DNA of 34,615 nt, from positions 1-34,615 of the forward strand of contig JAHEAM010000002.1 of assembly GCA_024642765.1 (NCBI GenBank). The letters are read 5' to 3'. Positions 1 to 34,615 of the stretch are shown piece by piece. How positions within the stretch are numbered: the first letter of the stretch is position 1; each line of letters begins with the position of its first letter. The stretch is from Planctomycetaceae bacterium. GTDB taxonomy: Bacteria; Planctomycetota; Planctomycetia; Pirellulales; Pirellulaceae. The notes under the pieces are model-generated. The model worked only from the letters and a program-made list of their open reading frames with translations. It was not told the origin of the DNA and searched no databases. Both the position numbers and the translations under genes were made by a program.

Positions 1-461
1 GTGTGTGCCATCATGATAAAGGGCGGATAGTCATGGCCTTCGAGCAACACGCCAAATTCGCTTTTCATCGACGGATTCATCGGCCCGCGGACTTGATCGC
101 AGCCACTCTTTCGCAACCAATCGACCGCAGTGTCGAGCAGTTGTCGCGCGATCTTAGGATCGTTAGGTGCTTCGAAAAAACCAAAACAGCCGGTACGCTC
201 GTTGTAGTATTCGTTGTGGAGATGATCGACGAAGGCGGCTATTCGCCCCACCGGCTTTCCGTCTTGATAGGCGACCCAAATTTCTCGAATCGCGTGTTTG
301 TAAAAAGGGTGTTTGGCTGCGTCAAGTTGCAACCATTCCAGTCGCCTTAAGGTGACAATGGCATTGGGGTCGTTGCGGTAAAGTTCCCTTTTGACGCGAT
401 AGAAATCGGCGCGATGACGACGCGTGGAAACCTGTTCGATCCGAAGCTGAGTGGCTTGCAT
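1..461 (-). CDS. GNAT-family N-acetyltransferase-like protein, N-terminal part (runs off the window start)
   Basis: Manual minus-strand translation from ATG at 461: MQATQLRIEQVSTRRHRADFYRVKRELYRNDPNAIVTLRRLEWLQLDAAKHPFYKHAIREIWVAYQDGKPVGRIAAFVDHLHNEYYNERTGCFGFFEAPNDPKIARQLLDTAVDWLRKSGCDQVRGPMNPSMKSEFGVLLEGHDYPPFIMMAHT, open to the window edge. The 'GRIAAFVD..GCFGFFE..RGPMNPS' pattern is GNAT-like. Missing from the ORF track because it is open-ended. Confidence 0.75.
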   Translation of the reverse strand, partial: MQATQLRIEQVSTRRHRADFYRVKRELYRNDPNAIVTLRRLEWLQLDAAKHPFYKHAIREIWVAYQDGKPVGRIAAFVDHLHNEYYNERTGCFGFFEAPNDPKIARQLLDTAVDWLRKSGCDQVRGPMNPSMKSEFGVLLEGHDYPPFIMMAH

Positions 462-703
462 AATTTGAAAACTGCCGCGAAAGCACTTCTTAATAGCAGA
501 ATCACCGAGATTTTCAACTAGAAACGATCACGGAATGATGCTCGGCAACGTTTCCATTTGGTTTCCAACCTGTCGTTGCATATCATGTACAACTGAAATA
601 ATCGAACTTGTCGCAATCTCACGAGGCGACAGGAAAACCAGCGACCGATAAATAAACAATACCAATTCTTGTTTCCAGCACTCTCAAACCCCGATATTCT
701 CCG

Positions 704-958
704 ATGGCCGAAAGATCAAAATACCAACAAAACGTCATTCGCAACTATTACGAAAATCGAGACGCGATTTCCTTGCAACGCGCTCAAGAATTGGTGACGG
801 AGCTGTATCTGTCCGAAGGCAAAAAGCGGGCAAAGTATTGGGAGACATTGGTCGGTCATCTTGAGAAACTAGGCGTCAAGCCGGCGACGATCAAACACCT
901 CGTCCAGCAAGACGACCCGCAATTGGTCGCACAGCTTGTTCAAAAACTTGCGAGTTGA
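704..958 (+). CDS. Small conserved hypothetical protein (84 aa)
   Basis: Complete ORF MAERSKYQQNVIRNYYENRDAISLQRAQELVTELYLSEGKKRAKYWETLVGHLEKLGVKPATIKHLVQQDDPQLVAQLVQKLAS, charged and helical, closely followed by the next ORF. Confidence 0.7.
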   Translation: MAERSKYQQNVIRNYYENRDAISLQRAQELVTELYLSEGKKRAKYWETLVGHLEKLGVKPATIKHLVQQDDPQLVAQLVQKLAS

Positions 959-959
959 T

Positions 960-1439
960 ATGGACCAACCGAATCCATTGCCATCCAAACAAACAGCACT
1001 AGTCATATGCTCAGCGTTGTGCATGGGCCCAACGTTTTTCGCAATTCTCGTGTTGGTCCTAAACGGCGGCAAGATGGTTTTTGATCCCACGCAGGTTTTG
1101 AGTCTCGTGGGTGTTGGAATGGCAAGCGTCTCCGTGGTTGTCAGCTTTATTGCTTGGCAAGTAGTGACTGCATCGGCTGCGAGGCAAATCGCTTCACAGG
1201 TAGCATCCAACGCGTCAGGCTTGCAAAATTCTGCCCAAAGCAAACTTCAATCTGCCATCATCATTCGTTACGCACTGATTGAGGGGGGTGTTTTCTTCTT
1301 GTTGCTGGCGTCCATGGTCGAAAAGAACTTGTTTCCTTGGTGTGTTGGCGTCTTGTTAATTGGATTGATGATCGCGCTGCTTCCCTTTCCATCGCGCTAC
1401 GAAGCCATGCTCGAAAAAATTACGGGACGCCGGAATTGA
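960..1439 (+). CDS. Small membrane protein, hypothetical
   Basis: Track ORF starts at 936, but the ATG at 960 (MDQPNPLPSKQTALVIC...) sits directly after the TGA of the upstream ORF (TGATATG), suggesting coupling. Several hydrophobic segments. Confidence 0.65.
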   Translation: MDQPNPLPSKQTALVICSALCMGPTFFAILVLVLNGGKMVFDPTQVLSLVGVGMASVSVVVSFIAWQVVTASAARQIASQVASNASGLQNSAQSKLQSAIIIRYALIEGGVFFLLLASMVEKNLFPWCVGVLLIGLMIALLPFPSRYEAMLEKITGRRN

Positions 1440-1457
1440 ATTTGGGCGAAGTCCTTA

Positions 1458-2861
1458 CTACTTCGCATCCAATTTGCCGAGTTCAAAATCGAAGACGGCT
1501 GAAGCGAGTGCCAGCTTTTTGTTTGCTGTGAATTTCATGGCGGTAATGGCGACGCGGCCATCGTAGGCATCGATCCCGATGTAATCCCCGAAGAACACAT
1601 TTGGGTTGCATTCGAATTCGCCAAACGCTGCGATGTCAATATTCTTGAACGTTTGACCACCATCGATACTGCGAGCGAGTGTCAATCGAGTCCTGGTGTC
1701 TTTTGTCGAGCGACGATCATAAAACACAATATTGATTGAACCGTCGACTGGATCGACGGCCATCCAAGTGAAAAATTGATCGCGTCCGTTCTTGACTTCG
1801 TCATCGTTAACACGCCGCGGCTCGGAAAAGGTTTTCCCGTTGTCAGTTGAGCGAATCAAGAAGACGTCCTTGTCGCCGTTTCGTTCATCGATCCAGTTAA
1901 CGTAAAGATTGCCGCGGTTGGGGCCGTTGCTGTGGTCAACGCTGGTTACAGGCATCCCATTGTGGCGGCTCACGCCTGCGACATCGCTGGCCCAGCCTCC
2001 AGGTGTTTCCAGTATGACCCGGTCGGCACCAAACGTTTCGCCACCATCATTCGATTGGTCAATTTCAAGTCCCCGCGGACCAGCCCAAACAACATAAATA
2101 GCGCCATCGACGCCGACACAGGGCACCGCGCCTTCAACAGCATTGTCATCATCAACACAGGTTCCAGGCGCATCGGAAATTCGAATGACAGGTTCGAAAG
2201 ACAATCCGCCATTCTTGCTGCGCCCAAACAAAATCGATGTCGTATCTTGCGGATCTTGGCTACCATAAACATCGAACCGCGTCCAACTGCAATATAGAGA
2301 GCCAAAATGGGGCGACTTCGGATTGCGATCGAAGACCAGCCATGGCTTGTCTTCCATGGGGGTTCGCGAGTTAATGTGGTCGATAACCGCAACAGGCGTT
2401 TCCCAGTTCTTTCCGCCATCGAGCGAACGGCTAGTAAAAATTCCGTTTGACGTTCGGGTCGGTTTATCTCCCCACAAGCCGACGAAACAAATGTAGGCGT
2501 GAACCGCAATCCCATCAGCCGAGAACAGAATCACATCGTCGCCCTGGGTTCGGTTGTCGGGGTTAATGGATGGAGACGTTGACCAAGTCTTACCACCGTC
2601 AGCTGAATGGAAACTAAAATTTGTAGTTGTTTGGGGCCAAGGCTTTTCCGAATCAACGGGTGATTTGAATCCGTTCATGATAGCGCCGGCCACGAGATTG
2701 TTTTTGTCCTGGGGGTTGATCCCAATCGAAACTTCCGCTGCCGTAGCGACCTCGGGGGGAGAAATCTGGCTCACAATCGCATCTTGGCATTCGCCATTTA
2801 TCGCAATCAATTGAATACTAAGAACCAACAGACCAGCCATTGTTCGCATTGCATCCATCAA
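1458..2861 (-). CDS. Secreted sialidase-like/BNR (Asp-box) beta-propeller protein
   Basis: Hydrophobic N-terminus, then repeated Asp-boxes: SADGGKTWS, SLDGGKNWE, SKNGGLSFE, SNDGGETFG, STDNGKTFS, SIDGGQTFK. Confidence 0.85.
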   Translation of the reverse strand: MMDAMRTMAGLLVLSIQLIAINGECQDAIVSQISPPEVATAAEVSIGINPQDKNNLVAGAIMNGFKSPVDSEKPWPQTTTNFSFHSADGGKTWSTSPSINPDNRTQGDDVILFSADGIAVHAYICFVGLWGDKPTRTSNGIFTSRSLDGGKNWETPVAVIDHINSRTPMEDKPWLVFDRNPKSPHFGSLYCSWTRFDVYGSQDPQDTTSILFGRSKNGGLSFEPVIRISDAPGTCVDDDNAVEGAVPCVGVDGAIYVVWAGPRGLEIDQSNDGGETFGADRVILETPGGWASDVAGVSRHNGMPVTSVDHSNGPNRGNLYVNWIDERNGDKDVFLIRSTDNGKTFSEPRRVNDDEVKNGRDQFFTWMAVDPVDGSINIVFYDRRSTKDTRTRLTLARSIDGGQTFKNIDIAAFGEFECNPNVFFGDYIGIDAYDGRVAITAMKFTANKKLALASAVFDFELGKLDAK

Positions 2862-3101
2862 ATCAGTCCTTTATGGAAAAATCCGGATAATTTCTTGCAT
2901 CCATTGGAATCGAGATCATTTCTCGACGAAAGGTCCCTTCGCAAACACTCGATAACGTTCACTTACGCAGCACAAAACCGAACAGTTGCATAAATTCCAG
3001 AGATTTGGCTCGGTGCTTTTTCCGCATGCTATACAACGGAACGCGTAAAACAGCGACAGTATTAAGAGACATAATACCAATACACAAAAAGGAAGACACA
3101 C

Positions 3102-4115
3102 ATGCAGATTGGCATGATTGGCCTGGGGCGAATGGGCGCGAACCTTGTTAGACGACTCATGAGGCATGGGCACGAATGTGTTGCCTACGACGTCAACCCT
3201 AGCGCAGTGCAAATGCTTGTAAAGGAAGGCGCAACGGGAGTGACATCGATCTCCGAGTTTGTCGCTGCACTGGATACTCCCCGTGTTGCGTGGATCATGG
3301 TTCCTGCCGGCTTGACCGAAGCCACCATTGCCGATTTGAAACAACACCTTTCGCCTGGCGATACGATTATCGATGGCGGTAATTCGATGTGGCAAGACGA
3401 CGTTAATCGCGCGAAACGATTATTGGCCGACAACCTTCACTACATGGATATTGGTACTTCCGGAGGCGTTTTCGGATTGGAGCGAGGTTATTCACTGATG
3501 ATTGGCGGCGAGAAGGAATTGGTCGCACGTTTGGAACCGATCTTCGACGCTCTGTCGCCTGGAATCGACTCAGCCGAGCGCACACCTGATATTTCCGGCC
3601 CGCCGCGACCCGGCGAAAAAGGCTGGTTGCATTGTGGACCGGCCGGGGCAGGGCACTTTGTCAAGATGATTCATAACGGCATCGAATATGGAATGATGGC
3701 CGCGATCGCCGAAGGACTAGGAATTCTGAAAGCTGCGAATGCTGGTTGCGACGAACGCCAACATGATTCGGAAACCTCACCGCTGAGGAACCCTGAATAC
3801 TATCGCTACGATTTTGATATTGGTGCAATTGTTGAACTCTGGCGTCGTGGTAGTGTGGTGTCTTCGTGGCTCATCGACTTGACCGCTCACGCATTGATGG
3901 CGGACCCTAGCTTAAATGAATTTTCCGGAAAAGTTTCTGATAGTGGCGAAGGCCGCTGGACCTCGCAAGCGGCAATTGAATTGGGTGTGCCTGCCCATAC
4001 CATTACTGCTTCGCTCTTCGAACGTTTTTCCAGTCAGGGCAGCTCACTGTTTACCGATAAGGTTCTATCGGCCATGCGAAAAGAATTCGGTGGACACCAC
4101 GAAAAGAAATCCTAA
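3102..4115 (+). CDS. gnd: 6-phosphogluconate dehydrogenase (decarboxylating), short GntZ/YqeC-like form
   Basis: MQIGMIGLGRMGANLVRRLMRHGHECVAYD (Rossmann), IIDGGNSMWQDD, GPAGAGHFVKMIHNGIEYGMM; followed by zwf and pgl. Confidence 0.95.
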   Translation: MQIGMIGLGRMGANLVRRLMRHGHECVAYDVNPSAVQMLVKEGATGVTSISEFVAALDTPRVAWIMVPAGLTEATIADLKQHLSPGDTIIDGGNSMWQDDVNRAKRLLADNLHYMDIGTSGGVFGLERGYSLMIGGEKELVARLEPIFDALSPGIDSAERTPDISGPPRPGEKGWLHCGPAGAGHFVKMIHNGIEYGMMAAIAEGLGILKAANAGCDERQHDSETSPLRNPEYYRYDFDIGAIVELWRRGSVVSSWLIDLTAHALMADPSLNEFSGKVSDSGEGRWTSQAAIELGVPAHTITASLFERFSSQGSSLFTDKVLSAMRKEFGGHHEKKS

Positions 4116-4251
4116 CCCTTCATCGAGTGAGAGCCGTCTCAATTTTCGCCGGCAAATTTTTGGTTTGCGAACTTAAAATCAAAAAAAATGTGCCTGACTC
4201 TTTCGAACACCCCATCTGTATTTTGAACATTAAAATCGAGCTGACTCAAAT

Positions 4252-5661
4252 ATGACAACCAATCGAAAAGACAATTATGGCGACGCCTTTCTGCTCTTTG
4301 GAGCAACGGGTGATTTGGCCTACAAAAAGATTTTTCCGGCACTGTATGAGCTGACAGTTCAAGGCCGCGCGGATGTTCCGATTGTCGGTATCGCTCGGCG
4401 AGATTGGACGGACGATCAGTTGCGAGAATACATTCGCGAATCAGTTCGAGAGCACAATGAACAGGCCGATGCCGACGTTTTGAACCAGCTGTGCGAACGT
4501 GTACGGTATTTGTCGGGTGATTACGCTGAGCCTGCGACTTTTCGACGATTGGCAGAGTTAACCAACAACGCCAAGCTCCCTGTTTCGTTTCTCGCCATCC
4601 CGCCTGATATGTTTGCGGACGTTGTTCAAGGTATGGCGTCCGTTGGCATGACGGACCGCGGGCGAGTCGTAGTCGAGAAACCATTTGGGCGCGACTTACA
4701 ATCGGCGCGAGAATTGAACTTGGTGCTCCATAGTCACTTGCGCGAATCGCAGATTTTTCGGATCGATCACTTTCTCGGCAAGGAACCGGTACAAAATATG
4801 CTGGTGTTCCGCTTTGCCAATTCGATGCTTGAGCCCGTCTGGAATCGAAACCACATTTCTTCGGTTTCGATCACGATGGCTGAGACTTTTGGCGTCGATG
4901 GACGAGGCAAGTTTTATGAGCAAGTCGGTGCGATTCGCGATGTGATCCAAAACCATTTGCTAGAGATGGTCGCGCTGTTGGCGATGGAACCGCCATCGAG
5001 TAACGACCCAGCTGCAATGCGCGACGAGAAAGTAAAGGTTTTCAAGGCCATCAATGCGCTCGACCCAGAGTCTGTCGTAAGAGGTCAATTCGAGGGTTAC
5101 CGTGCGGAAGAAGGCGTATCGCCCAATTCCGATGTCGAGACCTTTGCCGCGCTCAAACTCGAAATCGATTCGTGGCGTTGGGCGGGAGTGCCTTTTTACT
5201 TGCGAGCCGGCAAAAAGTTGGCGAAAACGGTTACCGAAGCAGTGATCGAATTCAAACAACCACCGCGTATGTTGTTTGCAGACAAGGTCGCTTGCCCGAA
5301 GCCCAATCGGCTGCAGTTCCGCATGAAGCCCGACGAAACGATTACCCTCAATCTTCAGGCTAAAGTGCCAGGAATGAAAATGGTCTCGCGCGACGTTGAC
5401 CTCTCGGTTGATTACGAAAGCGCTTTGGGTGGAAATTCTCTTGACGCCTATGAACGATTGATTGCTGACGCGCTGAGTGGAGACGAAGGGCTTTTTGCTC
5501 GCCAAGACGGCGTGGAAGAAGCTTGGCGGATCGTTGAACCCATCTTGCGTCCGACGCGCTATGTGCGGTCGTATCAAGCAGGGACTTGGGGGCCTGAAGC
5601 TGCCAACATGTATTTCCCTTTGGTCCATGAAGCTGGTTCATTGGCGGGCCAGAAATGTTAG
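4252..5661 (+). CDS. zwf: Glucose-6-phosphate 1-dehydrogenase
   Basis: LFGATGDLAYKKIFPALY, VVVEKPFGRDL, FRIDHFLGKEPVQNMLVFRFAN (active-site motif), PFYLRAGKKL. Confidence 0.97.
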   Translation: MTTNRKDNYGDAFLLFGATGDLAYKKIFPALYELTVQGRADVPIVGIARRDWTDDQLREYIRESVREHNEQADADVLNQLCERVRYLSGDYAEPATFRRLAELTNNAKLPVSFLAIPPDMFADVVQGMASVGMTDRGRVVVEKPFGRDLQSARELNLVLHSHLRESQIFRIDHFLGKEPVQNMLVFRFANSMLEPVWNRNHISSVSITMAETFGVDGRGKFYEQVGAIRDVIQNHLLEMVALLAMEPPSSNDPAAMRDEKVKVFKAINALDPESVVRGQFEGYRAEEGVSPNSDVETFAALKLEIDSWRWAGVPFYLRAGKKLAKTVTEAVIEFKQPPRMLFADKVACPKPNRLQFRMKPDETITLNLQAKVPGMKMVSRDVDLSVDYESALGGNSLDAYERLIADALSGDEGLFARQDGVEEAWRIVEPILRPTRYVRSYQAGTWGPEAANMYFPLVHEAGSLAGQKC

Positions 5662-6386
5662 TTGAATCGTTCGGCTCCACCGAATTGATGGCCGCTCGAG
5701 CGGTCGACGAAATTGTTTCGCAAGCTCACTCTGCCATAGCGTCGAAGAATCGCTTTACATTGGCCATCAGTGGCGGCTCGACTCCAAAGCGTATGCTCGA
5801 ACTGCTCGCGACTCGAAGCGATATGCCTTGGTCACGGACAAGTCTGTTTCAAGTCGACGAGCGCATTGCGCCATTTGCCAACAGCGACAGGAATCGAACG
5901 ATGCAAAGTCGCGCTCTCTTTGAATCAACCATGCTCAAGGAGCAGGATTTGAATGGCGTGCATTGGATGCCCGTCGATGATCTTGATCCGAACGACCAAG
6001 TTTCGCTTGCCGCTGCTGCTGAGCAATACGCCCAAAACATTCACGATGTTTGTAGCTCCAATGGCGCGTTGGATGTGATTCAGCTCGGAATGGGCGACGA
6101 TGGACATACGGCGTCGTTAGTTCCAGGAGACGCGGTTTGCGATGTCTTGGATCGCGATATCGCCATAACCCATTTCTACAAAGGCCGACGTCGCATGACG
6201 TTAACCTTTCCCGCACTGAATTCTGCCCGAATGAGGCTTTGGACGATCGGCGGATTGGATAAGGCCGGCGCCTTGAATCGGCTGCTTGCCCAAGACCCAA
6301 CGATTCCTGCAGGCCGTGTTGAGCAGCGAGAAAGCCTACTGCTCGCGTCACCGAATGAAATCCTGTTTCGACACATCGCATTCTAA
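5655..6386 (+). CDS. pgl: 6-phosphogluconolactonase
   Basis: LAISGGSTPKRMLELLA, LFQVDERIAP, IQLGMGDDGHTASLVPG; 7-nt overlap with the zwf end. Confidence 0.95.
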   Translation: MLVESFGSTELMAARAVDEIVSQAHSAIASKNRFTLAISGGSTPKRMLELLATRSDMPWSRTSLFQVDERIAPFANSDRNRTMQSRALFESTMLKEQDLNGVHWMPVDDLDPNDQVSLAAAAEQYAQNIHDVCSSNGALDVIQLGMGDDGHTASLVPGDAVCDVLDRDIAITHFYKGRRRMTLTFPALNSARMRLWTIGGLDKAGALNRLLAQDPTIPAGRVEQRESLLLASPNEILFRHIAF

Positions 6387-6531
6387 TCAGATTAGTCACC
6401 TTGCTAGCACCGAGAGTAATCGAGGGCCATCTAGTGTGCGCCGCGAATCGCTATTTTGAGAATGATCTAGCGACGAAATTCGCATTGCCATTATAATCTT
6501 GGTGGAAGCCACCCGTTTGCGACGTGTGGCC

Positions 6532-6563
6532 AATCCCAAAAAGGGGCATCCCTATTTGGGATT
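6532..6563. repeat. Nested inverted repeat/hairpin in the parA-like leader
   Basis: AATCCCAAA-A-AGGG-GCAT-CCCT-A-TTTGGGATT: perfect 9-bp outer arms, a symmetric A/A mismatch, 4-bp inner arms, GCAT loop. Begins 78 nt upstream of the ATG at 6610. Confidence 0.7.
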
Positions 6564-6609
6564 TATCTAATCGCTCGCAGCCCACGTGCATTTTTGGAAG
6601 GAACCATCC

Positions 6610-7467
6610 ATGCGCCGCATTGCAATCATCAATCAAAAAGGCGGTGTTGGCAAAACGACAACTGCCGTTAATCTGAGCGCAGCACTCGCTGAGTCTGGCA
6701 TGCGTGTTTGCATTTTGGATTTGGACCCTCAGGCGCATTCGTCGTTGCATTTGGGAATCGCGCTCGACGCGGATGAAGTTTCAATCTACCACTGTTTGAC
6801 CGGCCAGGCCAAGTTGGAACAAGCTCGGCATCGAATTGACGACCACTTGTGGGTTGTTCCGGCACATATTGACTTGGCTGCAGCCGAGATGGAACTTGCT
6901 GGAGAGGTTGGGCGTGAAATCATCCTGCGCGAACTCGTGGAAAAGGACAACGAAGAATTTGATTTTATGATCATCGATTGCCCACCTTCATTGGGTGTGT
7001 TGACATTGAATGCATTGACGACGGCAGGCGAAGTCTTCTTGCCGATGCAACCGCACTTTTTGGCGCTGCATGGTTTTAGCAAATTACTCAAAACAATTGA
7101 GCTCGTTTCCAAACGATTGAACCCAGTGTTAGCGTTGACGGGTGTCTTGTTCTGTATGCACGAAGGCGGTACGCGACTCGCTCACGAAGTCATCGGCGAC
7201 ATCGAGCAGTTTTTCGAAACCGAACGAAAAAAGGGCGGCATCTGGTCTGAAGTGACAACATTCGAGACTCGCATCCGTCGCAATGTTCGATTGGCAGAGG
7301 CACCGAGCTATGGGCAATCGATCATTCACTATGCGCCGACCTCACATGGCGCGGAAGACTATCGAGCCCTGGCAATTGAAGTGCTGGAACAATCAACGCT
7401 GCTTCCAGATGTTTCAGGTGCTCAAGAAACGGAAACAGTTCCCACACCTCCCGTTTCAATCAAATAA
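6610..7467 (+). CDS. ParA/Soj-family ATPase
   Basis: MRRIAIINQKGGVGKTTTAVNLSAALAESG (deviant Walker A KGGVGKTT), LDLDPQAHSSLHLG, FDFMIIDCPPSLGVLTLNAL, RRNVRLAEAPSYGQSI. In-frame ATG at 6610 is preferred over the track start at 6586. Confidence 0.92.
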   Translation: MRRIAIINQKGGVGKTTTAVNLSAALAESGMRVCILDLDPQAHSSLHLGIALDADEVSIYHCLTGQAKLEQARHRIDDHLWVVPAHIDLAAAEMELAGEVGREIILRELVEKDNEEFDFMIIDCPPSLGVLTLNALTTAGEVFLPMQPHFLALHGFSKLLKTIELVSKRLNPVLALTGVLFCMHEGGTRLAHEVIGDIEQFFETERKKGGIWSEVTTFETRIRRNVRLAEAPSYGQSIIHYAPTSHGAEDYRALAIEVLEQSTLLPDVSGAQETETVPTPPVSIK

Positions 7468-7557
7468 CGTCAGTGGTTGTCGATGCTAATTCAAGCTCAG
7501 CTTCTAGTAGGTCAGCGCTCCAGCGATTCTACGGCTGGCATTCTTGCAGGATATATC

Positions 7558-7584
7558 TTTTGTGTGTGACTTGCTGACACAAAA
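7558..7584. terminator. Putative bidirectional terminator between convergent genes
   Basis: TTTTGTGT-GTGACTTGCTG-ACACAAAA: perfect 8-bp arms with T/A-rich flanks, between the parA-like stop (7467) and the minus-strand stop (7635). Confidence 0.45.
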
Positions 7585-7634
7585 CGAGCAACCTTAGCAC
7601 GGGGATCATCGCCAATAGGCTATATTCCAGTGCG

Positions 7635-8195
7635 TTAAGCACCTGCCGAAGGCCAAAAAAAAGCAAACACTAAACCGGCAATCAGTCCAAAGGCAACGCC
7701 ATCGAGAAAGTCCATTGATGTGCGTCTGGGGAACCAAATGGCATTGAGTTGACCGCTACTGGCAAACACCATGACCGCCATCGCTCCGACGACTTGAAAC
7801 GCTTTCAGGAATCGTGCCTCAGTAGGCAACGCGCCCAACGCTGACCAAGAGACGTAAGCCAACATTAGGGCAATGAGCAGGAAGTAAACGAACGTCAGTG
7901 CTAGATTGCGGCCCATGTTTGCCTTGCCCCAAACATCAAGAACTCCTACAGGACCCTTCATATAGCGTTCGAGCACCGCCGGGTCTTTGTGGTCAGCGTG
8001 CACCATGTATGGGAAAATGTATCGGCCCGGCGTAAGGTTCAGTTTTCGGACGGAATCCATCAACTCGTCTTCATTGGCAGACTTGCGGAAATCACCGTGG
8101 TGATGTGGCAAGACCACCCAACAAATAGTACTCGCGATTTGTAGCGCAACGGCGGTCAACAGTATGGGCAGCCAAAGTTCGGTTAAGAATTCCAT
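7635..8195 (-). CDS. Conserved integral membrane protein, unknown function
   Basis: 186 aa with about four hydrophobic segments: MEFLTELWLPILLTAVALQIASTICWVVLPHHHGDF...FLDGVAFGLIAGLVFAFFWPSAGA. Confidence 0.8.
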   Translation of the reverse strand: MEFLTELWLPILLTAVALQIASTICWVVLPHHHGDFRKSANEDELMDSVRKLNLTPGRYIFPYMVHADHKDPAVLERYMKGPVGVLDVWGKANMGRNLALTFVYFLLIALMLAYVSWSALGALPTEARFLKAFQVVGAMAVMVFASSGQLNAIWFPRRTSMDFLDGVAFGLIAGLVFAFFWPSAGA

Positions 8196-8294
8196 CGTAA
8201 TGCTCTTTCGTGAATTGAGGGGACCTAGCGATGGCCGCTATTTTCACCGCAGAGCACTTCAAATGCAAACGGACTAGGTAATCTCAGCGACGAT

Positions 8295-10496
8295 TTATTC
8301 GCAGGGTTCGACTACGATTCGGTTAGCGACTGATTCAATGACAACGATTGGCGTATTGGCTTCGACAACCATGCCGTCCGTCATCACGTCGAGAATCTTG
8401 CCAGCGATTTTTGCTTTGCCAGATGGGATCAGTTTCGTGAGCGCAATACCCTTTCGGCCAACCAAGTTCATTTGTGGGCTTGCTCCGTTTGCGGCGAACT
8501 CGGGAACAGGCGCCGGTGGGTCCAGCATCATTTTTTGAAAGAACGGCAGGCTCCTGCTGTATCGTTTCAGCACATAAATTGCGGCCAAGAAACTACTGGC
8601 CGCCGCCAACACCATCCCGAGAGAAATGGGCAAACGTTTGTAGTCCTCAGCGCTACGCGGCAGCACAAATGTCTGCGTGGCTAAGACCAGGGAAATCACC
8701 ATCATGATCAACCCACCGATCCCGAAAATGCCAAATCCCGGAATCACAAATATCTCGACCACTACAAACAGAGCCCCGATCACAAACAATAAAATTTCGA
8801 ACCATTCCGCATTACCATCGAGATACTGAGACCAGAAAAATAATACTAGGCATGTCGCGCCCAAGAAGCCGGGAACGCTCAGGCCGGGCGATTGCATTTC
8901 AGTGCTGATCAAAAATACTGCGGCCATCAACAGCCAAACTGAAATCATGGGTTGCGCGAGAAACGCAGCAAAGCGATCGAGTAAACGATCGGTTTTCGTG
9001 GGTGTGAGCTGTTCTGGAGAGCTTTCAAGTTGATAAAACGTTTGCAATTCATCAGGGCTATTAATAATTGCCCGAGCCATGCCAGTTTCTTCGGCGGCCT
9101 TGGCATCGAAGCCTGCGCCTATCGCGTCGTCGTTGAGCAACTGCCCGTTGGGGTTGTCGGCCGCGGGTTGTGCGGTCAAGTCAATCATGGCGCGATACCA
9201 ACTCGGTTGACGTTCCTTGTCTTCCGCAATCAATTCTGTTTCGGCGATCGCAGAATCCCTTTCGGATTCGACCAACAAAGGTTGAAAAGGCCCGCCTAAG
9301 ACTGCCGTTTTTTCCATCAAAATATGGTCGCAAGCCAGAGCTACTACGCCTGCGGGACCTGCGACATTGCCGCGTACGAATGCGGTGGTTTGAACCTCGT
9401 CGGAATCAAAATTCGTTAGGTAACGAGCAAGTTTGAGGCAAGCGTTAAGATCGCCTTGGCAATTTTCCATATTGATGATCAGTAGATTCTGCGAGCCTTC
9501 GCTCAGCCGTTGTTCAATCGCTCGGATGCCCCAGTCAACGGTTCGCGCGTCAATGAACTTCGGTAAATCAAACTGAACGGCATGCCATTCTCGATCGCCG
9601 ATTGTTTCGAATTCTAAACGCGAAAGGTCGATCTTCAGTGTCTGGGCCAGATCACTTTTGTCGGCAACCTCACGACAGCGAGGCGAAAGGGCCGCGAGTT
9701 CCTGAATGTTGTAAAGAGCGGTTTGTCCAAAGGCCGAAAGTTCCTTCTTGGCGACAACACGTCCCGTCGCTTCGAATTCTTGCAATTGCTTTGTGTCGAC
9801 CAGAGATTCACCTTCATCCGTAGTAACTCGGAAAACAGTTTCTACAGGATCGATCATCGAATTGAAAATGGCAGGCGGCAGCACGAGTCGTTTTTCAGCA
9901 ACGTTTCGGTAGATATCGATCTCAAGCGGATCACGCGGCGAATCGGAATTAGCGTTTCCAATTTTCATATTGGGTTCGGCCAGGATTTGCTCGGTTGCCA
10001 ACGCGATCAGCACGGCGTTGCCCTCGAGACGAGATGAAGAACCGTCCTTCGCGCCACGCAGCACGGATGCTTTAGGAGCTGGAATGTAGGCAACGAATTT
10101 TAGCCCGATCATTTGTTCGCTGGACAGCAGCCTAGAGATATCCAGGCAACGCGTGAGTTGGCTGCCAAGGCCCGTCTTCCCGCGATCGGTATCGAACTTG
10201 AGCACGACAGTCAGTCGATCTTCTGGCCGAGTCACAGGCGGAGCATTTTTGGCAATTCGCTCCAGTATGCCAGTCACTTGTTTCGAAACGCGATCGTCGA
10301 CGGGAAGCGGAACGCGAACCAAAAAGGCACTCGGAGGTAGTGATTTTTGTTGCCCGACTTCCGGGACTTGTTGCGAGAATGCCCAAGGGGTTTGAATTAG
10401 AAAAATGGCCAGCGTCATGTTCGCCAAAACCCACAGGCAAGAAAAATAGCGTCCACGACTAATCGTTAGGTTTCCAATTTTCGAATCGCCACTCAT
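8295..10496 (-). CDS. NfeD-family membrane protein with N-terminal ClpP/crotonase-like serine protease region
   Basis: Track ORF extends to 10607; ATG at 10496 (MSGDSKIGN...) is a plausible start before the hydrophobic segment. C-terminal multi-TM segment (WFEILLFVIGALFVVVEIFVIPGFGIFGIGGLIMMVISLVLA) and OB-like tail (VGRKGIALTKLIPSGKAKIAGKILDVMTDG) are NfeD hallmarks. Confidence 0.85.
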   Translation of the reverse strand: MSGDSKIGNLTISRGRYFSCLWVLANMTLAIFLIQTPWAFSQQVPEVGQQKSLPPSAFLVRVPLPVDDRVSKQVTGILERIAKNAPPVTRPEDRLTVVLKFDTDRGKTGLGSQLTRCLDISRLLSSEQMIGLKFVAYIPAPKASVLRGAKDGSSSRLEGNAVLIALATEQILAEPNMKIGNANSDSPRDPLEIDIYRNVAEKRLVLPPAIFNSMIDPVETVFRVTTDEGESLVDTKQLQEFEATGRVVAKKELSAFGQTALYNIQELAALSPRCREVADKSDLAQTLKIDLSRLEFETIGDREWHAVQFDLPKFIDARTVDWGIRAIEQRLSEGSQNLLIINMENCQGDLNACLKLARYLTNFDSDEVQTTAFVRGNVAGPAGVVALACDHILMEKTAVLGGPFQPLLVESERDSAIAETELIAEDKERQPSWYRAMIDLTAQPAADNPNGQLLNDDAIGAGFDAKAAEETGMARAIINSPDELQTFYQLESSPEQLTPTKTDRLLDRFAAFLAQPMISVWLLMAAVFLISTEMQSPGLSVPGFLGATCLVLFFWSQYLDGNAEWFEILLFVIGALFVVVEIFVIPGFGIFGIGGLIMMVISLVLATQTFVLPRSAEDYKRLPISLGMVLAAASSFLAAIYVLKRYSRSLPFFQKMMLDPPAPVPEFAANGASPQMNLVGRKGIALTKLIPSGKAKIAGKILDVMTDGMVVEANTPIVVIESVANRIVVEPCE

Positions 10497-10829
10497 ATAT
10501 TTGTGATGCCAAAAAGAAAGAGTTACACGACATCCGCCGCTGAGCTTCAACCTAGGATATTCATGGTCCAGAAATCGATCTTGGAGATAAAGCCGCTCTG
10601 TGCCCAAGAATTCCGGACTGAATCATAACCACTTGTCCATTATAGCCAAATTGGCAACGAAACAATGTTTTCCGCAAACCATCGGTTTGTGTCGCGAGTG
10701 GACGGCAGAAATGCGGGCTAGTCAATTGCGAGGTTGGCTGTCAAACTTGTCAATTCAAGTAACCCACAGGTTGAATTCCATCAACCGTAACCATTTTTTG
10801 GCTTAAGCCAATTTCAGGCATCAAGTTCC

Positions 10830-12605
10830 ATGAGATCGTCGCGAGTCTTTCGAAAATTTGTTTTGGTTTACTTGTTGCTACATACTCTGGCCGCATTGAC
10901 TTTTTTGGCCATTGCATCGAATTGGATTTCGAGTGAATTACAGCGCCAGAGCTTTCGACGTATGGAGTCTATTGCTCGCGTGGTCCGCTACCAAATGAAT
11001 TCCGCGAACATCGTCATTGACGACCCTCGGGCACGAGAGGAAATCATCACCTTAGGATTGAAGACGGGACTTCGGTTCACGTTGGTTGCTCCAGACGGTC
11101 GTGTGGTTGCGGATTCAATGCAACCCGAGCAGCCATTTGAAAATCACGGTTCGCGCCCGGAAATATTGGATGCAAAACGCAACGGAATCGGAACTGCCTA
11201 TCGATTGAGCGCGTCGGTCAATCGGCCTCTGGACTATTTGGCGATTCGCTATACCGAAGACGACGACGAGCAAGCGGGCTTTATTCGAATAGCTCAGGAT
11301 CGGGGCGACGTCTTGCGATTGCAGACAGGCGTGCTGCGGTATCTTTGGATATCGGGATTTATCCTCGCGGTGTTGTCGGCGTTCTTTATGTGGCGATTTA
11401 TTCAGCGCGAGGCTGAACCGCTTGAGGCCTTCTCGCATGCCGCTCGCAAGATTGCGTTAGGGCAATATGATTCGGTGCCATCAGTACTTAATCGCAATGA
11501 CGAATGGCGGACACTTTCGGATGCTTTCCGGCAGATGCTCAGCGAACTTTCGTCGCGTGAGGCGAATTTGCGCGATAACTCGAGTCGAATACAAGCGGTT
11601 TTGACGAGCATGATCGAGGGCGTTGTTGCGATCGATGCAAGTGGCAACGTGATTTTGGCGAACGACGCGGCCTGCGAGATGTTACAAGTCGATCAAACGC
11701 GACTGGTCCATGGCAAGTTGTTAGAAGTTGTTCGCATCCCCGCACTCCAACGCGCTGTCGAAGAAACGCAATTGCGGCGCATGTACAGTCGCGTCGAATT
11801 TCAAACACTCGTTGAACCAAGACGAATTATTGCCGCGCGGGTGTCTGTAATGGCAGGTGGAATCCACCCGGGGGTTGCCATCGTTCTGCATGATGTGACC
11901 GAAATTCGCCGACTGGAATCGATGCGCAAAGATTTTGTTGCCAATGTTTCTCATGAATTGAAGACTCCATTGGCTGCCATCAAAGCTTACGCGGAAACAT
12001 TGCGGATGGGCGCTATGAACGACCCTGCCAAATGCGATCATTTTTTGGCACAAATTGAATCGCATGCAGATCTTTTGACCCAACAAGTCCAAGACTTGCT
12101 GACGTTGGCAAAAGTGGAATCCGATCAGACTCAATTCGATATCAAGCCCGAGAAATTCGAACCCATTTGTCGCGCCTGTGTTGACAGCTTTCTCGATTTG
12201 GCGGCGAACAAGTCCATTCGCTTGGAGTACACGCCGTTATCTGAAAACCTGATGGGGCGCGTCGACAAGAACGAATTGCTAACGATCTTGAACAACTTGG
12301 TGAGTAATTCGATTCGTTACACGCCAGAAAATGGACAAGTCATTTTGACGTCTTATGCGGAGTCGCGATCAGCAGTGATCGAAGTAACGGACACGGGCAT
12401 TGGAATTGCGCCCGAACACCAACCCAGGATTTTCGAGCGATTTTATCGTGTCGATGGCGCGCGGACACGAGATTTGGGTGGTACCGGCCTCGGGCTTTCG
12501 ATCGTCAAGCACTTGACACAGCGAATGGGCGGCAGCGTTCATCTAACTAGCACGATGGGCAAAGGAAGTAAGTTCAAGATAAAGCTGCCAATTGCCAACA
12601 ATTGA
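10830..12605 (+). CDS. phoR: Sensor histidine kinase, PhoR-type (HAMP, PAS, HisKA, HATPase)
   Basis: Two TM segments, PAS-like segment (LTSMIEGVVAIDASGNVILANDAACEML), H-box FVANVSHELKTPLAAIKAYAETL, N/G boxes (LNNLVSNSIRYTP, DTGIGIAPEHQPRIFERFYRVD, GGTGLGLSIVKHL); adjacent to pst genes. Confidence 0.9.
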   Translation: MRSSRVFRKFVLVYLLLHTLAALTFLAIASNWISSELQRQSFRRMESIARVVRYQMNSANIVIDDPRAREEIITLGLKTGLRFTLVAPDGRVVADSMQPEQPFENHGSRPEILDAKRNGIGTAYRLSASVNRPLDYLAIRYTEDDDEQAGFIRIAQDRGDVLRLQTGVLRYLWISGFILAVLSAFFMWRFIQREAEPLEAFSHAARKIALGQYDSVPSVLNRNDEWRTLSDAFRQMLSELSSREANLRDNSSRIQAVLTSMIEGVVAIDASGNVILANDAACEMLQVDQTRLVHGKLLEVVRIPALQRAVEETQLRRMYSRVEFQTLVEPRRIIAARVSVMAGGIHPGVAIVLHDVTEIRRLESMRKDFVANVSHELKTPLAAIKAYAETLRMGAMNDPAKCDHFLAQIESHADLLTQQVQDLLTLAKVESDQTQFDIKPEKFEPICRACVDSFLDLAANKSIRLEYTPLSENLMGRVDKNELLTILNNLVSNSIRYTPENGQVILTSYAESRSAVIEVTDTGIGIAPEHQPRIFERFYRVDGARTRDLGGTGLGLSIVKHLTQRMGGSVHLTSTMGKGSKFKIKLPIANN

Positions 12606-12691
12606 GGCCAATTACGCGTTTTAAATAGAAAAAACGGCTGAAATCTTTCGGAAACTGCGTCAAAGTTGCCGAGTGCACATGAGGCCAAACA

Positions 12692-12732
12692 TTAGCCATT
12701 TCTTAACGAAATCTTAACAATTCGTGGTTAAC
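12692..12732 (+). promoter_or_regulatory. Candidate Pho box (PhoB/PhoP-like direct repeats) upstream of pstS
   Basis: TTAGCCATTTC / TTAACGAAATC / TTAACAATTCG: TTA(A/G)C starts at 12692, 12703 and 12714, exactly 11 nt apart. A further TTAAC at 12728 is out of phase (14 nt). Confidence 0.6.
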
Positions 12733-12785
12733 TTTGAGCCCAGATTTAGGTGAGCACAATCTCAGGTAAACCCCAAAGGATACGG

Positions 12786-13904
12786 ATGTTACGAAACGAA
12801 TGCAAACTTTTGGCAAGTCAACGATTTCTGCAAACCAAGCGCTTAGCAGGGTTGGCGTTTTTGAGTGCTGTTTTGTTGTTTGCCAGTTGCGACTCAACAA
12901 AAAAAGACGGCTCAACCGGCGGTAAAACGGCTGGCGACGCGACCACGGAAGTGAACAATACGTTAAGTGGGACGATCAAAATCGAGGGCTCCAGCACGGT
13001 CGGCCCGATTTCATCCAAAGCTCGCGAAGAGTTCAACAAGAAATTTCCGAAAGTCAACATCAGTGTTGGCGAACAAGGTACTTCCAACGGCTTCAGCAGT
13101 TTTGGAAAGAAAGAAACGGACATTTCGGATGCATCTCGCCCGATTAAGGACAAAGAACTCGCTGCCTGCAACGAAGCGGGGATTGAATTCTATGAGATGC
13201 CAATCGCCTATGATGGCTTGACCTTTGTCGTCAACAAAGAAAACGATTTTTGCAAAGAACTGACGATCGACCAGTTGATCGCCATTTTCCGCCAAGACAC
13301 AGCTGCGAAAACGTGGAAAGACGTTCACCCCGATTGGCCAGACGAAAAAATTGCTCTTTTTATTCCCGGTATCCAATCGGGCACGCATGATTATTGTGTC
13401 GAAGTCCTCGGCAAAAAAGACAATCAAGGCCTTCGTGCCGACGCGACCCAAAGTGAAGATGACAAGACTCTTGTGACGGGCGTGAAAGGCGACAAATATG
13501 CGATCGGCTTCTTTGGCTACTCTTACTACGAAGCATCCAAAGACGAATTGAATGCCGTGGCCATCGTGAACACAAGTGGCGTCGCAGTGCCACCCAGCGT
13601 GAGTGCGATCGAAGACGGAACCTACGAACCATTTAGCCGACCGTTGTTTATTTACGTCAACAAAGATTCCTTTCAAAGAGCGGAAGTCGAAGAATTCGTT
13701 TCCTTCTATCTTGACAACATTGTCGATATTGTCAAAGCATCTGACTACGTTCCCTTGCCACAAAAAATGTACGACCTCGTGCGTAAGACTTTGGACGACG
13801 ATCAGGTTGGAACGCATTATTACGACGCGACCGGGAAGAAGAATGAAGGTAGTCTGGACCAAATTTTTAGCGGTCCCGCAGTTTCAAAACCAAAGGCTGA
13901 ATAG
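12786..13904 (+). CDS. pstS: Phosphate ABC transporter substrate-binding lipoprotein PstS
   Basis: Track start is GTG 12750; ATG 12786 is preceded by AAAGGA (12775-12780). Lipobox-like FASC after a hydrophobic segment; GTIKIEGSSTVGPISSKAREEFNKKFP; EQGTSNGFSSFGKKETDISDASRPIK. Confidence 0.93.
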   Translation: MLRNECKLLASQRFLQTKRLAGLAFLSAVLLFASCDSTKKDGSTGGKTAGDATTEVNNTLSGTIKIEGSSTVGPISSKAREEFNKKFPKVNISVGEQGTSNGFSSFGKKETDISDASRPIKDKELAACNEAGIEFYEMPIAYDGLTFVVNKENDFCKELTIDQLIAIFRQDTAAKTWKDVHPDWPDEKIALFIPGIQSGTHDYCVEVLGKKDNQGLRADATQSEDDKTLVTGVKGDKYAIGFFGYSYYEASKDELNAVAIVNTSGVAVPPSVSAIEDGTYEPFSRPLFIYVNKDSFQRAEVEEFVSFYLDNIVDIVKASDYVPLPQKMYDLVRKTLDDDQVGTHYYDATGKKNEGSLDQIFSGPAVSKPKAE

Positions 13905-13912
13905 TTAGTCCA

Positions 13913-14881
13913 ATGGCTGAAGCACAACTCAAAAAAGCCTATGACGGCCAGTGGATTCCCAGCTATCGGCTTAAATCCGCGGTTGCCAGTCAACGTTGGC
14001 AGGGTTTTGTCGTGGCAATGTTGATTGTCTGTTCGACGATCACATTGGCCACGACAGTTGGCATCATCGTAATGCTTGTGACAAATTCGATTGGGTTCTT
14101 CTCAAGCGATAAAGTCGAATTGAGCAAGTTCTTGACGGATACGCAATGGACGTTGGGCCAATCCCAAGGCGAAATCCACTATGGCATTTTGCCATTACTC
14201 TCGGGTACGTTTCGAATCACGGCGATCGCCATGTTGATTGCGATACCTTTTGGATTGATCACAGCGGTTTATTTGAGTGAATATGCGTCGCGGCGAACGC
14301 GTTCGATTCTTAAGCCTGCTCTTGAAATTCTTGCGGGTGTGCCGACGGTGGTGCTTGGCTACGTGGCGATTGTTTTCATAACGCCCTATTTCTTACAGTC
14401 ATTAGACGATGGCTTTAAGGCTTTTAATGCAGCATCTGCTGGAATTGCAGTGGGTGTTCTGTGTCTGCCGCTTGTCACGTCCTTGGCGGAAGATGCACTC
14501 CAGGCGGTGCCCAAGACACTGCGCGAAGGTGCGCTCGGTTTAGGGTCAACAAAATTTGAGACCACGATGAAAGTCGTGTTGCCGGCGGCGCTTTCGGGTA
14601 TCGTTTCCGCTTTTCTTTTGGCATTGGCTCGTGCGATTGGTGAAACGATGGTCGTGGCTCTTGCTGCTGGGAGTTCGCCGACATTTTCACTCGACCCAAG
14701 ATTGCAGTCTCAAACGATGACCGGTTACATCGTCAACACGTTTCAAAGTGACACGGTGGTGCCCGGTTCGATTGCCTATCATTCGGTCTATGCAGTTGCG
14801 GTCGTGCTGTTTTTGATCACGCTAATGCTCACACTTTTGGGGCAATGGGTGCGGCGGCGTTATCAAGAAGTTTACCAATAG
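13913..14881 (+). CDS. pstC: Phosphate ABC transporter permease PstC
   Basis: GILPLLSGTFRITAIAMLIAIPFGLITAVYLSEYAS, LEILAGVPTVVLGYVAIVF, EDALQAVPKTLREGALGLGSTKFETTMKVVLPAALSGI. Confidence 0.95.
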   Translation: MAEAQLKKAYDGQWIPSYRLKSAVASQRWQGFVVAMLIVCSTITLATTVGIIVMLVTNSIGFFSSDKVELSKFLTDTQWTLGQSQGEIHYGILPLLSGTFRITAIAMLIAIPFGLITAVYLSEYASRRTRSILKPALEILAGVPTVVLGYVAIVFITPYFLQSLDDGFKAFNAASAGIAVGVLCLPLVTSLAEDALQAVPKTLREGALGLGSTKFETTMKVVLPAALSGIVSAFLLALARAIGETMVVALAAGSSPTFSLDPRLQSQTMTGYIVNTFQSDTVVPGSIAYHSVYAVAVVLFLITLMLTLLGQWVRRRYQEVYQ

Positions 14882-14893
14882 GACCTGTTCCCA

Positions 14894-16087
14894 ATGCAAG
14901 ACCATGTCCAAACGAAACGCGATCGCAGTCGTCGCTGGTTCGATAGTGGTTTTTCCATCACTTGCCTGTTGATCGCAAGCTTGGTGGTTGTCATTCTCGT
15001 CTGTTTGATTAGCGGTATCCTTTGGCAAGGTGCTCCTTGGTTGCGTCCTTCTTTCTTGTGGAATGCTCATCACGAAAACCAGCCAAATGAGAGCGGTATC
15101 GGGCAGGCCATTATCGGCTCCGGAATGGTGTGCTTGATTTGTGGAATGTTCGCACTACCCATCGGGATTGGGACGGCAATATTTTTGGAAGAGTTCCGAC
15201 CGCGAAATCGCTGGCTCAAATGGTTCCACAATCTGGTGCAACTCAACATTTCGAACTTGGCGGGAGTTCCGTCAATCGTCTATGGCATCTTAGGGGTGAC
15301 CGCGTTCGTTTACATGTTCGGTGTTTTTGGAAAAATTCAGACCGACCGACCATCGGATTACGAAATCGGCATCCACTACATGTATCAAATCAAAACGATC
15401 GGCGGCGATTACGTCACGTTTCCGTGCGAAGACAAATTCCAAACATTGTACTCTGTCGACAGACCCTTGATGGTGACAAACGCAAAAGGCGAGACGTTCG
15501 AGCTCAATGTTTTGCCGAAGGGGGCGAGTCGCCCATCAGACGATGGTCTTCGCTCACGATCGGTCTTCGCAGGCAAAAATGCGTCGATCACGTCGCAAAA
15601 AGAATTCTATCATATGCAATTACCTTTTCATAAAAGTGCATTGGCGGCTGGTTTGACATTGGCGCTTGTGATTTTGCCGATTGTAATCATTGCCAGCCAA
15701 GAGGCGTTACGGGCCGTTCCCAATTCGTTGCGAGAGGCGGCGTTTGGAATGGGTGCAACGCGATGGCAAGTGGTTCGGGGAACGGTGATTCCGTCGGCGA
15801 CTCCCGGAATCATGACGGGCGCGATTTTGGCGATGAGCCGGGCGATTGGGGAAGCCGCTCCTGTTTTGGCGGTAATGGGTGGGGTCTTGAGTTCCACGCT
15901 GGGATTGACGAACTTGATGGATTCTACGCCGACGTTGCCGGTTACAATTTATCGTTGGGCCCAAGACGATAATCGAGCCTTCGAGGGGCTTTCGGCAGCC
16001 GCAATCATCGTGTTGCTGTTGTTTTTGCTAGTTATGAATTCTGCCGCTGTATTGATTAGATACCGAGCCGAGAAAAACAAAGGCTAG
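14894..16087 (+). CDS. pstA: Phosphate ABC transporter permease PstA with an unusual internal extension
   Basis: AIFLEEFRPRNRW, NISNLAGVPSIVYGILG, ASQEALRAVPNSLREAAFGMGATRWQVVRGTVIPSATPGIMTGAILAMSRAIGEAAPVL. Confidence 0.94.
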   Translation: MQDHVQTKRDRSRRWFDSGFSITCLLIASLVVVILVCLISGILWQGAPWLRPSFLWNAHHENQPNESGIGQAIIGSGMVCLICGMFALPIGIGTAIFLEEFRPRNRWLKWFHNLVQLNISNLAGVPSIVYGILGVTAFVYMFGVFGKIQTDRPSDYEIGIHYMYQIKTIGGDYVTFPCEDKFQTLYSVDRPLMVTNAKGETFELNVLPKGASRPSDDGLRSRSVFAGKNASITSQKEFYHMQLPFHKSALAAGLTLALVILPIVIIASQEALRAVPNSLREAAFGMGATRWQVVRGTVIPSATPGIMTGAILAMSRAIGEAAPVLAVMGGVLSSTLGLTNLMDSTPTLPVTIYRWAQDDNRAFEGLSAAAIIVLLLFLLVMNSAAVLIRYRAEKNKG

Positions 16088-16090
16088 AAA

Positions 16091-16996
16091 ATGTCAACAA
16101 TCGAATCCGCAGGTTCGCCTGTGTCACGAGTGAGAAAAATTATGCCTTCACGTAACATCGCGGACGAACCAAATGCTCATGCACCAATGGGTGTCGAAGG
16201 CGCAGCGGGTCGAGGTCCCGAAAAAATGAATGACGAAGGCCTTCAGCCCGCGATTGAAATCGAAAACTTTGACGCCTTCTATGGCGATTATCAAGCCTTG
16301 CATCGAGTGACATTGCGGATTCCCGAGCGACGGGTCACAGCCTTCATTGGACCAAGCGGTTGCGGCAAGAGTACCTTGCTACGTTGGATTAATCGCATGA
16401 ACGATGTCGTCGCGACGGCTCGAGCCGAAGGTAAGCTCCGGGTCGGTGATATCGATGTGCTTTCGCGTTCGACCAATGTCGTCGACCTTCGTCGCAACGT
16501 CGGGATTGTTTTCCAAAAGCCGACGCCGTTCCCGAAATCTATTTACGACAACGTGGCCTATGGGCCTCGGTTGCATTTCAAAATCAATGCGGCGGAACTG
16601 GATAACTTGGTTGAGTGGTCGCTGAAGAAAGCAGCCTTGTGGGATGAGGTCAAAAATCGATTGCACCAATCAGCACATGGTCTATCCGGTGGGCAACAAC
16701 AACGGTTGTGCATCGCTCGGGCGATCGCAGTTGGCCCGAAAATTCTCTTGATGGACGAGCCGTGTTCCGCTTTGGACCCTGCGTCGACAGCGCGCGTTGA
16801 GGATTTGATCTTTGAATTGCGTGAGCAATTTACAATTGTGATTGTCACACACAACATGCATCAGGCAGCCCGAGTAAGCGATCGAACGGCGTTCTTTTAC
16901 CAAGGCCACATTGTGGAAGAAGGGGTTACAGACCAAGTCTTCACCAAGCCCAAACAGAAACAGACGGAAGATTACGTCACTGGAAAGTTCGGTTAG
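16091..16996 (+). CDS. pstB: Phosphate ABC transporter ATP-binding protein PstB
   Basis: Walker [73 protein letters not shown]. The ~55 aa N-terminal extension makes the start uncertain. Confidence 0.95.
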
Positions 16997-16998
16997 AT

Positions 16999-17703
16999 AT
17001 GTCCAAACATTTTGAGCGAGAAATTGACAAGCTTTATGCACAACTGCGTGCATTGTTTGGCAACGTAGAACAAATGATCGACCTGGCAACTCGGGCCGTG
17101 TACGAACGTAAGTCTGATCATATTGAAACGGTAATCGATACAGACTTTATTATCAACGATATGGAAGTCTCCATCGAAGAAGACTGCCTCAAGATCTTGG
17201 CATTGCACCAGCCAGTCGCACTTGATTTGCGACGCCTGACGACGATCATGAAAATCAACGTCGATTTGGAGCGGATGGCCGACCTGGCTTGCAATATCGC
17301 CGAACGCGCTCGTGATTTGAACGCCTATCCCGCGTTTCCGGTTCCAGCCCGCATGCCGGGGATGGCGCAGCAGTCGGCGAGCATGGTGCGAATGGCGATT
17401 GACGCTTTTATCACATCGGATTCTTACTTAGCCAAGAAAGTAATCCAGTGCGATGAATCGGTCGATGCTGACAACCAATACATAATCAATGAACTTCGTG
17501 AGTTGATGAAGTCGAATCCCAGCATGATCGAGCCCGCGCTGCATTGCTTTTCTGCGTCGCGACACATCGAACGCTTGGCGGATCACGCGGAGAATATTGC
17601 CGAAGACGTTGTTTATTTTGTCGACGGCGACATTGTGAGGCATAAGCACGGCCAGTTTTCTTCATTCAATGATGATCGCGCGGGTAACAATGCCAAAGGC
17701 TAA
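16999..17703 (+). CDS. phoU: Phosphate signalling protein PhoU
   Basis: FEREIDKLYAQLRALFGNVEQMIDLATRAV, LRRLTTIMKINVDLERMADLACNIAERA, RHIERLADHAENIAEDVVYFVDG. Confidence 0.94.
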   Translation: MSKHFEREIDKLYAQLRALFGNVEQMIDLATRAVYERKSDHIETVIDTDFIINDMEVSIEEDCLKILALHQPVALDLRRLTTIMKINVDLERMADLACNIAERARDLNAYPAFPVPARMPGMAQQSASMVRMAIDAFITSDSYLAKKVIQCDESVDADNQYIINELRELMKSNPSMIEPALHCFSASRHIERLADHAENIAEDVVYFVDGDIVRHKHGQFSSFNDDRAGNNAKG

Positions 17704-18385
17704 AGTATTGTTGGTCGAAGATGACCGAGCCATTTCGGAAGTACTCGATTACAACTTGCAACAAAATGGATACGATGTCATTCGCTGCAGTGATGGCCAA
17801 GATGCGCTCAACCAGGCACGCAATAAAACGCCAGATATCATTATTTTGGACATCATGTTGCCGGTTCTGGATGGTCTTGAGGTCTGTCGACGACTTCGCG
17901 CCGTCCCCGAAACTGAAACCATTCCGATCATGATGTTGACTGCGAAGAGCGAAGAAGTCGACCAGATTGTCGGCTACAAAGTTGGCGCTGATGACTATGT
18001 GACCAAACCTTTTAGCGTGAAAATCTTACTTGAACGCATTCATTCCTTGTTGCGCCGAAATCGCACAACTATTGGCGGTTCCGATACTGTCTCGCGAGGC
18101 GGAGTCACTGTGGATCGCGTCAAGTTTCGCGTTTTGGTTGAAGGCAAGCCGTTGGAATTGACCCCCAGTGAATTTCGGCTGCTCGACACAATGATTCGGC
18201 AACCGGGAAGAGCCTTCGATCGCCAGGAACTGATCGATTCGGCGCTCGGCTCTGACGCGCTGGTCTTGGAGCGTACGATCGATGTGCATATTCGCAGCTT
18301 GCGAAAAAAAATGGGCGGCCTCGCCGATTATGTGCAAACGGTGCGCGGCGTCGGGTACCGCTTTCAGATTGCAGATGACGAATAG
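17690..18385 (+). CDS. phoB: Phosphate regulon response regulator PhoB-like (OmpR family)
   Basis: KVLLVEDDRAISEVLDYNL, IILDIMLPVLDGLEVCRRLR, DDYVTKPFSVKILLERI, winged helix ending YVQTVRGVGYRF. ATG 17690 overlaps the phoU end; directly downstream of phoU. Confidence 0.9.
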   Translation: MPKAKVLLVEDDRAISEVLDYNLQQNGYDVIRCSDGQDALNQARNKTPDIIILDIMLPVLDGLEVCRRLRAVPETETIPIMMLTAKSEEVDQIVGYKVGADDYVTKPFSVKILLERIHSLLRRNRTTIGGSDTVSRGGVTVDRVKFRVLVEGKPLELTPSEFRLLDTMIRQPGRAFDRQELIDSALGSDALVLERTIDVHIRSLRKKMGGLADYVQTVRGVGYRFQIADDE

Positions 18386-18669
18386 AATTTTCAGCAATAC
18401 CTCTCGGAACGTACTGCTGCAGCAAAAAACGCAAATGCATTCGCACTGAAAAGCGGTTAAGATGTTGTTTTTGGTGCCAAGGGGCTCGTCTAAAATTTTG
18501 TTTGGAATCGCAGCTGCAGGGCGAGTCACGCAGGATTGCTGTTCCGAACAGGACGTTCCATTGGTAACCAAATATCTAAAAAAGTTCTTAGCTTAGGCGA
18601 ACTGCATATTCGTCATTGAAGACTTGGCACTAACGAGTCATTTGTCCGAAAGGCAAGGAAAAGTCATAA

Positions 18670-21417
18670 ATGAACCGAAAATATTCCGTCCGAATTTTCA
18701 CAGTAGCTCTCATTGCTTTTTATGCAGGATTTGTGGCAGCACAAGAGCAAGTTGAAACTGCTCCCAACGATCAAGACCTTGTTGGTCGCACGCGCGCCGA
18801 TGCGATCGTTACACCCGTCAATCAAATCTTGACACCTGCAGGTCGCCAAGTAGAGTTGTCGCGACTTCGGCCGCAAGCTTTGGCACTGTCGCCTGACGGA
18901 AGACGGCTTGTTGTTTCTGGCAAGACCAATGAGTTACTCTCGGTCGATCCAGTTTCTGGCGAAATCCTGCAACGCATTGACTTGCCAGATGATGCCGTTC
19001 ATGAACCGCCGACTGATCCTGCGTCAACCAATATTTTGAAACCAGACAAGAGTGGACAAGCGAGCTTCCTGGGTCTGGTCTTTTCCAACGATGGTAGCAA
19101 GCTGTACATGAGCAACGTTAATGGATCGATCAAGGTCTTCGACATTGATTCGGAAAGTAATATTACTCCCTCGTTTACCATTCCGTTGCCAAAAGCAAAT
19201 GCTCCACGGCGAGCAGCAGAGGTTCCCGCGGGATTGGCAATCAGCCAGGATAATCAGCGTTTGTTTGTCTGCGGAAATCTCTCGAACAAGCTCTTGGAAA
19301 TTGATCTGGTGAAAGGCACAGTGCTGCGTGAGTTTGCGGTCGGTGCCTTGCCCTACGATGTTGTCTTGCTCGATGGCATGGCGTTCGTAAGCAATTGGGG
19401 TGGGCGTCAACCGAGCGACGACGACCTGACTGGCCCAGCGGGGCGCGGCACCGAAGTTCGCGTCGATCCCGTCAGCCATATTGCTAACGAAGGCTCCGTG
19501 TCCGTCATCGATTTGCAAACCGGTGAACCGAAGGCTGAGATCTTGGTGGGACGGCATGCCTGTGATCTTGCCATTTCTCCCGATCGTCGCCACGTCATTT
19601 GCGCGAACGCGGGCAGTGATAATCTTTCCGTAATTGACGTGGCCAGTTTGCAGGTCAGCGACACCATTTGGACACGAGTTTCTCCCTCAGACTTGCTCGG
19701 CGCAAGTCCCAACGCAATTTGTTTCAACCAGGCTGGCGATCGACTTTACGTGGCAAATGGTTCTCAGAATGCTGTTGGCGTCATTGCACTCGATCTCGAC
19801 GAGCGCGGCGACTCGCGATTGATGGGTATGATTCCCGTCGGCTGGTATCCGGGTGCCTTGGTGATCGATGGTTCCCGCAATGCTTTGTACGTGGCGAACA
19901 TCAAAGGCCTTCCCGAAACGCCTCGAAAGCAGGGCGACGGTGTCGAAGGGTTTAACACCCACCATTATCATGGCACACTTTCGTTGTTTCCCCTTCCGGA
20001 CGAAAAACAACTTGCAGAATACAGCGATCAAGCGGCATTGAATTTACGGCGGCAAGCAATCGAAAACGCATTCTTGCCACCGCGAGCCGATGCCCCGCAG
20101 CGTCCCGTGCCAGAGCGAATCGGTGAGCCAAGTCCTATCAAACACGTCGTCTATGTCATCAAGGAAAATCGAACTTACGATCAAGTCTTCGGGGCACTAG
20201 CAAACGGTCGGGGTCACGCCGATCTTTGTATTTTCGGGCGCGACATCACTCCCAACCAACACAAGCTCGTCGACGAATTTCACCTTCTCGACAACACGTA
20301 TTGTGCCGGCATTCTCAGCGCTGACGGACACAACTGGTCAACAACCGCGATGAGTACCGACTACATGGAAAAAAGTTTCGCGGGATTCCCGCGCAGCTAC
20401 CCCGATGGTATGGGTATCGATGAGGCCGACGCAATGGCTTACTCGACAGCGGGATTCATTTGGGACAACGCCCGAAAGCACAATATTTCGATTCGCAATT
20501 ACGGCGAATTCATGATGCCCAAGGTCCGTTGGCGCGACCCGGAGCGCAAGGGACAACCCGACTACATGGCCTGTTACAAAACGTGGAAGGGTGAAAACAA
20601 GGACGTGATCTTCGAGAGCGAACCTGCTGTCGAATCGATCCGAGAATTTTCACCGAAAGGATACGTTGGTTGGGAGATGTCAGTTCCTGATCAATTCCGC
20701 GCCGATTTTGTGATCAAAGAGCTCAAGGAATTCGAACAACGTGGCGAATACCCTCAATTGGTAATTATTTGCCTGCCGAACGACCACACGAGCGGCACAA
20801 GTCGTGGATGTCCGACACCCGCTTCATGCATGGCAGACAACGACCTGGCCTTTGGACGCATTGTCGAGGCACTCAGCCATTCAAAGTTTTGGCCCGAGAT
20901 GGCGATCTTTTGCATTGAAGACGATCCGCAAGCAGGCTGGGACCACATCAGTGGGTATCGCACTACCGCATATTGTGCGAGTCCGTACGCGGTCCGCGGT
21001 GGCAAGACTGTCAGCACACTATACAACACGACCAGCGTGTTGCGTACGATTGAACAAATCTTGGGCTTGCCGCCAATGAATCAATTTGACGCGAGTGCGA
21101 CGCCAATGTTCGATTGCTTCACCCAAACACCAGATCTTACTCCCTTTGAGTCCGTTGCGACCAACGTTCCACTCGATAAGCTCAACCCAAGTCCCGCGTC
21201 GATCCGTGATCCCGTCCTTCGAGAAGATGCCCTTGTATCTGCTACTTTGAACTTTGTTCAAATTGACGCGGCTCCGGAGGACACGCTCAACCAAATCCTC
21301 TGGCGCAGTCAACGCGGTTCATCGATCCCTTATCCCACTTGGGCTACGGTTCCTGATGAAGACGGTGAGACAGAAGACGAAACGATACAGGAGCACCCAC
21401 CAACGAAGGGACCGTGA
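18670..21417 (+). CDS. Secreted YVTN/YncE-like beta-propeller fused to a phosphoesterase (alkaline phosphatase/phospholipase C superfamily) domain
   Basis: Signal peptide-like N-terminus; propeller repeats (LALSPDGRRLVVSGKTNELLSVDPVSGEIL, DLAISPDRRHVICANAGSDNLSVIDVAS); phosphoesterase start HVVYVIKENRTYDQVFGAL; late FCIEDDPQAGWDHISGYRT. Confidence 0.88.
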   Translation: MNRKYSVRIFTVALIAFYAGFVAAQEQVETAPNDQDLVGRTRADAIVTPVNQILTPAGRQVELSRLRPQALALSPDGRRLVVSGKTNELLSVDPVSGEILQRIDLPDDAVHEPPTDPASTNILKPDKSGQASFLGLVFSNDGSKLYMSNVNGSIKVFDIDSESNITPSFTIPLPKANAPRRAAEVPAGLAISQDNQRLFVCGNLSNKLLEIDLVKGTVLREFAVGALPYDVVLLDGMAFVSNWGGRQPSDDDLTGPAGRGTEVRVDPVSHIANEGSVSVIDLQTGEPKAEILVGRHACDLAISPDRRHVICANAGSDNLSVIDVASLQVSDTIWTRVSPSDLLGASPNAICFNQAGDRLYVANGSQNAVGVIALDLDERGDSRLMGMIPVGWYPGALVIDGSRNALYVANIKGLPETPRKQGDGVEGFNTHHYHGTLSLFPLPDEKQLAEYSDQAALNLRRQAIENAFLPPRADAPQRPVPERIGEPSPIKHVVYVIKENRTYDQVFGALANGRGHADLCIFGRDITPNQHKLVDEFHLLDNTYCAGILSADGHNWSTTAMSTDYMEKSFAGFPRSYPDGMGIDEADAMAYSTAGFIWDNARKHNISIRNYGEFMMPKVRWRDPERKGQPDYMACYKTWKGENKDVIFESEPAVESIREFSPKGYVGWEMSVPDQFRADFVIKELKEFEQRGEYPQLVIICLPNDHTSGTSRGCPTPASCMADNDLAFGRIVEALSHSKFWPEMAIFCIEDDPQAGWDHISGYRTTAYCASPYAVRGGKTVSTLYNTTSVLRTIEQILGLPPMNQFDASATPMFDCFTQTPDLTPFESVATNVPLDKLNPSPASIRDPVLREDALVSATLNFVQIDAAPEDTLNQILWRSQRGSSIPYPTWATVPDEDGETEDETIQEHPPTKGP

Positions 21418-21497
21418 CGCCCATTTGGCATTCGCGATTCCCGTAGTACCCTTTCCAGCACTTGCCGATCGTCAAACGATTTTGTTAGAGTGTCGCG

Positions 21498-22493
21498 ATG
21501 GAAAACTCAGAAATACCAACCGAATGTAGTAAATCGTGCCCGCCCCATGGTGCCGTTCCCGAATTGGATTTACCGCGCGAGCGTCGACAATCGCGGCCTT
21601 GGGAAAAAACAGATCTTGAAGGGCGATTGAATGCGAATTCCGATTCCAGTGCGCCAATCATGGTGCGCATTCCGCGGCGCTGGGATCGTTTCATTCGATT
21701 GGTTGGCGAAGCGAATGTTCGCAAACTTTTAAATGTACGCGTTGCGGTTTTTGGACTGGGTGGAGTGGGCAGCTATGCCGTCGAGGCATTGGCGCGATCG
21801 GCGGTTGGCTACTTTACACTCGTTGACTTTGATGATGTTTGTGTGACCAATGTGAATCGGCAACTACAAGCGTTTCCTGGAACAGTGGGACAACCCAAGG
21901 TCCATCTGTTGGCCGAACGAGTGCGGGCAATCAACCCCGACGCAACCGTTGATGCCATCCAAGCCTTCTTCGATCCCACGACAGCGGATGCTTTGCTCAC
22001 ACCGCGTCCAGATTTTGTTATCGACGCGATCGACAACGTGACAGCCAAGATCCATTTGGTGGCAACTTGTTTGCGAAACAACATTCCAGTTGTCAGCGTC
22101 ACAGGTTCAGGTGCACGATTGGATCCAACTCAAGTTCGAGTCGTCGACTTGAGTGAAACTCGTTACGATCCGCTGGCTAAAGTTCTCCGAAAAGAGCTTT
22201 CAAAGCAAGGCTTCGACGTTACCAAACATGTGGGCCTGCCCGTTGTATTCTCGGAGGAAGAAGTTCGCGAACCGATTGCACCGAGTTGGGACAACGAGGG
22301 TTTTCGATGCATTTGCCCACACGCCGAAGACTCGCCGCACGCTTGCGAAAAACGCCGGGTGATCTACGGCACCGCCGCGTTTGTGACTGCAGCCTTCGGA
22401 ATGGCCGCAACATCGATTGCAATCCGGAAATTGACGGAGCGACTGCCGATGGAAACGACTACTCAAGGCATTCCAGTAGACGTCCACAAATGA
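21498..22493 (+). CDS. tcdA: ThiF/E1-like enzyme, TcdA/CsdL-type tRNA threonylcarbamoyladenosine dehydratase
   Basis: RWDRFIRLVGEANVRKLLNVRVAVFGLGGVGSYAVEALARSAVGYFTLVDFDDVCVTNVNRQLQA; DFVIDAIDNVTAKIHLVATC. The conserved part begins at the internal ATG 21660 (MVRIPRRWDRF), so the first 54 aa may be a misplaced start. Confidence 0.88.
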   Translation: MENSEIPTECSKSCPPHGAVPELDLPRERRQSRPWEKTDLEGRLNANSDSSAPIMVRIPRRWDRFIRLVGEANVRKLLNVRVAVFGLGGVGSYAVEALARSAVGYFTLVDFDDVCVTNVNRQLQAFPGTVGQPKVHLLAERVRAINPDATVDAIQAFFDPTTADALLTPRPDFVIDAIDNVTAKIHLVATCLRNNIPVVSVTGSGARLDPTQVRVVDLSETRYDPLAKVLRKELSKQGFDVTKHVGLPVVFSEEEVREPIAPSWDNEGFRCICPHAEDSPHACEKRRVIYGTAAFVTAAFGMAATSIAIRKLTERLPMETTTQGIPVDVHK

Positions 22494-22550
22494 GAATACG
22501 CTAGTTAAACATTGATGTTCAAAGCAACATTCGACGCAGTAGAAGTTTGA

Positions 22551-23184
22551 CAGACTGCGTGGGGTAGTTGCGGTCTGAAAGCAATCCGCCGCGAGATGTG
22601 CAATACCGACTGTATTAGTGGACAACTAATTCCCTGCAACTACAGTTACAAAGAATTCAGAATCGCGCGTTCGAACGCCGGGCAGTTGGATTCAAATGCT
22701 TTGCATCTTTGGCCGAGGGCAGGTTTCATCATGATTGCTCTGCCGAATCAGGACGGTTCCTTTCGCGGTACGCTATTTCTGCCAAAAAATGAGAAGATGA
22801 GCTTTTCCTCGCCTGTTGACCCAGCTGTCACAATGAAGTTTCTGTATGATCATTTTCCGGATGAAGAACTGGCATATTGCAAAATAGCGAACGACTTGAT
22901 GACGAATCCTGAGGGAACTCTGGGTACCGTCAGGTGTGATCGTTGGCATTTGGGACGAAGCGTTTTGATTGACGACCTGTCACGCAATGCTTCCGTTCAC
23001 GGGGCAGGGGGTCAATTCGGCTTTTGAAGATTGCCGTGAATTGATGACCTGTATAGAAGAATTTGCGACCGACTAGTCCACTGTGTTTTCCGAACTCACG
23101 CTTCGCCGTAAACCGATCGCCGACGAAATTGCGAACGCCGGCATGTTGTTAGGACCCTTTCTCTTGAATTTTGCCGCCAGTTAG
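22551..23184 (+). pseudogene. Degraded kynurenine 3-monooxygenase, C-terminal part
   Basis: Frame 1: GSCGLKAIRREM...SYKEFRIARSNAGQLDSNALHLWPRAGFIMIALPNQDGSFRGTLFLP...DHFPDEE...NPEGTLGTVRCDRWHLGRSVLIDD. A frameshift near 22975-22980 leads to CHAMLPFTGQGVNSAFEDCRELMTCIEEFATD, TAG at 23074, then in-frame VFSELTLRRKPIADEIANAGMLLG...LNFAAS to TAG at 23182. Resembles KMO motifs (YKEL, NALHIWPRG.FMMIALPN.DGSF, GDAAHA.VPFFGQGMN..FEDC, RKP.ADAIADLA). The N-terminal FAD-binding part was not found. Confidence 0.8.
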
Positions 23185-23190
23185 CGTCCT

Positions 23191-24396
23191 CTACTTGTCA
23201 ACGACGCGTAAAACATCGTTTCGCTTGAGAACCATGGGTGATGCGTTCTCACCGAACTCCAGGTGGCAATCGAACCAAACGCCAAGAGATGTTTCGGCAG
23301 GGAATTCAAACTCGCCGGTAACAATGTTGCCTTCACGCGAAATCTTGGTGGCTTCAACGGGCCCAATTTGCATCCAAGTTGGTGGGCCAACCGGTAGCTT
23401 TCGTCGTGTTGCATTCTCGGGAGTGAGTTCGAATTCAATTCTGTGGATCGAGCCAGACGTTACCGTTCCTGGACGAACCGTTTTTATGATGGCTTTGTGG
23501 CGCTCGCCAGCCTGTGTGTTGTCAACAACTAAGCCGGTCGACTTGCGACGCAACCCAGGGTTGTTTGACGTTTCAACGAGACCAGCATAGCCGCCGATAA
23601 TGTACGGGAATCTGCCGGGTGTGACATGATAGTGATAGCCCCGCGCATCGTCACGATGACCATTGCAGCCGTCGAGTGCTTGGTGCCCCGTCAAGTCCTT
23701 GGCCATCGTTCCATCTGCCTCGTAAGGACCATAAACTGGAAAGCCATCAAAAGCAAAGCCGATTACCGGCGAATGCTGATTGCCGTCGTCCTTGTATGGT
23801 GACTTCACACAGGTCGGATATTTGTGGTAGTGGTAAACGCCCGTTTGTTGTGGGTGACCACAACAAGAATCAAGCCAGACTTCGGTGTAGCCCTCGACAG
23901 CATTCATGCCTTCTATTTCGAAGGGATTGAAGAAGACCACGCCATTCATGGCCGTACCGATCGGGCCCATTGGTAATCGTGTAACCTCATCGGCCAAAAT
24001 GGGCTCAAGCGGCAAGCGAAAGGTAAACTGCTGCACGCGAATGGAATTGGGATTATCGCTGTTGGGAAAGATCGCGGTTGGGTGATTCGGGTAGCCCTGG
24101 CTCTCCATGATCAGGAATTTTTCGTCGTGACGCAGCCTGATATTATCGATGCCGTCTTCATTTGAGTCTTGTGTATGATAGGAAAACAAATCGACGAGTC
24201 GGTCACCGTCTTGGTAGTAATAGATCGGCGTATCGCCTTTCTTCAAAAACCACTTTCCACTGAGCGGTTCTAGAGCGTCTTTTTCTACAGGTGTTTCGGT
24301 AGCAGGCGCAGCTTGTTCTTGCCGACTGGCCAACAGCGGTTGCGCAGCCAATGTAAAAAATATAATCGTCAACAAAGTGAAAGTGCTCTTACGCAT
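23191..24396 (-). CDS. Secreted YHYH-domain protein
   Basis: Track ORF extends to 24552, overlapping the upstream gene; MRKSTFTLLTIIFFTLAAQPLLA at 24396 is a signal-peptide start. VYHYHKYPTCV; GFAFDGFPVYGPYEADG; HRDDARGYHYHVTPGRFPYIIGGYAG. Confidence 0.85.
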   Translation of the reverse strand: MRKSTFTLLTIIFFTLAAQPLLASRQEQAAPATETPVEKDALEPLSGKWFLKKGDTPIYYYQDGDRLVDLFSYHTQDSNEDGIDNIRLRHDEKFLIMESQGYPNHPTAIFPNSDNPNSIRVQQFTFRLPLEPILADEVTRLPMGPIGTAMNGVVFFNPFEIEGMNAVEGYTEVWLDSCCGHPQQTGVYHYHKYPTCVKSPYKDDGNQHSPVIGFAFDGFPVYGPYEADGTMAKDLTGHQALDGCNGHRDDARGYHYHVTPGRFPYIIGGYAGLVETSNNPGLRRKSTGLVVDNTQAGERHKAIIKTVRPGTVTSGSIHRIEFELTPENATRRKLPVGPPTWMQIGPVEATKISREGNIVTGEFEFPAETSLGVWFDCHLEFGENASPMVLKRNDVLRVVDK

Positions 24397-24415
24397 TGTG
24401 GATTGCTCGCTTGAG

Positions 24416-25870
24416 TTAGTTGTTTGAATTCGTTTCTTGCACCACTGTTGGGTCGGCAATGCAGTAGAGAAACTTGTCGGATCGCAGGAATATTTGCCCG
24501 TTATCAACGGCGGGGGTTGCATTGAATACACTTGTGTCAGATTCGATAACATTTTGAGCGACGATTTTCATTTCGTCGGACGGCTCGATGACGATCACGC
24601 CACTGGTTCGTGTTTGAAAATAGAGGTGTCCATTTACGGCGATCGGCGACGCATAGATCGGATGTCCACTGTTGAGTTTGGGAACGCGATCACGGTGAAT
24701 CAATTCTCCGTTCTTTGCATCGCTGCAGTAATACATGCCTTTATCGTCAATCCAATAGTGTTTTCCGTCGAGCAATACGGGCGTTGCGACGTAGGATGAA
24801 TTGCGGCTGGACCAGAGAATATTGGAATGGGTGATATCACCCGTTCCGCCCGCTGTAAGCGCGACGCTCCCAGACGAACGGTACCCTCCGAACGCATAGA
24901 CTGTGGTTCCATCGACCACAACGCTTGGTGATAGGTTGCCGGTTAGTGACGTTTCTGCATACCAAGTTAACTTGCCGGTCTGGGGATTGATTCCCCAGAT
25001 TTCTCCCGGGACTGCGAGCACAAGATCATCGCGCGATTGATCGACGTGGACAATCGCTGGCGTACCATAACAAAGTTCCAGGCTGGCGGCTGGTGCGTCC
25101 CAGGCGACTTCGCCAGTCGATTTTTTGAGTGCGAAAATGGTTTTTCCTTCTTCGGCAGCATTCACAATAACGAGGTCGCCGTACAACGTCAAACTCGCGG
25201 CCGAACCCCAACGTCGATTGCTTGACTCCTTGCCAACCGAAACGCGCCAGAGTTCTTTGCCCTCGAAGTCAAAGGCGAGAACTCCGGACTTGCCGAAAAA
25301 CACGAACACAAGTTCGTCGTCAACAACAGGTGAGTTCGTGGCATAGCCATGTTCTGGTACGCCCATTCCCGAGTAGGCATCTTCGCTGGCGTCGTTTTCA
25401 ATTTCACGCGACCAAAGGATTGTCCCGTTCTGTCGATCAACGCAGCTCAAATGTCGTACCAAGTCGGCGGCACTGTCGGACCTATTGTCCGGTTCGCCGT
25501 AACCCGAATACGAAGTGACAAATACAAATCGATCCGTAAGAACAGGGCTAGAGGCGCCGGCTCCCGGTAGCTTTGTCTTCCAAGACAAATTTTTTGAATC
25601 GCTCCATTCGGTTGGGATGTTTTTTTCGTTACTAATGCCCGTTCCGTTTGGGCCGCGAAATCGCGACCAGGGCAGGGGGGAAGGATCCTGAGCGGTAGTC
25701 TCAAGATTGGCATCCACAGGCGTCGCCTTCGCCGCCGAATTCAAAACCATGTTGCTAGGCGAACCATCGTCCATAGGAGGACGGCCTCCGGTTCGTTGGC
25801 TAAAAACAAATCCACCAGCCGCCACCACGCACGCGACGCCAACAAACACAACGATCCAGACTCGAGTCAT
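24416..25870 (-). CDS. Membrane-anchored PQQ-type beta-propeller repeat protein
   Basis: MTRVWIVVFVGVACVVAAGGFVF anchor; WSRFRGPNGTGISNEKNIPTEWSDSKNLSWKTKLPGAGASSPVLTDRFVFVTSYSG; repeated blade motifs. Alternative start 25891. Confidence 0.88.
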   Translation of the reverse strand: MTRVWIVVFVGVACVVAAGGFVFSQRTGGRPPMDDGSPSNMVLNSAAKATPVDANLETTAQDPSPLPWSRFRGPNGTGISNEKNIPTEWSDSKNLSWKTKLPGAGASSPVLTDRFVFVTSYSGYGEPDNRSDSAADLVRHLSCVDRQNGTILWSREIENDASEDAYSGMGVPEHGYATNSPVVDDELVFVFFGKSGVLAFDFEGKELWRVSVGKESSNRRWGSAASLTLYGDLVIVNAAEEGKTIFALKKSTGEVAWDAPAASLELCYGTPAIVHVDQSRDDLVLAVPGEIWGINPQTGKLTWYAETSLTGNLSPSVVVDGTTVYAFGGYRSSGSVALTAGGTGDITHSNILWSSRNSSYVATPVLLDGKHYWIDDKGMYYCSDAKNGELIHRDRVPKLNSGHPIYASPIAVNGHLYFQTRTSGVIVIEPSDEMKIVAQNVIESDTSVFNATPAVDNGQIFLRSDKFLYCIADPTVVQETNSNN

Positions 25871-26112
25871 TCGATAGTTTTCCCGATTCAAAACGCGTTC
25901 GCCCGAAACTCAGTTAATAGTTTAGCGTGGAACCCTGAAGATAACGTTAAGCCAATTGTGCCGAGTCGCTCCAACGAAAATTCGCATTAGAAGGGCAATG
26001 CCGACTTGAAACGCTTTGTTTTTCCGCCTGCGACGTCGACTATAATTACCAATTCGACCTGAATGATTTTTGCGAGTGCACAAGCGCGAGTTTTTTTGAA
26101 TGGAGATCGCAA

Positions 26113-27390
26113 ATGTCGAGATTGCTTATTTCGATGTTGTTGCTGGCGTTCCTCTCGACGTTGTTAACCTACGGTTATTCTCAAGAGCCAGCGTCCCCAA
26201 CAACGTTTTCTGATGCGGAAAAGGAGTTCCTTGCGATATGCGACGAAATGGATGCCGCCGCAATGGAATTCTGGGAGAGGTACAGCGCAATCGAAAAAAT
26301 TGGCGACCAAGTCCAATACCAAAGGGACCATGATCCCTATACGAACTACGTTGAACAGCTGTTGGATTTCGAATCTCGAAATCGAGGCAAGGATGTCGGC
26401 CTATTGGCATTACGCACAGTGGTGACTTCGGCTGCAGGCGGAGGTATACCAGAAAACGCGCGAGAACTCGGCAGGCGGAAGTTGTTGGAGGTATTGCCAG
26501 CGTATGCCAACAATGAACTTTTGCCGTATGTCATTCTCTATTTCCCGTGCGGTAATGTTGACATGGAAATCGAATCTTGCTTGCGAAACATTATCGCGGC
26601 CCCAAACGCAAGCCCAGGAAATCGAGACTATGCAAAGTACTCTTTGGCGGAATGGTTCCTCTACATGCGCGATACCCGTGAATTTCGCATTGAACGAAAG
26701 AAAGAATTAGATGCTGGAGCTGAGCCACGCTATACAGTCGAGCCAGAATCCAACGTCCATCAGCTTGAAAATGGAATGCCAACTGATCGAATTGAATCAA
26801 TCGAGTTGGAAGCAGCGAATCTGCTCAAGGGTTTAGTTGAATCGAAGTCTGAATTTCAAATCCCAAACGTCAAGGGCGTCGACGAAAACTGGAAAATACT
26901 GCAGGTGGACAAAAGCAGTCACGCGCAACGACCAACGCTGGCAAAAAAAGCAGCAGGCTTGCTTTTTAACGAAATAAATCTTCGAGTGGGGCGAAACGCT
27001 CCCGCTCTTGAAATCGAACTGGTGAATGGCAAGAAGTGGTCACTGGCTGAGCAACGCGGCAAACCCGTTATCATCCAATTTTCGTTCAAAGGATGTGGAC
27101 CCTGCGCAGCAATGTACCCCGATCTTCGCGAACTCAAGGAAGAATACGGTGAACGCCTAACGATTCTTAGTATTATGGCTGACAGCGATGTCATGGTCAC
27201 GCTTGATGCCGTCGAATCGAGCGAGTTAACATGGGACGTGGCCTGGGATGGTGAAAAAGGCCCTTTGGCAACTCAGTGGTCCGTGCGTGGATTTCCAACG
27301 ATTTATGTTGTCGGTCCTGACGGCCTCATCGCGGCGGTTGGCCTGAGGGATAAGGAACTTCGTAAGAAGATCGCCGAACTTGAAAAGTGA
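26113..27390 (+). CDS. Secreted TlpA/thioredoxin-like protein with a long N-terminal region
   Basis: Signal-like N-terminus; C-terminal GRNAPALEIELVNGKKWSLAEQRGKPVIIQFSFKGCGPCAAMYPDLRELKEEYGERL...WSVRGFPTIYVVGPDG with CGPC active site. Confidence 0.88.
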   Translation: MSRLLISMLLLAFLSTLLTYGYSQEPASPTTFSDAEKEFLAICDEMDAAAMEFWERYSAIEKIGDQVQYQRDHDPYTNYVEQLLDFESRNRGKDVGLLALRTVVTSAAGGGIPENARELGRRKLLEVLPAYANNELLPYVILYFPCGNVDMEIESCLRNIIAAPNASPGNRDYAKYSLAEWFLYMRDTREFRIERKKELDAGAEPRYTVEPESNVHQLENGMPTDRIESIELEAANLLKGLVESKSEFQIPNVKGVDENWKILQVDKSSHAQRPTLAKKAAGLLFNEINLRVGRNAPALEIELVNGKKWSLAEQRGKPVIIQFSFKGCGPCAAMYPDLRELKEEYGERLTILSIMADSDVMVTLDAVESSELTWDVAWDGEKGPLATQWSVRGFPTIYVVGPDGLIAAVGLRDKELRKKIAELEK

Positions 27391-27558
27391 TCGCAGTACC
27401 TGCAATTTTAATGATCGATTGCTAAGTTTTTTCGACTGTAACACAATTCTTAATGGTTGCTTCAGGTAGCATTCGGTATGCTTTGTAAACCGATATGAAG
27501 TCCGGCGTTTGCCGGCGAGTATTTTGCGACAAAGACATTTGCAAAGGATGAACAGGTA

Positions 27559-28254
27559 ATGAAACGATTTAAATGGCTAGTTTTTGGTTCTGCAATTTTA
27601 TTAGTTTCGTCGGCGCAGGCTCAACCGCCGCAAGGCGAAGAGGGGCCACCCCACGGTCCGCCGCCGAAGAATCCGATTATGGAAGTTCTTGACGCCGATC
27701 ATGATCACGTCATTTCGGCAGAAGAAATCGCTGCGGCCGTCGCAGCACTCAATTCGTTAGATGCCAACAAAGATGGCCAACTAACCGAAGACGAATTTCG
27801 ACCTGAGTTTGGAGGACCCCCTCCGCGAGACGGCCAACCAGGCGAACGAATCGGCGGTCCTCGACAGCGCAATTCTCAAGAACGCAATCCACCATCACGT
27901 GATCGCAGTGCGAACGAAAGCGGCCGGCCACCAGCAGGCAGAGGTGGTCCACCAAACGGTCCACCGGGCCCAGGCGGTGAACGACCTGACGGCCCACCAC
28001 CGCGCGACCCAGAGCGATTTGTTGATCACGTTTTTGAGTTCGATGCTAATAACGATGGCATGTTGAGCCGTGATGAATTAACCAGGTTCGCAGAGCAGAT
28101 GCCTGGGCCTGGCATGGGGCCGGGAGGTCCCGGTGGACAGGGACGCGCCGGTCAGGGGCCGGGTGGTCCAGGCGGGCGACCAGGGCGACCCGTGGGCGGT
28201 GGGGGTGAAGATCAACCACGACCCACGCGACCCCAACGACCCTCCGACAAGTAA
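27559..28254 (+). CDS. Secreted EF-hand protein with a Pro/Gly-rich linker and tail
   Basis: Signal peptide; three EF-hand loops DADHDHVISAEE, DANKDGQLTEDE, DANNDGMLSRDE; low-complexity PPRDGQPGERIGGPRQ / GPGGPGGQGRAGQGPGGPGGRPGRP. Confidence 0.88.
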   Translation: MKRFKWLVFGSAILLVSSAQAQPPQGEEGPPHGPPPKNPIMEVLDADHDHVISAEEIAAAVAALNSLDANKDGQLTEDEFRPEFGGPPPRDGQPGERIGGPRQRNSQERNPPSRDRSANESGRPPAGRGGPPNGPPGPGGERPDGPPPRDPERFVDHVFEFDANNDGMLSRDELTRFAEQMPGPGMGPGGPGGQGRAGQGPGGPGGRPGRPVGGGGEDQPRPTRPQRPSDK

Positions 28255-28285
28255 ACAAATCATCGCGTGCTTGATAGAATTTCCG

Positions 28286-28327
28286 AAACGCGAGTGCATG
28301 TCACTGAAGTGTTCTCGCGTTTTCTTT
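28286..28327 (+). terminator. Rho-independent terminator after the EF-hand gene
   Basis: AAACGCGAG-(tgcatgtCACTgaAGTGtt)-CTCGCGTTTTCTTT: perfect 9-bp arms, inner CACT/AGTG stem, T-rich tail. Confidence 0.75.
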
Positions 28328-28414
28328 CCACCAGCCTTTTGCGAAACGGAATGGCGGCGTCCTTTCTCAGCAGTCCTACTGTCAATTTGTTTGACCTAAA
28401 ATAGATGAGAGCTT

Positions 28415-29068
28415 GTGCGCACACTCATTGTCGAAGACGAACTTGAATTGCGCCGGGCAATTGCTCAGGCCCTGTTGGAAGAAGGGTTCGCGGTTGATTT
28501 GGCTGCGGATGGCAAGTCGGGTTTGATCAAAGCCCAGGCATGGGACTACGACGCGATCGTTTTGGATTTGATGTTGCCGATCAAAAGCGGTTGGGAGTTC
28601 TTGCAAGAACTTCGGAAAACCAAGTCGACTCCCGTATTGATTCTCAGCGCTCGTAGCGAGGTACCCGATCGCGTTCGTGGACTCAACGCCGGTGCAGACG
28701 ATTATCTGGTTAAGCCGTTTTCCGTAAACGAGATGGTTGCTCGCGTGAGGTCGTTGATTCGGCGCGCTGCGGGTGTCGCAAGTTCTATTTTGCAATTCAA
28801 TGACATTGTTGTTAACCTTGCAAACCGCACCGTGTACAAGGCAAACGAATTGGTTGCCCTAACAGCTCGCGAATATGCACTCGTTGAATTATTGGCCTTG
28901 CATCGTGGCAAGCTAATATCGCGTACGATGATTTACGAGCATATTTTTGGTGAAGACGACGATAGCCTTTCTAATTTGGTCGATGTACATGTGTCTCATA
29001 TTCGCAAGAAATTGGGAGCCGACTTTATTGAAACGCGACGTGGACAAGGATACCTCATCCATGACTGA
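28415..29068 (+). CDS. OmpR-family response regulator
   Basis: GTG start; RTLIVEDELELRRAIAQALLEEGFAVDLAADGKSGL, AIVLDLMLPIKSGWEFLQELR, DDYLVKPFSVNEMVARVRSLIRR, HVSHIRKKLGADFIETRRGQGYLI. Confidence 0.93.
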   Translation: MRTLIVEDELELRRAIAQALLEEGFAVDLAADGKSGLIKAQAWDYDAIVLDLMLPIKSGWEFLQELRKTKSTPVLILSARSEVPDRVRGLNAGADDYLVKPFSVNEMVARVRSLIRRAAGVASSILQFNDIVVNLANRTVYKANELVALTAREYALVELLALHRGKLISRTMIYEHIFGEDDDSLSNLVDVHVSHIRKKLGADFIETRRGQGYLIHD

Positions 29069-30704
29069 GGCGGGGAACGTTATTCCTGATAAGCGAATTC
29101 CAATCAGGGGTACGCGTTCATTGCGTTGGCGTTTGCAATTTTGGCATGCTTTGATTCTGGCGATCGTGGTTTTCATTTTTGCTGCTGCATTCTATCGGCA
29201 GCTTCGTCATTCGACTTTTGGCGAAATCGATTCTGAGTTGATGAGTGGCGCCCACGTCATCGAGGGGGTCTTGCGAGTTCTTCCTCCCGAACAGCTGAAT
29301 GCCAGTCTACAAGACGTACCGATGGAGTTGCCGGACCGATTGGGATTACCACCAATGGGCTTGCCTAGAGACCCGCGAAGGCCTGGACGCCCAATGCGCG
29401 GTCAACGACCTCTCGATAGTGCGGAGCGGGATAGAGATCCACTACCGCGACTGTTGAGTCCAGACGATGCATCGTTGTACTTCGTAATTTTTTCCAAAGA
29501 TGGCAAGGTATTGCGCGATGAGTCGGGCGAAGTGCTTGTCGATTTTGAAAAACCGAGAAATGCCATTGCCAATCGTCGCATTGATGAACGCCACGAGGTC
29601 TTGCTGCGCGGGCCAGGCGATACCGTCATTGTCGTAGGGCGTGATGTTCACCATCAGCTCGACCGACTCACGCATTGGCTTGTGCAACTGATATTGATTG
29701 GTATCGGCGTGATGGCGCTCGGATTGATAGGCGGTTGGTGGCTGGTTGGAAACGCCATTCGACCTATCGAACAAATTTCGCAAACAGCAGCTAAGATTTC
29801 TGGAACGAATTTGACTGAGCGTGTTGATACGTCAGTCATGGATACTGAGTTGCAGTCGTTGGGATCAATCTTGAATTCAATGCTTACTCGGCTTGAGACA
29901 GCATTCGAGCAGCAATCGCAATTCATTGCTGACGCTTCCCACGAGTTGCGGACACCAATTTCCGTTTTGCTGTCACATTGTGAACTTGCGCTCAATCGGC
30001 AACGCTCGGCAGCGGAGTACCAACAAACAATTGCCACGTGCCAATCGGCAGCACAACGAATGCAGACGCTCGTGGAAAGTCTGCTGACGCTTGCTCGCGC
30101 AGAAGCAGGACACTTGAGACTTGCTCGAGAAGAATGCGATCTGCATGAACTGGCGAAAGAAGGCGTTGCGTTTCTACAGCCTTTTGCGAACGAGAAAAAA
30201 ATCGTGCTCGTTGTTCAAGGCGGACCTGCCCTCTGTTGGATTGATCCGGGACGCGTTTCACAGGTCATCACGAACTTGATTCAAAATGCGATCGTCTATG
30301 GGAACCAAGGCAGTGACAGTTCAACAGCAAAGGGAATGGACGCTGGGGAAGTGGGCGAGGAGCCGGACCCACCTGGGTCAGCTGCTAAAGTAATTGTCAG
30401 TACTGAAGACAACGGAGAGTTCGCTGAATTGTTTGTTCAGGATTTTGGTGAGGGCATTGCATCCGAGTCCGTACCCAAGTTGTTTGATCGGTTTTACCGC
30501 GTTGACACGGCTCGCGCTCGAAGTGAGCTTCGATTACAAACGGGTTCGGGACTGGGTTTGGCAATATGCAAGTGTATTGTTGATGCACACAATGGGCATT
30601 TGTCGGTCACTAGCAAGAAGGACCACGGCACGACTTTCACGGTGGCATTTCCTTGCAAAGAATCATTGGTCGCGCAGTCAACCGAAAGCCAGTACACCAA
30701 GTAA
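29061..30704 (+). CDS. Sensor histidine kinase (HAMP-HisKA-HATPase), partner of the upstream regulator
   Basis: ATG at 29061 overlaps the RR stop (ATGACTGA). TM segments; HAMP-like GNAIRPIEQISQTAAKISGTNLTERVD; H-box FIADASHELRTPISVLLSHCELAL; LFDRFYRVDTA, TGSGLGLAICKCIV. Confidence 0.93.
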   Translation: MTEAGNVIPDKRIPIRGTRSLRWRLQFWHALILAIVVFIFAAAFYRQLRHSTFGEIDSELMSGAHVIEGVLRVLPPEQLNASLQDVPMELPDRLGLPPMGLPRDPRRPGRPMRGQRPLDSAERDRDPLPRLLSPDDASLYFVIFSKDGKVLRDESGEVLVDFEKPRNAIANRRIDERHEVLLRGPGDTVIVVGRDVHHQLDRLTHWLVQLILIGIGVMALGLIGGWWLVGNAIRPIEQISQTAAKISGTNLTERVDTSVMDTELQSLGSILNSMLTRLETAFEQQSQFIADASHELRTPISVLLSHCELALNRQRSAAEYQQTIATCQSAAQRMQTLVESLLTLARAEAGHLRLAREECDLHELAKEGVAFLQPFANEKKIVLVVQGGPALCWIDPGRVSQVITNLIQNAIVYGNQGSDSSTAKGMDAGEVGEEPDPPGSAAKVIVSTEDNGEFAELFVQDFGEGIASESVPKLFDRFYRVDTARARSELRLQTGSGLGLAICKCIVDAHNGHLSVTSKKDHGTTFTVAFPCKESLVAQSTESQYTK

Positions 30705-30705
30705 A

Positions 30706-30737
30706 CAAAAAAGCCGCTCCTGGTAAAGGGAACGGCT
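30706..30737 (-). terminator. Rho-independent terminator for the minus-strand outer-membrane-like gene
   Basis: AGCCGCTCC (30712-30720) / GGGAACGGCT (30728-30737) stem with one mismatch; the A-run at 30706-30712 gives a U-run on the minus strand. Confidence 0.6.
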
Positions 30738-30864
30738 CTTGGGAATTCGATTTTTGTGGCAGATTGGTTTTTTGATAAAAGTTGAACCAAACCGCTTGTT
30801 CGTGGTGCGAACGGCCGCGTGGGCATTTCGCTTTGGAATAGGCTACGTCCTGTATCCGTCGTGC

Positions 30865-31968
30865 TTAGTATCGTACTGTCCAGTTGACGTTGATGCGATT
30901 GTCAAGAATGTCACGACGTTTTGTCAGTGGATATTCGAACGCAGCACCAATCTCGGAGTTGCGACGAGGTTTAAATTTCAAACCGACAGCATGGGTCACG
31001 ATGGTATTGCCGGACACTCCCGACGAACCGAAGTTAAACAAATCACCGCCTTCCACACCCGGGATACCACCTTGGCCCGAACCCGTCCATTTTTGAACGT
31101 TTAGTTCCGTAAGTGCCCAGGTCTTTGGACCAATATTTGTACTCAAGTGCTGTGAGCCGTAGGCCACGGTGCTTTCGTCAACCCGGTCCAATGGTTGACG
31201 GAAACCACCACCACTAATCCAGTTGACTCGATCAAATACTCGGCGACCGGAGGTATAGAATACGTTCAAATTACCCGCGCCGTTTCCTTGCAATGCGGAT
31301 GCCTCACCGGAGGGCAATTCGTACGTGAATCCCGCACTTGTCAAGCGTTGATTCTCTGGATTACGCCATAGAGCAAATTTCAAACCCAACGCCAAGTCCG
31401 CCCAACCATCGTCGATCAATGGGTTGCTGGACGTAACAAATCCGTCTTTTGTTGCGATCAATTGAACATTTTCACTAATGCGAGCTCGCAGTTGAATGGC
31501 ATACAACTGAACTGCTCCACCGCCTGCTGCTTGGGGCACGCGATGTTGCAAGAAAATGCCGCGCACCTCAGTGTTCAAACGAGGGTCTTCAAAATAGACG
31601 GGATTAGTGATCGGGCTAATGAAGCAATCGTAGCAGCCTTCGCTTTTAAGAATCGAAGGCCGAAACGCTGGAATCGACGTCAAGAAACCAGGACGCAATT
31701 GTCCAGAGGTTCCGCAACTGCCGCTGCCACAACCATGCGAACTTGCATCGCAACCGCCGTCGTAGCTGGTGTTGGCTACGTAGTTTTTGGAGTCAACGAC
31801 AGGAATACTGTTATAGGGCGTCCGGCTGGTCGAAGCGTCAGACAGTGTTGTTCCGGAAGACACCTTCAAGAACGAGTTACCAACAGGTACTTGTTGACCG
31901 TCTGCAAAGCCAGTGACGAAAAGGCTCGCAGTGAATACGAGTAGCGAGGGAAAACAGAATTTTTTCAT
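30865..31968 (-). CDS. Secreted/outer-membrane-like beta-rich protein, unknown function
   Basis: Signal peptide MKKFCFPSLLVFTASLFVTGFADGQ; Cys/Gly-rich segment GGCDASSHGCGSGSCGTSG; beta-barrel-like repeats and aromatic C-terminus (RINVNWTVRY). Confidence 0.7.
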   Translation of the reverse strand: MKKFCFPSLLVFTASLFVTGFADGQQVPVGNSFLKVSSGTTLSDASTSRTPYNSIPVVDSKNYVANTSYDGGCDASSHGCGSGSCGTSGQLRPGFLTSIPAFRPSILKSEGCYDCFISPITNPVYFEDPRLNTEVRGIFLQHRVPQAAGGGAVQLYAIQLRARISENVQLIATKDGFVTSSNPLIDDGWADLALGLKFALWRNPENQRLTSAGFTYELPSGEASALQGNGAGNLNVFYTSGRRVFDRVNWISGGGFRQPLDRVDESTVAYGSQHLSTNIGPKTWALTELNVQKWTGSGQGGIPGVEGGDLFNFGSSGVSGNTIVTHAVGLKFKPRRNSEIGAAFEYPLTKRRDILDNRINVNWTVRY

Positions 31969-32481
31969 TGAATCACCTTTGCGGCCAGTCGAAGATTCCA
32001 GGTTACTTCAACCAGGATATCTTGACCTTGAATTACGGATTCGCGTTTGGCATTTACAATTTGCTGTCAGTGGGTAAAGACACAACACACTCGGCACTAG
32101 CCAAAAGTATTTTGCAAACGCTTAAAAATTGCCTTGAGAGCAAACTCTGATTCAATAATTCGGCGTCAAGTATGTTACTTCCAAGAAACTCCCCTTGTAC
32201 CGTCAAAGTCAACCAGGCCTCGTCCACTGCTACTCACTATCGCCAATTCCGATTAAAACTTTCGCTAGTCCCTAAAGTTGCCTCAATGGTAAGTTATCTG
32301 ATACCCGCAAAACACAATTAATCAGAAAAGTTTAGCATTCAATCACTCATGTTCGATGCTTGAGATTTTTATGCTACCAGCGTTGCAAACGGAACAATCT
32401 GTATAGATTAAACTGTGCGAGGCGTGCCGTTTCGCACGATTGCATGATGCTTGTCGTTACACAAAACTCGCAAGAGTTTTC

Positions 32482-33600
32482 TTATTGAAATACTCTCAGC
32501 AATTGCTCCGAAGAGGTCTGCCAAGCTTTCGCAGCCTCAGCAAAATCGACTTCCATTGGCTTGAACTGTACTGGGACAGCCCGCGATTGATCCGTAGCGT
32601 CTTTCGCCAATGCGATTTGCGCACTCGAACTTTTTACCAGCAACTGCTCGGTTGCCGGGTCGAGTAGGAAGTCGATGAGCTGCTGCGCCTGAACAGGATT
32701 TTCTGCGTTTTTCAGAATGCTCAATGTATTCGGGATTAGTAAACAGCCAAGTTCGTCAGATTGTTGATCCGGCAAAATAATGGCGACTGGTCCACCCGCA
32801 TCCAATTCGATGATTGCGTCGTCTGTGTCGGTAATTCCCCAGGCGTATTTTCCGCCGGCAACGCTTTTTGCGACTTGTTTGTTGCCGCCTTCAATAACGC
32901 AGTTTTTGGCAACCATCCTAAAAAATTCGAATGCGTCTTCTTCTGCCCAAATGCCGAATAGAACTGCGGCATGAGTGGCCGTGGTTCCAAAAAAAGGTTT
33001 GGCGATACCACAATTGGCATTCCACTTTGGGTTAGCTAGGTCGCGAATGGAATCAGGTCGATCGGCGGAATTCGGTATAATATTCGTATTGACGATGATC
33101 ACACGCGCTCGCGCTGCAAACCCGTGCCAGTAACCATCGGTCGAATGGAATTGTTCAGGATATTGATCGTCGAATTTTGAATGGTAGGATGCCAACATGC
33201 CGGCATTTTGCAATCTGAAAGTGTGCAGGACTTCGTTGTTCCAAAATACATCCGCGCGGCTACGCTGGTCGCTTTGCAGCAATTCGTTGGCCAGTCCAAC
33301 GGTCTTATTGCTTTCGACATCGTATTTGGCGCGAACGCGAATCCCTGTTTGGGTTTCGAATTTTTTCAGAAGAGGTTCCGAGAATTCTTTGTCGAGCGCG
33401 ACATAAACGACCACTTCGTTCGTCGATTCAGAAAGGCAACCGGTGCCGCTGAGGCCAAACATCGCTAATAGTATTTTGCACGCCACTACAAAATGTCGCC
33501 GCGTCGAAAAATAGACAATCAGCGATGCAATTCGCTTTGACCAGCTAAACATAGTAAAATGATCCAATCGAATTTGGTCTAAGTGCGGAAGCGTTTTCAA
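32482..33600 (-). CDS. ABC transporter solute-binding protein, Fe(III)/FutA-like
   Basis: NEVVVYVALDKEFSEPLLKKFETQTGIRVRAKYDVESNKTVGLANELLQSDQRSRADVFWNNEVLHTFRLQNAGML; AWGITDTDDA; NPVQAQQLIDFLLDPATEQLL. Start may be 33552 (MFSWSKR). Confidence 0.85.
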   Translation of the reverse strand: MKTLPHLDQIRLDHFTMFSWSKRIASLIVYFSTRRHFVVACKILLAMFGLSGTGCLSESTNEVVVYVALDKEFSEPLLKKFETQTGIRVRAKYDVESNKTVGLANELLQSDQRSRADVFWNNEVLHTFRLQNAGMLASYHSKFDDQYPEQFHSTDGYWHGFAARARVIIVNTNIIPNSADRPDSIRDLANPKWNANCGIAKPFFGTTATHAAVLFGIWAEEDAFEFFRMVAKNCVIEGGNKQVAKSVAGGKYAWGITDTDDAIIELDAGGPVAIILPDQQSDELGCLLIPNTLSILKNAENPVQAQQLIDFLLDPATEQLLVKSSSAQIALAKDATDQSRAVPVQFKPMEVDFAEAAKAWQTSSEQLLRVFQ

Positions 33601-33648
33601 ACGAAATTGTAACAGGCAAACATCCTTTTTATCGTTGTGGAAATAGAG

Positions 33649-34615
33649 ATGCGAATCAATCGGTGGCAGTGTTCCATGCAGATCGTCATCTTTGCGATCG
33701 GTGGATGGTTGTTAAATGCTGCCGAAGCGAACGCACAGTACAATTTGGAGGCAATGAGCAAACTCAATCCACGGATGCCCGCGCCCATGGATTTGGATGC
33801 CGAAAAGTTAACTTCAATGGGATTTCGTCTCTTATCTAGTAAACACTTGGATTTGTGGACAGATATTCCTTCTGCCAAAGCGCAGGATGAACTATCCGCC
33901 GTTTTCGACGCTGCCGTACCGCAGTGGTGTACCTATTTTGATATTAAAGAATCGAAAGCCAGTGCTTGGAAGGTCACCGGTTTTTTGATGCGCGACATCG
34001 ATCGTTTTCGCGAGGCCGGATGTGTGCCAAGTACTGTGCCGCGTTTTCCGGCGGGATACAACCATGGCCATCATTTTTGGGTTTTGGAGCAACCCGGCGA
34101 TTACTACACTCGGCACCTTGTTTTGCACGAGGGGACGCATTCGTTCATGCAGTGGTTCCTCGGTGGCTCGGGGCCAGCGTGGTATAGCGAAGGAATGGCA
34201 GAAATGTTGGGCCTTCATTCTTGGCAAAACGGTGAACTTCAACTTGGTTTCAAGCCCCAACGCAGAGATCAAGTCGACTATTGGGGCCGCCCCAGTTTGA
34301 TTGCGACCGCACGGAAAAATAACAAACTAAAACCACTGGACCAAGTATTCGATTTGGACATTATTCAGTTTCATGACGTCGAAAGTTACGCTTGGTCTTG
34401 GGCGGCGTGTGAATTTTTTAGTCGCCATCCGTTGACCGCTAGTTCGTTCGCTAAAATGACCAATCATGCGGAAGACACGACGCCGGCTTTCAGTACAAAG
34501 CTCAAACGTTTCCTAAAGAAGGATTGGCCGGTCATTGAACGCGATTGGAAGATATTCGTTGAAGAACTTACTTATGGCTCGACATCTGACCTAGCGGCCC
34601 TGAGTGATGTCGTAC
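33649..34615 (+). CDS. Secreted putative metallopeptidase-like protein with an HExxH motif (partial, runs off the window end)
   Basis: Manual translation from ATG 33649: MRINRWQCSMQIVIFAIGGWLLNAAEANAQYNLEAMSKLNPRMPAPMDLDAEKL...YYTRHLVLHEGTHSFMQWFLGGSGPAWYSEGMAEMLGLHSW..., open to the window end. HEGTH plus downstream EGMAE resembles gluzincin-like arrangements. Missing from the ORF track because it is open-ended. Confidence 0.7.
   Translation, partial: MRINRWQCSMQIVIFAIGGWLLNAAEANAQYNLEAMSKLNPRMPAPMDLDAEKLTSMGFRLLSSKHLDLWTDIPSAKAQDELSAVFDAAVPQWCTYFDIKESKASAWKVTGFLMRDIDRFREAGCVPSTVPRFPAGYNHGHHFWVLEQPGDYYTRHLVLHEGTHSFMQWFLGGSGPAWYSEGMAEMLGLHSWQNGELQLGFKPQRRDQVDYWGRPSLIATARKNNKLKPLDQVFDLDIIQFHDVESYAWSWAACEFFSRHPLTASSFAKMTNHAEDTTPAFSTKLKRFLKKDWPVIERDWKIFVEELTYGSTSDLAALSDVV

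Follow-up and report, generated by a model that had tools for sequence, protein, structure and literature searches.

Our analysis identified a plus-strand remnant of a kynurenine 3-monooxygenase (KMO)-type gene, located between two intact genes that encode a ThiF/TcdA-like protein and a YHYH-domain protein. This remnant is very probably a nonfunctional pseudogene, derived from a spare second gene for a KMO-type FAD monooxygenase, the real KMO being intact elsewhere in the same genome. The window (the whole stretch of DNA analyzed, 34,615 nucleotides) corresponds to the entire contig C224 of a draft genome that totals 4.14 Mb over 659 contigs, with a completeness of 88% and a contamination of 2.7%. 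Judging from its sequence, the locus would make no enzyme, and we regard it as an ordinary gene relic.

Identification of a KMO-type remnant spanning two reading frames

A profile HMM built only from intact sequences (37 KMO and KMO-like proteins) was searched against all stop-to-stop frames of the whole window with the speed filters off. Two significant matches were obtained, both on the plus strand: (i) the segment 22551-23024 (E = 7.8e-36); and (ii) the segment 22969-23073, in the +1 frame (E = 1.8e-11). Their homologous parts are given in Table 1. No third significant match was present in any stop-to-stop frame of the window, where the next best segment had an E-value of 1.1. The two matches are collinear and adjoin on the profile (163-300, then 299-330) in frames one apart, which is the pattern given by a frameshifted gene, and such significant homology running in order across two frames is expected of a pseudogene. 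In addition, a phmmer search of the first-frame segment against PDB sequences matched residues 169-310 of the KMO 6fox (E = 6.8e-16).

The first-pass annotation had proposed that the 143 amino acid ORF present at 22596-23027 (plus strand) is not a free-standing gene. The comparison with KMO proteins across frames agrees with this proposal, as the ORF forms part of the two-frame profile match. The similarity had been read as starting at SYKEF; the KMO identity of this stretch holds, while the homology begins further upstream, from about position 22578 (KAIRREM...). Likewise, of the "middle and C-terminal part of KMO" described at first, the middle was recovered (profile 163-330) and the C-terminus was not (profile about 345-417 missing). 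The frameshift near 22975-22980 and the TAG at 23074 were both found where they had been placed. The frame said to resume after this TAG does stay in register to about position 23115, although this weaker similarity is not significant alone: confident homology stops at 23073, and 23184 is merely the end of the reading frame. Within this tail, STVFSELTLRRKPIADEIANAGM aligns in register with ...RRPNADAIADMAL of the intact KMO, and RRKPIADEIANAGM matches KMO in register and is too short to reach significance alone in the HMM search. A natural protein end at 23184, as in a short KMO-like protein from Acidobacteria (L076, see below), would be suggestive only, given that too few residues are involved.

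Table 1. Features of the KMO-type remnant and its two neighbors in the window
Feature	Coordinates	Strand	Evidence
ThiF/TcdA-like neighbor, intact, outside the remnant	21498..22493	+	ThiF E = 2.6e-39; TcdA model 203 bits (cut-off 304)
KMO-type remnant, first frame	22578..22982	+	Profile 163-300; KAIRREM...SYKEF...LHLWPRAGFIMIALPNQDGSF...VRCDRWHLGRSVLIDDLS; HMM and phmmer (6fox)
Shift from frame +0 to frame +1 within the conserved GD motif	22970..22980	+	Profile 300 in frame 0, then 299 in frame +1
KMO-type remnant, second frame	22975..23073	+	Profile 299-330; TCHAMLPFTGQGVNSAFEDCREL...; HMM E = 1.8e-11
In-frame TAG	23074..23076	+	Position is Trp in several intact copies (alignment)
Tail up to the next TAG	23077..23184	+	STVFSELTLRRKPIADEIANAGM in register, then unalignable LLGPFLLNFAAS
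YHYH-domain neighbor, intact	23191..24552	-	PF14240 E = 5.9e-26; 7 bases between its end and that of the remnant's frame

Disablements, missing ends, and sequence decay

The GD motif belongs to the FAD monooxygenase fold. In the present assembly, the frame change interrupts this motif, whose intact form is LLGDAAHAIVPF, and the uninterrupted form of functional KMO (LLGDAAHA-PFxGQGxN-FED) does not occur in the remnant. The FAD-binding N-terminus (profile 1-162, which includes the GxGxxG segment) gave no significant HMM match anywhere in the window, in line with its reported absence in the first-pass annotation, and the C-terminal part (profile about 345-417) was likewise unmatched throughout the window. 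The C-terminal segment ALENYxxM...PRYSMV, which is found in both PDB 6fox and the genome's intact KMO (contig C435, see below), is absent after about position 23115. There are only 84 bases between the end of the TcdA-like gene (22493) and the codon at which KMO homology starts, so that the N-terminal third of the protein, which takes up about 490 bases, was either deleted or never arrived. Thus, the remnant shares with KMO (PDB 6fox and 5fn0, and the C435 copy) the same middle segment and the GD-motif/GQG-FED region, but differs from these proteins in lacking both the FAD-binding N-terminus and the C-terminal segment, and in carrying a frameshift, a stop, and changed near-invariant residues.

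The remnant was compared with the intact copies at 54 near-invariant columns (conservation of 94% or more in these copies), and it carries the conserved residue at 38 of them (70%). In comparison, 36 intact proteins, left out in turn, showed 88-100% agreement, and the divergent KMO-like protein L076 showed 81%. The remnant therefore deviates at conserved sites more often than each of the intact relatives, a pattern expected for a pseudogene. The coding-phase G+C pattern has faded as well, with values of 0.48/0.43/0.50 at the three codon positions vs. 0.61/0.42/0.54 for the corresponding region of the intact gene on C435. Most other genes of the window follow the C435-type pattern, and a few (pstA, p30865) are also low at the first position. 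Finally, the terminal branch of the remnant in our trees is 3.0-3.3 substitutions per site, the median being about 0.4.

Intact kynurenine-pathway enzymes elsewhere in the genome

Contig C435 encodes a full kynureninase (TIGR01814, 424.8 bits vs. a cut-off of 246.4) directly followed by an intact 453 amino acid KMO, which matches PDB KMO over its full length (E = 7e-112) and groups in the tree with the KMOs of four genus mates, each of which has a single one. Directly upstream of this pair lies an ORF for a cyclase-family protein (PF04199) that may possibly correspond to the kynurenine formamidase. Furthermore, a tryptophan 2,3-dioxygenase (TDO) is encoded on contig C358 and a 3-hydroxyanthranilate dioxygenase (3-HAO) on contig C396, both above the Pfam cut-offs. 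The remnant had been suggested to reflect the past loss of a kynurenine-pathway gene. As a functional loss this is rejected, because KMO, kynureninase, TDO, and 3-HAO are all intact in the same genome. A look through the literature for this pathway in Planctomycetes yielded nothing useful. Rather, the presence of an intact KMO together with other pathway enzymes indicates that the remnant was a second, dispensable gene.

Relatives and genomic context

Each of the four genus mates carries one intact KMO, and none has a second copy. Among 241 genomes of the family, 34 had a match, each with one intact copy, and a second place was found in the source genome only. No close relative of the remnant was detected in 392 genomes of the phylum, the 241 family genomes, a scan of GTDB contigs, or a plasmid collection; the best identities were 40-47%, with a maximum of about 47% over partial matches of useful length.

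The upstream pst-phoB genes are conserved in part among the genus mates (phoB with 65-71% identity), whereas the tcdA-remnant-YHYH interval has no counterpart, and no half-decayed intermediate, in the genus-mate stretches examined, indicating that the region is variable. The TcdA-like gene at 21498-22493 has no clear orthologue in the four genus mates, its best matches being ThiF-family proteins with 28-38% identity, and the YHYH neighbor also lacks a clear orthologue there. For a 915 amino acid beta-propeller/phosphoesterase protein encoded at 18670-21417, only one of the genus mates has an orthologue (65%; G003:C208), and there the frame is broken at the contig end. When read from its first listed ATG, the YHYH gene shares 137 bases with the PQQ-type gene upstream of it (23191-25891, minus strand); translation may in fact begin at a later ATG (MRKSTFTLL, with a signal-peptide-like stretch after it). 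Neither repeats around the remnant nor promoter-like sites and terminators were found above chance.

Origin of the remnant and alternative explanations

In the best tree, the remnant falls outside the KMO clade of the family and beside L076, a 386 amino acid KMO-like protein from Acidobacteria (support 92/91). The gene encoding L076 is located at positions 5479-6639 of contig QIAR01000177. Within 2907-6639 of that contig, its neighbors encode a Pyr4-type transmembrane terpene cyclase (PF25129, E = 1.3e-24), a YhhC-like 2OG oxygenase (NF041706, above cut-off), and a 334 amino acid protein that by eye resembles a terpene synthase and is unmatched in Pfam. This segment is perhaps a terpenoid gene cluster. 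L076 resembles the remnant in its GD motif with C-H, its CIxEF motif, and its early C-terminal end, but it is intact and adjoins the terpene cyclase and 2OG oxygenase genes, and the position of the remnant next to it is uncertain.

This tree position fits a KMO-like gene that was gained horizontally, rather than a native copy, and decayed after arrival, possibly from a secondary-metabolism branch of KMO-like proteins; we give this origin, which the first-pass annotation had raised as a relic of horizontal acquisition, nearly even chances. In its favor, besides the terpene cyclase gene adjoining that of L076, the remnant and L076 have in common the peptides HLWPRAGFIM/HIWPRAGFIM and CIEEF/CIREF as well as a GD motif with C-H instead of A-H, and the neighboring tcdA and YHYH genes lie in the variable interval described above. 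However, both proteins sit on long branches that attract each other, which makes the placement of the remnant unreliable, and an AU test rejects neither its grouping with the native family KMOs (p = 0.31) nor with the genome's own KMO (p = 0.21). Moreover, the G+C content of the remnant (0.47) is near that of the window (0.505), and surrounding repeats are absent. The position outside the family clade and the very long branch allow a foreign origin, and the AU test does not reject the native grouping.

It is also quite conceivable that a native KMO duplicate, or a partial duplication, decayed in place. An intact native KMO exists, grouping with it is not rejected by the AU test, and rapid decay would be sufficient to produce the long branch. 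On the other hand, the unconstrained tree sets the remnant outside the family clade, its identity to the genome's own KMO is 36% over 208 sites while other families in the phylum reach up to 40%, and the genus mates carry no second copy. The trees would thus accommodate both duplication and horizontal gain. A more specific origin, in a separate short KMO-like branch tied to secondary metabolism, whose gene was gained by an ancestor (perhaps with neighboring genes) and then lost, appears unlikely.

It is very improbable that the gene is intact and was disrupted by sequencing or assembly errors. The draft is fragmented (659 contigs), and a single indel plus a single stop is the usual form of such errors, but the protein lacks both of its ends at places occupied by intact neighbors (21498-22493 and 23191-24552), and the many changed near-invariant residues are unexplained by base-call errors. 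The frame change in the GD motif together with the two missing ends rules out one base-call error as the cause, in line with the earlier judgment that a sequencing error could account for the frameshift but not for the missing N-terminus and the TAG together. A functional small protein from the 143 amino acid frame is likewise very improbable: the first frame runs through 158 codons without a stop and its sequence alone is compatible with expression, but no homologue of such shape was found (all matches lie inside full-length enzymes), the frame corresponds to an enzyme interior without the cofactor domain, the codon-phase G+C signal is weak, and promoter-like sites are not above chance.

Taken as a pseudogene, the remnant would derive from a spare second KMO-type copy, either an ancient paralogue or a gene acquired horizontally, that selection did not keep, presumably because it was redundant. 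The N-terminal third, with its FAD-binding segment, and the C-terminal region would have been lost, probably by deletion, and the middle part would have gained the GD-motif frameshift, the in-frame stop, and many near-invariant substitutions. For annotation, the 143 amino acid ORF should not be called a gene, and, with an intact KMO present on another contig, a broken KMO is no sign that the pathway itself is broken. If its foreign origin is true, the remnant would document a further case in which a KMO-type enzyme was acquired but not retained.
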